Origin: Paenisporosarcina antarctica
GTDB lineage: Bacteria; Bacillota; Bacilli; Bacillales_A; Planococcaceae
NCBI RefSeq assembly: GCF_004367585.1
Contig: NZ_CP038015.1
Coordinates: 2,858,001 to 2,922,000, forward strand
Length of the DNA stretch: 64,000 nucleotides
Direction: 5' to 3'
Position 1 is the stretch's first letter, and the number at the start of each line of letters is the position of its first letter. Shown piece after piece: positions 1 to 64,000 of this stretch. The translations under genes were made by a program, and so were the position numbers. A model generated the notes under the pieces. It did not search any database. It saw nothing but the letters and a program-made list of their open reading frames with translations, and was not told the DNA's origin.

Positions 1-1001
1 CAAAATCATCTTGGTCTTAAGTTGTTGTTGGTTCCATTCAATCGTTTCTTCAGAGACGAAGGCCATTCTTTTGCGTTTTGGTATTTTGGCTTGGCTATTT
101 TTCGCTCTTGTGTAACCTTCAATCATAGCGGCAATGGCTAGAATGACGAGCGCAAAGCTTATGGCTGGACCTAATGGAAGCCACGGTGCTCCTTGTAGAT
201 AGCGGAAGGTGTTGCCAAAAATCCCTGCCCATTCATAAGAAATCGATTTAGGTGGATCTCCAAACATGGGGTCATAGTCTACATCTGTTCCCCCTATGAA
301 TAATTGCAGCAATCCTAAATGGGCAAATACAATGAGAGATTCAACGACTTGTTGACCGTATAGCACCAACATTTTCTCGCGTAGTTGAGGAAATAAATGT
401 CGAATTATAATGCGTCTGCGACTAGCACCGAGTGTCCGTGAAGCTAATATATATTCTTGATGGTACAAAAGATTGGCTTCGTTTCCAATTAATGTTACTA
501 CGATTGGTACCGTTATCAGTGCCATAATGACAACTTGGATGACGATTCTTTCGTTAATCGTCGTAGAAAATCCTTCCTCAGGCATCCACAACACAGGAGT
601 TAGTAAGATGACAGCAAAAATCGTCATAGGTACGTAATGCATGGGATCAATCAATGCATTAATCCAAGAGCGTTGACGTTGTAAATACGTACCATCACAA
701 AGCCTAAAGGAATGGCAATCAGCATACGTAAAGCAGCAACGGCCATGGCGGCGAAGATGGTGTACTTTGCTCCTAGCATGATTTTCGCTAACATATCATA
801 ACCGAATTGATCTGTTCCAAGTGGATGCATCAAGCTTGGAGAAATCGGTGGACCTTCAACGGCACGACCGTTTTCTTCAATGAAAAATGTTTGCTTTGGC
901 ACGTTGCCAAAGATCCATTCAAATACAAAGCTCCCACCTAAAAAGAATGCGATGATGCTAAATCCAATGAGAAATAATGGTTGTCTCCATACTGATTTCA
1001 A
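1..1001 (-). pseudogene. Oligopeptide-type ABC transporter permease (OppC/DppC class), frameshifted, cut by window edge
   Basis: This would be the second membrane permease of an ABC importer, probably for peptides. It starts with TTG at 1001 and overlaps the stop of the upstream permease by 4 bp (TTGA), so the two are translationally coupled. The first 116 codons give a TM segment and the family-typical stretch around HPLGTDQFGYD, then stop at 651. The -1/+2 frame is open from about 690 to the window start and continues the same protein: it reads on through GTYLQRQRSW and carries the permease loop (ANLLYHQEYILASRTLGAS) that docks on the ATPase. The break lies near 688-692, in GTGATGGTACG, where one missing G would restore the frame. 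It is either a real pseudogene or a one-base sequencing error. The C-terminus lies outside the window. Confidence 0.8.
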
Positions 1002-1885
1002 AGTGTGGCACCTCCCCTATTCATTCGGCGCAAGAAGTACCATTCTCCTAAACTATATAATAAGAAAACGGGTAAGAAGAAGCTCAAGACAGTGACTAAA
1101 AACAAAATTCCGCTCAAGTTTTCGAACATGTAATACATAATGCCAGGAATGTTAAACATTAATTCGAGAATGAAGAGATTTGATAACATGAACCACATTG
1201 TTTTTTTAGATTGGAAAAACACACTGATAATGGCGTTACGCAAGATATGTAGGAATAAGATAAATGCTTTGCTAAATCCTAATGATTTTGCAAGCTCCAC
1301 ATACATTTGACGTTCTTCTGCTTCAAACGTCAGCATGCTTAAACGATACAGTTGAATCATTGGTAGAATCATTAAACACAATACTGGAAGCCAGTAGATC
1401 CTGTCGTCACCGATTGCCGCAATTTTAGATACCAAGACGCCGGTTTGTTGAAAAATGATGACGATGGACAATTGGGCTAATAAAATAATTAAGATATCCG
1501 GAAATGACTCCAAAAAATATAAAAATAGTTTCACGCGTGACCGGGATTTTTCACTCAATAACATCGTAATAAAAGTGCCAATTAACATGAAAATAATCGC
1601 AGCTGCTAGTGCTAAAAATAAAAGTTGCAAAGAGTAGCTAATATTTTCAAAGAGTTGCGGAAATACAGATACTTGGCGTACTTCCCCTCGTCCAATGTAA
1701 TAGTCGACACTTAGCTCTCGAAAATTCCAAAGAGACTTCACATGAAATTGGAGCGTTTCTATGTATTCTTTCCATAACAATTCACCTTGTTGGAAACCTG
1801 TAATTAAAAGTGGAGCACCACTTATAAGGAGAATGCTAAACAGCGCAACAACAAATTGAATCACCCATTTAAAAATGCCTTTCAT
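998..1885 (-). CDS. Oligopeptide-type ABC transporter permease (OppB/DppB class)
   Basis: A 295-residue integral membrane protein expected to form one half of the permease channel of a peptide/nickel-type ABC importer. The N-terminus is a TM segment followed by a long extracytoplasmic loop (about residues 30-85). Several hydrophobic helices follow, with the ATPase-docking loop near residues 180-215 (EERQMYVELAKSLGFSKA). The ATG start at 1885 has a strong AGGAGGT site. The next gene starts inside its stop codon, so the pair is one operon. No solute-binding protein or ATPase gene is in the window; they may lie to the left. Similarity to OppB is moderate and the substrate cannot be told. Confidence 0.75.
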   Translation of the reverse strand: MKGIFKWVIQFVVALFSILLISGAPLLITGFQQGELLWKEYIETLQFHVKSLWNFRELSVDYYIGRGEVRQVSVFPQLFENISYSLQLLFLALAAAIIFMLIGTFITMLLSEKSRSRVKLFLYFLESFPDILIILLAQLSIVIIFQQTGVLVSKIAAIGDDRIYWLPVLCLMILPMIQLYRLSMLTFEAEERQMYVELAKSLGFSKAFILFLHILRNAIISVFFQSKKTMWFMLSNLFILELMFNIPGIMYYMFENLSGILFLVTVLSFFLPVFLLYSLGEWYFLRRMNRGGATL

Positions 1886-2143
1886 AGAACAAACCTCCTA
1901 CTGTGCTAAAATTCAGATATTTCGATAATACCATATTTCATTTCGAGTGACGAAAAAAAAATGATCTACTTATGATTGCACTATAACAAAGTCCCCGTAT
2001 ATCCCATTTTGCTGGACGTTTTTGTCCTTCTTATCCGAAAGTACTTGGTTGTTCCTCTGTTTCAAGCAGGCAAATCGCTTTCACCGGATAATTTCTTTAT
2101 ACTAAGTTGTAGAAGTTTTTGTGTTTATTAAGGAGGTTATATT

Positions 2144-2494
2144 ATGGAAGTTGTAGATGTAAAAAAATTGCAGGAGTTGTTAAACTCCTTTGCCGATAAA
2201 GATATTTATCTCCACCTTGAAACAACAAATGGAGCTTACGCATCCCATTTTGACGAAACTGTGTTTAATGCCGGTGCTTTTATTCGCAATATTGTTGTTA
2301 AGTATGAGCTTGGAAAAGTTGCTGGAGATAGCCCTCACCGAGTCGGATTGAAATTGCCGCATGGTTGGGTTTACGCACAAGGTATCACACATTTTGAATT
2401 AGATGAGCATGGCCGCCTGTTGATGGCTGGACATGATCAAAGCGGAAAATTAGCGGTAGCTCTTCATATAAGCGAAACACCATTCACGTATTAA
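2144..2494 (+). CDS. YojF family protein (DUF1806), partner of BshB2
   Basis: A 116-residue soluble protein of the YojF family, whose gene sits directly before bshB2 (yojG) in Bacillus, exactly as here. Its role is not firmly established; association with the bacillithiol deacetylase is inferred from this constant pairing. The start has a perfect AAGGAGG site 7 bases upstream. The stop is 16 bp before bshB2, so the two are co-transcribed. A TATACT -10-like hexamer lies at 2098-2103, without a convincing -35. No catalytic motif or membrane segment is visible. Confidence 0.85.
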   Translation: MEVVDVKKLQELLNSFADKDIYLHLETTNGAYASHFDETVFNAGAFIRNIVVKYELGKVAGDSPHRVGLKLPHGWVYAQGITHFELDEHGRLLMAGHDQSGKLAVALHISETPFTY

Positions 2495-2510
2495 TTAAGG
2501 AGGAACACAG

Positions 2511-3206
2511 ATGACGCTTCCACAAGAGAGACATGTTTTGGTTGTTTTTCCTCACCCAGATGATGAGGCATTCGGTGTCTCAGGAACAATTGCCACATAT
2601 ATTAAGCAAGGAACACCTGTTACATATGCTTGTTTAACACTTGGCGAAATGGGCCGAAATTTAGGTAATCCCCCATTCGCAACGAGAGAATCCTTGCCAC
2701 ATATTCGCAAACAAGAATTACTTGCTGCAGCACAAGCGATGGGCCTAACGGATTTACGTATGATGGGTTTACGCGATAAAACTGTCGAATTTGAAGATGA
2801 TGAAAAAATGGTTCAAATGATGACGAAATTAATTGAAGAAACCAATCCTTCACTTGTGATCACCTTTTATCCGAATTATGCCGTCCACCCTGACCATGAA
2901 GCAACAGCTCGCGCGGTTGTTCGTGCGATTCGACGAATGGATGAAACACTCCGTCCAAAACTGCATGGTGTTGCATTCGCAAACAATACAAAAGACGAAC
3001 TAGGTGAAGCAGACATCGTCCATGATATTCGCCAATCACGCGATCAAAAAATGGGTGCTATGAGAGCACATATTTCACAAACAGCGTGGATGTTAGAAGA
3101 GATGGACAAACGTTTAGCTGAAGGAGAACCCAAAGCTGAAAACTGGCTTTCGTACGAACGCTTCTACCACTATCGTTGGCATGAAGATTTTGAAAAAACA
3201 TTTTAA
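2511..3206 (+). CDS. bshB2: Bacillithiol biosynthesis deacetylase BshB2
   Basis: A zinc-dependent N-acetylglucosaminyl-malate deacetylase, expected to remove acetate from GlcNAc-malate to give GlcN-malate, step two of bacillithiol synthesis. The 231 residues start with the LmbE/PIG-L signature PHPDDE at 14-19. The second metal motif HPDHEA is at 126-131, giving probable zinc ligands H15, D18 and H129. It follows yojF by 16 bp with an AAGGAGG site and ends at a strong terminator. Length and motif spacing are normal for the YojG/BshB2 branch. The assignment to BshB2 rather than another LmbE-like enzyme rests on the yojF neighbour. Confidence 0.92.
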   Translation: MTLPQERHVLVVFPHPDDEAFGVSGTIATYIKQGTPVTYACLTLGEMGRNLGNPPFATRESLPHIRKQELLAAAQAMGLTDLRMMGLRDKTVEFEDDEKMVQMMTKLIEETNPSLVITFYPNYAVHPDHEATARAVVRAIRRMDETLRPKLHGVAFANNTKDELGEADIVHDIRQSRDQKMGAMRAHISQTAWMLEEMDKRLAEGEPKAENWLSYERFYHYRWHEDFEKTF

Positions 3207-3211
3207 TAGAG

Positions 3212-3252
3212 TCCTGAAGATGCCATTTATTTTGGTATCCTCAGGATTTTTT
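3212..3252 (+). terminator. Rho-independent terminator of yojF-bshB2
   Basis: A 14-bp stem with G-U pairs (TCCTGAAGATGCCA against TGGTATCCTCAGGA), a 7-base loop and a run of six T. It starts just after the bshB2 stop. Confidence 0.85.
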
Positions 3253-3363
3253 CTATTACTTGGAAAGCGTTTTCAAAAAATGATGGACATTTTCATTCGT
3301 TGCACGTATCATTATCACAGAAATAAAAAACTGAATAATTATACATAATAGGAGGAGTCACCT

Positions 3364-4719
3364 TTGAAGAAATTTTCACTATCTACATGGCTATTATTCT
3401 TAATACCCTCAATTATCGGAATTTTCTTATTCATGATTCCATTCAAGTTTGATGGCGAATGGAAAATTCCTGTTGCTATATTAGCGAATATGGTCGCTGG
3501 GAAAGTCGAACCTATAATGCCATGGACAGTTACAATCGTAATGATTCTTGCTGCACTTGGTTCAATCATTTATCAGTTTAAAAAAGATCCAAATCCTGAT
3601 GATCAAACATTTTTTGAAAAGCTCTTCCAAGTCAATTGGTTCTGGACAATTGTACGCGTAATAGGTGCTGTCTTCGCCGTTATGGTTGTTGCAAATATTG
3701 GACCTGAAGCTGTTCGAAGCGAAGATACAGGTGGATTGTTACTTTCTGCTACAGGACTTTTGTCTTTCTTGTTCACGATATTCTTATTTGCAGGACTTCT
3801 TTTACCTTTACTATTGAATTTTGGTTTACTGGAATTTTTCGGTACAATCATGATTAAAATAATGCGTCCTCTATTTAAATTACCAGGTCGGTCTTCCGTT
3901 GATGCCCTTGCCTCTTGGGTTGGCGATGGTACAATTGGCGTCTTACTAACAAGCAAGCAATATGAAGAAGGCTTCTACACCAAAAAAGAAGCAGCGATTA
4001 TTGGAACGACATTCTCAGTCGTATCGATTACTTTCTCTATTGTCGTAATTGAAGAATTAGAACTTGGTGCTTATTTCCTTCCATTTTACGCAACAGTTAC
4101 TTTATCCGGTATTGTATTAGCATTTATAATGCCTCGTATATTTCCACTGTCACGTAAATCTAATGAATACATTGATGGTCGCCCATTTGATGAGCATGCA
4201 GAAACATTGCCTAAAGGATACAACGTCGTAAGTCACGGTTTAGAAAACGCCATGACAACGGCGAATAAGAATCGCTCTGTTAAGAAATTTGTTACAGATG
4301 GTTTAAAAAATGTATTAGATATGTGGATAGGTGTTGCGCCAGTCGTTATGGCGTTTGGTACCATTGCGTTAATGCTTGCCACGTATACGGATTTATTTGT
4401 ATGGTTAGGGAAACCGTTTGAGCCTTTGTTGATGGTTCTTGGTATTCCTGAAGCTGCACTAGCTGCACAAACGATGGTTGTTGGTTTTGCGGACATGTTC
4501 TTACCAGCTCTTTTAGGTGGGGAATTGATTGAGTCAGAATTGACTCGTTTTGTCATCGCAGCAACTTCTGTTACACAATTGATTTACATGTCTGAAGTTG
4601 GTGGATTGTTACTAGGCTCTAAAATCCCGGTCAACATCTTAGATCTACTTATCATTTTCTTACTACGCACAGTAATTTCATTACCAATTATCGCAGCAGT
4701 AGCACATATATTATTTTAA
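3364..4719 (+). CDS. YjiH family membrane protein (nucleoside-recognition / Gate domain)
   Basis: A 451-residue polytopic membrane protein. It starts at TTG, preceded by GGAGGAG. It has N-terminal helices (residues 8-30 and about 55-75) and two hydrophobic Gate-type domains (roughly 130-270 and 320-445) separated by a hydrophilic loop of about 50 residues. The Gate domain is shared with nucleoside transporters and with SpmA/SpmB. YjiH proteins are probably transporters of unknown substrate. The gene stands alone, between the bshB2 terminator and its own terminator at 4797. I recognise the family from the overall pattern; no substrate claim is justified. Confidence 0.75.
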   Translation: MKKFSLSTWLLFLIPSIIGIFLFMIPFKFDGEWKIPVAILANMVAGKVEPIMPWTVTIVMILAALGSIIYQFKKDPNPDDQTFFEKLFQVNWFWTIVRVIGAVFAVMVVANIGPEAVRSEDTGGLLLSATGLLSFLFTIFLFAGLLLPLLLNFGLLEFFGTIMIKIMRPLFKLPGRSSVDALASWVGDGTIGVLLTSKQYEEGFYTKKEAAIIGTTFSVVSITFSIVVIEELELGAYFLPFYATVTLSGIVLAFIMPRIFPLSRKSNEYIDGRPFDEHAETLPKGYNVVSHGLENAMTTANKNRSVKKFVTDGLKNVLDMWIGVAPVVMAFGTIALMLATYTDLFVWLGKPFEPLLMVLGIPEAALAAQTMVVGFADMFLPALLGGELIESELTRFVIAATSVTQLIYMSEVGGLLLGSKIPVNILDLLIIFLLRTVISLPIIAAVAHILF

Positions 4720-4796
4720 TTCCTAAATTCGAAGAAACCTATATATCTCAGCGCCATGAAATGTGGCAAATGATTACTGCTAGCTAGACATAAAAT

Positions 4797-4843
4797 AAGC
4801 TGTCTCAAAACTCGCAACTAGCGACTTTAGAGACAGCTTTTTC
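4797..4843. terminator. Bidirectional terminator between YjiH gene and CoA transferase gene
   Basis: Inverted repeat AAGCTGTCTC / GAGACAGCTT with T-runs on both sides. It lies between convergent genes, about 80 bp from each. Confidence 0.85.
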
Positions 4844-4924
4844 TATTTGGTAGTTAATCCAACAAAGACTATTAGTTCAATTATTTTAGATATTGTGAAA
4901 ACAAGTTGCTTCAACCATTCAATT

Positions 4925-5899
4925 TCATTGTTTCAAAGAAACCAAATTCCCCCTACTTGACCAATGTGGATGTTGATCAAGCTCGCTTGGATACATTATA
5001 GGTGTTAAGCAAAAATCCGTTTCAAGTGAAATATTTAACCACTCTTCCCACGAAAGTGATGCGAAAAATAGGTCGATTTGTTGATGAACTTCACTTCCGG
5101 CAAGTTCAAATTGCATGGCTTGCCAATCAGGTCGCTTCGCAAATTCGCAGAAATTAGTCCAAAACTTCAATTCAAGGGCGGCTAACGCAATGTAACGTCC
5201 ATCTTTTGTTTCATATATATTGTACGCAACATATGATCCATCTATTTCAGGGATTCCGTGATCCGATACTCCTGAAGCCAAGTATTCAAGATTTGTTCCT
5301 TGGAATTTAGCCATCGTATCTGTTATTGAAACTTCAATTTTCGAACCTTCCCCTTTTCGAAAACGGAGAACAAGTGCAGCTAATATAGATTCAGATACAG
5401 CAAATCCTCCTGCGTAATCCGCTAAAGTAGTTTTAGGAATAACAGGCTTGCCTTTACTGTCTTGTATTTGTGAGAGAACGCCTGATAAAGCAAGGTAGTT
5501 CAAGTCATGACTACCAAAATTCCCTAGCGGACTACCCGATCCGTATCCAGTCATTGAGCAATACACAATTGATGGATTGATCGCTTTAACCTCTTCATAA
5601 CCAAATCCAAGACGTTCCATCACCCCTGGTCTAAACGATTCTAGCAAGACATCTGAATGTTTAATTCGTTCTGCCAGTTGTTCTTTTCCATGAGGGGTTT
5701 TCAAATCTAAATGGACTATTACCTTCCCACGATTATTCGCGCGATGTATAGCCCCGCCACTCATCGAAATCGCTGGATCTCCTTCTGGTGGTTCGATTTT
5801 CACTACATCTGCACCCATTTCTGCAAGACGCATGGTCGAAAACGGTCCTGGTAAGTAATACGTAATGTCCAACACGCGAATTTGATCCAATGGTTTCAT
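4925..5899 (-). CDS. CaiB/BaiF family (class III) CoA transferase
   Basis: A 324-residue enzyme of the family that includes carnitine CoA-transferase and alpha-methylacyl-CoA racemase. Family hallmarks are the N-terminal LDITYYLPGPFSTMRLAEMGADVVKIE pattern and the expected catalytic Asp in LADYAGG (near residue 160). The short length fits the racemase-like branch better than the roughly 400-residue transferases, and the acyl substrate cannot be told. I place the start at the ATG at 5899 because GGAG lies 9 bases before it; an in-frame ATG at 5926 lacks a ribosome site. It is monocistronic and convergent with the YjiH gene. Upstream lies the repeat-rich region. Confidence 0.85.
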   Translation of the reverse strand: MKPLDQIRVLDITYYLPGPFSTMRLAEMGADVVKIEPPEGDPAISMSGGAIHRANNRGKVIVHLDLKTPHGKEQLAERIKHSDVLLESFRPGVMERLGFGYEEVKAINPSIVYCSMTGYGSGSPLGNFGSHDLNYLALSGVLSQIQDSKGKPVIPKTTLADYAGGFAVSESILAALVLRFRKGEGSKIEVSITDTMAKFQGTNLEYLASGVSDHGIPEIDGSYVAYNIYETKDGRYIALAALELKFWTNFCEFAKRPDWQAMQFELAGSEVHQQIDLFFASLSWEEWLNISLETDFCLTPIMYPSELDQHPHWSSRGNLVSLKQ

Positions 5900-6113
5900 A
5901 CTTAACAACTCCAATTTGTTTATCAATTTAGTACACTAACAAGCTATTCATTCCATAGAGAATTGATGATAATTGTCACGTATTGTTCCCACGTGATTAT
6001 GACAGAAAATTTACGTCCACTCAGTTTTATTGGAAAATTTCACTTTATTCATTCTTTACTATTTGAGTCAATTTCATAATAAAAAATCTAGGAATAAAAT
6101 CCGAACAAACTAG

Positions 6114-6300
6114 ATTTCCGCTCCATGCGGACACTTTCCGTGGGGCACGACGTGGCGTTCTTAGTCTTCGTTCCACGCTCCTGCGGTTACTCGTCGCAAA
6201 TACACTGGCTTTTGGCCAGCATCTTTCCTGCGGGGCTTTCAGTTCGTGCTAGTCCCACAGGAAAGATTAGGACCAAAGCATTTTGGTCCTAATCTTTGCG
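6114..6300. repeat. GC-rich dispersed palindromic element, degenerate copy
   Basis: Shares blocks with the copies at 11.3, 16.9, 31.6 and 58.0 kb: CCATGCGGACACTTTCCG at its left end, then CTCCTGCGG, CGTCGC and CTGCGGGG. Inside is a 16-bp perfect hairpin AAAGATTAGGACCAAA / TTTTGGTCCTAATCTTT (6263-6298), immediately followed by the 37-bp tandem array. No reading frame is supported here. Confidence 0.7.
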
Positions 6301-6301
6301 A

Positions 6302-6471
6302 CGAAGCTAGCGTAGCGATGCAACGCACTTTCATGTTTCGAAGCTAGCGCAGCGATGCAGCTCACTTTCATGTTTCGAAGCTAGCAAAGCGATGCAGCTC
6401 ACTTTCATGTTTCGAAGCTAGCAAAGCGATGCAGCTCACTTTCATGTTTCGAAGCTAGCAAAGCGATGCAG
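6302..6471. repeat. Tandem array of a 37-bp unit (4 full copies plus 22 bp)
   Basis: Unit CGAAGCTAGCAAAGCGATGC followed by AGCTCACTTTCATGTTT, starting at 6302, 6339, 6376, 6413 and 6450. The period is exactly 37. The copies differ mainly at the two bases after GCTAGC (GT, GC, AA, AA, AA). There is no spacer between units, so it is not CRISPR. A short (AAACAG)n run follows. A single unit also occurs inside the composite elements at about 11331 and 16998. Confidence 0.95.
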
Positions 6472-6539
6472 AAACAGAAACAGAAACAGGAGCAGATGTT
6501 TTACGCCGCATTGCGCTACAATCAAACGGTACCTGATTA

Positions 6540-6880
6540 AAATAAACAGATAATTATTATAATAAGCAATTAAATGTTCGTGTTTATTAAAGAATTGAGG
6601 AGTTATGAAATTGACTCAATTCAAAATTAATTCTTTTTTCTGAATTAAATAATTTCAATCATAATAGTATTGTACAAAACCAAAGTGGAAAGTGCTATAA
6701 AAACTTTTGGAAAATTTTAGAATCAATAAGTGGAACTCATTAAGAAAACCAGGAATTTCAAATGCAAAACTTGAATGGTAATGTCGACAAGGCTTCCTGC
6801 TTTTCTGTGACGCACCAGTAAATCTAGATCTGATGGGGTTGTTAAAATTCACCATATAATCAGTTGATGCACTTCCGAAA
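6540..6880. other. AT-rich gene-free stretch
   Basis: No supported gene. Only short frames without ribosome sites are present, on both strands. Possibly decayed sequence. Confidence 0.5.
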
Positions 6881-6986
6881 TTTAACTATTACAACGTGAA
6901 TCGCAATTTTTACAACGTGGAGATCAAATTTTACAACGTCACCTTCCATAATTACAACGTGGCAGCTAATAATTACAACTGAGCCA
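6880..6986 (+). repeat. 21-bp phased array, family A, copy 1 (TACAACGT motif)
   Basis: TACAAC starts at 6890, 6911, 6932, 6953 and 6974, exactly 21 bp apart. The array is preceded by ATTTAACTAT and closed by TACAACTGAGCC. The third unit carries CGTCACCTT, as in the other two copies (24.1 kb and, inverted, 40.7 kb). Between the motifs the copies differ freely. Confidence 0.9.
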
Positions 6987-7103
6987 TCGCTCGACATTAA
7001 TCCCAACTCTTTTTGACCAGACTAGACATGTTAAAGTGTCGCAAAACCCTTCTTTGCATGACTTCAAACACTTACATAAAGTAAAAACTGCCGCTCTAAA
7101 TGC

Positions 7104-7144
7104 AAAAAAGCTGACGTTTCCTAGTAGTAGGATCGTCAGCTTTT
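7104..7144 (-). terminator. Terminator of tdh
   Basis: Stem AAAGCTGACG / CGTCAGCTTT around a 16-base loop, with a run of T on the minus strand, 16 bp after the tdh stop. Confidence 0.85.
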
Positions 7145-7159
7145 CAGTATTTATTTTTA

Positions 7160-8104
7160 TTATACTTTTTGGGTAAGTTTTGCGAGCATATCTTCGGTCA
7201 TTGCATCTAAATCGTACAGTGTTTTAAAGCCCCATTCATTTTTAGCAGCGCTTGCATCAATCGCATCTGGCCAACTATTTGCAATACCTTGTCGAACTGG
7301 ATCTACATCGTACGACAATTCGAAACTTGGAATGTGTTTACGAATTGATGCCGCAATTTGTTCCGGCTCAAAACTCATTGCTGTAACGTTAAACGCGTTT
7401 CGGTGTTCAAGTTTTGACCCATCTGCTTCCATTAAGTCAATGATTGCTTGGACGGCATCAGGCATATACATCATATCCATAAACGTGTCTTGCTCAATGT
7501 ATGAAGTATATTTCCCCTCTTCTAATGCTTTATAATAAATATCTACCGCATAATCCGTTGTTCCTCCACCTGGTGGCGTTACGTACGAAACAAGCCCAGG
7601 GAAACGTACACCGCGAGTATCTAAACCAAACTTGTGGAAATAGTAATCACATAATAGCTCACCCGCCACTTTGTTCACTCCATACATCGTGGTTGGACGT
7701 TGCAAAGTATCTTGGGGAGTATTTTGTTTCGGTGTGGATGGACCAAACGCTCCTATTGAACTCGGGGTAAAAAATTGAAGGCCTAATTCGCGTGACGTTT
7801 CAAGTGCATTAACTAAGCCGCCCATATTTAAATTCCATGCAAGTAATGGCTTTTCTTCTGCTGTTGCCGATAACAATGCGGCCATATGCATCATCGTATC
7901 TGCGCCAAAGTCTTTTGCAAGTGCATGCATGCGATCTGCATCCATTACATCTAATAATTCAAACGGTCCGCTTGTAGTAACAAGTGAATCTGTTAAGCGA
8001 ATATCCGTTGCTAAAACGTTGTCTGCTCCATAAATATCTCGTAATTTCATAATTAATTCTGATCCAATTTGACCTAAAGCACCTGTTACGATAATTCTTT
8101 TCAA
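7160..8104 (-). CDS. tdh: SDR-type L-threonine 3-dehydrogenase (NAD-dependent epimerase/dehydratase fold)
   Basis: Predicted to oxidise L-threonine to 2-amino-3-ketobutyrate using NAD, the step before Kbl (kbl is at 9897-11087). The 314 residues show the extended-SDR signatures: glycine motif TGALGQIG (7-14), [10 protein letters not shown] near 113-122, and the catalytic pair Y141/K145 in YGVNK. The region [13 protein letters not shown] near 207-219 is typical of this threonine dehydrogenase group, which is unrelated to the zinc-dependent Tdh of B. subtilis and E. coli. The ATG start at 8104 has a weak ribosome site (GAGGAGT). The gene has its own terminator and is not in one operon with kbl. 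Another epimerase role is possible. Confidence 0.8.
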
Positions 8105-8315
8105 CTAAAACTACTCCTCTTCATATATACATTTGTACTCTCCAAAAGTACAGATACTTTAAATAAAACCTTGGTATGATTGACTTCACCTAATATCTAT
8201 TATAGTGTGTTCGTTGTGAAAGCACAATATGTTTTAGATAGCAGTGTTTTCCTTTTATTAAAGATGAAATACAGAAACAAGAAATTATTATCGATCATCA
8301 TGATTTGTAATAACC

Positions 8316-8345
8316 TTTCATTTAATATGTTAATTTTGGTATACT
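8316..8345 (+). promoter_or_regulatory. Promoter for the TPR-like membrane protein gene
   Basis: TTTCAT (8316-8321), then 18 bp, then TATACT (8340-8345) preceded by TTGG. It would start transcription near 8352, just before the chosen ATG and downstream of any longer N-terminus. Confidence 0.45.
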
Positions 8346-8371
8346 TAAAAATAAAAAGGACTAAATTACTT

Positions 8372-8992
8372 ATGAATATCTTCCGCTTAATTGTGATTTA
8401 TCTAATAATAATCTGCTTAACGTTGTTTTTATCTTATTTACAATTTCCAATCTTAATTATCATTTTGACCGTTTTCATCCTTTTCTTAGCATTTGTAGTT
8501 CTGCCACAAGTATTCACGGCTTATCGATCAAATAACGTAAAATCAATCGCAAAATTTCTAGAGTCGAATAAGAAGAAGCCACTATTTGCGTATCCACTTG
8601 CCTTGGCAAAAGGTAATGACACTGAAATTGAAGAAAGTTTACACGCCATTTTAGCAAAGCACAAACAGCCGTATATGCAAAATGTGTATAAAACGATTTT
8701 AGCTTTACATCTTGAAGATATTGATGCTGCAGATACATATGCTCAAAAAATAGATAGCGATCCATTGAAATCGTATTATGCTGCTTACATTGCTGCCAAA
8801 AAAGGTGACTTTGAAGAAGCGGTTCTCCTTGAGGAAAATATACATGTAGATTGGATGAATCACGCTTTACATGCACTTTATGCTCATGAAAAAGGTCAAC
8901 AAGATGAGTTTGAAATCGAGTCTAAAAAAGCCATTGATGATTCACGTGGCGCACAAAAGTATATTTTAGTTCATGCCTTTAATAATATGTAA
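8372..8992 (+). CDS. Membrane-anchored protein with TPR-like helical domain, function unknown
   Basis: A 206-residue protein. Two adjacent hydrophobic segments (about residues 4-25 and 28-50) are followed by a helical, Ala/Leu-rich cytoplasmic part with TPR-like spacing (ESNKKKPLFAYPLALAKG, SDPLKSYYAAYIAAKKGDF). The frame is open 64 codons further upstream, but I start at 8372 because AAAAAGGA lies 11 bases before it and a promoter-like sequence sits at 8316-8345. It is not assigned to a named family; small proteins of this layout are common in Bacillales. It is divergent from tdh and ends at its own terminator. Confidence 0.75.
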   Translation: MNIFRLIVIYLIIICLTLFLSYLQFPILIIILTVFILFLAFVVLPQVFTAYRSNNVKSIAKFLESNKKKPLFAYPLALAKGNDTEIEESLHAILAKHKQPYMQNVYKTILALHLEDIDAADTYAQKIDSDPLKSYYAAYIAAKKGDFEEAVLLEENIHVDWMNHALHALYAHEKGQQDEFEIESKKAIDDSRGAQKYILVHAFNNM

Positions 8993-9004
8993 GAGTTTTC
9001 GATT

Positions 9005-9032
9005 ACCACGCTGCCATTTCGCGTGGTTTTTT
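9005..9032 (+). terminator. Terminator of the TPR-like protein gene
   Basis: ACCACG / CGTGGT stem followed by six T, 13 bp after the stop. Confidence 0.75.
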
Positions 9033-9075
9033 GTTTGGAAAAAGGTAGTTCATCTGCCTCACCTCTCCAAACATT

Positions 9076-9108
9076 AAAAAACCTCGACGCTTCTCACGAC
9101 GAGGTTTT
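9076..9108 (-). terminator. Terminator of the AlkD-type gene
   Basis: AACCTCG / CGAGGTT stem with a T-run on the minus strand. Confidence 0.75.
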
Positions 9109-9124
9109 CTATTTATTTTAAAAC

Positions 9125-9829
9125 TTAACATCTTAATGTTTTTTTCTTTTTTGGTTCACCACGGGACAAAACTTTTTCGATATAGTCAGAGGCAATTGGC
9201 ACTTTACATGCAGTTCCCCCCATATCGACATGTACTTCACCAATCTCTCTAGCCACTTGTTTCGCTTCTCCTCTTAATTCCGAAACATATACACCCACTC
9301 CTATTACGAATGAGTTCATGACGTAGCGCACTCGGTTTTGCGCTTCATGAATGCCGACACGAACTTGTTCTAACAGTTCATTAATTTCTTTTATATCAAG
9401 CGCGTCAGCACTTGTATACGCCAAATAGTTGGAGTACGTACTCCAACCAGCGCAAACAATCATTTCTTCATCCGATCGCATCCACTCTCGTGCTAATTCT
9501 AATGCATATTGACTTTCCGTAGTCACCCAAGGAACTGTGTATTCAGCTAACATGTACCAGTTAGCGGCTTCCACCCAAGACTGTAACTGTTCTTTCGTCA
9601 TCAATTTTGGATTTACAGCTAAGCCTGCTAAATACATAGCATCATAAATCCCAGAATCATATAACTTTAATACCAATTCTTGATCCTTCTTAACATGTTT
9701 TAATATCTTTTTCATATCACCTATCTTGACTCCAAAAATCTCTCCGGTTGCCCCGTTATTGATAAGTATATTCCGTGTTTGCTCTGTGCCCACTTCTTCT
9801 AAATAACGCATGACTTCTTCATACGACAT
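9125..9829 (-). CDS. DNA alkylation repair protein (AlkD-like HEAT-repeat glycosylase family)
   Basis: A 234-residue all-helical protein of the AlkC/AlkD superfamily, whose members bind and excise alkylated bases. Family features are the N-terminal KIGDMKKILKHVKKDQELVLKLYDSG-type helix pair, the Trp-rich stretch (WVEAANWYMLAEYTVPWV, about residues 87-105) and CAGWSTYSN. The C-terminus is basic (GEPKKKKTLRC). I start at the ATG at 9829, with AGGGGG 8 bases before it; a GTG two codons earlier sits too close to that site. It lies between the kbl terminator and its own terminator, so it is transcribed alone. Glycosylase activity is inferred from the family. Confidence 0.8.
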   Translation of the reverse strand: MSYEEVMRYLEEVGTEQTRNILINNGATGEIFGVKIGDMKKILKHVKKDQELVLKLYDSGIYDAMYLAGLAVNPKLMTKEQLQSWVEAANWYMLAEYTVPWVTTESQYALELAREWMRSDEEMIVCAGWSTYSNYLAYTSADALDIKEINELLEQVRVGIHEAQNRVRYVMNSFVIGVGVYVSELRGEAKQVAREIGEVHVDMGGTACKVPIASDYIEKVLSRGEPKKKKTLRC

Positions 9830-9851
9830 AAACACACCCCCTAATTAATAT

Positions 9852-9886
9852 AAAAAAACACTCGAACGTTTTTACACATTCGAGTG
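9852..9886 (-). terminator. Terminator of kbl
   Basis: CACTCGAA / TTCGAGTG stem with seven T on the minus strand, 10 bp after the kbl stop. Confidence 0.88.
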
Positions 9887-9896
9887 ATTATCTTCT

Positions 9897-11087
9897 TTAC
9901 TTAATTATGCCAAGTTCTTTTCCGACTTTTCCATAAATGGACATTGCCTCATCCAACATTTCTTTTGTATGAGCTGCTGTCGGCATATTACGAACACGAC
10001 CTGCTCCCTTTTGAACGGTTGGGAAGACTATTGATTTTGCATAGACGCCTTCTTCAAATAAGCGTTTTGAGAATTCTTGCGTTAGCTTTTCATCCCCAAT
10101 AATACAAGGAGTAATCGGCGTCTCTGATGCACCGATGTTAAATCCTAATTCTTTAAGTCCCGCTTTTAAATAATCTCCATTTTCCCATAACTTATCATGA
10201 AGCTCGGTTGAATCGATAATCATTTGAAGCGCAGCAGTAGTTGCCGCAACATCACCAGGTGTCACTGCTGTTGAGAATAAAAATGGACGTGAACGAACTT
10301 TTAACCAGTCAATTAACGATTGTTTACCAGCCACGTAACCGCCAACAACACCTACAGCTTTAGACAATGTGCCCATTTGGAAGTCGATATCTTTTTCTAA
10401 ACCGAAATGTTTGACTGTGCCTTTTCCTTTACCAGTAACACCCGATCCATGTGCATCATCTACGTAAGTAATTAAATCTAATTCTTTCGCAATTTTTACG
10501 ATTTCAGGCAATTTCGCAATATCACCATCCATTGAAAATACGCCATCTGTAATAATCATTACTTTATTATAAAGACCTGATTCTTGTGCGGCTTTAGCTT
10601 TTGCATGTAAATCTTCCATATCTGAGTGTTTAAAGGCAATAATTTTAGCTTTTGATAAACGGCAACCATCAATAATCGATGCGTGGTTTAATTGATCAGA
10701 AAGAATCGCATCATTTTTATCCATAACTGCTGAAATAGCTGCCATATTACAGTTGAATCCAGATTGGAAAGAAATTGCTGCTTCCGTTCCTTTGAACTCA
10801 GCTAGCTTTTCTTCTAATTTAACGTGTAAATCAAGCGTTCCATTAATTGAACGAACCGCTCCTGCTCCTACACCGTACTTATCGATCGCTTCTTTTGCAA
10901 TGCGTTTAAGTTCTTCGTTTGTTGCTAAACCTAAATAGTTATTAGAAGATAAATTAATTAATTCTTTGCCACGAACTTGAATTTTCGCACCGTTCGGACC
11001 TTCAACCGGATCGACTTCATTGTATAAGCCTTGATCGCGTAAATCTTGTAAATTTTCTTGTAAAAAAGCATCTAATACGTTTGACAT
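9897..11087 (-). CDS. kbl: Glycine C-acetyltransferase (2-amino-3-ketobutyrate CoA ligase)
   Basis: A PLP enzyme that cleaves 2-amino-3-ketobutyrate with CoA to glycine and acetyl-CoA, completing threonine breakdown after Tdh. The 396 residues match the usual length. Visible features are [10 protein letters not shown] (46-55), the PLP-contacting DDAHGSG (210-216) and the Schiff-base lysine K243 in GTLSKAVG. The related enzyme AKB synthase/BioF has the same fold, but the nearby tdh favours Kbl. ATG start at 11087 with a GGAAG site. tdh lies 1.8 kb further along, separated by two terminators and two genes, so the usual tdh-kbl operon is broken here. Confidence 0.92.
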
Positions 11088-11310
11088 TATTATCTTCCTT
11101 TCATGCGAGTTTATGTGCCAAATTTCATTAGCTAAACCCTGATGTTATATAATCTTTTCCATTTTAACATAAGCCATACTTATCTTTGCAAAAAAAGGGT
11201 GGCAACTGAAATACTTCTTATGAATTAAAAAGTATTTCAAGACTGTCCAGAAAGTCAGTAAAACTTCTTTTTTACGGCATACTTTTTTATGTAGTTTTTC
11301 AAGTATCCCG

Positions 11311-11482
11311 TTGCTTTCCGTTCCAGCGCACTTTCATGTTTCGAAGCTAGCAGAGCGATGCAGAAACAGATGGACGCTTTCCGCGGGCACGGCTTCAGCC
11401 TCCTCGTCGCGAAAAACACGCTCCTGTGGGGTCTTCAGCTCGCGCTTTTCCCGCTGGAGTCGCCATCTTGCACTCCAAGCAA
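11311..11482. repeat. GC-rich dispersed element, left arm of composite 1
   Basis: Contains CTTTCCGTTCCAGCG, one unit of the 37-bp repeat (ACTTTCATGTTTCGAAGC...GATGCAG), GGACGCTTTCCGCGGGCACG, CCTCCTCGTCGCG and GTCGCCATCTTGCACTCCAA. Almost identical to 16977-17216 apart from an 81-bp insertion there. It faces the inverted arm at 11970. Confidence 0.9.
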
Positions 11483-11554
11483 CTAAAATTGTACGTTTAA
11501 AAATGGATAAGAATATATGAATTGCCTGATCCAGTGAGATGCTTAAAAGTGGGA

Positions 11555-11923
11555 TTATGCTGCTTTTGAGCGTAATTGTTTTTGTTCGCTTTGTTTATCA
11601 GCTGGTTTTAATTTAAAGGGTAAAATAAATCGGTTTTTGTAATTCTGTAAATTTCTATATCCATAATTGACATGATTCAATACTTTGATTTTATTTTTAG
11701 TCCCTTCAATTCTTCCGTTATTGTAAGGGTAAATAAAGCTGTTTTCTATGATCGGAAGATGTTTTCTTAACGTTTTTAAGCTTGTTCTCATATAACTTGA
11801 AATTAAAGGTGAAACAGGTCTAGTTAAACCAGTCTCTAATGCCTTGAAATCCTTATCAGACATAGATTTTAGAAGTTCTTGATAGAGCCTATGGATGATG
11901 GTTTTGGTCGACTTTTATTCTAC
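11555..11923 (-). pseudogene. ISL3-family transposase, C-terminal fragment (remnant 1)
   Basis: About 120 codons matching the end of ISL3-type DDE transposases: LYQELLKSMSDKDF, SSYMRTSLKTLRKHLP, then the hallmark YNNGRIEGTKNKIKVLNHV and YGYRNLQNYKNR. The frame is open from about 11923, with an ATG at 11863. The N-terminal two-thirds, including two of the three catalytic acidic residues, are missing. It lies between two inverted copies of the GC-rich element. A sister locus at 17275-17530 keeps the N-terminus instead. Confidence 0.85.
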
Positions 11924-11969
11924 AAGGAATCTCATCTATCTGAACTTATGTTTCCTATATTTTCTTAGC

Positions 11970-12105
11970 TGATTGGAGTGCAGAGCGGCGACTCCGGTGG
12001 GATTAGCGTGACAGGTGAGACCCCACAGGAGCACGGTTTTCGCGACGAGGAGGCTCACCGCACGCCCCACGGAAAGCGTCCGCTCGGAACGGAAATCAGC
12101 GTGTA
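11970..12105. repeat. GC-rich dispersed element, right arm of composite 1
   Basis: GATTGGAGTGCAGAGCGGCG, then GACGAGGAGGCTCACCGCAC, ending CGGAACGGAAATCAGCGTG. It is the inverted form of the element found as the left arm, and almost identical to 17630-17763. Confidence 0.9.
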
Positions 12106-12142
12106 TCAGGCTTTTTTTAATTTCATAGATATTAATAAAAAA

Positions 12143-12211
12143 ATGACATTAGTGAAATTCCATCCCTTTCTCCTATTTATCGAGAAGGGGATGGAATTTC
12201 ACCAACGTCAT
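12143..12211. other. Long hairpin (21-bp stem, extended by an outer 5-bp stem)
   Basis: GTGAAATTCCATCCCTTTCTC pairs with GAGAAGGGGATGGAATTTCAC (one mismatch) around a 9-base loop. An outer ATGAC / GTCAT pair extends it. No T-run follows, so it is not a simple terminator. It sits between composite 1 and the P-loop gene terminator. Confidence 0.75.
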
Positions 12212-12241
12212 ATATTGAACAACCTTTTTTCAGTAGCTTCC

Positions 12242-12277
12242 AAAAAGGAGTGAACTCTTTTTTAAGTTCACTCCTTA
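12242..12277 (-). terminator. Terminator of the P-loop ATPase gene
   Basis: AAGGAGTGAACT / AGTTCACTCCTT stem with a T-run on the minus strand, about 20 bp after the stop. Confidence 0.85.
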
Positions 12278-12294
12278 GTAAATCATTATTTATT

Positions 12295-13380
12295 TTACAT
12301 AACAGATGAATTGTCTATCTTTCGCAACAGATGATCTTCAATTTCTTTCCATTTAAAGTTATTAACACATGTATCCAAAGTCTCTCTAATTGTCTCATCA
12401 TCCGTCGAATATACTTGCAAATACTCGGTTGCGTGGAAGATTTCTTCCTTATAGCGAGCTACTATTCCATCTACAGAGATATGGTTTGCTTCATTCGAAT
12501 CTCGGAATTTTTTCACATCATAAATTTCATCACCCGCATGTTCAGGTTCGTATTCATGCGGGCTTGTGCTATCAAAAAGAATCGTCTGAAGTTCTGGCAA
12601 CCATACATAGTCAATGCTATTGCAATCAAGACCACACCAACCCCATTGTGTATCAAGACCCAAACTCTCTGCTTTTTCTGCAAAGCGTTTCATCAATGTG
12701 GACTTCCCACTGCCTGGATAGCCTTTAATAAATATTCGTCTTTTAACACCTTTTGTCAGTGAATCAAAATAATCTTTTGCACCTTCAGGAGTTAATGTTC
12801 CCATTAATCTATGTGTACGTTGAGGTGTTTTATTAAATTTTAAAGTGGTAAATGTTTCATTCAACAGTGCTTCTGCTTGAGCATCAAACCCGCTCCAATC
12901 CATTCCACTGATGTATGGAACTTCCCATTCATCATGAAGATTTTTTGCGTTTGTCATGGTCTGTAATGCTTTATCAAGCCATTGTTCGCTATGCAATGTT
13001 TTTTCTCGTAAAAATTCACCGTGTTCGCGCAGCTTATTTTCATCATAAGCCTCATAAAATGATACAACATGATGGGTAGTTCCATAAAATTTCGGTTCAA
13101 ATGATATTGGGTGGGAAGCTTGAATAAATAAAATACGACTTCCTTTTACAAAAGTGGCTTCTATTGTATCGGCGTGCAATGGATCGTAAAACCACTCAAT
13201 ATCGTATCCTCGTTTTACATAATGATAGCCAACTTGTTTAAATAAATCGGACAATTTAAATGTAGGTGGAGATTTAATAAAATATACTTTTCGTGCTTCG
13301 CTAATTAAATCTGAATAAATATTTTTTACTCCTTGACCGGTAAAAGCTCGTCCAAATTGATGCGTTATAGTTCCGTTCAT
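12295..13380 (-). CDS. P-loop NTPase of the PRK06851 type, N-terminal P-loop lost
   Basis: A 361-residue soluble protein. The C-terminal half has a clear Walker A (GYPGSGKST, 220-228) after KRRIFIKG. Proteins of this type are two related ATPase halves, each normally with its own P-loop. Here the N-terminal half keeps the fold pattern (KVYFIKS at 31-37) but has SPPTFKLSDLF where GGPGTGKSTLM-like sequence is expected, so that site is probably dead. The biological role of the family is unknown. The ATG start at 13380 has an AAAGGGATG site. The gene lies between the two ISL3 composites. Confidence 0.7.
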   Translation of the reverse strand: MNGTITHQFGRAFTGQGVKNIYSDLISEARKVYFIKSPPTFKLSDLFKQVGYHYVKRGYDIEWFYDPLHADTIEATFVKGSRILFIQASHPISFEPKFYGTTHHVVSFYEAYDENKLREHGEFLREKTLHSEQWLDKALQTMTNAKNLHDEWEVPYISGMDWSGFDAQAEALLNETFTTLKFNKTPQRTHRLMGTLTPEGAKDYFDSLTKGVKRRIFIKGYPGSGKSTLMKRFAEKAESLGLDTQWGWCGLDCNSIDYVWLPELQTILFDSTSPHEYEPEHAGDEIYDVKKFRDSNEANHISVDGIVARYKEEIFHATEYLQVYSTDDETIRETLDTCVNNFKWKEIEDHLLRKIDNSSVM

Positions 13381-13458
13381 ATAATCATCCCTTTCATTGT
13401 GTAGCTTCGAATCTACTATATGAAAGAATTAGTGAATATATGAAAAAGAAGTTGTTTA

Positions 13459-14076
13459 CTATTTAGGTAGTTCGGTTAATTTTAATATCCAATTCTGCGA
13501 AAGTATAAGGGTGTAATGAACGATATAACCAAGAGTTAATGCAATAATGACAGTACCCACACCAATCGGTCCTCCGAGAAGCCATCCAAAGATTGCTACA
13601 ACAACTTCGAGTAACGTTCTTACTCGTTTAACAGTCCATCCTGTCTTTTCCATGAGGATGAGCATGAGTGAATCACGTGGGCCTGCTCCAACATTTGAAG
13701 CAATGTACATGCCAACCCCAAGCCCCATCACACCTACTCCACTAATGAATAATACTGTTTGCACTGTCGGATGTGATACAGCTGGTAGTAACCAAAGGAA
13801 TACATCAGTAAATAAACCAACTAATATCATATTTAACCACGTGCCAATAAGAGGCCATCGTTTCGAATAGAGTGACGTTCCCAACACTAATAATAAGCCA
13901 CTTAAAATTGACCACATACCAATGGATAGCCCAAAATTTATAAATAATCCTACATGGAATACATCCCATGGAGCTATGCCGAGTAAATTCCCTCTAATTG
14001 TTAATGCAATGCCTAGTGCTAAAAACATCATTCCAACCATAAAAAAACTCCATCGTATGTAAAAAACCTTTACCAT
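13459..14076 (-). CDS. YczE/YyaS/YitT-family integral membrane protein
   Basis: A 205-residue protein with five or six TM helices. It shows the family-typical LGIALTIRGNLLGIAPWDVF near the N-terminus and GAGPRDSLML in the middle (about residue 132). Function is unknown; YczE of B. subtilis was linked to surfactin production. I start at ATG 14076, with AGAAGGAT 9 bases before it; a longer frame reaches 14121 but has no ribosome site. A terminator-like hairpin (14098-14131) lies immediately before the ribosome site, so it is either read through from the YbaK-type gene or controlled by the hairpin. No terminator is evident downstream. Confidence 0.8.
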   Translation of the reverse strand: MVKVFYIRWSFFMVGMMFLALGIALTIRGNLLGIAPWDVFHVGLFINFGLSIGMWSILSGLLLVLGTSLYSKRWPLIGTWLNMILVGLFTDVFLWLLPAVSHPTVQTVLFISGVGVMGLGVGMYIASNVGAGPRDSLMLILMEKTGWTVKRVRTLLEVVVAIFGWLLGGPIGVGTVIIALTLGYIVHYTLILSQNWILKLTELPK

Positions 14077-14097
14077 GTCAAAAATCCTTCTCTCTAT

Positions 14098-14131
14098 AAA
14101 AAATCCACTCATGCAGAGCATGAATGGATTT
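14098..14131 (-). terminator. Terminator/attenuator between the YbaK-type and YczE-type genes
   Basis: On the minus strand, AAATCCATTCATGC / GCATGAGTGGATTT around a 3-base loop, followed by TTTTTT. It lies about 20 bases upstream of the YczE-type start, leaving no room for a promoter in between. Confidence 0.8.
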
Positions 14132-14191
14132 GAATTCTATTACCTATAGTATAACAGTCAAATGTTTTTCGTATATCGAAATTTAGTGTTG

Positions 14192-14677
14192 TTATGTTAG
14201 AGAAGTATAAACTCCATTTATGCAGATCAATAAATCAGTTGGTTTTAGATGAATTTGCATGCCAATTTTCCCAGCACTTACAATCATCATTTCAAGTTCT
14301 TTCGCCGACTCATCGATGAATGTTGGAAATATCTTTTTCATGCCGAGTGGTGAGCATCCACCACGAATATACCCTGTTAATCCCAGTATATCTTTTACAG
14401 CAACCATCTCCACTTTCTTTTCACTAACTGCTTTTGCTGCAGCTTTCAAATTTAGTTCTTGTGCAACCGGAACTAAGAATACGAATATTTTTCCTGGACC
14501 TGCAGTAGCAACAAGTGTTTTAAAGACTTTTTCGACTGGTTGCCCTATTTTTAGTGAAACCGAAATCCCATCAATTTGTCCATCATTCACAACATATTCA
14601 AACAACTCATAATAAACTTTTTGTTGATCGAGCAAGCGAACTGCATTGGTTTTTGCTGGTTTATGAGACTTTGCCAT
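14192..14677 (-). CDS. YbaK/EbsC-type Cys-tRNA(Pro)/Cys-tRNA(Cys) deacylase
   Basis: A 161-residue trans-editing enzyme expected to hydrolyse mischarged Cys-tRNA(Pro). The sequence shows the family pattern: an N-terminal KTNAVRLLDQQKVYYE, the lysine-rich KAAAKAVSEKKVEM in the middle and the conserved GGCSPLGMKK loop near residues 105-114. Start set at ATG 14677 (8 bases from GAGG) rather than the ATG two codons earlier, which would be 2 bases from the site. It follows topB by 34 bp with no terminator between, so topB and this gene may be co-transcribed. Confidence 0.88.
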   Translation of the reverse strand: MAKSHKPAKTNAVRLLDQQKVYYELFEYVVNDGQIDGISVSLKIGQPVEKVFKTLVATAGPGKIFVFLVPVAQELNLKAAAKAVSEKKVEMVAVKDILGLTGYIRGGCSPLGMKKIFPTFIDESAKELEMMIVSAGKIGMQIHLKPTDLLICINGVYTSLT

Positions 14678-14711
14678 AGACATTTCCTCGTTTCAAAAAA
14701 ATCTCTTCTCC

Positions 14712-16883
14712 TTACTCTTTATTCATTAGTTTCTTCAACGCTTCGGCCATGGCTGTATTTTGTGGTTCGTCTTGCTGCTTCAAGAATTTCTGTACATCTT
14801 TTTTGTTTACTTTACCGCCACCCGAAGTTTCTCGGCGTTTTTCAAATGCTGACAGTTTTTCACGATGCCCGCATGAGCAAACAAAAATTTTGCCATCCCC
14901 TTCACCACGCATTTCCAGTTTTTTGTGACACACTGGACAACGTGCATTGGTTTGCATGGACACTGATTTTTTGTAGCCACATTCACGGTCTTGGCACACA
15001 AGCATTTTCCCACGTTTGCCGTTGACTTCGAGCAAACCTTTTCCGCAAGTTGGACATGCTTTCCCTGTAATGTTGTCATGTTTATACTTTTGATCACTTT
15101 GTTTAATTTGAGTGACGACTTTTTTCGAAAACATGACCATGTCTCTCATAAATTGTTCTTTTTTCATCGTACCTTTGGCAATTTTCGTTAATCGTTGTTC
15201 CCACTCTCCTGTTAAGGATGGAGATTTCAAATCTTCTGGGACCAATTCTAAAAGCTGTCTGCCTTTTGACGTTGTATAAATATCTTTGCCTTTCTTTTCC
15301 ATCACAAAGCTATTAAATAACTTTTCAATAACATCTGCACGTGTTGCGACAGTTCCAAGTCCACCCGTTTCCACGGCTGTTTTAATAATGTCTTTTGATT
15401 CTCCCGCCATAAATGCTGAAGGATTTTCCATCGCAGCCAGTAAAGTACCTTCATTGAAACGTGCAGGCGGTTTTGTTTCCCCTTGCGTCATGGTGATGGC
15501 GCGTATATCAATGGTTTGCCCTTTTTCTACTGGTGGCAATGTACTTTCTGAGTCACTATCTTTATCTTGTTGATAGACACTTTTCCATCCTTGATCGCGA
15601 ACCGTTTTCCCTTTTGCCGTGAAGTTTTCTCCACTCACTTCGAGCGTTATAACGGTTTGATCATAGGCATGAGGTGGCAAAAACACTGCTAAAAATCGTT
15701 TGACGATCATGTCATACAATTTTCGCTCTTTGTCTGATAAATCCTGCATATTTGGAGACTGCTCAGTTGGAATAATTGCATGATGATCACTGACACGTGC
15801 ATCATCGATTACCCCTTTTTGAGGTTGGATATTGTTAGAGCGTAATATGCTGTTTGTCGCAGCTCGATATGGTTGTAAATCAACAGCTTTAACTCGATCT
15901 ATTAACGTCGACTTCATATCACTTGTTAAATGCTTTGAGTCAGTACGTGGATAGGTCACTATTTTATGGCGTTCATATAGACCTTGCAAGGTAGATAAGG
16001 TTTCTTTCGCTGACCATCCGAACAGTCGATGCCCTTCTTTTTGAAGTTCCGTCAAATCAAATAATGGCGGTGCTGGCTGTTTTTTTGGTGCTGTTTGTAT
16101 AGACGAAATCTTACCTACTTTATTAGCGTCTAATTTTTGAAGTACTTGATCTACTTGTTCCTTATTAAAATTGCTCGTTTGGTTGTTTAAACCAAATGAC
16201 CAAGTATAGGTTGCTTCTTGCGTGATTGCTTGTAAACCGTAAAATGGCTTGGATATAAAATCACGAATTTGCTTTTCTCGCGTTGCAATTATCGCAAGTG
16301 TCGGCGTTTGTACACGTCCCGTTGATAATTGCGCGTTGTATTTCACAGTCAATGCACGAGTTGCGTTAATTCCGACTACCCAATCCGCTTCCGCTCTCGC
16401 AACTGCCGCTTCATATAAATGTTCATACGCACGACCGTCTTTTAGTTCACGGAATCCTTTTAGGATGGCTTGATCGGTAACTGAAGATATCCATAATCGC
16501 TTGACGGGTTTACGACTTTTCGCTTTTTCTAAAATCCAACGAGCGACAAGCTCTCCCTCACGCCCTGCATCTGTTGCAATAATAATTTCGTTAACATCCG
16601 TTCTATTTAGTTGTGCTTTGACCGCGTTAAATTGTTTCATGGTTTGTTTAATAGGCACCAGTTTGAATGGTTGTGGCAATATTGGTAAGTCCTCAAGTTT
16701 CCATTCTTTAAAGCTGTTATCGTATTGTTCTGGATCAGCATGAGTGACTAAGTGACCGAGTGCCCATGTAACAATATATTGTGTGCCTTCTAAAAAGCCG
16801 TTTCCTTTTTTATGACAACCGAGGACGCGAGCAATATCGCGTGCTACGGATGGTTTTTCTGCAAGTACTACTGATTTAGACAA
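14712..16883 (-). CDS. topB: DNA topoisomerase III
   Basis: A type IA topoisomerase that passes single strands through a transient 5'-phosphotyrosine nick and resolves recombination or replication intermediates. The 723 residues are normal for Bacillus TopB. Visible features are the Toprim start VLAEKPSVARDIARVLG with E9, the acidic ATDAGREGE (103-111), and the active-site Tyr Y311 in TYPRTDSKHL. Two C-terminal zinc-finger-like blocks follow: CPTCGKG...CQDRECGY and CPVCHKK...CSCGH. Start at TTG 16883, after AGGGGCGG. The gene lies directly beside ISL3 composite 2 and appears intact. Confidence 0.95.
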   Translation of the reverse strand: MSKSVVLAEKPSVARDIARVLGCHKKGNGFLEGTQYIVTWALGHLVTHADPEQYDNSFKEWKLEDLPILPQPFKLVPIKQTMKQFNAVKAQLNRTDVNEIIIATDAGREGELVARWILEKAKSRKPVKRLWISSVTDQAILKGFRELKDGRAYEHLYEAAVARAEADWVVGINATRALTVKYNAQLSTGRVQTPTLAIIATREKQIRDFISKPFYGLQAITQEATYTWSFGLNNQTSNFNKEQVDQVLQKLDANKVGKISSIQTAPKKQPAPPLFDLTELQKEGHRLFGWSAKETLSTLQGLYERHKIVTYPRTDSKHLTSDMKSTLIDRVKAVDLQPYRAATNSILRSNNIQPQKGVIDDARVSDHHAIIPTEQSPNMQDLSDKERKLYDMIVKRFLAVFLPPHAYDQTVITLEVSGENFTAKGKTVRDQGWKSVYQQDKDSDSESTLPPVEKGQTIDIRAITMTQGETKPPARFNEGTLLAAMENPSAFMAGESKDIIKTAVETGGLGTVATRADVIEKLFNSFVMEKKGKDIYTTSKGRQLLELVPEDLKSPSLTGEWEQRLTKIAKGTMKKEQFMRDMVMFSKKVVTQIKQSDQKYKHDNITGKACPTCGKGLLEVNGKRGKMLVCQDRECGYKKSVSMQTNARCPVCHKKLEMRGEGDGKIFVCSCGHREKLSAFEKRRETSGGGKVNKKDVQKFLKQQDEPQNTAMAEALKKLMNKE

Positions 16884-16976
16884 ATTGTCCGCCCCTCTCT
16901 TCTATATTCCATTATAACGGAAACTAGCCGAAGCTGTTTTTTCGTGGATCTATTGGTTATGGTTCTTTGTCAAATG

Positions 16977-17216
16977 TTGCTTTCCGTTCCAGCGTACTTT
17001 CATGTTTCGAAGCTAGCGTAGCGATGCAGAAACAGATGGACGCTTTCCGCGGGCACGGCTTCAGCCTCCTCGTCGCGAAAAACACGCTCCTGTGGGATCT
17101 TCAGCTCGCGCTTTTCCCGCTGGAAAAATATTGGACGAACTGTCATTCGGCCAATATCTTTGCGACGAGTAACCGCAGGAGCACATGTTTTCTCGCCATC
17201 TTGCACTCCAAGCAAC
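16977..17216. repeat. GC-rich dispersed element, left arm of composite 2
   Basis: Almost identical to 11311-11482 but with an extra segment (about 17124-17204) that contains an ATATTGG / CCAATAT hairpin and CGACGAGTAACCGCAGGAGC. That segment resembles the right half of the degenerate copy at 6.1 kb. Confidence 0.9.
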
Positions 17217-17274
17217 TAAAATTGCACGTTAAAATTGGATAAGAATATATATATTGCCTGATCCAGTGAAATGC

Positions 17275-17530
17275 TTAAAAGTAGGATTATGCTGTTTTTG
17301 AACGATAGTGTTTTGGTAGTGAAACTATAATTACACGCTTTACATATGAAACGTTTTTTTCAAAAGTAAATAGGTTGGATTTACACCAGTAATCCGTAAG
17401 GGCATTTGAGATGATCGAGTCCCATTTTTATAAACTGTATAGTCAACGTTTCTGACACCGTACCCATCGTAATGTTTGAGTCTTAAATATCGAGTAAAGA
17501 TTTAATACTAGTAGAATGTAACAAGTGAGT
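17275..17530 (-). pseudogene. ISL3-family transposase, N-terminal fragment (remnant 2)
   Basis: Reading the minus strand from about 17525: SIKSLLDI-stop-DSNITM, then after a frame change YTVYKNGTRSSQMPLRITG and NPTYLLLKKTF. This is the N-terminus of an ISL3 transposase with an in-frame stop and a frameshift. A few bases matching the C-terminal end of remnant 1 (CTTAAAAGTNGGATTATGCTG) sit at 17274-17300, so the middle of the gene is deleted. Confidence 0.7.
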
Positions 17531-17629
17531 TCCCTCCTGGAAAATGGTTTTGGTCGACTAATATTCTACAGCGAGTCTCACTTGTTTTCTATATTTATCT
17601 GAACTTATGTTTCCTATATTCTCTAAGCT

Positions 17630-17763
17630 GATTGGAGTGCAGAGCGGCGACTCCGGTGGGATTAGCGTGACAGGTGAGACCCCACAGGAGCACGGTTTTT
17701 GCGACGAGGAGGCTCACCGCACGCCCCACGGAACGCGTCCGCTCGGAACGGAAATCAGCGTGT
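17630..17763. repeat. GC-rich dispersed element, right arm of composite 2
   Basis: Nearly identical to 11970-12105, with only a few base differences. It is in inverted orientation to the left arm at 16977. Confidence 0.9.
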
Positions 17764-17770
17764 ATCCAAC

Positions 17771-17808
17771 AAAAAGCCACTTCGTCGACTATACGAAGTG
17801 GCTTTTTT
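17771..17808 (-). terminator. Terminator of the flavin reductase gene
   Basis: AAAAAGCCACTTCG / CGAAGTGGCTTTTTT. It is symmetrical and works in either direction; it abuts the stop of the reductase gene. Confidence 0.88.
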
Positions 17809-17810
17809 CC

Positions 17811-18374
17811 TCAATGTTTATCAATCGTTTCTTTTGATAAGTTTTTTCCCATTTCCGCATATTGCACAAACACGCGTGCTAGTTCGCGTAGACGGTCATG
17901 TACATCTTGATCGACAATTACATTTCCTTCACCAAAGTGATGGGTCGTTGTGTACACATAGTTTGGTGTAACAAGACAACGGAAGTAATCAAGAATTGGC
18001 TTTAATTGATTTTCAACAACTAAATGATGTTGATGAGTCCCACCATTAGCAACAATAGACACAGGTTTATAGCGCATCGTGCGTGGATGCAATAAATCAA
18101 ACGTATTTTTCAAGACACCCGGAATGGATCCTTGGAAAATCGGCGTAGCTAACACATAGCCTTCTGCTTCTTCAAACTTACGCACGAGGAGACGCATGTC
18201 ATCATTGTATTTTTCAAGTGGGCGTCCATCGACGAATTGATGTTCAAAATCAGATAGCTTCAGGATTTCAAGTTTTAACTCTCCATTTAACTGTTCAATA
18301 TATACTTTCACTTGCTCTAAAATAGCTCCAGTTTTAGACCCAATAATTGTCCCGTCTATCAGTAGAATTTTCAT
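17811..18374 (-). CDS. NADPH-dependent FMN reductase family protein
   Basis: A 187-residue flavodoxin-fold enzyme of the SsuE/azoreductase group. It shows the N-terminal LIDGTIIGSKTGAILEQV phosphate-binding loop and the central ATPIFQGSIPGVLKNTFDLL flavin-binding motif (about residues 76-95), followed by NGGTHQHHLVVENQLKPIL. It would reduce FMN or use FMN to reduce quinones or azo compounds; the substrate is not known. ATG start at 18374 with AAGGAGGATG. It is monocistronic. A TACAAT -10-like hexamer lies about 35 bases upstream on the minus strand. Confidence 0.85.
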   Translation of the reverse strand: MKILLIDGTIIGSKTGAILEQVKVYIEQLNGELKLEILKLSDFEHQFVDGRPLEKYNDDMRLLVRKFEEAEGYVLATPIFQGSIPGVLKNTFDLLHPRTMRYKPVSIVANGGTHQHHLVVENQLKPILDYFRCLVTPNYVYTTTHHFGEGNVIVDQDVHDRLRELARVFVQYAEMGKNLSKETIDKH

Positions 18375-18567
18375 GTTTCATCCTCCTTACATTCTTTCTT
18401 ATATGGTTATTGTATCAAAAAGCATGGACTTGCCCTAAGCATTGAGTTCTATTTAACTAAAGTTCATTCTTTAGGCTGAACTTTGTTAAGCGGTGTGCTG
18501 CTTCAATTCAATGTATCTATGAAGAGTGAATCAAACATGCAAGTACCTTGAGATTAATTTTTTTAGC

Positions 18568-19227
18568 TTATTTTATTTGAGCAATTACTTCAGACTCATA
18601 TATCGCTACGGTTCTAGATTGTGGTTCTAATGCCTTTTGCATCATTGCAAATGCCACTTGCTTCGCTTCGATTGCTTGATATTTCTTTAATGGTCCAATG
18701 AAAAAAGATTTTAATAGTTTCATCATCGTTGCCCCAAATTGTTCGCCTAAACGAAACTCTTGGCGATCACCTATTAATAAAGAAGGTCTAAATATAGACA
18801 CATGTGGAAGCGATAGCTCGGATACTTTTTCTTCCATAGCCCCTTTGACTCGGTTGTAGTGAACTGAGGATTTCGGGTTTGCGCCCATTGCTGAAATGAC
18901 CAACATATGGTTCACGCCTTGTAACTGCGCATTTTTCCCCATTTCAACGGGAGCGACTAAGTCCACTTTCTCAAATGCCTCTTTTGAACCTGCTTTCTTC
19001 TTTGTCGACCCTAAACAACAAAAGAAATCATGGACCCCTTCGAAGTCATTATTTGTTACTTGATCTAGATTTTTTATTTTTGTTACTAATTTTGGATGAC
19101 TATAGGAAAATTCTTTACGGACAATGATTATTACCTTTTTGTATGCTTCATTCTCACAAAGAAACTTGACCAAATGTGAACCTGTAAGGCCTGATGCACC
19201 AGCTACTATTGCTGTTTTGTTTCCCAA
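18568..19227 (-). CDS. NAD(P)H-binding atypical SDR oxidoreductase (TIP30/HTATIP2-like)
   Basis: A 219-residue Rossmann-fold protein with the nucleotide motif GASGLTGSHLVKFL near the N-terminus, DFFCCLGSTKKKAGS near residue 66, LVISAMGAN and the catalytic-like YNRVKGAME. This is the pattern of the TIP30-like atypical SDR group, whose substrates in bacteria are unknown. GTG at 19236 would overlap its own GGAG site, so I choose TTG at 19227, 8 bases after GGAG. It is divergent from the gene at 19356. No clear terminator is seen downstream. Confidence 0.75.
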   Translation of the reverse strand: MGNKTAIVAGASGLTGSHLVKFLCENEAYKKVIIIVRKEFSYSHPKLVTKIKNLDQVTNNDFEGVHDFFCCLGSTKKKAGSKEAFEKVDLVAPVEMGKNAQLQGVNHMLVISAMGANPKSSVHYNRVKGAMEEKVSELSLPHVSIFRPSLLIGDRQEFRLGEQFGATMMKLLKSFFIGPLKKYQAIEAKQVAFAMMQKALEPQSRTVAIYESEVIAQIK

Positions 19228-19355
19228 AATCAACACTCCATTCTTAATGGCCTACTAGTTTAAGTTTACCATATGAACATGCAAATTCTGAACATTTACT
19301 CATACGGAGTAACTATTTCCCATACGTTAAATAGAAGATGAAAGGTGGGAATGAA

Positions 19356-20378
19356 ATGAGTAACCAAATTCAACAAAAGACCATTTTATTTACGATCGGG
19401 CGTGCTGGCTATCCTGTAACGAGATGTATACACTTAGCAAAATTGCTGGCATCTCACCGTATTCTATTTGCTGCTCCCGTGAAACAAACAGTGGTCCTTC
19501 AAACGCTCGATCAAAAAGGGTTTGCCCCTCTCTCATATGCAAGAAAAGCTGATTTGAAGGCATTACTAGAAGAATATGAACCCGATGTAGTCATTTCGGA
19601 TGGCTGTGATACTGACATCGACGAAGGTAAACTTTTATCTTCACTCGTTCCGGTTACATTACATTTTGACGACTTTGGTGAAGGAGGAAAAACCGCAACG
19701 CGTGTCGTTCAATCCTTGTACCGTGAAGATCGTGAGCCAGTTCCTTCCCATTATGTAGTGGGACCAAGTGGATTTGTGGTTCCTGATGAATTAGAACCTT
19801 ATGCAAATTCTGGTTTAAAACAAGTTACAACTCTTCCTCTTCCTCATGTCGTCGTGACATTTGCAGATGACGATGCAGATAACTTGTCGTATCGAACACT
19901 ACGCCATTTATTACATTTACAAATTCCTCTTGCCATTACCGTCGCTCTTCATTCGAGTTATCATCATAGTCGCGATGATTTGAAATTAATGGCATTGGGA
20001 CGCAAGCAAACGCGGATTGTAGAATGTGATGACCCAATCCAACTTATTAGTGAATCTGATTTAGTTATTTGCGATGCTAGCTTCACTCCTTACTACGTAG
20101 CTGTTATTGGTAAACCTTGTATTGTCATTGCGGAAGACGAAAAAGAAGCGCAACAAGCTTTTCCTAGAGAATCAAATGGTTTTATCTATTTAGGGCTTGG
20201 TCGCAAACTAAAACAATCCCATTTACAAAATGCCGTAATGGAGACGATTCTTCATCCAAAACGCAGTCTGCGTGCGGTTAAAAAACAATTAGCGTTAAAG
20301 TTACCTTTAAACAATCTCAACATGCAACAATTTTTAGAAAGAACCATACAAGAAGAAGCACGAGAAATCACCAAATAA
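19356..20378 (+). CDS. GT-B/PseG-like nucleotide-sugar-binding-fold protein, function unknown
   Basis: A 340-residue soluble protein with two Rossmann-like halves, in the style of glycosyltransferase-B and PseG/SpsG proteins. It has an N-terminal TILFTIGRAGYPVTRCIHLA, PDVVISDGCDTD (about residue 83), HFDDFGEGG, and a C-terminal nucleotide-site-like segment ESDLVICDASFTPYYVAVIG. No catalytic residue can be assigned and no sugar cluster surrounds it, so I make no enzyme claim. Start at ATG 19356 behind AAAGGTGGGA. A small gene follows at 43 bp. Confidence 0.6.
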   Translation: MSNQIQQKTILFTIGRAGYPVTRCIHLAKLLASHRILFAAPVKQTVVLQTLDQKGFAPLSYARKADLKALLEEYEPDVVISDGCDTDIDEGKLLSSLVPVTLHFDDFGEGGKTATRVVQSLYREDREPVPSHYVVGPSGFVVPDELEPYANSGLKQVTTLPLPHVVVTFADDDADNLSYRTLRHLLHLQIPLAITVALHSSYHHSRDDLKLMALGRKQTRIVECDDPIQLISESDLVICDASFTPYYVAVIGKPCIVIAEDEKEAQQAFPRESNGFIYLGLGRKLKQSHLQNAVMETILHPKRSLRAVKKQLALKLPLNNLNMQQFLERTIQEEAREITK

Positions 20379-20421
20379 CCACAATATGTGATACAATATG
20401 ATAAAAGAGGGTTTCTCTTAT

Positions 20422-20604
20422 ATGACTTTACAACAAATTAAAACACAAATTGCCGAATTAAAGATGGACTATATACGGTTGCAAGGTGATATGGAAAAGA
20501 TGGAGTCCACTGGGCACCCTGCCATGATTGAACAAGCCGAGCAACGTTTAGGAAACATGGAAGTACAACTCGCAGAACTAAACAAAAAACTCGCGGCGCT
20601 GTAA
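20422..20604 (+). CDS. Small coiled-coil protein, SE1561 family
   Basis: A 60-residue hydrophilic protein with heptad-like Leu/Ile spacing (LQQIKTQIAELKMDYIRLQ and VQLAELNKKLAAL), so probably a short coiled coil. It resembles the uncharacterised SE1561 family of staphylococci and bacilli. Start at ATG 20422, with AAAGAGGG 12 bases before it; the frame opens earlier but without a ribosome site. The stop codon lies inside the terminator hairpin. Confidence 0.75.
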   Translation: MTLQQIKTQIAELKMDYIRLQGDMEKMESTGHPAMIEQAEQRLGNMEVQLAELNKKLAAL

Positions 20605-20621
20605 CAAGCCTGCGAGTTTTC
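20586..20621 (+). terminator. Terminator of the SE1561-type gene
   Basis: AACTCGC-GGC / GCC-T-GCGAGTT stem followed by TTTTC. It overlaps the stop codon. Confidence 0.7.
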
Positions 20622-20662
20622 TTTGTTCAGTTTCGGCTATCAGTATAAATAAAAAACATTTT

Positions 20663-20694
20663 CTTGCACCCTTTTTAGTGCAAGTTGCGTTTTT
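20663..20694 (+). promoter_or_regulatory. Leader hairpin before the ABC-F gene, possible attenuator
   Basis: CTTGCAC / GTGCAAG around an 8-base loop, then TTGCG and five T, ending 20 bases before the ABC-F start. ABC-F antibiotic-response genes are often controlled by such leaders, but the stem is short and the five-base gap before the T-run is not ideal. Confidence 0.4.
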
Positions 20695-20713
20695 CTAATG
20701 GAGGAATGAAAAC

Positions 20714-22285
20714 ATGGCATTATTAACAGTTGATAATTTAGGTCACACATTTGGTGACCGTACACTATTTAAAGACGTATCATTCCGCTTAATTGAAGGA
20801 GAACACGTTGGATTAGTTGGAGCAAACGGTGTCGGTAAATCGACATTGATGAGCATTATAACAGGTGAAATCATTTATGATTCTGGTAAAGTGGAGTGGC
20901 TTCCAGGTACTCATTACGGTTATTTAGATCAACACACCCTTTTAGAACAAGGAAGATCTATGCGCGATACCTTGAGTGATGCGTTCTTGCCTCTTTACAA
21001 AAAAGAAGCAGAAATGAATGAAATCACTGGCAAAATGGGTGATGCAACACCTGAAGAATTAGAAGAGCTTCTCGAACAAATGGCAGATATTCAAGATGCG
21101 TTAGATGCAGGTGATTTTTATACACTTGACATGAAAATCGAAGAAATAGCACGTGGTCTTGGTTTAGATGCAATTGGACTAGACCGTGAAGTCTCTGCTC
21201 TTTCAGGTGGTCAACGTACGAAAGTATTGCTAGCTAAATTACTACTTGAAAAGCCAAAAGTATTGCTACTTGATGAGCCTACCAACTATTTAGATGAAGA
21301 ACATATTGGCTGGTTAACGAATTATTTGAAGAGCTATCCTCACGCTTTTTTGCTTATTTCTCATGATACGGAATTTATGAATGGCATCGTAGACGTCATT
21401 TTCCAATTGGAATTCTCAAAACTGTCTCGCTTTACAGCGTCGTATGAAAAGTTCCTCGAGCTTGCAGAAATTAATAAACGTCAACATATTGATGCTTATG
21501 AAAAACAAAGAGATTTAATTAAGAAAACAGAAGACTTTATCGCAAAAAATAAAGCTCGTTACTCCACGACAGGACGTGCAAAATCTCGTCAGAAGCAACT
21601 TGATCGAATTGAGCGAATTGACCGTCCTGAAACAGCTGCGAAGCCTCAATTTGCCTTTAAAGAAACGCGTAGTCCAAGTCGTTATGTAGTGGAAGCAGAA
21701 AATTTAGTCATTGGCTATGATAAAGCCTTATTACCTCCCTTATCGTTTACAATAGAACGTGGTGAAAAAATTGCGCTCGTTGGTATGAACGGTGTTGGTA
21801 AATCGACGTTACTTAAAACGATGTTAGGCAAAGTCCCTGCACTCGGTGGTAATGTAAGACGTGGAGATTTCTTAACCACAACTTATTTCGAACAAGAAGT
21901 AAAAGCAGACAATGTAACACCGATTGAAGAGATTTGGAAAACGTATCCTAGTATGGAACAAAGCCAAGTACGAGCTGCATTAGCACGTACCGGTTTAAAA
22001 AATGAGCATATCTCACGACCAATGAAAAGTTTAAGTGGTGGCGAGCAAGCGAAAGTGCGTCTATGTAAGCTAATGATGGAAGAAAGCAATTGGATGCTTT
22101 TTGATGAACCTACAAACCATTTAGACATACATGCTAAAGAAGAACTAAAGCGTGCCATGACTGCATATAAAGGTACGATTGTATTAGTTAGTCATGAACC
22201 GGATTTTTATGAAGATTTAGTTACGAAAGTATGGAATGTTGAAGACTGGTTCCAAACCGGTGTCCATGTAGAAGAATCAAAATAA
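20714..22285 (+). CDS. ABC-F family ribosome-associated ATPase (YkpA-like)
   Basis: A 523-residue protein with two ABC ATPase domains and no membrane segment. The first domain has Walker A GANGVGKST (36-44), signature LSGGQ and Walker B LLLDEPTNYLD. The second has GMNGVGKST, LSGGE and WMLFDEPTNHLD. Between them is a charged linker (ASYEKFLELAEINKRQHIDAYEKQ, KARYSTTGRAKSRQKQ) typical of ABC-F translation factors. It resembles B. subtilis YkpA in length and linker. It would act at the ribosomal E site to rescue or tune translation; antibiotic resistance cannot be inferred. ATG start with GGAGGAATG. Confidence 0.9.
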   Translation: MALLTVDNLGHTFGDRTLFKDVSFRLIEGEHVGLVGANGVGKSTLMSIITGEIIYDSGKVEWLPGTHYGYLDQHTLLEQGRSMRDTLSDAFLPLYKKEAEMNEITGKMGDATPEELEELLEQMADIQDALDAGDFYTLDMKIEEIARGLGLDAIGLDREVSALSGGQRTKVLLAKLLLEKPKVLLLDEPTNYLDEEHIGWLTNYLKSYPHAFLLISHDTEFMNGIVDVIFQLEFSKLSRFTASYEKFLELAEINKRQHIDAYEKQRDLIKKTEDFIAKNKARYSTTGRAKSRQKQLDRIERIDRPETAAKPQFAFKETRSPSRYVVEAENLVIGYDKALLPPLSFTIERGEKIALVGMNGVGKSTLLKTMLGKVPALGGNVRRGDFLTTTYFEQEVKADNVTPIEEIWKTYPSMEQSQVRAALARTGLKNEHISRPMKSLSGGEQAKVRLCKLMMEESNWMLFDEPTNHLDIHAKEELKRAMTAYKGTIVLVSHEPDFYEDLVTKVWNVEDWFQTGVHVEESK

Positions 22286-22289
22286 GCTA

Positions 22290-22319
22290 AAAGGCCGCTG
22301 AAGTTCAGCGGCCTTTTTT
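22290..22319 (+). terminator. Terminator of the ABC-F gene
   Basis: AAGGCCGCTGAA / TTCAGCGGCCTT stem followed by six T. Confidence 0.95.
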
Positions 22320-22508
22320 CTGAGAGTTTTAACTCTATCTTGTATATACCGCGGTTATCGAGAATCGTTATTCGACATTTCCATTTCGCACGAGGATACC
22401 TCGTATTCACAGCGCTTAATCTAGGATTGACTTTATCCGAACCAATTTAACGCTCTTACATATAGCCATTCCATTCCCCAACAAATAAAGTTACAGGGGT
22501 TTTTCATG

Positions 22509-23963
22509 TTAATATGTTGTTACTTTTATTGATTTTTGTAATGTATAAATCCAGCGTTGCCACCACGTGAAGTCATCTTGAAACTCTTCCTTGTCCACTG
22601 TGTACATAGCGTCTTCATTGTTCCAAATACGTTCAAAATAGTCTTCCATTTCACCGACGAATTCACTGTCATTTGGCGCGACGACCCGCATATTGCTTTC
22701 AAGGTTATAATTATCAAGTGTACGGTCCGTATAGTTTCCAGATCCACTTGAAATCACCGTTTGGTCGTCTGTTTGAATCCAAATTGCCTTTGCATGGTAC
22801 TGTCCAATTACGGTATTGTACCAACGAACGTTTATCTTGCCTTTCGTATCTTCCACCATCTCTTGGACGACAGGACGATTCGGCAATCCTGATTTTTGTT
22901 GGCCAAATGAGTTTTCGTTTGGATCCAAAATCATATTAACTTCAACTCCACGATTTGCTGCATCGATCAAGGCATTAACGATATCGCGTTTTGCTATGAA
23001 GAACATACCGAGCCATATTTTATCGCCTTTTTCAGTAATAGCCAAATCTGCAAGTAAAGCGTCCAAAATCTTTTTCTCCGTTACATATTGAACTTCATAT
23101 TCCCCGTCACTTTCTTCCACTTTTGCACGCGGAAGTTCAGGTCCACCAGAGAATAATGAAACTGCTTCTTCAGCTTCTAAAATATCATTTATAATTGGTC
23201 CTGTTACTTTTAATGCAATGTTACCGTGGAATCCACTTGCATCGTGAGGATTCGAAGACGTCACCATGGCTTCTTTGTCTGTCACTACTACTTTTCGATG
23301 GTTTGCTTTTATGTTTAGTAGTGTCATATATGACGCGATTGTCATTTTAGGCGCTTCGCTCGCCGTCGCATTCGCAATCCAACCTTTCCCACCTATATCA
23401 AACCATTGGAAGAACGTACGGTGAATTCCTGAATAAATAGGTATAGAGTCGCGCAGTTGGTCTAAATCGGTATATACAATTTCAACTCCGGCATCTCGCA
23501 TTTTTTTAAACCATTCATTCTCATATGATCCATAGCCACGATTAAGTGGATCAGTAATAAACACCACTGGCATATTAGGATTTTCTCTCTTTTTATTTGC
23601 TAGTGTTGTAGATAGCGTGTCCGCAATTTTAGGGAAATCTACTTTCTCATCGTAATATCCGTCAAACGAGAAAAAATCAACGACAACAAAGTCATCTGCT
23701 TCTTTAATCATTGTATTCACTGCATCAAAAATATGGTTTTCATGCACCATGTCCTTGCCTTTTTGATCTTGCGCATACGTCAAATCCGTAATAAAGTCTA
23801 CTGCATCTGTTTTATGTAACTCTCCATCATACGAAACACCTTGTGGCAATGGTTTAAATGTGTGCCACAAAATAACAGCAATATAAATAAGGGACAATAC
23901 GCCTAAAGAACCTATAACAATGCGTTTTCTTTTGCTCCATTGTTTGCGTGTTTTGCTGACCAT
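22509..23963 (-). CDS. Phospholipase D-like (HKD) membrane-anchored protein
   Basis: A 484-residue protein with one N-terminal TM helix (residues 15-33) and two PLD half-sites. Half-site 1 is HRK with D229 (NHRKVVVTDKEA, 221-232) followed by SSNPHD. Half-site 2 is HAK with D399/400 (YHAKAIWIQTDDQ, 389-401) followed by SGSGNYT. It could be a phosphodiesterase or phosphatidyltransferase outside the membrane. Cardiolipin synthase normally has two TM helices and HxKx4D motifs close to these, so that role is possible but not favoured. Start ATG 23963 with AAGGGGGGAA. The family A 21-bp array lies just upstream in its promoter region. Confidence 0.85.
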   Translation of the reverse strand: MVSKTRKQWSKRKRIVIGSLGVLSLIYIAVILWHTFKPLPQGVSYDGELHKTDAVDFITDLTYAQDQKGKDMVHENHIFDAVNTMIKEADDFVVVDFFSFDGYYDEKVDFPKIADTLSTTLANKKRENPNMPVVFITDPLNRGYGSYENEWFKKMRDAGVEIVYTDLDQLRDSIPIYSGIHRTFFQWFDIGGKGWIANATASEAPKMTIASYMTLLNIKANHRKVVVTDKEAMVTSSNPHDASGFHGNIALKVTGPIINDILEAEEAVSLFSGGPELPRAKVEESDGEYEVQYVTEKKILDALLADLAITEKGDKIWLGMFFIAKRDIVNALIDAANRGVEVNMILDPNENSFGQQKSGLPNRPVVQEMVEDTKGKINVRWYNTVIGQYHAKAIWIQTDDQTVISSGSGNYTDRTLDNYNLESNMRVVAPNDSEFVGEMEDYFERIWNNEDAMYTVDKEEFQDDFTWWQRWIYTLQKSIKVTTY

Positions 23964-24091
23964 ATACGTTCCCCCTTTGAAACTTTGTCGTTTATAATTC
24001 CGTTATTCCCTTGTTGGTGCATCAGCAAACCAGATGAAACTTCTAATTCCCTAAATTTTATTAGGAATAAAGAGCAATTTTTAATTCCAGT

Positions 24092-24196
24092 ATTTAACTA
24101 TTACAACGTGGAACGTAATTTTTACAACCAAGGTTCTCAATATTACTACGTGAACTTCAATTTTTACAACGTCACCTTCTTTAATTACAACTGAGT
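24092..24196 (+). repeat. 21-bp phased array, family A, copy 2
   Basis: TACAAC/TACTAC starts at 24102, 24123, 24144, 24165 and 24186, exactly 21 bp apart. It is preceded by ATTTAACTAT and closed by TACAACTGAG. The unit with CGTCACCTT is the fourth here. It lies between the PLD gene start and the terminator of the sigma factor gene. Confidence 0.9.
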
Positions 24197-24227
24197 TTTT
24201 AACCGCTTATTTTATCTCCTTAAACAC

Positions 24228-24258
24228 AAAAAAATCACAGTCAAAGTGACTGTGATTT
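24228..24258 (-). terminator. Terminator of the ECF sigma factor gene
   Basis: AAATCACAGTCA / TGACTGTGATTT with seven T on the minus strand, directly after the stop. Confidence 0.9.
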
Positions 24259-24260
24259 CA

Positions 24261-24806
24261 TTATGCAGGCAGATATTCGACTGCATTAGTATCCGCTATC
24301 ATCATTTCTTTTAAGCGCTGTTTTGCACGGAACAGACGCGATTTAACAGTCCCAATCGACACTTTCATCAATGCTGCAATTTCAACTAGTGAATATTGAT
24401 ATACATAAAAGTATAGTACTGTTGTTTTGTATATGTGATCAAGCGCAGCAATTTTTTGCTGAACCATTTGCGACAAATCGTCTTTTTCAAGCATATCTTC
24501 TGTACTTAGTGCGTGGCTTGGTATTAAATCAAGTACGGGAACATCTAGTTGTTCCGGTTGATTTAAAATATGCTTGCTACGACGTACCGTTTTACGGTAG
24601 CGATCGCGGAAAGTGTTCAAACATATTGTTGTTAACCAAGCCTTAACATGATCAACATCTTTTATGTATGCTTGATAGCGTACAACCTTAACCCACACTT
24701 CTTGCATTAAGTCTTCGGCTTCTGTTTGATTACGCGTTAACTTTAAACATAAGTGATATATATAACGCTGATATTCTTCGTAAACTTTCTCTAATGGCTC
24801 GTTCAT
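24261..24806 (-). CDS. ECF-type RNA polymerase sigma factor without adjacent anti-sigma gene
   Basis: A 181-residue sigma-70 family factor with region 2 (LCLKLTRNQTEAEDLMQEVWVK, core-binding and -10 recognition) and region 4 (helix-turn-helix SLVEIAALMKVSIGTVKSRLFRAKQRL near the C-terminus), and no regions 1 or 3. Start set at ATG 24806 because ACGGAGGACG lies just before it; a frame open to 24929 has no ribosome site. ECF factors usually sit in an operon with their anti-sigma factor. Here the gene is followed at once by a terminator, and the neighbours are a PLD protein and a CNNM/CBS protein. How it is held inactive is therefore unclear. Confidence 0.88.
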   Translation of the reverse strand: MNEPLEKVYEEYQRYIYHLCLKLTRNQTEAEDLMQEVWVKVVRYQAYIKDVDHVKAWLTTICLNTFRDRYRKTVRRSKHILNQPEQLDVPVLDLIPSHALSTEDMLEKDDLSQMVQQKIAALDHIYKTTVLYFYVYQYSLVEIAALMKVSIGTVKSRLFRAKQRLKEMMIADTNAVEYLPA

Positions 24807-24940
24807 ACGGTTCGTCCTCCGTTCGTTTTTGCTGTTAACTATATATTGCCAAAAACGAACCTTACTCTCTATCGTATTCACTTTCATATTTCTTACATAT
24901 GTGTAAGGTTGAAACGCGCAGAGCGCCAATCAGAGATTTT

Positions 24941-25015
24941 GTACAACCTGGATCCTTACTGCATCAACTTGGAAGCACACTCCGTCGAGAAGAATTCTGT
25001 CAACCTGGAAAATGT
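24941..25015 (+). repeat. Possible degenerate 21-bp phased array (CAACCTGG motif)
   Basis: CAACCTGG at 24944, CAACTTGG 21 bp later at 24965, and CAACCTGG again at 25001 (36 bp on, so out of phase). It resembles family A in style only. Confidence 0.35.
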
Positions 25016-25025
25016 CCAAAACAAG

Positions 25026-25062
25026 AAAAAAGTGTTAAATGACGATTAGTCATTCAACACTT
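25026..25062 (-). terminator. Terminator of the CNNM/CBS gene, overlapping its stop codon
   Basis: GTGTTGAATGAC / GTCATTTAACAC stem with six T on the minus strand. The last codons and stop of the gene form the left arm. Confidence 0.88.
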
Positions 25063-26296
25063 CTTCATTGTCTTTAATTGTGACTGTTAATTGTAAAATA
25101 CGGTTACGATCCATTAAATTCACTTCAAAATGAAGATTATCATAACTAAACTGCTCACCGTTTTCTGGCATATGTCCCAACTGTTCCAAAACAAATCCAC
25201 CGATTGTATCATGATCATTTGGAACTTTAACTTTGAACATTTCGTTTACGTCTTCAATTTCTAATCGACCATGACAAATGAGACGAGTTTCATTCATTTC
25301 ATAGACTAAAACATCTTCGTCTTCATCTGATTCATCTTCAATTTCTTGACCAATCATTTCTTCAATAATGTCTTCATGCGTCACGATTCCAAGAGTACCA
25401 CCATATTCATCAAGGACGATCGCCATATGTTTTTTCTTCGTAAGCATTTGTTTGAAGACTTTTTCAACACTCACAGATTGAACAACAAACAATGGTTCAC
25501 GGTCAATTAATTCGTGCATTTCCATTGTAGGGTCCATCGACCATTCAATCAGCGTTTTTGAATAAAACATTCCCACAATATGATCCATACTTTCTTCATA
25601 TACTGGGTAGCGCGTGTAATAATGTTCCAAAATAATATCACGTGCTTCTTCATATGTAGAGTTCATTTGAATACCGACTATTTCTGTACGATGAGTTTCT
25701 AGTACATCTTCAACGTCTTTATGAGGGAAATCTAGAACCCCTTTTAATCGTTCAGACTCATCTTCTTGGAATGTACCTTCTGTTGATGCGATATCTACCA
25801 TCGTTCGCAGTTCTTCTTTTGTTAAAGTTGCTTGTTTAATTGTGCCCTTAGAGATAATACGAATGAAAATATTTGTAAACTTCGCAATTAAAAATGTGAT
25901 GGGGCGAAGAATTTGAACAAGAAATGCAATAATCGGTGCTACTATATACGAAATGCGATCTGAAAATGTAACAGCAATTGTTTTTGGAAGTACTTCACCA
26001 AAAATGATAATAGTTACTGTTAATATTGTCGTCGCAATTGCGATATTCCAATTATACTTCAATACAATAAATGTCAATAATATAGGCATCAAAATGTTAA
26101 CAATATTATTTCCTATTAAAATTGTCGTAATCATACGGTCCGGCTTAGCGAGTAACATGAGGAGTTTTTGCGACATTCGGTCCCCATGCTCAGCACGAAG
26201 CTGAACCTTCATCCTATTGACTGCTGTTAGTGCTGTTTCACTTCCCGAGAAGAAAAGTGATAAAACTAAACAAATGGCTAAACTTAAAAATTCCAT
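25046..26296 (-). CDS. CNNM/CBS/CorC-domain membrane protein (hemolysin C family, Mg2+ efflux type)
   Basis: A 416-residue protein with the CNNM transmembrane domain (residues 1 to about 165, with FFSGSETALTAVNR near the N-terminus). Two CBS domains follow (about 190-310, with HTEIVGIQMN and MAIVLDEYGGTLGIVTHEDIIEEMIGQ-type sequence), then a C-terminal CorC/HlyC transporter-associated domain. The family includes MpfA and the YhdP/YugS/YqhB proteins, which export magnesium or resist high Mg2+; haemolysin activity is a historical label only. ATG start at 26296 with GAGGAAACACGG. It is monocistronic, divergent from the dipeptidase gene. Confidence 0.9.
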   Translation of the reverse strand: MEFLSLAICLVLSLFFSGSETALTAVNRMKVQLRAEHGDRMSQKLLMLLAKPDRMITTILIGNNIVNILMPILLTFIVLKYNWNIAIATTILTVTIIIFGEVLPKTIAVTFSDRISYIVAPIIAFLVQILRPITFLIAKFTNIFIRIISKGTIKQATLTKEELRTMVDIASTEGTFQEDESERLKGVLDFPHKDVEDVLETHRTEIVGIQMNSTYEEARDIILEHYYTRYPVYEESMDHIVGMFYSKTLIEWSMDPTMEMHELIDREPLFVVQSVSVEKVFKQMLTKKKHMAIVLDEYGGTLGIVTHEDIIEEMIGQEIEDESDEDEDVLVYEMNETRLICHGRLEIEDVNEMFKVKVPNDHDTIGGFVLEQLGHMPENGEQFSYDNLHFEVNLMDRNRILQLTVTIKDNEEVLND

Positions 26297-26384
26297 TAAC
26301 CGTGTTTCCTCCTATGAGTCAAAAAAATTCCCGCTCAATTTCTAGTAGTCTCATCATATCATATTGTGAATTTTAACGTCTCTT

Positions 26385-26414
26385 TTGTGACTCTATAAAT
26401 CAATGTGCTATACT
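26385..26414 (+). promoter_or_regulatory. Promoter of the dipeptidase gene
   Basis: TTGTGA (26385-26390), 18 bp, TATACT (26409-26414), consistent with sigma-A. It lies 37 bp before the start codon. Confidence 0.6.
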
Positions 26415-26451
26415 ATTTCCATTATCGAAACTTTGCGAAAAGAGGAATTTT

Positions 26452-27849
26452 ATGAGTCATTTACAATCATTAAATACTTATTTTGAAACGAAAAGAGAAG
26501 TACATTTAGACGAATTAAAACAATTTTTACGTATTCCAAGTATCAGTGCAATCTCAGCTCATAAACAAGACATGAAAACGGCTGCTGAATGGTTAGCTGA
26601 CTCTATGAAAAAAATCGGATTAGAAAACATTTCAATTGATGAAACAAAAGGACAACCCGTTGTTTATGCAGATTGGTTACATGCAGAGGGACTGCCTACT
26701 ATTTTAGTTTATGGACATTATGACGTACAACCTGTGGACCCATTAAATTTGTGGGAAACGGAACCTTTTGACCCTCAAATTCGTGACAATAAATTGTTTG
26801 CACGTGGTGCGAGTGATGATAAAGGACAAGTTTACATGCACCTAAAAGCAATTGAAGCTTTATTGCAAACGGATGGCAAGCTTCCAGTAAATGTGAAATT
26901 CTGTATCGAAGGTGAAGAAGAAATTGGTAGTCCTAACTTACCTGACTATTTAATGACGAATACAGATAAACTTGCTGCAGATATTATCGTTATTTCTGAT
27001 ACTGGTATGCAAGGGCCTGGGGAACCAGCTGTTTGTTATGGTTTACGCGGTTTGGCTGGTGTTCAAATTGAAGTTAAAGGTGCAAAAAGTGACCTTCACT
27101 CTGGGCTCTACGGTGGCGGAGTTCAAAATGCGATTCATGCATTAGTAGAAGTACTTGATTCTTTCCGTGATGAAGAAGGAACGATTCAAGTAGAAGGTTT
27201 CTACGACAACGTTATCCCCCTTAAAGATGAAGAACGTACAGCATATGCTTCACTTAATTTTGATGAAGATGCTTTAAAAGCTGAGCTTGGTGTAGACGCT
27301 TTATTTGGTGAAAAGGGTTATACCTATACAGAGCAAACATGGGCTCGACCAACTTTAGAAATCAATGGTGTTTTTGGTGGATTCTCTGGTGAAGGTATTA
27401 AAACAGTACTTCCTGCTGAAGCTGGCGCTAAAATCACGTGTCGCTTAGTACCCAATCAAGATCCAGATGAAATTGTAGCGAAATTAACAGCACATATCGA
27501 AAAATATAAACCAATTGGTGTGTCAGTTGAAATAACAGAGTTTGATAAAGGTAAACCATTTATCACGCCATTTGATCACCCAGCAATTCAAGCTGCAGGC
27601 CGTTCTTATGAAAAAATATACAATGTGCCAACAGCTTATATTCGCGGTGGAGGCTCGATTCCTATCGTCGCTGCATTTGATGAAATTTTAGGTCTTCCTG
27701 TAGTGCTTATGGGCTTCGGACTATCTTCTGAAAACATCCATGCACCAAATGAGCATTTCCATTTAGAAAACTTTGATCAAGGGCTTCGGGTGATTGGCGA
27801 TTACTATTATGAAATCGCTCAATTTACTAAAGAGGATTTGAAGAAGTAA
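26452..27849 (+). CDS. M20 family dipeptidase (carnosinase/PepV-like)
   Basis: A 465-residue binuclear zinc peptidase. Metal and catalytic motifs are in order: YGHYDVQP (H89, D91), ASDDKGQ (D122 bridging) and EGEEEIGS (catalytic E155 and metal-binding E156). A dimerisation insert (about 200-320) and the C-terminal metal histidine in SENIHAPNEHF follow. It should hydrolyse dipeptides or release the C-terminal residue of small peptides in the cytoplasm; the exact substrate is unknown. ATG start with AAGAGGAA. It is transcribed alone from the promoter at 26385 and ends at the bidirectional terminator at 27935. Confidence 0.9.
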   Translation: MSHLQSLNTYFETKREVHLDELKQFLRIPSISAISAHKQDMKTAAEWLADSMKKIGLENISIDETKGQPVVYADWLHAEGLPTILVYGHYDVQPVDPLNLWETEPFDPQIRDNKLFARGASDDKGQVYMHLKAIEALLQTDGKLPVNVKFCIEGEEEIGSPNLPDYLMTNTDKLAADIIVISDTGMQGPGEPAVCYGLRGLAGVQIEVKGAKSDLHSGLYGGGVQNAIHALVEVLDSFRDEEGTIQVEGFYDNVIPLKDEERTAYASLNFDEDALKAELGVDALFGEKGYTYTEQTWARPTLEINGVFGGFSGEGIKTVLPAEAGAKITCRLVPNQDPDEIVAKLTAHIEKYKPIGVSVEITEFDKGKPFITPFDHPAIQAAGRSYEKIYNVPTAYIRGGGSIPIVAAFDEILGLPVVLMGFGLSSENIHAPNEHFHLENFDQGLRVIGDYYYEIAQFTKEDLKK

Positions 27850-27934
27850 GAAAATGAAAAAAAGTATACACAATCTCGCTGGAAAGTCCTTATTGAAAGG
27901 AGGGCTTGAAGCAGAAGTGTGAACCATCATAAAT

Positions 27935-27980
27935 AAAAATCCCGATTCTCCGCATAAGTTGCGATGAATCGGGATTTTTT
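27935..27980. terminator. Bidirectional terminator between dipeptidase and nitroreductase genes
   Basis: AAAAATCCCGATTC / GAATCGGGATTTTTT around a 17-base loop. It lies between convergent genes and overlaps the nitroreductase stop by 2 bases. Confidence 0.92.
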
Positions 27981-28554
27981 AGTTTGAACCGAAGAATGTA
28001 ATGAAATCTTCGACAGCTTTACGAGGTTTTGCTTTTGGCATTTCATCATAATAACCAAATTGCAGCATGCTTATGATGCGTTCTCCTGGGTTTATGCCAA
28101 GAGCTTCACGGAATTTTGGTGCATCTATAAATGGAGGTGTTTTCCAGCAAGCTCCGATTCCCAAGTCCCATGCTAATAATTGCGCATTTTGAATGTAGCT
28201 ACTAGTAGCTGCATAATCTTCCAATCTTTCTTTTTGACGCACATCTTCTTTAACAACGACAAATGCATAAGCTCCTGCAGAAGTGAATTTCTTCATTTGT
28301 TTTGTTAATTCATCTTCAGAAAGCTCTTTCCACTTCGCAACACCGAAGTCTCGTAATACTGTATGAAGTTCTTTCAATTCCATATCACAAGCAACAACCA
28401 TTCTCCATGGTTCACGATTCCCGTGATTTGGAGCCCATTTTGCATCTTCTAATACGGCTAAAAGCGTTTCACGTTCTACTGGTTGTCCATTAAAGTTTTT
28501 AATTGAGCGACGTTGAAGTATTGCGTCACGTACTGATAATGATTGTCCATTCAT
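27979..28554 (-). CDS. Nitroreductase family protein (YdjA/NfsA-like small type)
   Basis: A 191-residue FMN-dependent oxidoreductase. Family features are the N-terminal RRSIKNFNGQPVERE phosphate-binding motif, APNHGNREPWRMVVA (about 37-51) for FMN contact, and the C-terminal FGYYDEMPKAKPRKAVEDF tail. It would reduce nitro-compounds or quinones with NAD(P)H; the physiological substrate is unknown. ATG start at 28554 after AAAAGGGGAA. Convergent with the dipeptidase gene. Confidence 0.88.
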   Translation of the reverse strand: MNGQSLSVRDAILQRRSIKNFNGQPVERETLLAVLEDAKWAPNHGNREPWRMVVACDMELKELHTVLRDFGVAKWKELSEDELTKQMKKFTSAGAYAFVVVKEDVRQKERLEDYAATSSYIQNAQLLAWDLGIGACWKTPPFIDAPKFREALGINPGERIISMLQFGYYDEMPKAKPRKAVEDFITFFGSN

Positions 28555-28690
28555 ATGTTTAAGTTCCCCTTTTCATTAACAAGTTAAAATCAAATGTGTG
28601 CGACTGCAGCAAAGATAATTAAAATTGACCGTTGCTTGCAATCATTTTCGAATATATCGGAAGAATCACAACGGAAACAAACTTACATAA

Positions 28691-28852
28691 ATTGCTCATG
28701 CTTTAGCTGATTTAGGTATACTTATACTCGCAGATCGGTGTACGGTATGGCTTCACTATTCTGAACATCAACAACTATGGACTATTGTAGCACATGGCAT
28801 AGAACCTGTTATCATTTATGACAAAAGTAGGTTCATTGTCATAGTTTTTTGA
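28691..28852 (+). pseudogene. Fragment of a GAF-domain signalling protein
   Basis: A 53-codon open stretch between stops reads AHALADLGILILADRCTVWL then HYSEHQQLWTIVAHGIEP. The pattern ADRC(T/S)xxL, then xxxELW, then VAxG is typical of GAF domains in sensor cyclases and HD-GYP proteins. No start, ribosome site or downstream domain is present, so this is a relic. Flanking sequence shows no more of it. Confidence 0.5.
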
Positions 28853-29039
28853 CTGGCAAAATCAATAGTTATAGAAAATGACGGTAAGTGCAAAATTTAC
28901 AGATAATTACTTCTAAATGTTAACTTTAGCAGCTTGTTATTCCGCCAAGTCGAATAACACGGTTCATTGGATTTATGTGGAGTTGATTTTGAAGTGAATT
29001 TCGATCACTACGTTGAATTGCTCATTATTATAAACCCTT

Positions 29040-29180
29040 CTATGGCAACTTTTATTTCGAATGAAGCAACTTTTGCTCTGACTGGGGCAACTTTTGCTCC
29101 GAATGAAGCAACTTTTGCTCTGACTGAAGCAACTTCTGCTCTGACTGGCGCAACTAACCAATTGTCTCCTAATTATAACA
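29040..29180 (+). repeat. 21-bp phased array, family B, copy 1 (GCAAC motif)
   Basis: GCAAC at 29045, 29066, 29087, 29108, 29129 and 29150, exactly 21 bp apart. Units alternate between GCTCTGACTG and CGAATGAA endings. It closes with GCAACTAACCAATTGTCTCC and TAATTAT, nearly identical to the end of copy 2 at 61083. Confidence 0.92.
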
Positions 29181-29298
29181 AGAAAGAGCCATTCCTTTGT
29201 GATGCCTCTTTTTCCAGCAATCTGTGAATATGTTTTTGTTATTCCCCAAAGCGCTATTTTCCTTCATAATAGAAAGAAACCATTAATGGAGGGTTCGC

Positions 29299-29868
29299 AT
29301 GATTGTCTATTTCTTAGCGAGCTATTTATTTGGTAATGTTCTAACAGCGTGGTGGATTGGAAAATACTACAACATCGACTTACGCAGCCATCGTAGTGGA
29401 AATTTAGGTGCTCGTAATGCTGGAGCAGTGATTGGAAAAGCAGCATTTCTTTTGACATTTTTAGGTGACGCTTTGAAGGGTGTGCTCGTTATTTTAGCTG
29501 GACGCTATCTCGGCTATCCGGAATGGGCAGTTGCTATGGGTGGATTGCTTGTAATTTGTGGTCATTTGTTTCCATTTTGGTTAAAAGGAAAAGGTGGTAA
29601 AGGAATTGCTACTTTCGTTGGTATCGGACTCACTTTTAACATTTTATTTGCTATTGCTTTTAGTGTTGCATTTTTCCTTGTTATTCCATTCATTCGGAGT
29701 GCGACTCTCAGTATGATTTTTGCATACTGTGCTTATATTGGTTCAGTCTTCTATTTTAATGAAGTACATCATGCTTGGCCAATACTGATTGTCATCTTAC
29801 TCATAATGTATCGTCATCGGTTTGACTTCAAACAATCTTTTGATGAAAAAAAATGGAAACACGCTTAA
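29299..29868 (+). CDS. PlsY-type glycerol-3-phosphate acyltransferase family protein
   Basis: A 189-residue membrane protein with five or so TM helices. PlsY transfers the acyl group from acyl-phosphate to glycerol-3-phosphate. The motif 1 region reads HRSGNLGARNAG rather than the common GSGNxGATNxxR. Motif 2 is GDALKGVL. Motif 3 GHLFPFWLKGKGGKGIAT is fully conserved. The divergence suggests a second PlsY-like paralog rather than the main housekeeping enzyme, but activity is likely. ATG start at 29299 with ATGGAGGG. No operon partner; DegV follows at 120 bp. Confidence 0.82.
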   Translation: MIVYFLASYLFGNVLTAWWIGKYYNIDLRSHRSGNLGARNAGAVIGKAAFLLTFLGDALKGVLVILAGRYLGYPEWAVAMGGLLVICGHLFPFWLKGKGGKGIATFVGIGLTFNILFAIAFSVAFFLVIPFIRSATLSMIFAYCAYIGSVFYFNEVHHAWPILIVILLIMYRHRFDFKQSFDEKKWKHA

Positions 29869-29989
29869 AATTCATTATATTTTCAATAGCTTTATCTACA
29901 ATGAAACCTAAGACCTTCGCTTGAAAATACTTTTCATGATATAATATAAAATAGTCAAAATCTTTAATTAAAGATAGGATGTTTAATTG

Positions 29990-30847
29990 ATGACAAAAAA
30001 ACCAATTGCTTGGGTTGTCGATAGTACCGCTTATGTTAGCGATATACTTGCTGCCCACCCTGATGTTCATGTTGTTCCACTAACCATTCATTTTGGACAA
30101 GAACAATATGCTGATGGAATAGATTTAACATCTGAACAGCTGTATGAACGCATTCGAAAAGCAGAAGAATTCCCAAAAACTTCACAACCAGCAGCTGGGG
30201 AATTTTCCAAGTTATACGAAAAAATTAGTGAAAATTATGAAGCGATTATTGCTGTACATGTCTCTGCACAGTTGAGTGGAACAATTTCATCCTCTAAATC
30301 TGGTGCAGAAATTGCCGAAGTACCTATGGAATGTGTTGACTCACTTGCCCTATCTTCAGGAATTACCAAACTCGTAGAACGCGGTATTATCTTGCAAGAG
30401 CGTGGTATGAAACTGGAAGAAATCGCAAATCAATTACGTAATGAAGTGAAAAACTTCCGTAATTACATTCTAATTGGTAACTTAAACCAACTTTACAAAG
30501 GCGGACGTATGAGTGGGCTCCAATTTTATCTAGGCAGCTTATTGAAAATTAAACCAATCATTCACTTAAATGAAATAGGTGAATTAAAAGCGCTCGATAA
30601 AGTTCGTTCTCATAAGAAGGCTCTTACCTATTTAGTTGATAAAGCGATCGAAGCACACGAAAAAGATGGTGTTACGTCCATTGATTTGATGCACGGAAAT
30701 GTTCTTTCTCAAGTAGAAGAATTAAAAAACTTAATTCACTCAAAAGTACCAAAACTTAAAGTACGTGTTGGAGAAATCAGTTCTGTACTTGCTGTGCATG
30801 CGGGTGAAGGAACAATCGCCGCTCTTTGGCATGTCCCTGCTGAATAA
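29990..30847 (+). CDS. DegV family fatty-acid-binding protein (FakB-like)
   Basis: A 285-residue soluble two-domain protein. DegV/FakB proteins hold a fatty acid for phosphorylation by FakA. It shows VVDSTAYVSD near the N-terminus (about 9-18), PLTIHFGQEQYADGIDLT, the TSQPAAGEFSKLYE motif (about 62-75) whose Thr/Ser contact the carboxylate, and GRMSGLQFYLGSLLKIKPI (about 178-196). The neighbouring PlsY-like gene, also a lipid gene, fits this role. Start at ATG 29990 behind ATAGGATG. Ends at a strong terminator. Confidence 0.88.
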   Translation: MTKKPIAWVVDSTAYVSDILAAHPDVHVVPLTIHFGQEQYADGIDLTSEQLYERIRKAEEFPKTSQPAAGEFSKLYEKISENYEAIIAVHVSAQLSGTISSSKSGAEIAEVPMECVDSLALSSGITKLVERGIILQERGMKLEEIANQLRNEVKNFRNYILIGNLNQLYKGGRMSGLQFYLGSLLKIKPIIHLNEIGELKALDKVRSHKKALTYLVDKAIEAHEKDGVTSIDLMHGNVLSQVEELKNLIHSKVPKLKVRVGEISSVLAVHAGEGTIAALWHVPAE

Positions 30848-30877
30848 CACCTAAAATCGAAACAATTTGGTCACAGG

Positions 30878-30907
30878 AAAACCCTTGGAAATCCCAAGGG
30901 TTTTTTT
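30878..30907. terminator. Bidirectional terminator between DegV and Amidase_6 genes
   Basis: AAACCCTTGG / CCAAGGGTTT around a 5-base loop, with T-runs on both strands. Lies between convergent genes. Confidence 0.93.
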
Positions 30908-31392
30908 CATGCAAACGAATCTTTAATGTGAAAAAATATATATTTCGTTTCATCTTGAAAAGCCATAGAATCTGTATAGCGCCAGTTTCTGGCCCGACTA
31001 TTATTTGTATGAGCATTAACTAGTGGTTCATTGCCATTAAATCCAGTCACGATTGTCGTGTGATCAAATCTTCCATCCCCTTGAAAATCATAACTGATGA
31101 CATCTCCTAATTCTAAATCACTGGCATTCGCTACTTTTACAGCCTTCAATCCCACAGTAGAGGTATCTAAATACCAACGAAGTGAGTGAGATGTAGTCCA
31201 ACTAAAACTCCATGTTCCACCTTGGACCCACCATCCTTTTTCACGATTTGGATATCCACGCATGGGTGCCCCTCCCGCTCTTAAACATTGTGAAATATAA
31301 TTTGTGCAGTCATCGTCGAAGATAGGATACGCAGGATTATTTGAATTCCACCATTTGTTCGCATATTGAACAGCCGCCTGGCGATTGTACAT
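30907..31392 (-). CDS. Amidase_6 domain protein (CHAP/NlpC-like putative cysteine amidase)
   Basis: A 161-residue protein that is almost only the Amidase_6 domain. It has an N-terminal YNRQAAVQYANKWWN, the probable catalytic Cys C29 in DDDCTNYISQCL, GWWVQGG in the middle and the catalytic-type His in RFDHTTIVTGF. The family occurs in secreted wall-active or spore-related proteins of Bacillales. No signal peptide or wall-binding domain is present, so it may act inside the cell or in the mother cell; that is inference. ATG start at 31392 with GGGGGGAAC. Confidence 0.82.
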   Translation of the reverse strand: MYNRQAAVQYANKWWNSNNPAYPIFDDDCTNYISQCLRAGGAPMRGYPNREKGWWVQGGTWSFSWTTSHSLRWYLDTSTVGLKAVKVANASDLELGDVISYDFQGDGRFDHTTIVTGFNGNEPLVNAHTNNSRARNWRYTDSMAFQDETKYIFFHIKDSFA

Positions 31393-31658
31393 GTAAGTTC
31401 CCCCCTTAGGAGAGATTATGTGGCTAATGAATGAATTAGAAGAAATGATTATTGTGAAGATGCGCAGAATGATGTCTAGGGTATTGATGTCTATTATTTT
31501 AGGGGAGTGTGTGGACGAATCCAGATACTACGAAAAGAAGTACCTTTTTTTCCAGGAAGAACTTTTGCTGAAAATCACCTTTAGAAACCACTCATGGAAT
31601 CAAAGAGTCCACTGAAAAAGTTACTTTATTATTTTTTTCTTATGGAAAATAGTGTAGG

Positions 31659-31783
31659 TGATTTCCGTTACATGCGGACGCTTTCCACGGGGCGATCGAC
31701 GAGCCTCCTCGTCCGCTTACGCTTCCTCCGGGGTCTCGTCTGTCTCGCTTTTCCCGCCGGAGTCGCCGCCTTCCACTTCAATC
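31659..31783. repeat. GC-rich dispersed palindromic element, solo copy
   Basis: TGATTTCCGTTACATGCGGA, CGCTTTCCACGGGGCG, GAGCCTCCTCGTCCGCTTAC, ending GGAGTCGCCGCCTTCCACTT CAATCA. Same layout as 58040-58164. Confidence 0.88.
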
Positions 31784-31963
31784 ACTTGTATATATATTTT
31801 CTTTCATTTAAAAAAGATGAGGTTTCTTTTTCTGTTCAATCTAACAGTATGTGCCCCCGGCTTTTCAATCTAACAAGCAATTCATTCCTCAATTTTAGAG
31901 GAAAAGATTGCTTATTTTTGTTATATAATAAGTGTACTAATTTCGAGTGATGTCCCGATCATT

Positions 31964-32370
31964 TCCAATCAAGAATCTTTATATCTTAGCCCATTTATAG
32001 CGATTTACGATATCGTTGTCCTAGAAAATAATATGCTAGGCCCAATCATTGAACTCGTCGACTTTTCTTTTGTGCTCTAAGAATTGTCAGGCTAGTAATA
32101 TGGCGATTCAAACAGCACGTACCCAAAGACAAACCTACTTTTTTGATATTGATACATGTGAAATTTGTCCGTTTCGTGAAGGTTGTTATGCAGAAGTTGC
32201 GAAAAGTACGACCTATTCTGTGACCATAAACCGACAGAACATAAAGATCAAGAAGTATTTCAAAGTAGTGAGAATTTAAAGGAAAAGCGAAATCCCGCTA
32301 TAAAATCGATGCAAAGAATAGTGAATTGAAACATAGACACGGGTATGCAGATGCAAGGAGTAATGGTGAT
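31964..32370 (+). pseudogene. IS1182-family transposase remnant (N- and C-terminal parts fused by deletion)
   Basis: The N-terminal part (31966-32084) reads NQESLYLSPFIAIYDIVV and LVDFSFVL then stops. The C-terminal part (32091-32345) reads RQTYFFDIDTCEICPFREGC, then after frame changes EHKDQEVFQSSENLKEK and YKIDAKNSELKHRHGYADA. These match the start and the Cys-rich middle-to-end of IS1182-type transposases. About two-thirds of the gene, including catalytic residues, is missing, and at least two frameshifts are present. Terminal repeats are not recognisable. Confidence 0.8.
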
Positions 32371-32437
32371 ATTTACTACCGTAAACCTCAAACGAATTAT
32401 GACCTTACTGAAGGAAGCAGAGTAAGTAATGCGAAAG

Positions 32438-32483
32438 AAAAAGGTGACATTTCGTTCCAAACCGAACGAAATGTCACCTTTTT
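32438..32483. terminator. Strong bidirectional terminator hairpin
   Basis: AAAAAGGTGACATTTCGTTC pairs perfectly over 20 bp with GAACGAAATGTCACCTTTTT around a 6-base loop. It lies between the IS1182 remnant and the site-2 protease gene, which it probably terminates. Confidence 0.85.
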
Positions 32484-32594
32484 CAATTTAAACTCACTTA
32501 CAAATTTTAAAAACGTAAGATTTACAGTGCCCTCGAATCAAATGAGTGGTTTTTACCTGATGTCGGTCATCCTATTTAAACTACTAATTGTTTA

Positions 32595-33230
32595 TTAGAT
32601 TGGTAAAATCCATTCATAAAATAAATAGAAAGAATTCATAACCACATCTATACTAGTTCTAATAAATGGAATTATGGTAAAATCCCCAATCGGAGTTAAT
32701 ATCACGATTAAAAATAGGATTGAACCATACATTTCTAAAGGACGAAGTTTCATCTGAATTTTTGCTGAAAATAAGCTAGACACGATACGATAGCCATCTA
32801 AGGGAGGTAGTGGTAATAGATTAAAGACACCTAACACCACGTTCAGAGAAACAAAGATGTTAAGAAATTCTTCTACTGAAATACTAACTGGAGTAAAATA
32901 CCAAACACTAAATCCAACAAAGGCTAAAACAAAATTACTAAGAGGTCCGACTAAACTAACAATAATCGATTGAATACGTCTTGTAGAAAAATAGGTACTA
33001 TTAATCGGTACGGGTTTTGCCCATCCAATCCCTGCGATAAAAATTAATAGGGTCCCAACAAAATCTAGATGTTTCAGTGGGTTTAATGTTACTCGTCCTT
33101 GATTTTTTGCTGTGTCATCTCCAAATATTGATGCCATCCAAGCGTGCATAAATTCATGAAGTGTAAAGGCGAATACTAATGTGATTACTACATACGGAAT
33201 CTCTGTTAATGAAAATGCTAAAAATTCTAT
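32595..33230 (-). CDS. Site-2 protease family (M50) membrane metalloprotease, start codon apparently ATA
   Basis: An integral membrane zinc protease of about 211 residues. The HExxH motif (TLHEFMHAW) and the second metal motif region (LPLPPLDGYRIV) are both present, with four or five TM helices. The HExxH lies upstream of the first in-frame ATG, which is that motif's own Met (33149). The true N-terminus must therefore be further up, reading NIEFLAFSLTEIPYVVITLV. No ATG, GTG or TTG occurs between there and the stop at about 33249. The best candidate is ATA at 33230, behind AGGCGG, in the place where ATG GAA TTT is usual. It is either a rare start or a mutated one. Confidence 0.75.
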   Translation of the reverse strand: MEFLAFSLTEIPYVVITLVFAFTLHEFMHAWMASIFGDDTAKNQGRVTLNPLKHLDFVGTLLIFIAGIGWAKPVPINSTYFSTRRIQSIIVSLVGPLSNFVLAFVGFSVWYFTPVSISVEEFLNIFVSLNVVLGVFNLLPLPPLDGYRIVSSLFSAKIQMKLRPLEMYGSILFLIVILTPIGDFTIIPFIRTSIDVVMNSFYLFYEWILPI

Positions 33231-33390
33231 ATTGTCCGCCTGCCTTCAAACTTTTTGAGTAGCCGCTTTACTAATTAGGCAAAGCTTCTTTAAAGCTAAT
33301 GTATCATTTTAAGAGTTGGGTTTCACCAACACTTTTCCTATTTTTTTGCTTAGGTAACAGACAACATATTTTATTCAAATAAAGAAACAG

Positions 33391-33438
33391 GGTTGTTCAA
33401 GACTTTATACTACATATAGAATTTCTAGAACAACCTCA
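33391..33438. other. Inverted repeat with long loop
   Basis: GGTTGTTC / GAACAACC separated by about 31 bp, between the DUF6241 gene end and the protease start region. No T-run, so a terminator role is doubtful. Confidence 0.4.
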
Positions 33439-33513
33439 CGGGAAAATATTATCCATAGCAAAGTTAGACTGGACACTTCTTCAATGCAAAAGTCATTCAC
33501 AATAGTGCCTTTT

Positions 33514-34059
33514 TTACTTATAATGTTTTTTTATAAACTCTAATTCTTCTTCATAGCTGAGAATGCCTGTCGCTCGACCAACATTTCCTCCTTGCAGATC
33601 CCAAATTTCATTATGTTCTTCGTCTATTTGAGAAAAATCATTTTCCGACCAACGCGTTAAAATTCTTAAATACAATCGCCAATTTGTATATTCACTCTTG
33701 TTAGTTTCAATTACCTCAATTAATCGCGTTACTCGTTCTGCAGTTAAAGGAAGGAGACTCCATTTTTTGTCTGCTTCAATTTTTTGATGAGACATGGCAT
33801 GAATTGCGTTAGCAACTTGATAATCTAACATAGTCATTGGAAATTCTTCTACTATAGGCTTTTTCATCACTTCATTTACTTCAATAATCTTTCCTCCATC
33901 TTCGGTTGTTTTTTCTGTAATAGTCCCTTCTTTCTTTACAATCGGAAGATCTTTTCCAAAAATACCAAAACCGATAAAACCTAGAGTAACTAGAACAGCT
34001 ATACTTAAAACAATTTTTTGAAATTTAGTGAATTTGAATTTTCTAATTAATTCTTTCAT
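33514..34059 (-). CDS. DUF6241 domain protein, membrane-anchored
   Basis: A 181-residue protein with one N-terminal TM helix (about residues 15-34), an acidic/Lys linker (EKTTEDGGKIIEVNEVM) and a mostly helical extracellular domain. The domain has the pattern MTMLDYQVANAIHAMSHQK and RWSENDFSQIDEEHNEIWDLQGG, which I recall from the uncharacterised DUF6241 group of Bacillales. Function is unknown. ATG start at 34059 behind GGGAGTG. No operon partner. Confidence 0.7.
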   Translation of the reverse strand: MKELIRKFKFTKFQKIVLSIAVLVTLGFIGFGIFGKDLPIVKKEGTITEKTTEDGGKIIEVNEVMKKPIVEEFPMTMLDYQVANAIHAMSHQKIEADKKWSLLPLTAERVTRLIEVIETNKSEYTNWRLYLRILTRWSENDFSQIDEEHNEIWDLQGGNVGRATGILSYEEELEFIKKHYK

Positions 34060-34365
34060 ATTTCACTCCCAATAAAATTTAATACACGTACGACAATAGG
34101 CGCGAAGTTAAAAATAATTTAGAAACACTTAGTATGAGTAAACTATTCATAAACTACCAATCGCCTCTTTCACATAGAAAATAAGATTATATTACCATTT
34201 TAATGTTAAAAACTTGCATTGCAAAGATATTGTTTTTAAAGATGGAACATATTATTAGAAAATAGTATGCCCTGATCCAATCTTATTGTTATTTTTCAGT
34301 AGATAAAATGATAATTAAACATAATTTCATACTTACAAAATTAGTAGTTGGAATGCCACTTAAAC

Positions 34366-34412
34366 AAAAAAGCATTTACTTAGTCTTTTCAGATTAAGTA
34401 AATGCTTTTTTT
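34366..34412. terminator. Terminator downstream of tRNA-Ala
   Basis: AAAAAAGCATTTACTTA / TTAAGTAAATGCTTTTTT, a 16-bp stem that directly abuts the 3' end of the tRNA gene. Confidence 0.92.
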
Positions 34413-34413
34413 A

Positions 34414-34486
34414 TGGAGACTATCGGGATCGAACCGACGACCTTTTGCATGCCATGCAAACGCTCTCCCATCTGAGCTAAGCCCCC
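34414..34486 (-). tRNA. tRNA-Ala (anticodon GGC)
   Basis: A 73-base cloverleaf: acceptor GGGGGCT / AGTCTCC with two G-U pairs, D-arm GCTC / GAGC, anticodon stem TTTGC / GCAAA with loop ATGGCAT (anticodon GGC, reading GCC/GCU), and T-arm GTCGG / CCGAT with TTCGATC. Discriminator A; CCA is not encoded. A possible promoter (TTTACC, 17 bp, TATTAT) lies 9 bases upstream. A copy of the D-arm sequence TTAGCTCAGATG recurs about 80 bp upstream (34549-34560). Confidence 0.93.
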
Positions 34487-34641
34487 TTGAACTAAATAAT
34501 AAATAGTCTATACTTTTGGGTAAAGTAATTGACTTGTGTGTGAACTTTCATCTGAGCTAATACGCTAGAGCCATATATTTGTTACAATATGTATTATATA
34601 ACAACATTAGTAGTGGATTCAATAGGCGAGAGGGTGTTGAG

Positions 34642-35673
34642 ATGCCAAAAGTTCAGCAACATGCAGAACGTGAGATTCTAGAACCTATAGCTCTATGCGA
34701 TTCAAAAGGAAATTTAAACCCTGCAGCTATTGGATTTTCGCGAAAATCATTAATTGATAGTAATTTATCAGGTCATTTTATGCGCAAGAAAAAATGGAAT
34801 AATTGGTGTGTTTTCGGAGAAGATATTATGTTTTCAGCGTCCATTCGCCATATGGATTATGCTGTAATTTGTAGTGTGTACTTCTTAGATTATGAAACAC
34901 AACGATATTTTGAGAAATCGATTACGGTTTCATTAGGGCAACGCATTCATATGCCTAATCAAGTCCTAGAAACGATTACGTTTTTTGATAATGAAATGAG
35001 TATTCAACTTATACATATGCAAGGTGAAACACATATGAAAGTGACGATTTCAAATTTTGATGGTGAATTTCTTCATGCAGACTTACAAATTGAGCATCCT
35101 GTTAATGATGAATCTTTAAATGTAGTAATTCCGTGGAATCGACAATTATTTCACCATACGGCAAAGCACTATACTTTGCCGACAAGTGGATTTGTCAAAG
35201 TTGGTGACAAACGGTACAACTTCAATTCAGAAGATAGTTATGCTGTACTTGACTATGGGCGAGGGGTTTGGCCAAGAAAGGCTTCCAGGAAATGGGCTTC
35301 CGCTTCTCAAAGGTTGGGAAACCAGCGTATTGGACTCAATTTTGGTGGAACATGGACAGATGGTACTGGCATGACTGAAAATGCTGTATTTGTTGACGGA
35401 CAAGTATCAAAAATTTCAGAAGATGTGATTTTCACATATGACAAAAATGATTTAATGAACCCTTGGCATATTCGTTCTAAGTTTTCATCAGATGTGAATT
35501 TGACGTTTACTCCTTTTTTACAACGTGAAGCAAATATTAATATAGGATTCGTCAATTTGAACGGTTATCAAATGGTTGGATATTTTAACGGTTTCGTTCA
35601 TTTACAAGACGGCTCCTGTTTATCCATCACAGAATTACTAGGAAGTATCGAAGATCATAAAGCAAAATGGTAG
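34642..35673 (+). CDS. DUF2804 domain protein
   Basis: A 343-residue soluble beta-rich protein of the DUF2804 family. Typical features are the N-terminal REILEPIALCDSKGNLNPAAIGFSRK, then KKWNNWCVFGEDIMFS. In the middle is the DYGRGVWPRKASRKWASAS and NFGGTWTDGTGMTEN section, a lipocalin-like or carotenoid-hydratase-like pattern. No enzyme activity is established for the family. Start at ATG 34642 behind GAGAGGGTG; the frame opens earlier but without a site. Monocistronic. Confidence 0.85.
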   Translation: MPKVQQHAEREILEPIALCDSKGNLNPAAIGFSRKSLIDSNLSGHFMRKKKWNNWCVFGEDIMFSASIRHMDYAVICSVYFLDYETQRYFEKSITVSLGQRIHMPNQVLETITFFDNEMSIQLIHMQGETHMKVTISNFDGEFLHADLQIEHPVNDESLNVVIPWNRQLFHHTAKHYTLPTSGFVKVGDKRYNFNSEDSYAVLDYGRGVWPRKASRKWASASQRLGNQRIGLNFGGTWTDGTGMTENAVFVDGQVSKISEDVIFTYDKNDLMNPWHIRSKFSSDVNLTFTPFLQREANINIGFVNLNGYQMVGYFNGFVHLQDGSCLSITELLGSIEDHKAKW

Positions 35674-35743
35674 CTTTAAAAGCGGAGATCGTCACACGGC
35701 TATACATATGAATGCTATGCCGAAGTCCTTCAAAGCTAGACAT

Positions 35744-35790
35744 AAAAACTCCTCATCTCCCTTATAGTTCTAGGGAATGAGGAGTTTTTA
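35744..35790. terminator. Bidirectional terminator between DUF2804 and GDPD genes
   Basis: AAAAACTCCTCAT / ATGAGGAGTTTTT stem with an internal CCCT / AGGG pair. Lies between convergent genes. Confidence 0.92.
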
Positions 35791-35817
35791 CGTCTATATA
35801 GGGAAATATATTGAAAC

Positions 35818-36552
35818 CTATTTGTCTATCTTCCCTGCTTCCAAAACATGTTTCATTTTTTCGGGAAAATCAGTGAAAATTGCGTGGACTCCAATTTGTT
35901 GCAAAGCTTGTACATCCATTACTTCATTTACCGTAAACACGCGAATAATAGCTCCTTTTAACATGGCTTCTTTGGTCATCTTACGCAGAGCTGCTGGGTA
36001 CGATATATGCAGAGCATCCGCTGGGATAAAACGTGCATAATCATAGGCATCGACGAGCACATCCATTGTTACTAAAGCAACTTCGATATGCGGAGCAGAT
36101 TTTTTGAAATTCCGAACAGCTTCATGGTCAAAAGAAGAAATTAGTACTCGCTCATCCAAGCCCATTTTCACAACCAAATGGAGTACCTTGTCCCCCATTC
36201 CCTCATATTCAAAAATATCCGACTTCAATTCAATATTTAGATGATGTGTTGTGTTTTGAAATATCATTAATACTTCTTCAAGAGTAGGAATGGACTCTCC
36301 TTTAAAATCATCACCAAACCAATTCCCAAAATCGTAAGCACGTAATTCTGATAAAGTTAAATCCCTTACGAATCCTTTCCCATTAGAAGTTCGATTAATA
36401 GCCTCATCATGAATAACGACCATCTTGTCATCTTTTGTTAAATGAACGTCTAGCTCTACTCCAAAAATGTCTAGTCGAGCTGCTTCTTTAAATGCCGCCA
36501 GTGTATTTTCTGGATGAGTACCTGACGAACCGCGATGTGCATATATTTTCAT
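35818..36552 (-). CDS. Glycerophosphodiester phosphodiesterase
   Basis: A 244-residue TIM-barrel enzyme that splits glycerophosphodiesters into glycerol-3-phosphate and an alcohol. Motifs: HRG (6-8) with PENTLAAF, metal-binding ELDVHLTKD (about 38-46), HDE (about 53), the ELKSD strand (about 109) and the C-terminal VFTVNEV...GVHAIFTDFPE typical of the family. It has no signal peptide, so it is cytoplasmic. ATG start at 36552 with AAGGAGG. It follows kynA by 12 bp and shares its transcript. Confidence 0.92.
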   Translation of the reverse strand: MKIYAHRGSSGTHPENTLAAFKEAARLDIFGVELDVHLTKDDKMVVIHDEAINRTSNGKGFVRDLTLSELRAYDFGNWFGDDFKGESIPTLEEVLMIFQNTTHHLNIELKSDIFEYEGMGDKVLHLVVKMGLDERVLISSFDHEAVRNFKKSAPHIEVALVTMDVLVDAYDYARFIPADALHISYPAALRKMTKEAMLKGAIIRVFTVNEVMDVQALQQIGVHAIFTDFPEKMKHVLEAGKIDK

Positions 36553-36564
36553 ACTGAAGCCTCC

Positions 36565-37425
36565 TTAAATTTCTGTACGTAATGTCCACAATTCAGGAAA
36601 GAAATATTGATCCAACACTTTCTTTAAATAATGGACGCCTGAAGATCCACCAGTACCTTTTTTAAAGCCAATAATTCTTTCCACTGTTTTCATATGACGG
36701 AAACGCCATTGCTGAAGACAATCTTCAACATCTACTAGCTTCTCCGCTAATTGATACAATTCCCAATAGGTGTCTACGTCTCGGTAAACAGTCGTCCATG
36801 CTGCCAAGACACTGTCATTTGGTTCATAAGGGGTTGATACATCACGTGAAACAATTTCTTCATCTATTGGCAGTCCTGCTCGAGCTAGCTTGCGAATCGC
36901 CGCATCGTATAGCCCGGGTTGATGGAAAGCTTCAGTCAATGTACTAAGTAACTCTTCATCTTTTTCGTAAATTTTTAACACATGTTTTGTCTTGTAGCCA
37001 AGTGCAAATTCAATCATCCGATATTGATACGATTGGAAACCACTAGCGTTTGCGAGAGTAGATCGAAACTCCATATATTCTGCAGGTGTTAATGTCGCTA
37101 ATACATCCCATGCTTGAATAATCTGAGTTTGAATCTTTGATACGCGAGAGAGTTGCTTAAATGCTGGCTGTAAATCATCTTTTTCAATATTAGTAATCGC
37201 TGCGCGAAGTTCGTGTAAAATGAGTTTCATCCACAACTCAGAAACTTGATGGATAATGATAAATAATGCCTCATCATGGTGATCACTTAAGCCATCTTGT
37301 GCCGTTAACAGTTTATCTAAATGAAGGTATTCTCCGTACGTCATGTTTTCTTTGAAATCTGTATGTAATCCCGATTCTCCTTGTGCAGCAGGGTTTTGCC
37401 CTTGATCTAATGGCTTTTTTTCCAT
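36565..37425 (-). CDS. kynA: Tryptophan 2,3-dioxygenase
   Basis: A haem enzyme that opens the indole ring of L-tryptophan to N-formylkynurenine, the first step of the kynurenine pathway. The 286 residues contain [12 protein letters not shown] (about 30-41), the substrate-binding [19 protein letters not shown] (about 50-68), RLS-type sequence, and the haem-ligand His in [15 protein letters not shown] with [13 protein letters not shown] near the C-terminus. ATG start at 37425 with AAGGAGATA. It is first in a two-gene operon with the GDPD gene. kynB and kynU, the usual partners, are not in the window. Confidence 0.95.
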
Positions 37426-37635
37426 GGTATTATCTCCTTAAGTCTCTACTTTCGCTCATCTCGTCTAGCTGTAGTATGACATGTGACTAAACACTTTAAC
37501 AGACTACTTGCATTTTTCGAAAATTCTTATTTTACTGATTTAACAAATAATGTTATAATTCAAATCTGTTTTCAAACCCCAACATCTTTCATTCATCACT
37601 TGCAGGACGCAAAATTCTTCATATTGGAGGACTGT

Positions 37636-39873
37636 ATGACACAGAAACATCCTGATTTTGAGCAAGAACAAGAGCGCCTGACCTACACTAAAAACTATAT
37701 GCAACAGTTACTAGACGAATCAAAACGAGATGTAAAATCTGCACAAGAAAATATTCGTCATGCCATGGCCGATCTCGATTATTTAGATTCCAGTTTAAGC
37801 TATACGAACATTTTAACAAATGCCCGCTTTTTCGAAATGGCCCGTTCTCAAAAAGAAGGGTTAGAAGCCATTCAGCAAAAACCTTATTTTGCGCGCATTC
37901 ATTTTCAAAAAGACGGTGAAGACAGTGAAATGTTGTACATTGGTAAGACGTCTTTATTTCAACGAGAAACACAAGAACCCATTATTGTCGACTGGCGCTC
38001 GCCTGTTGCCAATGTGTATTACGATGGACGACTTGGTGATATTGAATATGACGTTCGAGAAGACACTTTTACTGGCCATCTATTTTCAAAGCGTCAATAT
38101 ACAATTGAACAAGGCGAGTTACAATCTGTTCGTGACATTGATTTAACGACCAATGATGAGCTTTTGCAAGAAGCTCTTTCAGGTAAAGCAGATGTTCGTT
38201 TAACTGAAATTGTGTCGACCATTCAAGCTGAGCAAAATGAAATTATTAGGGCTCATTTAAAACAGCCCATTCTTGTGCAAGGTGCAGCAGGTAGTGGGAA
38301 AACGACCATCGCCCTCCACCGTATTTCGTATTTTCTCTATACAATGGGTGAACATTTTCCAGCCGATAAACTGATGATTCTAGCTCCATCCAAATTGTTT
38401 ATGGACTATATAGCAGAGGTTTTACCGGAACTCGGAGTCAGTAAAATTTGTCAAACTACTTTCGCTGAATACGTCTTACAAGCAACTACTATTAAATTGA
38501 AACTAAAAGATTCAAACTTAAAGTTAGCTACTTTAACTGAACAAGACTTTCCAGATGAAATGATGCTGTGGCAATCTCAAATGAAAGGCTCTCTTTTTTA
38601 TAAAGAATTGATAGATGCCTATCTCAAAGATTACGAGAAATCAATTGCCGATCAGTTCGAAGACGTTTTCATTGAAAAATACCGTATTATGAGAGGTTCA
38701 AAATTAAAAAAATTATTTCTAGGTGACTTTTCCTATATGCCAATTGAGAAACGCTTAGAACGTATTAAATTAATTTTTCAATCTCACGTACGCCAAAAGA
38801 AAAAAGAAATTTTGTTCATGTTAAATAAGAAATATGATGACGCTTTAGATCAAGCGTTATTTGGAATCCGGGATGCCGCCAAGAGAAAATCCGAAGTTAC
38901 AAAGTATATCGATGAACGTGACTACCGCATCCCACTCATTGAAAAAGAGTCAAAAACCACTACGTCTGCTTATATGAAACGCTTTAAGAAAGCCAATATT
39001 AAAAAGATGTATCGCAACTTTGTCACGGCTGATGAATTCATATGTGAACATACAATTCAGTGGACAGACCAGCAACGGCATGCATTCCTTCAAAGCCATT
39101 CAATCGAATCCTGGGAATTAGAAGATTTAGCACCTCTTTATTACATGCATACTAGGTTGAGAAGCATACCCGATAAATGGAAAATGCGCGTTGTTTTTAT
39201 TGATGAAGTTCAAGATTATAGCATTTTCCAACTTGCCGCTTTAAAAGAAGGTCTTGAAACAGATATGTTTACGATGGTTGGAGATTTAGCGCAAGGTATA
39301 TACAGCTATCGTGCCCTTACTTCATGGGATCCAGTCGTTGAATTATTCCCAAGAGCTACTTATAAGACTCTGCAAAAAAGCTACAGAACGACTATTGAAA
39401 TTATGACAGTTGCAAACAGCATTTTAACGCAAATGGATGAAGACTTGCCATTAGTTGAACCAGTTGTTCGCCATGGTATTGATCCACAATTTTATGAAAT
39501 GAGTGTACTTGAAGGACAACGAATCGTTTCTTTGTTAGAGGAAATCCGCAGTCGCGGTCACCATTCAATTGCACTAATTTGCAAAACAACTTCACAAGCG
39601 CAGTTAATTGCTAATCAGCTTAAGGATTTCCTTCCCATTCAATACTTGAACGATCATTCGGATATTGACCAGACAAAGTTACTCGTCTTGCCTAGTCATT
39701 TAGCAAAAGGGTTAGAGTTTGATGCAGTGTTGATTGTGGCGATTGACACACCTTTCCGTAAGCATTCAATCGACCGCAAACTGCTGTATGTAGCGATGAC
39801 TCGTCCAATGCATGAATTACATTTAATCGGATCAAGTAGAGAACACTTTTTATTGCCACCATCAACGAGTTAG
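37636..39873 (+). CDS. helD: HelD-type UvrD-like helicase (RNA polymerase-recycling motor)
   Basis: A 745-residue SF1 ATPase. HelD binds RNA polymerase and pulls it off nucleic acid. The N-terminal part is a long coiled coil (about residues 1-75, EQERLTYTKNYMQQLLDESK...), the arm that enters the secondary channel. Walker A is GAAGSGKTT (216-224). Walker B is VVFIDEVQDYS, with motif III GDLAQGIYS, then SYRTTIEIM and the C-terminal LLYVAMTRPMHELHLIG. Start at ATG 37636 behind GGAGGAC; the frame is open upstream without a site. Length is close to the B. subtilis protein. Monocistronic. Confidence 0.92.
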   Translation: MTQKHPDFEQEQERLTYTKNYMQQLLDESKRDVKSAQENIRHAMADLDYLDSSLSYTNILTNARFFEMARSQKEGLEAIQQKPYFARIHFQKDGEDSEMLYIGKTSLFQRETQEPIIVDWRSPVANVYYDGRLGDIEYDVREDTFTGHLFSKRQYTIEQGELQSVRDIDLTTNDELLQEALSGKADVRLTEIVSTIQAEQNEIIRAHLKQPILVQGAAGSGKTTIALHRISYFLYTMGEHFPADKLMILAPSKLFMDYIAEVLPELGVSKICQTTFAEYVLQATTIKLKLKDSNLKLATLTEQDFPDEMMLWQSQMKGSLFYKELIDAYLKDYEKSIADQFEDVFIEKYRIMRGSKLKKLFLGDFSYMPIEKRLERIKLIFQSHVRQKKKEILFMLNKKYDDALDQALFGIRDAAKRKSEVTKYIDERDYRIPLIEKESKTTTSAYMKRFKKANIKKMYRNFVTADEFICEHTIQWTDQQRHAFLQSHSIESWELEDLAPLYYMHTRLRSIPDKWKMRVVFIDEVQDYSIFQLAALKEGLETDMFTMVGDLAQGIYSYRALTSWDPVVELFPRATYKTLQKSYRTTIEIMTVANSILTQMDEDLPLVEPVVRHGIDPQFYEMSVLEGQRIVSLLEEIRSRGHHSIALICKTTSQAQLIANQLKDFLPIQYLNDHSDIDQTKLLVLPSHLAKGLEFDAVLIVAIDTPFRKHSIDRKLLYVAMTRPMHELHLIGSSREHFLLPPSTS

Positions 39874-39887
39874 TAAGTCACCTATTT

Positions 39888-39919
39888 AACGTTTCTTCCA
39901 CTTGGGAGAAACGTTTTTT
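39888..39919 (+). terminator. Terminator of helD
   Basis: AACGTTTCT / AGAAACGTT stem with a short interior, followed by six T, 15 bp after the stop. Confidence 0.9.
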
Positions 39920-39993
39920 GTTTTACATTAAGGATTAAAAGTAAAGATCGAGATGAGAAGACCTACATATAGATTGGAAATTGCGACTGTGAC

Positions 39994-40258
39994 GACTATG
40001 GTTTCCGGCTCGCTTTGGATGGCAAAACCGCTGCACCATAACCTAGGGAATGAAAGTGAAGGTCGAAGTGACGCTGTCACCTCGACCTTCACTCGTTCCT
40101 ACAGGCAATCTTGCCGCGGGTGTGCATCCGTCGCTCGCCACAACCTAAACGTGCACAGGTCTTTGATTTTGGTTTACGAGAGAAGAGATACTGTCTGTCT
40201 AAAGAAGAAGCTGCCGAAGATGCAATTTCGGCAGCTCGTGGCCATCTATAAAGGATTA
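39994..40258. repeat. Long inverted repeat, left arm
   Basis: About 265 bp, roughly 85-90 percent identical by eye to the reverse complement of 41671-41940. It includes GACTATGGTTTCCGGCTCGC, a 17-bp hairpin GTGAAGGTCGAAGTGAC / GTCACCTCGACCTTCAC (40054-40091), GTGCACAGGTCTTTGATTTT and GCCGAAGATGCAATTTCGGC. Confidence 0.9.
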
Positions 40259-40431
40259 CTTTGCTTTTTTGAAAGAAGGTTTCGCACATTATAAAGAAAA
40301 AATAAACGGTGGCAGACGTAGACACAGTTGCCCCACAAATTTCAGCTCGCATCTGGGATAAGACTCTTGCGGCACACCTGATAGAAGAAAGTGCCATACC
40401 TAAGAGTGGCAGAACAGTATCTACTATGGTT

Positions 40432-40515
40432 TCCAGCTCGCTTTGGATGGCAAAACCCGCTGCACCATAACCTAGGGAATGAAAAGGATTATGATGTCAC
40501 AAGTCACATCACAAT
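40432..40515. repeat. Partial extra copy of the inverted-repeat element
   Basis: CTATGGTTTCCAGCTCGCTT through CACCATAACCTAGGGAATGA, then a different hairpin, AAGGATTATGATGT / ACATCACAATCCTT. The flank is conserved while the hairpin sequence has changed. Confidence 0.8.
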
Positions 40516-40566
40516 CCTTCTTTCGTAAAGGTGTACCTGGAAACATGGTCCATCACTTCTCGTCAC

Positions 40567-40613
40567 AAAAAAAGCTGGCGGAGGCATCCGACAGTACAAA
40601 TCAAGATTTTGCA
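40567..40613. repeat. Direct repeat, copy 1
   Basis: AAAAAAAGCTGGCGGAGGCA, then TCCGACAGTACAAATCAAGATTTTGCA. It recurs identically at 40844-40892. The two copies bracket a terminator-like hairpin and family A array copy 3. Confidence 0.92.
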
Positions 40614-40647
40614 CCTAAATAATAGAAAGACTGCAGTGGTTAATGGC

Positions 40648-40673
40648 CCCGCCGCAGTAATTGGCGGGTTTTT
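40648..40673 (+). terminator. Terminator-like hairpin in the repeat block
   Basis: CCCGCC / GGCGGG around a 9-base loop followed by TTTTT. No gene ends nearby, so it may be a relic. Confidence 0.6.
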
Positions 40674-40707
40674 CTGTGGGGGAAATATACACTTTCTTGT
40701 CGAGTGA

Positions 40708-40815
40708 AGGCTCAGTTGTAATTTTGAGGCGTCACGTTGTAATTATTTAAGGTGACGTTGTAAAAAAGAGAGTTCACGTAGTAAAAATAGAGCTTCACGT
40801 TGTAATAGTTAAATT
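40708..40815 (-). repeat. 21-bp phased array, family A, copy 3
   Basis: On the minus strand TACAAC/TACTAC starts at 40804, 40783, 40762, 40741 and 40720, exactly 21 bp apart. It is preceded by ATTTAACTAT and closed by TACAACTGAGCC. CGTCACCTT is in unit three, as in copy 1. Confidence 0.9.
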
Positions 40816-40843
40816 ATGGAATTTATATTTATTGCTTTCCATC

Positions 40844-40892
40844 AAAAAAAAGCTGGCGGAGGCATCCGACAGTACAAATCAAGATTTTGCAT
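40844..40892. repeat. Direct repeat, copy 2
   Basis: Second copy of the AAAGCTGGCGGAGGCATCCG element described at 40567. Confidence 0.92.
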
Positions 40893-41670
40893 TTAAAAAA
40901 AGAAATGCTGTGAACTTGAAGTGCTACATGGTCTCGCACACGTATATGTAGTGATCTGCATGAGGAATTAGTTTTTCACTTTCCTCATTGAATCTTCAGC
41001 CGTCTTCTTCCTTTAATGTCAGTGTCTATTCACTCGTCCATCATACTCACCTCAAGAATGCCCGTCACAACCCTATTGGTTTCATTTGCAGGTTAAGACG
41101 AAATTTGTTTGTCGTTCAAAGTGAACCAGAAATCTGGTGATACAGTGTGCGTGGTGAAACAACTATTAATAAATTAAGAACCTTGTTATGTAACCTCCTC
41201 CAACAGGAAATTTGCAATTAGCGAAATGGCTACCATACAAGGGTTTACGCATTTTTTAAGGTGGACTTGAATGCTTTTGTTTACGCTCCGCTCCTAAATG
41301 AAAGAAGAATCGCTAAGGACTGTTTCATTAACTAGTTTACTTGACTAGTGAAACTAATTTTGAAAGCTTCTTTCTTTTGCACAACATTTATCGGACAATT
41401 TAGAGATTTATCGCCCAAATACGTCTCACAACCTAGTTAACTTGCTGAAACAGCACCTATTAAATTGATCATTAGCCATAGAGAAAGGTAACGAAAGTGA
41501 CATGGCTTTTATAGTAGGGTTTATTCGCTGTTTTATAATAGATATTAAATGGTTTTTTACGCTACGCTCCTGTTGGTATTTGCGTGCTGATATAGTTTAT
41601 AAATTGGAACGTACTGGTCTGACATAGAGGAGAGATATTCTGTGTAACCCTTCTTTCAAGTAACGCAGTG
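40893..41670. other. Gene-free centre of the 40-42 kb repeat block
   Basis: No supported gene on either strand. Two diverged copies of a segment ending TTTACGCT(C/A)CGCTCCT are seen (about 41210-41302 and 41480-41573). An inverted repeat, TTTCATTAACTAGT / ACTAGTGAAA, lies at about 41324-41354. Confidence 0.6.
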
Positions 41671-41940
41671 GGATCCTTTATAGTTTGCTACGAGTGGCCG
41701 AAATTGCATCTTCGGCCGCTTCTTATCTAGATAGTCAGTATCTCTTCTCTCGTAAACCAAAATCAAAGACCTGTGCACGTTTAGGTTGTAGGTGAGCGAA
41801 GGATGCACACCCGCCACAAGATTGCCTGTAGGAACGAGTGAAGGTCGAAGTGACAACGTCACTTCGATCTTCACTTTCATTCCCCAGGTTATGGTGCAGC
41901 GAGTTGGCCATCCATAGCGAACCGAAAACCATAGTCGATA
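41671..41940. repeat. Long inverted repeat, right arm
   Basis: Reverse complement of 39994-40258, with the matching hairpin GTGAAGGTCGAAGTGAC / GTCACTTCGATCTTCAC at 41840-41876. Confidence 0.9.
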
Positions 41941-42265
41941 CATTTCCTATTCCCAGTTTACATGTCGGTCTTATTGAACTTCACTTTCATTCCCCAGGTT
42001 ATGGTGCAGCCGGTTGGCCATCCATAGCGAACCGAAAACCATAGTCGATACATTTCCTATTCCTTGTTTACATGTCGGTCTTATTGATCTTCACTTTCAT
42101 TCCCTAGGTTATGGTGCAGCGGGTTGGCCATCCATAGCGAACCGAAAACCATAGTCGATACATTTCCTATTCCCTGTTTACATGTCGGTCTTATCACTTT
42201 GACCTTCACTTCATTCCTAAGTTATGATGTAGCAAGTTTTCCATCCAAAGAGAACCTGAAACCCA
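41870..42265. repeat. 110-bp tandem repeat (3 copies plus a degenerate part-copy)
   Basis: Units start at 41870, 41980 and 42090, period exactly 110: TTCACTTTCATTCCC(C/T)AGGT ... CCATCCATAGCGAACCGAAA ... CATGTCGGTCTTAT. A worn fourth copy runs from about 42203 to 42265. The first unit overlaps the end of the long inverted repeat, so the array grew from that end. Confidence 0.93.
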
Positions 42266-42292
42266 TTTAAAATATCCTTTTTCTCTACCCCC

Positions 42293-42321
42293 TTGCACGT
42301 TTCTTTAAATAAGTGTATCAT
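42293..42321 (+). promoter_or_regulatory. Promoter of zagA
   Basis: TTGCAC (42293-42298), 17 bp, TATCAT (42316-42321). Confidence 0.6.
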
Positions 42322-42324
42322 TCA

Positions 42325-42342
42325 AATCGTAATCATTACTAT
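42325..42342 (+). promoter_or_regulatory. Zur box (zinc uptake regulator operator)
   Basis: AATCGTAATCATTACTAT contains TCGTAAT-C-ATTACTA. The known Bacillus Zur box is a 7-1-7 repeat of the form TCGTAATnATTACGA, so only the last arm departs from it. It sits directly after the -10, where bound Zur-Zn would block transcription. Confidence 0.8.
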
Positions 42343-42369
42343 TTATAAAATAACTTAAGGAGCGAATAT

Positions 42370-43557
42370 ATGCAAACTCAAATTCCAGTTACTGTTTTAA
42401 GCGGCTATTTAGGTGCCGGAAAGACCACGGTATTAAACCACTTACTTGCCAATAAAGAAGGTAAGAAAATAGCGGTTATTGTCAATGATATGAGCGAAGT
42501 TAATATTGACTCACAACTTATTCAAAGTGGAGGTTTCTCTCGCACTGAAGAGAAATTAGTTGAGCTAACAAACGGCTGCATCTGCTGCACCCTACGTGAA
42601 GACTTAATGATTGAAGTAGAAAAGTTAGCTAAACAAGGTGATATCGATTATATCGTCATTGAATCGACAGGAATTTCAGAACCAATTCCTGTAGCACAAA
42701 CTTTTACCTATATTGATGAGGAAGTCGGAATAGACCTTACACAATATTGCAGACTTGATTCTATGGTCACAGTAGTAGATGCATTCCGCTTTTGGAGTGA
42801 CTATGAAAGCGGTGAATCGTTATTTGAACGCAAACAAACGGATGATGAGGAAGATGTGCGTGATGTATCAGACTTGTTAATTGACCAAATTGAGTTTGCG
42901 AACATTCTACTGATTAGCAAAACGGATTTAGTTACAGCTGAATTTTTAGACGCTTTTAACGTATTCCTTCTAAAAATGAATCCTGATGCCATTATAATTC
43001 CTATCGAAAACGGCGTAGTTCCTCCTAGCAAAATATTGAATCGTCAATTATTTGACTTCGAAGAGGCAAGTCAATCAGCTGGATGGATGAAAGAATTAAA
43101 TGAAGAACATATTCCAGAAACCGACGAATATGGCATTAGCTCGTTTGTCTATAGACGCAAGCGTCCATTCCATCCTGAGCGTTGGAATGCTTGGTTAAGT
43201 GTATTCCCACAGGAAGTCATTCGTTCTAAAGGTTTTTTCTGGTTGGCAACACGAAATGAAATGGCCGGCCTTTTATCTCAAGCTGGAAATTCTCTTCAAT
43301 TCCAAGGAGCGGGTAATTGGATAGCCTCTCTTCCGAAAGCCGAACAGCGCGAAATCATGTTAGAGGATGAAAGCATTGCAGCGAGATGGGATGAAGTGCA
43401 CGGTGATCGCCAAACTGAAATGGTTTGGATAGGCCTGGATATGGATCGCGAAGAAATTGAAGAACAACTTGATAGTTGTTTATTAACAGAAGAAGAAATG
43501 AAAATTGACTGGACAACTTTTGCAGATCCATTGCCTGCTTTTGTAGTTGCAGATTAA
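42370..43557 (+). CDS. zagA: COG0523 GTPase, Zur-regulated zinc metallochaperone (YciC/ZagA type)
   Basis: A 395-residue G3E-family P-loop GTPase. N-terminal Walker [10 protein letters not shown] (12-20), metal-binding CxCC C70-C72-C73 in [11 protein letters not shown], the switch-like IESTGISEP and a guanine motif SKTD (about 182-185). The C-terminal CobW domain lies about 270-390. In B. subtilis YciC (ZagA) is made under zinc starvation and delivers zinc to FolE. The same length and the Zur box just upstream support this reading over a nitrile hydratase or cobalamin partner. ATG start with AAGGAGCG. Ends at a bidirectional terminator. Confidence 0.88.
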
Positions 43558-43573
43558 TTTTTCGTTATGATTC

Positions 43574-43612
43574 AAAAACACCCACAACCTAATTAAAGGT
43601 TGTGGGTGTTTT
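43574..43612. terminator. Bidirectional terminator between zagA and double-GNAT gene
   Basis: AAAACACCCACAACCT / AGGTTGTGGGTGTTTT, a 16-bp perfect stem. Lies between convergent genes and overlaps the GNAT gene end. Confidence 0.95.
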
Positions 43613-44464
43613 CACGTAATAATCAACTTGAATAATCGGCATAAATCCGGCTTTTTCATATACAGATAATGCTTTGTCATTGTCGATTTCTACATCTAGC
43701 ATGACTGCTTCGCACGCCATTCTTTGGCCTTCAGCTTTGGCAAATGCTAGTAGTGCAGACCCTACTCCTTGGCCCTGGTGTGATGGTTCTGTCGCTAAAG
43801 CTGTCACCCATAATATTTTGTTCTCTTCTACAACTGTAACGGTTCCGACTACTTCCTGCTGCATTTTCGCTACAAACACATGTCTAGAAGGATTCGATAC
43901 GCTAAACTCTAACATTGTGTGTACCTCATCTTCGGAATCGCCAAAAGCGCTCATTAATATTCGTGTAAGCTCTATTTTTTCCTTTGTATATGGGACTACT
44001 TCAACATCCAGCCGTTTTTCTGCACATTTCACTTCTGCTTTTAATGTCGCTTCGGAAAAATTCCATTCGTAGCCTGCCTGTTGTAAAAAAGCAGTTCCAG
44101 CTTGCGATTCTTTTATTGTAAGAGCAAGTTCACTTTCAAATCCACGTACTTCTAAGTTTCTTTGCAATTCGTTAATTAGCGCTTGCCCTAACCCTTGTCT
44201 TCGATAGTCAACATGGACGAGAGCGCTCCATTCGTATGCATGAATACCGATCATATCTATGGCTGTGATGACACCAACTAAATTTTCTTCGGCATAAGCA
44301 AGGACTGCGAATCCTTTTGATAATGGGTCCGTCATGACGGGAATGTTTAATATTTGTTCATAACTTGTGTTTTCGAGTGCTTCATTTATTTTCACTAATG
44401 CCTGTATTTCGCTAGATGTTTCTAAATCTAAAGGAAACGATACAGTTAATATGGTAATGTCCAC
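43589..44464 (-). CDS. Protein with two GNAT acetyltransferase domains
   Basis: A 291-residue protein made of two tandem GNAT folds. The first (about 1-135) has the acetyl-CoA loop DYRRQGLGQALINEL, and the second (about 145-291) has PSHQGQGVGSALLAFAKAEG. Both keep the R/QxxGxG/A core, so both could bind acetyl-CoA. The target (amine, antibiotic or protein) is unknown. Start at GTG 44464, 4 bases after an AAAGGAGGAAAT site; an ATG at 44509 has no site. Monocistronic, convergent with zagA. Confidence 0.82.
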   Translation of the reverse strand: MDITILTVSFPLDLETSSEIQALVKINEALENTSYEQILNIPVMTDPLSKGFAVLAYAEENLVGVITAIDMIGIHAYEWSALVHVDYRRQGLGQALINELQRNLEVRGFESELALTIKESQAGTAFLQQAGYEWNFSEATLKAEVKCAEKRLDVEVVPYTKEKIELTRILMSAFGDSEDEVHTMLEFSVSNPSRHVFVAKMQQEVVGTVTVVEENKILWVTALATEPSHQGQGVGSALLAFAKAEGQRMACEAVMLDVEIDNDKALSVYEKAGFMPIIQVDYYVKTPTTFN

Positions 44465-44523
44465 AAGTATTTCCTCCTTTGTTTCATTAATATGTCTACA
44501 GTGTATCATTATGATAACAACTG

Positions 44524-44552
44524 TTTAACCTCCTCCAAAACGGTTATATAAT
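44524..44552 (+). promoter_or_regulatory. Promoter of the acyltransferase gene, flanked by an inverted repeat
   Basis: TTTAAC (44524-44529), 17 bp, TATAAT (44547-44552). TTAACCTCCTCCAAAA (44525-44540) is nearly the inverse of TTTTTTGGAGGAGTTAA (44567-44583), which holds the ribosome site. Confidence 0.6.
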
Positions 44553-44585
44553 AACATCAGTACGATTTTTTGGAGGAGTTAATTG

Positions 44586-45641
44586 ATGCAAAAGAAACGA
44601 TTATCTTGGGTGGACGTCACAAAAGGATTCTTAATGATTCTTGTCGTTATGGGCCATTATCCTGGAGAACTTGATTTCCCGCTTGCTACGTATATATATT
44701 GGTTCCACATGCCTGCATTTTTCATTTTGAGTGGTATGTTTTTTAAGCCCATTCTAGAAAAAGGTGTTACAAAGAAAGTCATTCATAAACGATTTATGCA
44801 ACTAATCGTACCATATTTATTTTTTCTTGTAATGATTACGGTCGTTCGTTATGGAATAGAAATCGGTTCTGGAAATTTTGATATCTCATGGTATTTAAGT
44901 GATTTATGGACGCTCGTTATTGGTGGTCGCTTTGTACGTGGCGCTTACGGAGTATTTTGGTTCGTTACCACATTGTTCTTTGCTTACCTAGTCTTCCTAT
45001 GGATGACAAAATACTTTAATCGGACAAAACAAATAGCTATCTTAGTCGCATTTTATTTAATTGCCCATATTGAAAGTTTGATTGCAATGCGCTTGATCGG
45101 CGGTGGTCCTGCTGAAGCTTCTCAAACAATCCCAATGCTTTGGAACATGGATGTGGCAATGATGGCAGTTGTGTATTTTGCACTTGGCTATTATATGAAA
45201 AACATATGGATGGATATCACGAAACCGTGGCTAATCGCTGGAGTCATAGGTAGTGTTGCAGCCATTTCTCTAGATTGGTTTAACATCATTGATTATCATT
45301 TAAGTATGAAGTTTTTACGGTATGACCACTTAGTTTTTGATTTAGTTATTCCTTTATCCTTTACCTTAGTGTTTGTTGGCGTTTTCCAATTTCTATCATC
45401 TTACCTATCAATGAATTGGTTGCGCAGAATTGAAAAACACTCTCTTAGTATCATGTATTTGCACATCTTTACTTATATTGTGCTAAAAGATTTTTTCGAG
45501 TATGGTTTTATCGAGTTTACAATATTCGGTATAATTGTCCCGATTATAGCTTCAATCATCATCCAAAAGCTTGTTCCACACGGAAAATTGTTTCTTGGTG
45601 GATTCTCTCCCAAAAAAAGCAAAACGCCTTCTACACAGTAA
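44586..45641 (+). CDS. Acyltransferase family 3 membrane protein
   Basis: A 351-residue protein with about ten TM helices. The N-terminal LSWVDVTKGFLMILVVMGHY carries the family-typical catalytic-type His. Next come YWFHMPAFFILSGMFFKP and, near the C-terminus, SLSIMYLHIFTYIVLKDFF. It is related to proteins that O-acetylate wall polymers or sugars (OatA/WecH-like), but lacks the extracellular SGNH domain of OatA. ATG start at 44586 behind TTGGAGGAG. Monocistronic. Confidence 0.85.
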   Translation: MQKKRLSWVDVTKGFLMILVVMGHYPGELDFPLATYIYWFHMPAFFILSGMFFKPILEKGVTKKVIHKRFMQLIVPYLFFLVMITVVRYGIEIGSGNFDISWYLSDLWTLVIGGRFVRGAYGVFWFVTTLFFAYLVFLWMTKYFNRTKQIAILVAFYLIAHIESLIAMRLIGGGPAEASQTIPMLWNMDVAMMAVVYFALGYYMKNIWMDITKPWLIAGVIGSVAAISLDWFNIIDYHLSMKFLRYDHLVFDLVIPLSFTLVFVGVFQFLSSYLSMNWLRRIEKHSLSIMYLHIFTYIVLKDFFEYGFIEFTIFGIIVPIIASIIIQKLVPHGKLFLGGFSPKKSKTPSTQ

Positions 45642-45692
45642 TAAATATCTAGACGGATTTCCTTAAGAGCAGCAAGGATGCACAAATCAAGT

Positions 45693-45724
45693 AAGCCCTC
45701 GAATCTAGTGTTCGAGGGCTTTTT
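45693..45724 (+). terminator. Terminator of the acyltransferase gene
   Basis: AAGCCCTCGAA / TTCGAGGGCTT followed by TTTT. Confidence 0.9.
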
Positions 45725-45769
45725 ATTGAAGATATACGGCTGAATGGGTTCACTTCACTGTACAGTAGA

Positions 45770-47584
45770 TCATTGCGTTAACATATTGTAGAATAATCCT
45801 TTTTGAGCAATTAGTTGTTGTTGACTCCCTGATTCGACTAGTTGTCCCTGATCCATTACGTAAACGACGTCTGCTTGTTTAACTGTATTTAATCTATGGG
45901 CTATGACAAAACTCGTGCGTCCCTTCATTAGCCGTTCCAATGCTTCTTGAATCTTCATTTCCGTAACCGTATCGATGCTACTCGTTGCTTCATCTAACAG
46001 TAAAATGACGGGGTCTGCCACTAAGGCACGAGCAATGGATAGCAATTGCTTTTGTCCCTGGCTGATTTCTCCACCATCGGCAGTTAACACGGTATCGTAT
46101 CCTTCAGGTAATTTCATAATAAAGTCATGTGCATTCGCTTGTTTTGCGGCTTCAAATAATTCTTCATCGGTCGCATTTAATCTGCCGTAACGAATGTTTT
46201 CTTTTACTGTTGCTTCAAATAAAAATGGGTCTTGCAAGACAAAAGCTATTTGACTACGCAAAGTTTGGCGAGGTAAATCTTGAATAGGGATATCATCAAT
46301 CCTAATTTGTCCTTCATTCGTTTCGTAAAAACGTGCGAGTAATTGCATGATGGTTGTTTTCCCAGCACCTGTTGCACCAACTAGTGCTGCCGTTTCGCCT
46401 GGATTCAAGGTAAAACTGACATTACGAATAGTGTGCTCAACATCCGTTTGTTCGTATTTAAAAGATACTTTGTCAAATTCAACTTTCCCTTTTAACACCG
46501 TGTTTATATGTGTTGTCGCTTCATCTTTTTCAACTTCTTCATCCATGATGGAGAATACTCTCTCAGCTCCTGCAATCGCCGATAAGACTGTATTAAATTG
46601 ATTCGCTAAATCATTTAATGGACGTGTAAACTGACGGGCATATTCTGAGAAAATAACGATGGTTCCAATTGTCACATGACCATTTAAAGCAAGTAAACCA
46701 CCAACACCTGCGACAATTGCAAAGCTTACGTTATTTAACATGTTCATGACTTTTGGGATAAATCCTGAATAAGTTAACGCCCAGAATCCAGTTCGACGTA
46801 AACGCTGGCTCTTCACAATAAATTCATCAGTCACGCGATCTTCTTGTGAAAAGGCTTTAACAATTCGTTGACCAGATATGGTCTCTTCAATCATTCCATT
46901 TAGATCGCCAACCGCTTGTTGCTGTTCTTTAAATAGCTTCCCTGTCCTCCTCGTAATCCAACGCATGGCGTAAAACATAACAGGAATGATGGTCATGGTA
47001 AGTAGCGTCAGTAATGGACTTAAGGTCAACATAACTATAATGGTTCCCGTTAATGTTAGTACACTTGAGAATACTTGAATAAATGAACTATTAAGCGTGG
47101 CACTGACATTTTCAATATCGTTTGTTACACGGCTCATCAATTCGCCATGCTGACGTTTATCAAAAAATGACACCGACAGCTTTTGAAAATGAGCGAAAAG
47201 ATTTGTACGTAAGCGATATATGGTTTGTTGAGCAATACCAATCATCCAATAGTTTTGGAAAAATAACGACAGTGATAAGAAGAAATAAATTCCGATTAAC
47301 CAAGTGATCATAGTTTGTAATCCAGCAAATTTTCCAGGAACAATGTAATTGTCGATTATTTTTCCAAGTAAGTAAGGACCAACTAATGCTAGTGTAGAAC
47401 TGACAAGGACGAGTAAGAGAACAGTAACTAAAAGTCCACGTTGTTCATCAACTAGATGCCAAATGCGTTTCAATACTTCTTGCCAATTCCCTGCACGTTC
47501 CCCTTTTTTCTTTTTTACTGGTGTAATATCTTCTTTAGATAATACGGGTTCGTAGCCAAATGGTTTAAATGGAATCTGTCGCAT
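45770..47584 (-). CDS. Heterodimeric ABC exporter, subunit with intact catalytic site (YfiC-like)
   Basis: A 604-residue half-exporter: an N-terminal extension, six TM helices (about 55-330) and an ABC ATPase. Walker A is GATGAGKTT, the signature is ISQGQKQLLS (atypical, S-Q for S-G-G) and Walker B is VILLLDEATSSID, with the catalytic Glu kept. Start at ATG 47584 behind AGGAGGT, overlapping the partner gene by 20 bp, so translation is coupled. The pair likely exports drugs or lipids. Lengths of 580 and 604 resemble the YfiB/YfiC pair of B. subtilis; the exact orthology is not proven. Confidence 0.88.
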   Translation of the reverse strand: MRQIPFKPFGYEPVLSKEDITPVKKKKGERAGNWQEVLKRIWHLVDEQRGLLVTVLLLVLVSSTLALVGPYLLGKIIDNYIVPGKFAGLQTMITWLIGIYFFLSLSLFFQNYWMIGIAQQTIYRLRTNLFAHFQKLSVSFFDKRQHGELMSRVTNDIENVSATLNSSFIQVFSSVLTLTGTIIVMLTLSPLLTLLTMTIIPVMFYAMRWITRRTGKLFKEQQQAVGDLNGMIEETISGQRIVKAFSQEDRVTDEFIVKSQRLRRTGFWALTYSGFIPKVMNMLNNVSFAIVAGVGGLLALNGHVTIGTIVIFSEYARQFTRPLNDLANQFNTVLSAIAGAERVFSIMDEEVEKDEATTHINTVLKGKVEFDKVSFKYEQTDVEHTIRNVSFTLNPGETAALVGATGAGKTTIMQLLARFYETNEGQIRIDDIPIQDLPRQTLRSQIAFVLQDPFLFEATVKENIRYGRLNATDEELFEAAKQANAHDFIMKLPEGYDTVLTADGGEISQGQKQLLSIARALVADPVILLLDEATSSIDTVTEMKIQEALERLMKGRTSFVIAHRLNTVKQADVVYVMDQGQLVESGSQQQLIAQKGLFYNMLTQ

Positions 47585-49307
47585 GCGCAGGTACCTCCTG
47601 TTGTTGTTGCGACTCCACAATTTGACGATATAAATCGGAAGTTTCAAGTAATTCTTCATGTGAACCATATGCGGAAATATGACCATTGTCTAGTAATAAA
47701 ATACGGTCTGCCCCTTTTGCCGTAACAACTTTTTGTGTAACAACTAGCATGGTGGCTTGTTGTTTTTCTAATGCTCCACACAGTGCCGCTTCTGTCTTGA
47801 CGTCTAACGCACTGGTACTATCGTCGAGTAATAAGATTTCTGGTTTTCGCACCAAAGCTCGGGCGATTGACAGACGTTGTTTTTGACCACCAGATAAATT
47901 CACGCCTTTTTGTCCAACTCTCGTGTCATATCCTTTGGCAAACTGTTCAATGGATGTATGAATTTGTGCTTGTTTTGCTGCTTGTTGTAATTCTTCCTTT
48001 GAAGCTTCCGTTTTCCCCCATGCTAAGTTTTGATAAATGCTCCCTGTAAACAAAAGTGACTGTTGTGGAACGAGTCCAATTGCTTGCCTTAATTGATCAA
48101 GGTGCCATTTATTTACGTCTTTTCCATCTACAATAATGGAGCCCTCTGACACTTCAAAAAAGCGAGGGATAAGTTGCAATAATGTTGATTTTCCAGAACC
48201 AGTTGCCCCCATAATGGCTAATTTTTCACCAAATTTAACGTTGAATGAGATATTTTTCAAAACGGCTTCAGCTGTATTTGGATAGGTAAATGTTACGTTT
48301 TGGAAGCTAATTTCGCCTACTGTAGTGCCATGCATTTTACCTGTATCTTCATCGCGTTCCAAGCCCTCATTGACCAGTAACACTTCTTCCATTCGTTCAG
48401 CAGAAGCTTTCGCTCGAGCAAATGCCATGATGATGAACGCAAACATCGTGAAAGCGCCTGTCATGCGCATTGCGTAGTTTATGATTGCCACTAGCTCACC
48501 AATTTGAGCATTATTTGATTGAATTTCACGAGCACCGAACCATAATACAGCCAGTACACTAACGTTCATAACTAATAATAGTAATGGCAAGATAATTTCC
48601 ATAATACGTAAAGCCTTAACCGTATCCGTTTTCAATAAATTGGAAACTCTTTCAAAGCGGGACGACTCAAATTTGCCTCGTAAATATGCTTTGACTAACC
48701 TCACCGCTTGCAAGTTTTCTTGCAGCACTCGGTTCACACGATCAAGTCGAACTTGAACAAGCGCAAAATAGCTAACTCCTTTTTTGACCATGAAATATAA
48801 GAAAACTATCAGAAATGGTGCTCCAATGACCAACAACATGGCGAGGTATGCATTTACGATAAACGCCATGATGACACTACCAATTACAAGTAAAGGAGCC
48901 CGTAACATGATACGTAAACTCATAAAGAGGACGTTTTGTACCATGGTTACATCGCTTGTAAGTCGAGTGATTAATCCAGCTGTTGGAAACTTAGTAAACG
49001 TGGCCACTGTAAATTGTTGTACTTGTTTAAATAAAGCGCTACGCACATCAAAACCAAAGCTTTGAGACGCATGAGATGCAAAGAAAGAGTTCGTTGCTCC
49101 GGCAAAGAAAGCAACGAAAGCCATAAGCATCATGACCCCTCCCCACTTCCAAATAACCGTCTCGTCACCTTGCATGATGCCATCATCAATAATTTTTGCG
49201 ATGATGAGTGGCTGTACAAGCTCGACTGAAAGTTCTATTAACATAAGGATTAGAGCGATAGCAATTGGCCATTTATATGGTTTGACATAAGAAAATACAG
49301 TTTTCAC
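47565..49307 (-). CDS. Heterodimeric ABC exporter, subunit with degenerate catalytic site (YfiB-like)
   Basis: A 580-residue half-exporter with six TM helices (about 20-300) and an ABC ATPase. Walker A is GATGSGKST, the signature is a canonical LSGGQKQRLS, and Walker B is ILLLDDSTSALD, where Asp replaces the catalytic Glu. This asymmetry is typical of heterodimeric exporters, in which one site is non-hydrolytic. Start at GTG 49307, 7 bases after CAGGAGGA; the longer frame to 49361 lacks a ribosome site. First gene of the two-gene operon. Confidence 0.88.
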   Translation of the reverse strand: MKTVFSYVKPYKWPIAIALILMLIELSVELVQPLIIAKIIDDGIMQGDETVIWKWGGVMMLMAFVAFFAGATNSFFASHASQSFGFDVRSALFKQVQQFTVATFTKFPTAGLITRLTSDVTMVQNVLFMSLRIMLRAPLLVIGSVIMAFIVNAYLAMLLVIGAPFLIVFLYFMVKKGVSYFALVQVRLDRVNRVLQENLQAVRLVKAYLRGKFESSRFERVSNLLKTDTVKALRIMEIILPLLLLVMNVSVLAVLWFGAREIQSNNAQIGELVAIINYAMRMTGAFTMFAFIIMAFARAKASAERMEEVLLVNEGLERDEDTGKMHGTTVGEISFQNVTFTYPNTAEAVLKNISFNVKFGEKLAIMGATGSGKSTLLQLIPRFFEVSEGSIIVDGKDVNKWHLDQLRQAIGLVPQQSLLFTGSIYQNLAWGKTEASKEELQQAAKQAQIHTSIEQFAKGYDTRVGQKGVNLSGGQKQRLSIARALVRKPEILLLDDSTSALDVKTEAALCGALEKQQATMLVVTQKVVTAKGADRILLLDNGHISAYGSHEELLETSDLYRQIVESQQQQEVPAHATDSI

Positions 49308-49586
49308 ATATTGTCCTCCTGAAACTTCTTCGTTAAACGAATTAATTATCTGATTGTTCACTATTATGCCACATCGAGCGGTTTAAAGGTATCATTCGTT
49401 TTGCTGAAATGTTCTGATAGAGGGATAATTTGAGGTGAACAGAAGTTCAGTTGGAATACATACATTTTCCCTTTGGTTTGGCATTAACATTAATCCTGGC
49501 GCATGTCTGCTCCTCCATGTGCTAAAGAGGAAAAGAGTATTTTTTATTATTATCTATACTTTCCAAGCAGATTACATACGTGTAGT

Positions 49587-49720
49587 GGTAATAATCCCCG
49601 ATTTCTGTGTTTATTCCCGTTCATATTGGTTTAATCCCATACACGGGTCTTTTATTCCTGTTCAAATTAATTTAATCCAGTTCAAACCTTCTTTATTCCT
49701 GTTCACCCTATTTATTCCAC
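49587..49720 (+). repeat. About 20-bp periodic array, family C (TTTATTCC/TTTAATCC)
   Basis: TAATCC/TATTCC hexamers at 49592, 49612, 49632, 49653, 49673, 49694 and 49713, spaced 20, 20, 21, 20, 21 and 19 bp. Units TATTCC and TAATCC mostly alternate, usually followed by GTTCA. Same style as families A and B but not in exact 21-bp phase. Single copy in the window. Confidence 0.8.
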
Positions 49721-49862
49721 AAAAATACCCCGAAACACGAAGTGTAAGGGGGCTAATTGGTTAGGTTTTCGCTACGCTGCTAATTGTAAAGTCCTAGCTA
49801 CGTTATGGCGTTATAACGGGTTTTGAAATCGACAAAGCCTAAAATCCAGGGGAATTTCAGCC
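49721..49862. other. Intergenic sequence with a weak hairpin before the EamA gene stop
   Basis: On the minus strand AAGGCTGAAATTCC / GGATTTTAGGCTT (49837-49864) could end the EamA transcript, but no T-run follows. The rest holds no gene. Confidence 0.4.
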
Positions 49863-50762
49863 TTACTTCTTCTTATTATTCCCAGCAAGTGATAACCAGG
49901 TCACGCATACTAACATGACGAGTGCACCAACAAACTGCAAATTCTCTAGTACTTGTTGTAACCATATCACTGAAATTACCATTGCAGTCAGCGGCTCCAT
50001 ACTCGATAAAATACTCGTTTCTATAGCGCTTATATATTTCATACTACTTAAAAATAAAACGAAAGCTAATGTACCAATGATAATGACTGTAAGTAATAGC
50101 ATCGACAATTTCCAATCTAATAATAACTTCCAATCATCCGATTGCCATATACGACTCACGCTTCCTAGTACTACACCACCTATAAGCATCGACCAACCGA
50201 CTACTAATAGCACTCCCCATTCTTTCATAAGGGATCCTGGATACAACGTGTAAAACGCAAAACTAAAACCAACAGCAATACCCCAAGCAAGCGCCACTGG
50301 ACTCAACAATAAATTAGTAAATGAGCCATTTGTTAATAAAAGGAATAAACCGAATAGTGTTCCAATTATTCCAAACACTTGATACCTTGGTGGCCATTTC
50401 TTTATGCTCAATGACACAAAAATAACGACAAAAATGGGTGCTAAAAACTGTAGTAACGTAGCCACTACTGCATTACTCGCTTCTATTGCTGCAACGAATG
50501 AATATTGAACTCCTAGCATGCCCAAAAGCGCGAAGATGATTAACCGTTTGAACCAGTACGATTGGCGCCATATTGGCGTTAACTGGGTTCCCGTTATTTT
50601 AAGAAAAGCTAGTAATCCTACTCCCGCAGCAAGGAGTCGTATCGTAAGCATAAAAGAGATAGCTATGGTGTAGTTCGATAAAATCCATTCAATTAATGGA
50701 CCTGTCGCCCCCCACAACATTGCCCCTGTAATAATAAATATAATTCCTTTTGCTCGGTTCAT
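49863..50762 (-). CDS. EamA/DMT-superfamily transporter
   Basis: A 299-residue membrane protein with ten TM helices in two EamA repeats. Each repeat begins with the family pattern (GAMLWGATGPLIEWILSNY near residue 13; SPVALAWGIAVGFSFAFYT near 155). Each ends with SSMEPLTAM-like or ATLLQFLAP-like Pro-containing helices. It probably exports or imports a small metabolite such as an amino acid. The ATG start at 50762 has a GAGGGAAAG site. Basic C-terminus (NNKKK). Confidence 0.88.
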   Translation of the reverse strand: MNRAKGIIFIITGAMLWGATGPLIEWILSNYTIAISFMLTIRLLAAGVGLLAFLKITGTQLTPIWRQSYWFKRLIIFALLGMLGVQYSFVAAIEASNAVVATLLQFLAPIFVVIFVSLSIKKWPPRYQVFGIIGTLFGLFLLLTNGSFTNLLLSPVALAWGIAVGFSFAFYTLYPGSLMKEWGVLLVVGWSMLIGGVVLGSVSRIWQSDDWKLLLDWKLSMLLLTVIIIGTLAFVLFLSSMKYISAIETSILSSMEPLTAMVISVIWLQQVLENLQFVGALVMLVCVTWLSLAGNNKKK

Positions 50763-50961
50763 TTACTTTCCCTCTTCTCTACTAAACATAATTGTATCAT
50801 CACTCAATTCATATTAAATTATTATAATAATTATTAATTCCCAATAATTCCATCTCCTGTATTTTCCCTTTTTTTTCAGAATAAACATTTTTCTTTTTTG
50901 GTGACTTGATGTAAAGAGTTCTTTATAATGGAATTATGGTTAAAACAAGGAGCCCTGAGAT

Positions 50962-52968
50962 ATGAGAGCTATGCAACAACTATTAGAGAGTAGCAATATA
51001 TTAAATCATGTTCCTTTACCAATGATGCTAACTGCTCCGGACGCGAAGGTACTTTGGTGGAGTGAGGAAGCTGAGAGAACATTTGGCTATACAGCAAATG
51101 AAATCGTTGGTAGGTTTTTTCCTTTTGACAAGGAAGAACGTTCTACCATCGATCAATTGATTTGGAATCAAGCGTTTCAAAGTGAAGACCCTATTTCCCT
51201 GAAAAATTTCTCTCTTCAATCAAAACAAGGAGAAATTTTTAATGCCTCTGCAATTTTAAATTCTGTGACACTAGACAATGAACAATTTGTGATGGTCGTG
51301 TTTGAAGTCGACAATCTTCAAACCATTTATCAAACGACCAGTGCTCAGGAATTAGCAAGCTTAAAGACAGGGATAGATAAGACTTTCATGATCACCAATT
51401 TAGATGTTGATGGTTTAATTACATATGGAAATGAACTGTTTTTGAAATCCAGTAAATGGACTCCAAAACGCGTGATCGGTAAATCTTTTTGGCAACTTTT
51501 CCCTGTTGAATCTGCTGAGAAATTGGTCAACCAAATTTGGTATGCGTTAAAAAGCAATCGTGTATGGCAAGGGTCAGTTGAAAAACTAACCAAAGATGGC
51601 GACACCTATTGGGTCGATATGACCGCAATACCTGTTCTTTCAACGAATGATGAACCATTATACTTTACGATATTAGAAAAAGACATTACGGAAAAAAAAC
51701 GTCTGCAAATGCATCTTGAACAAATAGCCTATGTGGATCCCGAAACAGGATTGATGAATCGGCATCGTCTTGAAAAAGTTGTTTTCGACTTTATTAAGGA
51801 AGAACGTCACTTTTCCTTCATCTTTTTAGATATTGATAAGTTCTACACATTAAAAGACGTACATGATGATGAGTCTGAAACAACATTACTTCTAGAATTT
51901 TCTAAACGATTGAAAATGTATTTTCAAGATAGTGATATTGCACGCGTCGGAGAAGATGAATTCGTCGTGTTAACCTCCCTTAGTGATTGGTTCACTCAAG
52001 GATTCTTAAGTTACTTAAAACAACATCCGATTTATATTCGTAGCAAAGCCATACCCATTTCAATTAGTGGTGGAATTACACGATATCCTGAAGATCAATT
52101 AACATTTTCACATATGATGAAAGCATCGATTGTTACTGTACATAAAGTGCAACAAGAAGGCGGTGGAAACATCGTTAGTCTTTCGCAAGCAAATCATAAG
52201 GCTTTAAGTAAAAAAGCATTGATTGAAAAACGTTTAATAGAGGCATTACATCACAAAGATTTAACAGTTATGTATCAACCACAAATTGATCTATCTACCG
52301 GTAAAATAGATGCTGTTGAAGCTCTAGTCCGTTGGGAGGACGCTGTACTTGGAACGGTTCCACCAAATGAATTAATTCCAGTTGCAGAAGAATCAGGAAT
52401 GATTCACGATATTGGAAGCTTTATGCTCGAGAAAGCTTGTGAACAAGCAGCGCTTTGGTCGAGAAATGGCAAGCCTATGAAAATCAGTGTAAACTCGTCT
52501 ATCCGTGAATTTAGAGATAATAATATGGTGAAGAAAGTTCGCCAAGCGTTAGACAAATATAACTGTCCTGCCCATTTATTAAAAATTGAAATTACTGAAA
52601 AATTTGCCTTAGAAGCAGAATCTGAACAATCGATTATTCGTCAAATGCTACAACTCCAAAATGATGGTATCGTTTTTATTCTTGATGATTTCGGAACAGG
52701 CTATGCTTCATTCCGCTACATGCAGCTTTTACCAATTTCCGAACTTAAAATCGATCAATCCTTTATTGCAGGCTTATTGCAACAAGAAAAACCTCAAAAA
52801 CTTGTACATGGCATGATCCAATTTGGTAAGTCAATGGACATACGAGTAATAGCAGAAGGTGTCGAAACGAAAGAACAACTAGACTTATTAAAAAAACTTG
52901 GATGTGACGCAGTTCAAGGATTTTATATTAGTTATCCTGTAGCTGCTAGTGAAATTGACATACAATAG
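50962..52968 (+). CDS. PAS-PAS-GGDEF-EAL signalling protein, degenerate GGDEF
   Basis: A 668-residue cytoplasmic protein for cyclic-di-GMP turnover. Two PAS domains (about 8-120 and 135-255) precede a GGDEF domain (about 265-405) and an EAL domain (about 420-665). The GGDEF motif reads G-E-D-E-F (330-334), with Glu for the second Gly, so cyclase activity is doubtful. The EAL domain keeps EALVRW (453-458), NSSIREF, EITEK, DDFGTGYASF and LKIDQSFI, the metal and base residues of active phosphodiesterases. It is probably a PAS-controlled phosphodiesterase. ATG start with AAGGAGCC. Confidence 0.9.
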   Translation: MRAMQQLLESSNILNHVPLPMMLTAPDAKVLWWSEEAERTFGYTANEIVGRFFPFDKEERSTIDQLIWNQAFQSEDPISLKNFSLQSKQGEIFNASAILNSVTLDNEQFVMVVFEVDNLQTIYQTTSAQELASLKTGIDKTFMITNLDVDGLITYGNELFLKSSKWTPKRVIGKSFWQLFPVESAEKLVNQIWYALKSNRVWQGSVEKLTKDGDTYWVDMTAIPVLSTNDEPLYFTILEKDITEKKRLQMHLEQIAYVDPETGLMNRHRLEKVVFDFIKEERHFSFIFLDIDKFYTLKDVHDDESETTLLLEFSKRLKMYFQDSDIARVGEDEFVVLTSLSDWFTQGFLSYLKQHPIYIRSKAIPISISGGITRYPEDQLTFSHMMKASIVTVHKVQQEGGGNIVSLSQANHKALSKKALIEKRLIEALHHKDLTVMYQPQIDLSTGKIDAVEALVRWEDAVLGTVPPNELIPVAEESGMIHDIGSFMLEKACEQAALWSRNGKPMKISVNSSIREFRDNNMVKKVRQALDKYNCPAHLLKIEITEKFALEAESEQSIIRQMLQLQNDGIVFILDDFGTGYASFRYMQLLPISELKIDQSFIAGLLQQEKPQKLVHGMIQFGKSMDIRVIAEGVETKEQLDLLKKLGCDAVQGFYISYPVAASEIDIQ

Positions 52969-52969
52969 C

Positions 52970-53012
52970 AAAAGACGACTTCTCATGCATTATGAGAAGT
53001 CGTCTCTTTTTT
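52970..53012. terminator. Bidirectional terminator between EAL and ThrE genes
   Basis: AAAGACGACTTCTCAT / ATGAGAAGTCGTCTTTT-type 15-bp stem with T-runs on both strands. It overlaps the stop of the small ThrE gene. Confidence 0.93.
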
Positions 53013-53441
53013 GCGTAAGTATTTAAAAATTAGTTGCATTAACACTTCTGCAAATACCAAGCCCATGGCGATCGCACCAGATGTCATAAATGCTCTAGAA
53101 GCGAATGAAATAGCTGTTAAATAGTCGTTTTCAACAACATTACGCATCGCATTGTAAGCAAGACCTCCTGGAACTAATAAAATAATGCCCGGTACACTGA
53201 ATAAAATCATAGGCATTTTAAAGCGCTTCGATAAAATATGAGCAGCTAATGCCACTACAAATGCACCTGCAAAAGACGCTTGAACGGAGTCGCCTGTAAG
53301 GATTGAATAGCCACTATAAATCATCCACCCACTCATCCCAACCACTCCACATGCTAGTAGCTTTTTTCTAGGCGCATTAAATATAATGGCAAATGATATG
53401 GCGATGATTAAACTTAAAAATGCTTGTATTATCCAAGTCAT
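52983..53441 (-). CDS. Threonine/serine exporter, small subunit (ThrE_2/DUF3815)
   Basis: A 152-residue membrane protein with four TM helices. Together with the upstream large subunit it rebuilds the two halves of the single-chain ThrE exporter (split as in YjjB/YjjP). The pattern VPGIILLVPGGLAYNAMRN, with NDYLTAISFASRAF after it, is typical of this half. Start at ATG 53441 behind AGGAGGTG, 16 bp after the large-subunit stop. Export of Thr/Ser or a related acid is inferred from the family. Confidence 0.85.
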   Translation of the reverse strand: MTWIIQAFLSLIIAISFAIIFNAPRKKLLACGVVGMSGWMIYSGYSILTGDSVQASFAGAFVVALAAHILSKRFKMPMILFSVPGIILLVPGGLAYNAMRNVVENDYLTAISFASRAFMTSGAIAMGLVFAEVLMQLIFKYLRKKETTSHNA

Positions 53442-53457
53442 GTGACAATGACACCTC

Positions 53458-54204
53458 CTAAAATGATAATACGAGTGCAACACCTGCACCAATTGCAAAA
53501 GCCGTTAATAAAGCTTCTGCCCCTTTTGAAACGCCAGAAGTAAAATGACCTGCCATGAGGTCACGAACAGCATTCGTAATAAGTAATCCTGGAACTAATG
53601 GCATAACTCCACTAATAATGATGATATTTAAGTCTGCACCTAAGTTTAATAGGATGGCCAGAAAAGCGACAATTCCAACAAAGGCAGCCGCAAGAAATTC
53701 CGCGAAAAATTTAACGCGCGTTATGTCGTGAATGAATGTAGCAACCACAAAACCGATGCCTCCAGCTATCGTCGCTGCTGGAACATCCCACCAACTACCT
53801 TCGAATAAAATAAGAAAACTTCCGCTTGCTATAGCAGCGGCAATAATTTGCAAGAAAAAAGGGAACATTAAGTTAGCACTTGCTACTTTTTGTAATTCTT
53901 CATACGCTTCTTCTATAGTAAGTTCGTTTGTAGTTAGTTTTCTTGATACTTGATTTACTAGTGCGACTTTTTCTAAATCTGTCACGCGATGACGAATGGC
54001 CATCAAGCGTGTAGACCCATCTCTTCCAAGTGAAAACATAATACCTGTAGGTGTGATAAAGCTTTGCGTGCCAATTAGGCCTTGGGAAATTGCCATGCGT
54101 GTCATGGTATCTTCAACACGATATGTTTCCGCACCGCTTTCTATCATCAAACGACCCGCAAGTAGACAACAATCAATTGCCAAATCTTTCTTCTCATTTA
54201 GCAC
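53458..54204 (-). CDS. Threonine/serine exporter, large subunit (ThrE_1/DUF1212)
   Basis: A 248-residue protein. A cytoplasmic N-terminal domain (about 1-110) has the family start AGRLMIESGAETYRVEDTM, followed by TPTGIMFSL and five TM helices; GVMPLVPGLLITNAVRDLMAGHFTSG near residue 195 is the ThrE signature. I place the start at GTG 54204, about 11 bases from AAAGGAG; GTG at 54225 is also possible but overlaps that site. It forms an operon with the small subunit. Confidence 0.85.
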   Translation of the reverse strand: MLNEKKDLAIDCCLLAGRLMIESGAETYRVEDTMTRMAISQGLIGTQSFITPTGIMFSLGRDGSTRLMAIRHRVTDLEKVALVNQVSRKLTTNELTIEEAYEELQKVASANLMFPFFLQIIAAAIASGSFLILFEGSWWDVPAATIAGGIGFVVATFIHDITRVKFFAEFLAAAFVGIVAFLAILLNLGADLNIIIISGVMPLVPGLLITNAVRDLMAGHFTSGVSKGAEALLTAFAIGAGVALVLSF

Positions 54205-54225
54205 GTCTTTGCCCACTCCTTTCAC

Positions 54226-54552
54226 TTATCGTCTATGCACAATCTTAACGAAAAGCGACACAAAAGACAATCATTGTTGAAATTATTTGTGCCTTTAGAA
54301 TGGATATTAATCAAATGATCATAGACGTTGAATCCGGGTCTATCGTACTGATAATTTCAATTATTCATACAATATCCCCCTTTGAATGTACCTTATACCC
54401 TTAGTCCATGCGATTTTATCTGTTAATTCGTGCACCAGAAATGGACACCTGATTTTTAAGTGTAGGATTTACTCTGTTCTCGCTAACCATGTCGCACCTG
54501 GACTTTACAAAACTTATTATAGTAACTCTCTGGACATCATAATGAAGACTAT
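54226..54552. other. Gene-free stretch between the ThrE operon and the exported-protein gene
   Basis: AT-rich and without a supported frame or repeat. It should hold the promoter of the ThrE operon near 54226-54300 on the minus strand, but no convincing hexamers are seen. Confidence 0.5.
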
Positions 54553-54594
54553 AAAAAAGAAGGACCAGACCTCATACAGAGTCTGACCCTTTTC
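54553..54594 (-). terminator. Terminator of the GntR-ABC operon
   Basis: On the minus strand GGGTCAGACTC / GAGGTCTGGTCC, then TTCTTTTTT. Lies 9 bp after the last stop. Confidence 0.85.
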
Positions 54595-54602
54595 TAGCTA
54601 AC

Positions 54603-55829
54603 CTATTTCACTGACATCTGATATATAAATAACTCAAACTCTTCCATACTTTCTGGAGTGTTTTTTCTTACCACTTCACCCTCATAAAGCGTTTCACCTG
54701 TTTTCACATTAACTACAGCAACACTTGCTTTAGTTTTTAAATTTAAAATTTGGTTAATTGCGTATAGCTTACTTCCTTTCACGATTATAATTGGTGGTTC
54801 TTCATTACTACTTGCGTTTGATAGCTGTATTGTAAACTCACTTCCAGCTTGATTATTCTCTATACTTAAAGGAGTTACAACTAGTTTTTGCTCACTAAAT
54901 TCCGTGAAGTAAATCGTCGAACCATCAAAAAAACTAACTTGTTTGTCTTTCAGGTTCTCTGATAATTCAATTGTATTTATTTCTTTTGTTTTCAAATTAT
55001 AAGAAACTAATTTCTTACTTAATACATCTATTCTATCTGATTCTTCTTGTGGTATAAATTTGCTTTCAGTTTTTAAAAACACAAGATGTTCATTAGCTTG
55101 TTTAGGGTCTGTTTGGATTAATTGTGCATCGCTCTGTAACTCTTCTTGTGAATCAGGGATTGAAAAAATCACTTCATTACTAATTATTTTTCCATTAGAT
55201 ACATTAATAGTGTAAATATGTTTATCATTATAGTATTTATCATTCTCTCTAATCGTATTACTAGTAATCATTTTTAGTTCGTTATCAACCATCTGAACAT
55301 CTTCAACAAATATATGATCAACCACTGAGCTATCAGGAACTTTAATATTGTAAGAAGCCGTATTGCCATTATCTTTATCGAATATAGATATAGCAAACTT
55401 AAAATCGCTTGATTCTGATACGTTAAATTTATATTTGACGTCTGCATAGGCTAGGAACTGATCGTTCTCAAAAAACGAATCAATATTTTGACCTTTTCCT
55501 CTCATGAAATCGCGATACGTCTCCTGCATTTCCTTAATAAATGGCGACGGTTGTCCTATAAGCTGCTCTATAAGTGAACTACCCTCTCTATATTCAGAAC
55601 CGTCAGAGTTAATTTTTAAGTGAGTGTAAGTATAATTCAAAGAATTCCCTTCATAGTAGCCCCCTTCCAACACCAATGATTTTATTTCTTCAACGTTACC
55701 GCTCTGCTTCTTAATAACAAACGCTGGATATTGTGTTGCCGACATAGCTGAATTTACATAAAACGCTCCAATGCTAAGCACAATTACAGTTATAATTGCA
55801 GTAGACTTCCAATACTTTCTCATTTTCAC
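54603..55829 (-). CDS. Exported or membrane-anchored protein of unknown function, last gene of the GntR-ABC operon
   Basis: A 408-residue protein with one N-terminal hydrophobic segment (residues 10-30, TAIITVIVLSIGAFYVNSAMS), a signal peptide or anchor, and no other TM helix. The rest is beta-rich and hydrophilic, with short repeats of the type LVSYNLKTKEINTIEL and VAVVNVKTGETLYEGEVV that suggest a beta-propeller. I do not recognise a named family. It follows the permease by 7 bp and shares its transcript, so it may be an extracytoplasmic partner of the ABC transporter. ATG start at 55829; AGGGAGTG lies about 7 bases before it. Confidence 0.75.
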   Translation of the reverse strand: MKMRKYWKSTAIITVIVLSIGAFYVNSAMSATQYPAFVIKKQSGNVEEIKSLVLEGGYYEGNSLNYTYTHLKINSDGSEYREGSSLIEQLIGQPSPFIKEMQETYRDFMRGKGQNIDSFFENDQFLAYADVKYKFNVSESSDFKFAISIFDKDNGNTASYNIKVPDSSVVDHIFVEDVQMVDNELKMITSNTIRENDKYYNDKHIYTINVSNGKIISNEVIFSIPDSQEELQSDAQLIQTDPKQANEHLVFLKTESKFIPQEESDRIDVLSKKLVSYNLKTKEINTIELSENLKDKQVSFFDGSTIYFTEFSEQKLVVTPLSIENNQAGSEFTIQLSNASSNEEPPIIIVKGSKLYAINQILNLKTKASVAVVNVKTGETLYEGEVVRKNTPESMEEFELFIYQMSVK

Positions 55830-55836
55830 ACACTCC

Positions 55837-56670
55837 CTATACAGTTATCTTGTTCTTTAGTAAGAATCCACTCGTCCAAATGGACCCTGCGAGTACAATT
55901 ACACCCATTACAATCTGAAGAGCAAATAATTCTATTCGATAGAAATAACCATTTAGTATAAAGTCCTGCACAAGTAGGGGGGAAATAAATACAGTTACAG
56001 CAACTAAACTATATATACTCCCAATAAAAATCCCCTTCCACCTAAAGCTTCTTTCAAATAAAATTGCCGTAAACAGAATGGACACAACCATTATTCCTGC
56101 TCCGTAAATCACTATAATGTCAAAAATACTAGTTGGAATAAGTATGTTTAATTCAGGCATACCGCTAATAATCTCTTTGACATTCATATCTACTCGGAAT
56201 TCCTTTGGCACCATCCATTTCAGAACCGTTGTCTCTATTGGAATCAAAATAAGTTGAAATGCTACAAAACCAAATGTCAATAATAGGATATTTGTTATTT
56301 TAGCGTAAAAGATATTCAATCTCGATGTTGGTAGCATTAATAATCGGTAAATAAATGTATTTTTTCCGAACCAATCGCGATACCAAATTAAGAATATATA
56401 GAATCCTACGCCTGCTATACATAAAGCGATTGGACCAAGGAACCATACACTTCTTACTACCGATTGGAAACTCATTGGCCCGAAGCTTGATAAAAATTCA
56501 GCTTTTGGAATCAACTCTTCATATATTTTTTCATGGGCCATGTTTAGATACTTTTTCGACATCACAATTACTCCGACCATTTGGACAATTAGTGTGATGC
56601 CTAGTAGAACTGCAAACAGTTTTGCTGAACGATTGAATTCAAAATTCACTAGCTTTAAATAGTTTTTCAT
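55837..56670 (-). CDS. ABC transporter permease of the YtrC/YhcI style
   Basis: A 277-residue membrane protein with six TM helices (near 20-40, 75-97, 122-145, 180-205, 215-235 and 248-268) and a large first loop. It follows the ATPase with a 4-bp overlap, so the two are coupled. The sequence has no strong motif; the fold and context assign it as the membrane half of the transporter. Such GntR/ATPase/permease sets respond to wall-active peptides in Bacillus (YtrA regulon). The substrate is unknown. ATG start at 56670 within the ATPase stop, with GAGAGAGGTG-type site upstream. Confidence 0.82.
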   Translation of the reverse strand: MKNYLKLVNFEFNRSAKLFAVLLGITLIVQMVGVIVMSKKYLNMAHEKIYEELIPKAEFLSSFGPMSFQSVVRSVWFLGPIALCIAGVGFYIFLIWYRDWFGKNTFIYRLLMLPTSRLNIFYAKITNILLLTFGFVAFQLILIPIETTVLKWMVPKEFRVDMNVKEIISGMPELNILIPTSIFDIIVIYGAGIMVVSILFTAILFERSFRWKGIFIGSIYSLVAVTVFISPLLVQDFILNGYFYRIELFALQIVMGVIVLAGSIWTSGFLLKNKITV

Positions 56671-57356
56671 CTCTGGTACACCTCTCTCATGACATCTACC
56701 ACAGATTTCCCTTCGTTCTCACGAGCTTCTTCCGCGCTGAACTCCTTGATAACAATCCCTTCATCTAGCAAGACTACCTTATCAATTAAATGTTCAATAT
56801 CCCCTATTTCATGTGTCGTAATGATAACGCCTCTATTTTCAATTAAATGACTCGTAAACACTTTAGCGATTTCCTCCCGACTAAACATGTCAATTCCAGA
56901 AAAAGGTTCATCCATTAATACAAAATCAACATCCATAGCTAAGCCTAGCAATAAATTGACCTTCGCTGTATTTCCTTTTGATAAGGTAGATATTCTATCG
57001 GATACATTTAAATTAAAAAAGCCCAGTAGTTCCGTTGCTCGCTTCTGGTTCCAACATGTATAAAAGTCATTCATGAACTCCATTGCCTCAGATATTTTCA
57101 TGTGTGGGAGCATCGTTATTGCATCAGGAATGAAGGTGACTTTTTCAAACGTTTTTTTATTAAGGATTTCTCCATCTATTAAAATTTGTCCTTTGTTAAT
57201 TGGGGTAAGTGTCATAATGGCATTTAAAATGGTTGTCTTTCCAACTCCATTTATACCAATTAAACAGGTTATTTCACCTTTGTTAGCGGTAAACGACACA
57301 CCTTTTAATATCTTTTTCCGACCGAAATTCTTCGTAATATCTTTTACTTCAATCAT
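56667..57356 (-). CDS. ABC transporter ATP-binding protein (YtrB-like)
   Basis: A 229-residue ATPase. Walker A GINGVGKTT (about 33-41), Q-loop region near IPDAITMLPH, signature LSKGNTAKVNL (LSKGN in place of LSGGQ, a usual variant in this subfamily), Walker B DFVLMDEPFSGID and the switch His in ITTHEIGD. Starts at ATG 57356 with a 4-bp overlap of the GntR gene. With the following permease it makes the transporter of this operon. Confidence 0.9.
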   Translation of the reverse strand: MIEVKDITKNFGRKKILKGVSFTANKGEITCLIGINGVGKTTILNAIMTLTPINKGQILIDGEILNKKTFEKVTFIPDAITMLPHMKISEAMEFMNDFYTCWNQKRATELLGFFNLNVSDRISTLSKGNTAKVNLLLGLAMDVDFVLMDEPFSGIDMFSREEIAKVFTSHLIENRGVIITTHEIGDIEHLIDKVVLLDEGIVIKEFSAEEARENEGKSVVDVMREVYQR

Positions 57357-57742
57357 TTGTAAGCCCCCTTATCATCGTCAGTATCTGTGTACTTTGTTCG
57401 TACCAAATTCAATAATTCATCTACTGGAACATTAATAGATCGAACCGATGTTACAAAGGTATCCACCGCCTCAACTAACAACTCTTCTCTTACCATGCCT
57501 AGCACATTTTCATCAGATGTAATTTTGCTAGGATGATTCTTTTCTGTATGGATCAAGCCTTGTTCCTCCATTTCCTTATAAGCTCGTTGGGCAGTGTTAG
57601 GATTAATCTTAAGCATGTTTGCCAACTCTCGTCTTGATGGTATTTCTTTTCCAGGTACTAATTCCCCAATTGCTATCTGCTCCTTAAAATATCGAACAAC
57701 TTGTAAATACACCGGATCGCGATTATTAAAATTCACATTCAT
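57353..57742 (-). CDS. GntR-family regulator, YtrA subfamily
   Basis: A 129-residue transcription factor. The winged helix-turn-helix (about 10-75, with EIPSRRELANMLKINPNTAQRAYKEMEEQGLI) is followed by a short C-terminal helical tail, the layout of the YtrA subfamily, which has no large ligand domain. First gene of the operon, directly in front of the ABC genes it probably represses. The inverted repeat over its promoter is the likely operator. ATG start at 57742. The inducing signal is not visible. Confidence 0.9.
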   Translation of the reverse strand: MNVNFNNRDPVYLQVVRYFKEQIAIGELVPGKEIPSRRELANMLKINPNTAQRAYKEMEEQGLIHTEKNHPSKITSDENVLGMVREELLVEAVDTFVTSVRSINVPVDELLNLVRTKYTDTDDDKGAYK

Positions 57743-57824
57743 TGATACAACTCCTATACGTCATTGCATGTGTACCACTTGATTTATTTTAAGTGTATGT
57801 ATTAAGTGGTTCATACAGTTTATA

Positions 57825-57858
57825 AGTGTATTGTATGGTTAATACACTTGGTTGTCAA
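57825..57858 (-). promoter_or_regulatory. Promoter of the GntR-ABC operon covered by an inverted-repeat operator
   Basis: On the minus strand TTGACA (57858-57853), 17 bp, TACAAT (57835-57830), an excellent sigma-A promoter. AAGTGTATT / AATACACTT (57824-57849) is a perfect 9-bp inverted repeat that covers the spacer and -10. The core AGTGTA-12-TACACT resembles the AGTGTA...TACACT operator I recall for YtrA. Confidence 0.82.
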
Positions 57859-57946
57859 CCTTGTTTTTAGGAAAATTTTTCTATCTCGAAGTGTTTTAGA
57901 TTTCGGTGCATTACCTCTACCATAATCAGGCTGGCTAAAACACCTT

Positions 57947-57982
57947 AGAAAAACAGGGTAAAGTAACACTCGGTCCTTTAAG
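57947..57982. repeat. Direct repeat, copy 1
   Basis: AGAAAAACAGGGTAAAGTAA then CACTCGGTCCTTTAAG. It recurs at 58468-58504 with two base changes and one extra T. The two copies bracket the GC-rich element. Confidence 0.9.
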
Positions 57983-58039
57983 AGAGCAAATGATTTAAGT
58001 ATCAGTTTAGAAAATAAGACAGCCTTCTATCTAAATCTA

Positions 58040-58164
58040 GTGATTTCCGTTACAGGTGGACGCATTCCGCGGGCGGTCCAGTGAGCCTCCTCGTCGCAAG
58101 CGACTGTGGGGTCTCACTGGACACGCTTTCTCCGCAGGAGTCGCCACCTTTCACTTCAATCATT
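58040..58164. repeat. GC-rich dispersed palindromic element, solo copy
   Basis: TGATTTCCGTTACAGGTGGA, CGCATTCCGCGGGCGG, GTGAGCCTCCTCGTCGCAAG, ending CAGGAGTCGCCACCTTTCAC. Inner arms CCAGTGAG / CTCACTGG form a stem. Confidence 0.9.
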
Positions 58165-58930
58165 CACTTGATTAAAATATCCGTGATCATATATAGTTTT
58201 ATAAAAAAAGATCGTCCATTCTTTTAAAATGAAAATACTCATACCTAGGTTAAATAGAATTTCTAAACAAGAATGTATCACTGAACAAATATCACTTTCT
58301 CTGAGAGGAAACCTACGTCTCTAAAAGAAAATTACGACTCACATTAATCGGGTTAACGAGAGTCAATCAAAGAAATTTTGTTTTATCATGTAATTCTTCA
58401 TATACTAAAAAACACAATAAACACAAGGTTCTTGGCACTCTATAGTCATATTCTTTCTTATATTGCAAGAAAAACAGGGCAAAGTAACGCTCGGTCCTTT
58501 TAAGCAATTAATTGCAGTATTTGTAGAAAATGTTTTTCCAACCTGTATTAAATTCGGTTTCCGGTTCGCTTTGGGTCGTAAACCTACCTACTGATCATAA
58601 CTTCAAGAATAAGATCGGATTAAAGCCGTGCCCCGGAAAGCAGCCGCATGGAGCAGTAAACAACTTTGTTTGGATTTTATTGCTAGATTTTTTATTTTGA
58701 AATTGATTCACTCACTTTCTAATTTTTTTAATAAGTACAAGATTCACTCCGTAACTAGGAGAGTACCTTGTATCAAATTGCATTACCTTTAGAAAAAAAT
58801 CCCAATACTTAAATATAGGATTTTCGTCTTTCTACTGTGTTTTAACTTGTAAAGCGTATATAATTAGCCACACTAAGTCTGATAATAATGACATTAAAAC
58901 GGAAATTTATTTGTTAATAAGGAGAGAATC
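58165..58930. other. Gene-free stretch before ade
   Basis: No supported gene. It holds the second 37-bp direct repeat (58468-58504), and a worn fragment at about 58556-58660 that combines TTTCCGGTTCGCTTTGG, resembling the 40-kb element, with GCCCCGGAAAGC. No purine riboswitch consensus is seen in front of ade. Confidence 0.6.
58468..58504. repeat. Direct repeat, copy 2
   Basis: AGAAAAACAGGGCAAAGTAA then CGCTCGGTCCTTTTAAG, partner of 57947. Confidence 0.9.
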
Positions 58931-58932
58931 AA

Positions 58933-60684
58933 ATGGTTTCTACAATAGAAAAACTCAAAAAACGAATTGCGGTATCTCAGAAGAAACAACCAGCAGACTT
59001 CATTTTGCGTAACGCATGTGTGGCTGACGTCTTTTCATTAGCTTGGACGAATGCAGATGTAGTAATCGCAGATGGTATGATTGTCGCGATTGATACCAAA
59101 GGTTCATTTAAAGCAGTAAATGAGATGGATGCAAAAGGTCGCTACGTCGTTCCAGGTTTAATTGATGGTCACATCCATATCGAATCGTCAATGTTAACGC
59201 CATCTGCTTTCGGAGATGTATTACTTCCTCATGGGGTAACCACAGTTGTGACCGACCCTCACGAAATCGCTAATGTGGCTGGTATTGAAGGAATACAATT
59301 CATGCTAAAAGATGCAGAAAAAAGTCCAATGGATATTTATGTGATGCTTCCTTCTAGTGTACCTTCGACGTCATTTGAAAACGCTGGTGCAAAGCTTGAA
59401 GCTTCTGATTTAATGCCTCTTCTCTCCCACCCTCGAGTTCTTGGACTGGCGGAAGTAATGGATTATCCATCTGTTCTAAGTGGAGATGACGCGATGCTTG
59501 CAAAACTTGCAATGACGCAAGACGCTAACTTACGAATCGATGGTCATGGGGCTGGTTTACAAAGTGAAGAAATACGTGGATATCGAGCAGCTGGCATTCA
59601 AACCGATCATGAATGTGTGACGGTTGATGAAGCACGAGATCGTATCGCTCAGGGCATGTATGTATTAATACGTGAAGGTTCGGCTGCCAAGAATTTAAAG
59701 GATTTACTGCCTGCTGTTACTCCACATAACGCGCGAAGGTTCTTATTTTGTACAGATGATAAACATTTAGACGAATTAGTTTGTGAAGGAAGCATAGATC
59801 ATGCGATTCGACTGGCAATAGCTGAAGGAATGCAACCTCTGCAAGCAATTCAATTGGCAACTTTAAATGCCGCTGAATGTTACGGATTGTCTAATAAAGG
59901 GGCACTCGCAGCAGGTTTTCAAGCTGACTTTATCATTCTCGATCATCTTGAATCTTTTGATGTGTCTGCCGTATGGAAAAACGGTGTGAAAGTGGCTGAG
60001 CATGGTGTCATGGTAAACGCTCTAACCGTTCAAGTGGTCTGTTCAGATCGTATTAGCCAATCAGTTCACTTACCATCATTAGCTAGAGTAGACTTGGCAA
60101 TTCCCTTTCTTAAAGGGACAAAAGCAAATATCATCGAAATCATTCCAAACCAACTTGTAACGAATAAATTGGTTGAACAAGTCGATGTAAAGAATGGACT
60201 ATTCGTTCCAAATATTGAGCTAGATCAGCTAAAATTAGCCGTGATTGAAAGACATCATCAAAAACACACGATAGGTTTAGGTATTGTAAAAGGATTCGGG
60301 TTACAAAGTGGTGCGGTTGCAACGACCATTGCACATGATTCACATAATGCAATTGTTCTCGGTACGAATGATACCGATATGATAATTGCCATACAAGCTC
60401 TACAAGATATGCAAGGAGGATTAGTCGTTGTTAACGAGGGTCAAATTCTGGCTGCAGTCGCTTTACCAGTCGCTGGACTGATGACGCAAGCACCCTTAGA
60501 TATTGCGATTCAGTCTCTAGCTAAGTTGCATGAAGCATTGCATACCATTCATCCAACGAACGATTTTCATTTATTCCTTACCTTATCATTTCTCAGTCTA
60601 CCAGTGATTCCTTCTCTTAAATTAACCGATACTGGATTGTTTGATGTGACAACATTTGAGCATATTTCGATAGAATCGGATTGA
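58933..60684 (+). CDS. ade: Adenine deaminase
   Basis: A metal-dependent amidohydrolase that converts adenine to hypoxanthine and ammonia for purine salvage. The 583 residues match the bacterial Ade length. The metal motif PGLIDGHIHIESS carries H80 and H82. Downstream are the typical DPHEIANVAG (about 112-121), DGHGAGL and the FCTDDKHLDEL segment (about 275) with the catalytic acidic pair, then the C-terminal adenine-deaminase domain. ATG start with AAGGAGAG. It stands alone. Confidence 0.95.
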   Translation: MVSTIEKLKKRIAVSQKKQPADFILRNACVADVFSLAWTNADVVIADGMIVAIDTKGSFKAVNEMDAKGRYVVPGLIDGHIHIESSMLTPSAFGDVLLPHGVTTVVTDPHEIANVAGIEGIQFMLKDAEKSPMDIYVMLPSSVPSTSFENAGAKLEASDLMPLLSHPRVLGLAEVMDYPSVLSGDDAMLAKLAMTQDANLRIDGHGAGLQSEEIRGYRAAGIQTDHECVTVDEARDRIAQGMYVLIREGSAAKNLKDLLPAVTPHNARRFLFCTDDKHLDELVCEGSIDHAIRLAIAEGMQPLQAIQLATLNAAECYGLSNKGALAAGFQADFIILDHLESFDVSAVWKNGVKVAEHGVMVNALTVQVVCSDRISQSVHLPSLARVDLAIPFLKGTKANIIEIIPNQLVTNKLVEQVDVKNGLFVPNIELDQLKLAVIERHHQKHTIGLGIVKGFGLQSGAVATTIAHDSHNAIVLGTNDTDMIIAIQALQDMQGGLVVVNEGQILAAVALPVAGLMTQAPLDIAIQSLAKLHEALHTIHPTNDFHLFLTLSFLSLPVIPSLKLTDTGLFDVTTFEHISIESD

Positions 60685-60699
60685 TATAGGGATTTTCTA

Positions 60700-60860
60700 T
60701 ACTGTATCACTTAGGTTTACGAGCTGAACAAAACAGCGGCGGGTTTCGTCCGTCGCTCGTTCCCAACTTAGACGCAAATATGATTTGGGTTTGAGTGGAT
60801 GAAAGTGATTACTAGATAAAGAAGACCGAAGATACATTTTCGGCCTTTTTTTAATTTCGT
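60700..60860. repeat. Worn copy of the 40-kb inverted-repeat element, ending in a terminator
   Basis: GCGGCGGGTTTCGTCCGTCG, TTGGGTTTGAGTGGATGAAA and GAAGACCGAAGATACATTTT run in the order of GCCGCGGGTGTGCATCCGTC, TTTGGTTTACGAGAG and GCTGCCGAAGATGCAATTTC in the arm at 39994. The last hairpin now faces seven T. Confidence 0.65.
60828..60854 (+). terminator. Probable terminator of ade
   Basis: CCGAA / TTCGG core stem followed by CC and seven T, about 145 bp after the stop. It lies at the end of the worn repeat copy. Confidence 0.6.
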
Positions 60861-60954
60861 CAGGAGAATTTATCACTGTAACGAACCTAAATATAGAAAA
60901 AGACACAACGAAAGTAAAGTGTGACTCTTACTTTGAATAATTTCTACTTGATTT

Positions 60955-61115
60955 GATTGATTATTTGTCTTATTAGGGCTTCTTCTGCTTTGATTGGTGC
61001 AACTATTCATCTTATTGGGGCAACTATTGCTTTGATTAATGCAACAATTTATCTTATTGGGGCAACTTTCGGTGTTATTGGGGCAACTAACCAATTATCT
61101 CCTAATTATCGTAAG
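60955..61115 (+). repeat. 21-bp phased array, family B, copy 2
   Basis: GCTTC/GCAAC at 60978, 60999, 61020, 61041, 61062 and 61083, exactly 21 bp apart, ending GCAACTAACCAATTATCTCC and TAATTAT. Unit interiors (CATCTTATTGGG, GCTTTGATTAAT) differ from copy 1, but the phase and the end are kept. Confidence 0.92.
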
Positions 61116-61242
61116 TTAAATCTCTAAAAACAAACATGTTACTAGTCTTCAATTCACTCCTACAATTAAAGCTATCACGGTTCTTAGTTTACAACAGCCG
61201 CTCCAAAATTGGTGCAAGCTCTACTAATATCGGTACTTTACC

Positions 61243-61290
61243 AAAAAAGCAGGCCACTAGGCGATTCGCTAAGTGGTCTGCCTTCTTTTT
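61243..61290 (-). terminator. Terminator of the beta-propeller gene
   Basis: AGCAGGCCACTAGGCG / CGCTAAGTGGTCTGCC stem with a T-run on the minus strand. It overlaps the gene end. Confidence 0.88.
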
Positions 61291-63460
61291 AATATGTGAC
61301 AACTCCGATTTCTTTAAACGTATTTATATCATAACTCTTGATTTCTTTCATTGAAATAGTATAAAGAGTGTCTCCTGCATATAGCATACGTTGAACTATA
61401 TTTTCCCAATCTTCATAAGGTTGACTAGGGTTTCTTTTAGTAATCATATTTGCAACTTGTTTAATTCCTTCTTCAGCTGTAATTTTATAAACAATTCCAC
61501 CCTCTCCTGCGTACTCACCGTATCCCTCTTTATTAGATCCTTCATATAAGGTCACAGGGAAACCATAGTATCCATTTTCACGATGTTGGAACAATGCTTT
61601 GTGATCGTATTGGATTGAGCTATACGTACCTTGTCCTCCAAGCATTTCCACATCTTTTTCTCTTGGGTTAGCGAAGTCGGTGACATCAAACAATGAAATC
61701 TTCATACCACCTGTGATAATTCTTGGTTGGCTCCCATTTTCACCTGCAATCGATTTGGTATCATATCCAAAGCCGATTAAATGATTTTCATCTAATGGAT
61801 GCAAGTAATTACTGAATCCCGGAATCTTCAATTCTCCTAACACTTTTGGTGCCGAAGGATTTGAAACATCCATGACAAACAGTGGATCTGTCTCTTTAAA
61901 CGTCACCATATAAGCTTTATCTCCCATAAAGCGTGCAGAGTAAATACGCTCTCCTTTAGCTAAACCTTCAATTGCTCCGACTTGATTCATTCCAGCATCT
62001 AAAATAAATAAGTTATTTTCAGATGGTGATTGATCCCACGCAAAGCCTTTAGTTGTCACTACACGGAAGTACCCTTCATGCTCATCCATAGAAAACTGAT
62101 TAAGTAGCATGCCTGTCACTTCACCAGATGAAACAAAGTCAACATCTGTACCATCAAGTGTAAATTTAAAAATTTCTGTGTTTGTTGCTTGCGGATTCCA
62201 AATATCTATAGAAGTTCGGTTATTATTTTTGGTCACTGGCATATACATTGGTGCTGTTAAATATAAGGTTTCTTTTGACATATACAGCGCATTACTAGAA
62301 CCTAAGTAGCCTTTTGTTACTACTTTCGAATTTTTTGGATTGTTAAGGTCCATCGCTGTAATCACGCTGTATGTTCCTTCTATAGTTCCAGGCAAGATTG
62401 ATAAGTCAGAGAATGACATGGGTAAAGCTTCATCACCTTTTTTACTATCAAATGTGTATGGTCGAAGTTCTACATCTCCACCATCTGCTAGCATCCAATA
62501 ATTAGGTGCTACATTCGTCACAAAGTATAATATATTGTCTGTTAAACGAGCTCCATTTATATACCCTTCTGCGCCGATTTCTCGAATTAGTTTCGGATTT
62601 TTCGTATTTTTTACATCGTAGAACCGAACATTTGTCGCGCTATTAAATGGCATCATCATTTTGCTATCTGCTGCCCCTGTTTTTCCTGAGTAATCATAGG
62701 GTATATATTTTTCACCGAGAACAATTAATGTATCTTTATTCAAAAACAATTGCATTGGATAAAACGACTTATCTTGTGGAAGTTCTGCAATTTTTTCCAT
62801 TGAGGAAGGTTTTCGGATATCAGTTATAATGACGCGACCATTGACAATGGCAAATATAAACTCACCATCAGTCTTTACGAGATCGGCTTCATCTACGCCT
62901 TCAACTTGGTTGTTAGTCTCTGAATAATCACCTTCTCTTCCAGTACCAGATGCTGATGATTCACTTGAATCCATTGAAGACGAGTCACTTTCTTCTGTGG
63001 CATTCATTTCCCCACCTGCATAATTTTGAGCCATCATTTTTTGTAGTTTTAAAAAGTAATCTTTCAATTCTTTTTCAGATTTCACTGATTGTAAATCTTT
63101 GTGAACAGTAAAGGATAGTTTGCTGGTCGACATGGACTTAAAGAATCCACCTTTTATAGCATTACGATTTACATGCAACGTATATGAACCCGTTTTCAAG
63201 TTTGACACTTCAACAGAGAGACCGTTTTCCAAAATTTTTAAATCGGCATCCACATCATTGTCTTGTTGATCAAGTAAATATATATCTCCATCATCAATGG
63301 CAGATTCTTTTAGTGGAACGGAGAAATTCGCCTTCCATCCTTGTTCCTTTAAAGCAATTGATGAAGCACTTACCGTCACTTTATCAATAAAAAACGCAAA
63401 TGATAATACGCTGATAGCCACTACTGCTGCAATAATTACCCATATACTTCGCTTTTTCAT
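61289..63460 (-). CDS. Beta-propeller domain protein, secreted or membrane-anchored
   Basis: A 723-residue protein with an N-terminal TM segment or signal (residues 6-25). A short beta-sandwich-like domain follows (about 30-110, LKEQGWKANFSVPLKES). Next is an acidic Ser-rich linker (EESDSSSMDSSESSASG, about 160-178), then EGVDEADLVKTDGEFIFAIVNGR, the conserved start of the secreted beta-propeller family (Beta_propel). The remainder is a repeated-blade propeller. Function is unknown; it probably acts outside the membrane. ATG start at 63460 behind AAGGGAAG. Monocistronic. Confidence 0.88.
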   Translation of the reverse strand: MKKRSIWVIIAAVVAISVLSFAFFIDKVTVSASSIALKEQGWKANFSVPLKESAIDDGDIYLLDQQDNDVDADLKILENGLSVEVSNLKTGSYTLHVNRNAIKGGFFKSMSTSKLSFTVHKDLQSVKSEKELKDYFLKLQKMMAQNYAGGEMNATEESDSSSMDSSESSASGTGREGDYSETNNQVEGVDEADLVKTDGEFIFAIVNGRVIITDIRKPSSMEKIAELPQDKSFYPMQLFLNKDTLIVLGEKYIPYDYSGKTGAADSKMMMPFNSATNVRFYDVKNTKNPKLIREIGAEGYINGARLTDNILYFVTNVAPNYWMLADGGDVELRPYTFDSKKGDEALPMSFSDLSILPGTIEGTYSVITAMDLNNPKNSKVVTKGYLGSSNALYMSKETLYLTAPMYMPVTKNNNRTSIDIWNPQATNTEIFKFTLDGTDVDFVSSGEVTGMLLNQFSMDEHEGYFRVVTTKGFAWDQSPSENNLFILDAGMNQVGAIEGLAKGERIYSARFMGDKAYMVTFKETDPLFVMDVSNPSAPKVLGELKIPGFSNYLHPLDENHLIGFGYDTKSIAGENGSQPRIITGGMKISLFDVTDFANPREKDVEMLGGQGTYSSIQYDHKALFQHRENGYYGFPVTLYEGSNKEGYGEYAGEGGIVYKITAEEGIKQVANMITKRNPSQPYEDWENIVQRMLYAGDTLYTISMKEIKSYDINTFKEIGVVTY

Positions 63461-63636
63461 AATGGTATCTTCCCTTCTTAATGTCTCGTTATTGCATTAG
63501 ACCGTTAGCAAATAATATGGTTTCACTAATTCGGTAATTAATTATTCATTTAGAATAGTTTGTCAAATCGTATATCTTATATATAAAACATAGGATAGAG
63601 TAGACTTTGAACGAAAAAATCGAAGGGGGTAGAATA

Positions 63637-64000
63637 TTGAAAACTCTTACACGTTTTTCCAACACACTTATGGAACGGTACTTGCCGGACCCATACATAT
63701 TCGTAGCTATTTTAACTTTACTTGTTTTTGGATTAGGAGTTGGATTAACAGATTCAAGTCCACTAGATATGGTAGTTTATTGGGGGGATGGCTTTTGGGG
63801 GTTACTTGCTTTCACTATGCAAATGGTAATTGTTCTAGTTGCTGGTCATGTATTAGCCAGTAGTCCTGTCTTTAAGAAATTACTTAGTACCATGGCTCGT
63901 GGAGCAAAGTCACCGGGTTCTGCGATATTGCTCGTGACCTTTGTTTCATTGATCGCTTGTTGGATTAATTGGGGCTTTGGTTTAGTCATTGGGGCATTAT
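63637..64000 (+). CDS. Short-chain fatty acid transporter (AtoE family), cut by window edge
   Basis: The first 121 codons of a polytopic membrane protein. It starts with TTG at 63637 behind AAGGGGG. The N-terminal sequence MKTLTRFSNTLMERYLPDPYIFVAILT is that of the AtoE/TIGR00366 short-chain fatty acid transporters, with further hydrophobic segments and GAKSPGSAILLVTF and CWINWGFGLVIGAL. It would take up acetoacetate or butyrate-like acids. The rest is to the right of the window. Confidence 0.85.
   Translation, partial: MKTLTRFSNTLMERYLPDPYIFVAILTLLVFGLGVGLTDSSPLDMVVYWGDGFWGLLAFTMQMVIVLVAGHVLASSPVFKKLLSTMARGAKSPGSAILLVTFVSLIACWINWGFGLVIGAL

Follow-up and report, generated by a model that had tools for sequence, protein, structure and literature searches.

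In one gap between genes on the chromosome of Paenisporosarcina antarctica, the motif TACAAC recurs five times at a fixed interval, and the locus raises the question of what kind of element keeps such a ruler. The initial annotation had offered a phased protein-binding array, a structured RNA or a mobile small element as answers, and had pointed out that 21 bp is also seven codons (YNVxxxF heptads). We analyzed the whole stretch of 64,000 nucleotides around the array (hereafter, "the window"; G000:C1:2858001-2922000), which is part of a 3.89-Mb chromosome, together with related and more distant genomes. We refer to the arrays that carry this motif as family A. The features of the window are listed below by coordinates, strand and description.

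6873-6889, plus strand: left end (TTCCGAAATTTAACTAT in the window array), common, with variants, to family-A copies
6890-6979, plus strand: family-A array of five TACAAC motifs, four of which precede a GT, in four 21-bp steps
6980-6996, plus strand: right end, TGAGCCATCGCTCGACA, with a small inverted repeat GAGC/GCTC, found in most copies
7097-7153, minus strand: inverted repeat with an A-run and a T-run, likely a two-way terminator of the epimerase gene 7160-8104
24085-24101, plus strand: left end of the second copy
24102-24191, plus strand: second family-A array, five motifs, four 21-bp steps
29045-29157, plus strand: array belonging to the same class, built on a different motif, GCAACT, mostly GCAACTTTTGCTC; six motifs, 21-bp steps
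40715-40804, minus strand: third family-A array, five motifs, four 21-bp steps
40805-40821, minus strand: left end of the third copy (TTCCATAATTTAACTAT)

Family A across the chromosome

The motif starts of the window array (6890, 6911, 6932, 6953 and 6974) bear out the exact 21-bp steps read in the initial annotation, and the copies at 24.1 kb and 40.7 kb do keep the phase, as it had claimed, with one motif in each altered to TACTAC. The pattern TACAACGT-N13-TACAACGT has four matches in the window, three of them in the array at 6890, and none in any of 100 shuffles. The defined start (ATTTAACTAT) and end (TACAACTGAGC) described there recur, as such or as close variants, in most copies in the genome.

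Chromosome-wide, we found 24 family-A copies, 20 with five motifs and 4 with four. Their steps measure 21 bp in 91 of 92 cases; the lone phase break, a 22-bp opening step inside a T run, belongs to the copy at 884,076. When the spacing was left free (TTACAAC-N3..33-TTACAAC, a count that takes in family A and the family C introduced below), 81 of 86 pairs in the genome were exactly 21 bp apart, so the variable spacing that would have spoken against a ruler was not seen; the reversed pattern gave 3 matches. Two one-step family-A remnants lie at 2.08 Mb. Across the 20 five-motif copies, the core TACAAC is 97% conserved versus 76% at spacer positions 8-17, and counted in register there are 15 changes in the 116 family-A motifs. 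The 20-copy comparison, like the RNA folding described below, used the five-motif copies and read the first unit of copy 884,076 with a one-base shift; the change counts of that comparison (237 and 16) are therefore slightly too high.

Spacer identity in these copies is 0.64 for the matching unit between copies versus 0.40 between units within one copy, a level that also sets aside near-identical copies from recent duplication. Each copy is laid out as TTCCATAATTTAACTAT (with variants), the array, and then TGAGC-NNTC-GCTCGACA; a short inverted repeat is seen by eye at the right end, homology extends from about -25 to +125 around the array and then fades, and several copies have flanking modules in common. 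The copies are thus homologous over a defined unit at non-homologous places, as in a dispersed repeat. Because the spacers, unit by unit, and both ends are common to them, whole family-A arrays must have been dispersed; they spread as complete units and diverged afterwards, while core and phase were kept. Two further families in this genome, B (TTCCAACTTGG) and C (TTACAACTAAA), have a 21-bp layout like that of family A. A family-C array of five TTACAACTAAA motifs at 21 bp lies about 440 bp before the window (G000:C1:2857474-2857564), and the matching gap of genome G004 holds a family-B array.

The main rival to a protein-binding array is a selfish repeat, dispersed like BOX or REP elements, in which the array is needed by a transposase or recombinase, active copies keep core and phase, and the host gains no function. 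We regard this as possible but doubtful. It explains family A well, given the spacers and ends shared among copies. The whole arrays in tandem in genomes G007 and G047, and the arrays of different type in the same gap of related species, also speak for it; the flanking modules fit a plain repeat equally. It explains the Sporosarcina arrays described below poorly. No transposase was seen next to the arrays examined.

Arrays with one period and many motifs

We scanned non-coding DNA without a preset motif, taking 7-mers of whatever sequence that recur in three equal steps of 12-60 bp and leaving out near-identical tandem repeats. The 80 loci scanned, each up to 17 kb around one conserved gene, came mostly from Bacillales, with a few other Firmicutes. 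All 20 matches below 40 bp fell at 21 bp (17) or 20 bp (3); from 40 bp up, matches fell at 40-42 bp (12, about twice the period), 52 bp (2), 53 bp (1) and 60 bp (1), and several of the matches come from the single locus L066. With 6-mers, arrays of 20 or 21 bp appeared in 17 of the 80 loci. Samples of the P. antarctica genome, scanned with 7-mers, gave 21 bp seven times, 37 bp once and 41-42 bp eight times, and 18 further Planococcaceae loci gave 21 bp (2), 20 bp (1), 12 bp (1) and 16 bp (1). In 17 loci of other Bacilli (48,398 non-coding bases), 6-mers revealed a clear ATCRGTC array of 21-bp period in L375 (found at 42 bp), a weak GATAAA array in L363 and further matches at 12 and 36 bp. E. 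coli yielded no match with 7-mers in 34,713 non-coding bases, a small control in which about three would be expected at the density of the 80 loci, and one match with 6-mers, at 12 bp. The evidence throughout comes from sequence. For the period it was drawn from samples and from loci that surround a single conserved gene, and figures for arrays per genome are rough.

The motifs themselves look unlike one another (TGATCAACT, TACTTTCC, AATACTCGC, TTCGCGCGC, TTACTTGC, ACGCATAAA, TAAGCGTTCA and more), and more than 12 different motifs have the 20-21 bp period in common. A unit consists of a conserved core of about 7-9 bp, which recurs every 20 or 21 bp, and a weakly conserved stretch of about 12-14 bp. 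Arrays usually comprise 3-11 head-to-tail units, a few hold at least 25, and some alternate between unit types. Our literature search, which had preprints and most subscription journals outside its reach, found no description of such arrays.

Whole arrays also stand in tandem, about 143 bp apart in L214 (5473-6120, genome G047) and about 300 bp apart in L204 (1561-3212, genome G007). In Sporosarcina sp. E16_8, a 0.7-kb TCCAAC array (L066, 11872-12605) has higher-order repeats of about 103 bp, made of 21-bp steps with one shorter step per repeat.

Arrays were also examined in Sporosarcina luteola (L096/G121), Sporosarcina sp. ACRSL (L093/G122) and Bacillus pinisoli (L108/G125). Pairs of GCATAAA number at least 124 in S. 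luteola and at least 237 in Sporosarcina sp. ACRSL, versus 7 and 10 for the reversed pattern; among the matches listed, nearly all pairs are 20 or 40 bp apart, the exceptions being 12, 17 and 39 bp in the former and 15 bp in the latter. Over 33 loci of the two genomes, 263 of 279 steps are 20 bp (allowing steps of 18-22 and 40 bp, with the L270 array entered as two chains that overlap). Most often an array has seven units (22 of 39). The unit sequence is RCGCATAAAYCNNNNNAWWY; ten bases past the central A of its core, one helical turn on, stands an A that is 90% conserved, as would suit a DNA site approached from one side. S. luteola has about six array families; random 20-kb samples added TTAYCACCGATTC, TTATCGGTCA, TGATCGATA and AACGAGAACTC at 21 bp and AGCCCTTG at 20 bp, as well as one near-identical tandem repeat at 26 bp. 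B. pinisoli mixes steps of 19 (31), 20 (31) and 21 bp (93). The "two helical turns" of the initial annotation therefore hold as 20-21 bp and not as strictly 21.

In the Sporosarcina loci, 253 of 263 units are distinct, and no shared ends were seen by eye in the arrays inspected, which counts against the selfish repeat; nor would a transposase site need more than 12 motifs with one period. These observations also bear on the idea that slippage or uneven crossing-over of 20-21 bp units built functionless arrays. Alternating unit types do suggest 42-bp duplications, and the number of units differs between orthologous arrays (below), but such a process would give identical units rather than a conserved core with diverged spacers, and it offers no reason for one period across motifs; we consider it improbable.

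In one Sporosarcina sp. ACRSL locus (L317, G122:C31:100000-119999), a stretch of about 8 kb (990-9141) contains eight GCATAAA arrays, which occupy many of the gaps between tandem genes; the genes beside these arrays have no common function.

The heptad reading fares worst of all, and we give it next to no credence. The window copy is open in the YNV frame; however, the period is 20 in other genomes, which is not a multiple of three, and every family-C unit has a stop in that frame, so the idea of a coding repeat fails. The window array also lacks a start or ribosome site, as the initial annotation had itself observed.

The structured RNA option came to nothing as well. RNAalifold on the 20 five-motif family-A copies, the family that the fold test covered, gave -0.08 kcal/mol on the displayed strand and -1.2 on its complement, where each strand formed a single isolated helix of 4-5 bp. 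Rfam covariance models at the gathering score matched no array in the window or in 10 array loci; the sole match in the window was a tRNA, and those in the 10 loci were a tRNA and a purine riboswitch. We rejected a structured RNA on these two results. An array acting at the RNA level without a fold, as a transcribed strand with evenly spaced single-stranded protein sites in 3' regions, draws on the orientation of family A, whose GTTGTAA strand is the coding strand of the right-hand gene in 20 of 24 copies. We judge it unlikely: besides the missing fold in family A, arrays often lie beyond terminators, Sporosarcina arrays occur in both orientations (counts below), and single-stranded RNA gives no reason for a two-turn ruler.

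Orthologous positions, neighbors and chromosomal placement

We compared 21 S. luteola loci (28 arrays) with 34 Sporosarcina sp. ACRSL loci (44 arrays), one array being counted twice in each genome. Fourteen S. luteola arrays have an array at the orthologous place, with both flanks matched for 10 and one flank for 4; the ACRSL side is part of that genome, and the remaining S. luteola arrays mostly lie beyond its scope. Spacer identity in the 14 pairs is 0.588; mismatched pairs give 0.515 (sd 0.013), and 0.543 is the top value among 60 mismatched sets. The higher value of the orthologous set argues that the pairs are the same by descent, although single pairs are often not distinct. Core identity is no higher in orthologues (0.889 versus 0.879, sd 0.011) and so does not alone prove selection at each place. 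Unit number varies between orthologous arrays (7 versus 9, 8 versus 5) with the phase kept. No counterpart was detected in S. luteola for the array beside the ACRSL epimerase gene (L093:9005-9131). For the mobile small element of the initial annotation, the dispersal of whole arrays with shared spacers and ends thus stands in Paenisporosarcina, whereas Sporosarcina arrays stay at orthologous places, which also weighs against the selfish repeat.

Seven array-bearing gaps of genomes G004 or G007 were matched by eye to the P. antarctica genome. Both flanks matched at two of them: at one, family A is present in either genome, and at the other, B in the related genome corresponds to C in P. antarctica. 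A single flank matched at the remaining five. At two of these B corresponds to A, at one B corresponds to a B remnant with an A array behind it, and at two the P. antarctica genome has no TTNCAAC array. The gap of the window array has no family-A array in P. indica, where by eye it holds two TGAGCGATAAA units 21 bp apart (weak).

Genes were called by simple ORF rules and the calls are rough. In these terms, 11 of the 24 family-A copies lie antisense in tandem gaps, 9 in convergent gaps, 4 sense in tandem gaps and none in divergent gaps, where insertion would do most harm, as a selfish repeat would have it. Divergent gaps of the same genome do hold one B copy, one C copy and the window array at 29,045, which sits between ORFs 27979-28554 (minus strand) and 29299-29868 (plus strand). 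In Sporosarcina, where context was read from loci of about 2.5 kb, the counts are antisense 13, sense 9, convergent 7 and divergent 5 (n = 34).

Terminators that face the array within 150 bp flank 11 of 25 P. antarctica copies on the right versus 8.8% of 680 random intergenic places, and 6 of 25 on the left versus 10.3%. In the window, one lies 36 bp right of the second array; the likely terminator at 7097-7153 faces the first array by eye and was scored by the detector solely as pointing away. In other genomes, facing terminators within 60 bp flank 13 of 43 arrays on the right and 16 on the left, versus about 8% of 800, in a set whose tandem arrays are not independent; those pointing away number 5 on the right (versus 4.4%, slightly enriched) and 2 on the left (versus about 4%). 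The terminator association is weak in Sporosarcina, and a rule that places arrays near terminators or outside divergent gaps is not general.

A 56-nt terminator-like repeat (GCTGGCGGAGGCATCCGACAG..) lies on both sides of the third array (window 40567-40622 and 40845-40900), and similar sequence adjoins at least two other family-A copies.

Family A is oriented opposite to replication in 20 of 24 copies, which may simply follow from gene orientation; as the two are inseparable here, we rejected a replication-directed orientation. The stretch from 1.20 to 2.47 Mb, which contains a GC-skew switch and the one-step remnants, is free of family-A copies with four or five motifs; the chance of such a gap anywhere is 0.0028. 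On contig C10 of S. luteola, the GCATAAA arrays among the matches listed lie at 1.27-1.86 Mb, with weak or broken arrays near 3 kb, 112 kb and 1.20 Mb as exceptions, and the skew switch is near 0.5-0.6 Mb. The terminus calculation took 8 of 19 samples instead of the correct 8 of 20, and searches for DnaA boxes and dif left origin or terminus unsettled in most genomes. That arrays are sparse around the replication terminus in these two genomes is suggestive, the tests having been chosen after the data were seen.

The 19 genes near arrays in two genomes (14 with a family match) have no shared function, and their proteins, five of them without a family match, include no replication initiator or transposase. 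This bears on a further alternative, that the arrays are solo iteron-like or transposon-end sites left by a mobile element with a replication initiator or a TnsB-like transposase. Iterons and Tn7-type ends do look similar, being direct repeats of about 20-22 bp that contain a short core. In addition to the missing proteins, though, a partner end was not seen, and blastn of the window array found no match among 72,556 plasmid and 50,697 phage records; we think this origin improbable, if slightly less so than the slippage described above. The family-A triple pattern had no match in IMG/VR, which together with the blastn result also counts against the selfish repeat. The TTCCAAC triple occurs in viral records in 19 stretches that are repetitive and, by eye, unlike the arrays. 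With no array match in the phage, plasmid and viral collections searched, we rejected a phage or plasmid origin.

Known systems and a putative docking site

Several repeat systems resemble the arrays in part. BOX, REP and ERIC repeats are dispersed, intergenic, modular and often at the 3' ends of genes, and they are palindromic or made of longer modules. The arrays are like them in dispersal, intergenic place and modularity, and differ in being direct repeats at two turns; we know of no repeat of this type that combines direct-repeat arrays at two turns with many motif families sharing a period. Plasmid iterons and the parC/tubC centromere arrays are short head-to-tail repeats with cooperative binding and a period of about 11-22 bp, present as one site per replicon, whereas the arrays here are dispersed on the chromosome. 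CRISPR arrays combine a conserved repeat with fixed-length spacers. Unlike these, our arrays have a core of 7-9 bp and a spacer of 12-14 bp, and in family A the spacers are position-biased and copied with whole arrays.

The closest geometry is that of LytTR operators. In one account (PMC11347149), LytTR regulators bind direct repeats of 8-9 bp that are 10-13 bp apart, about two helical turns; RcoM1 and CoxC have three LytTR repeats in a row, with intervals of 18-21 bp for CoxC. Operators of the AgrA, RcoM and CoxC type, as described there, are like the arrays in that a core of about 8 bp, a spacer of 12-13 bp and a period of 20-21 bp match this geometry. They differ in number and place: the operators of that account have 2-3 repeats at promoters, while the arrays usually have 3-11 repeats, with dozens of arrays per genome, mostly not at the promoter of a common regulon. 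A LytTR protein (PF04397) was found in 17 of 18 genomes tested, the exception being G015, which had no match and bears 8 arrays in two loci, and we rejected LytTR as the general binder. The arrays may thus be similar in action to LytTR operators and yet distinct from them.

The window array thus belongs to a wider class of intergenic DNA elements, and we give about an even chance to the reading that each unit is a docking site for a protein. Each unit would take one subunit, or one dimer, of a DNA-binding protein with sequence specificity, the fixed spacing would bring neighboring proteins into contact along one side of the helix to form a polar row, and the different families would be read by different, fast-changing, lineage-specific proteins. 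The two-turn ruler with free letters, together with the conserved bases one turn apart in Sporosarcina, points to double-stranded DNA approached by a protein from one side. On the other hand, a strict "same face" arrangement is easier to reconcile with 21 bp than with 20, and steps of 19, 20 and 21 bp occur together in some long arrays. The phased protein-binding array is therefore the best supported of the three options that the initial annotation had raised, although the binder was not found.

As to function, our guess is that such a nucleoprotein row could serve as a boundary in gaps between transcription units, e.g., against read-through beside terminators, or could help to organize the chromosome; we consider a role of this kind about half as likely as the docking step. 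More broadly, and tentatively, the arrays might belong to an unrecognized layer of intergenic nucleoprotein strips in Bacillales, with several private motif families per genome, all built on two turns and each recognized by a separate, fast-evolving member of a single hidden protein family, in fixed gaps, with a swappable motif type and a sparse distribution around the terminus.

If the arrays are protein-bound, they form a class of DNA sites that has gone unnoticed, since the letters change from genome to genome and the ruler alone is shared. Since a period scan that presupposes no motif finds the arrays, the binder, an effect on transcription or the chromosome, and coupled change of motif and protein all become testable. 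If they are instead selfish repeats, they are of an unusual kind, and the two-turn constraint is left unexplained.

Two further repeats were seen in the window. The core TTTATCG occurs twice, 20 bp apart, at 41380-41420, and a fuller TTTATCGGCC array of 21-bp period is found in L179 at 13,509. At 41866-42194, a 109-nt unit stands three times in tandem (95% and 97% identity to the first) in the long gap before cobW.
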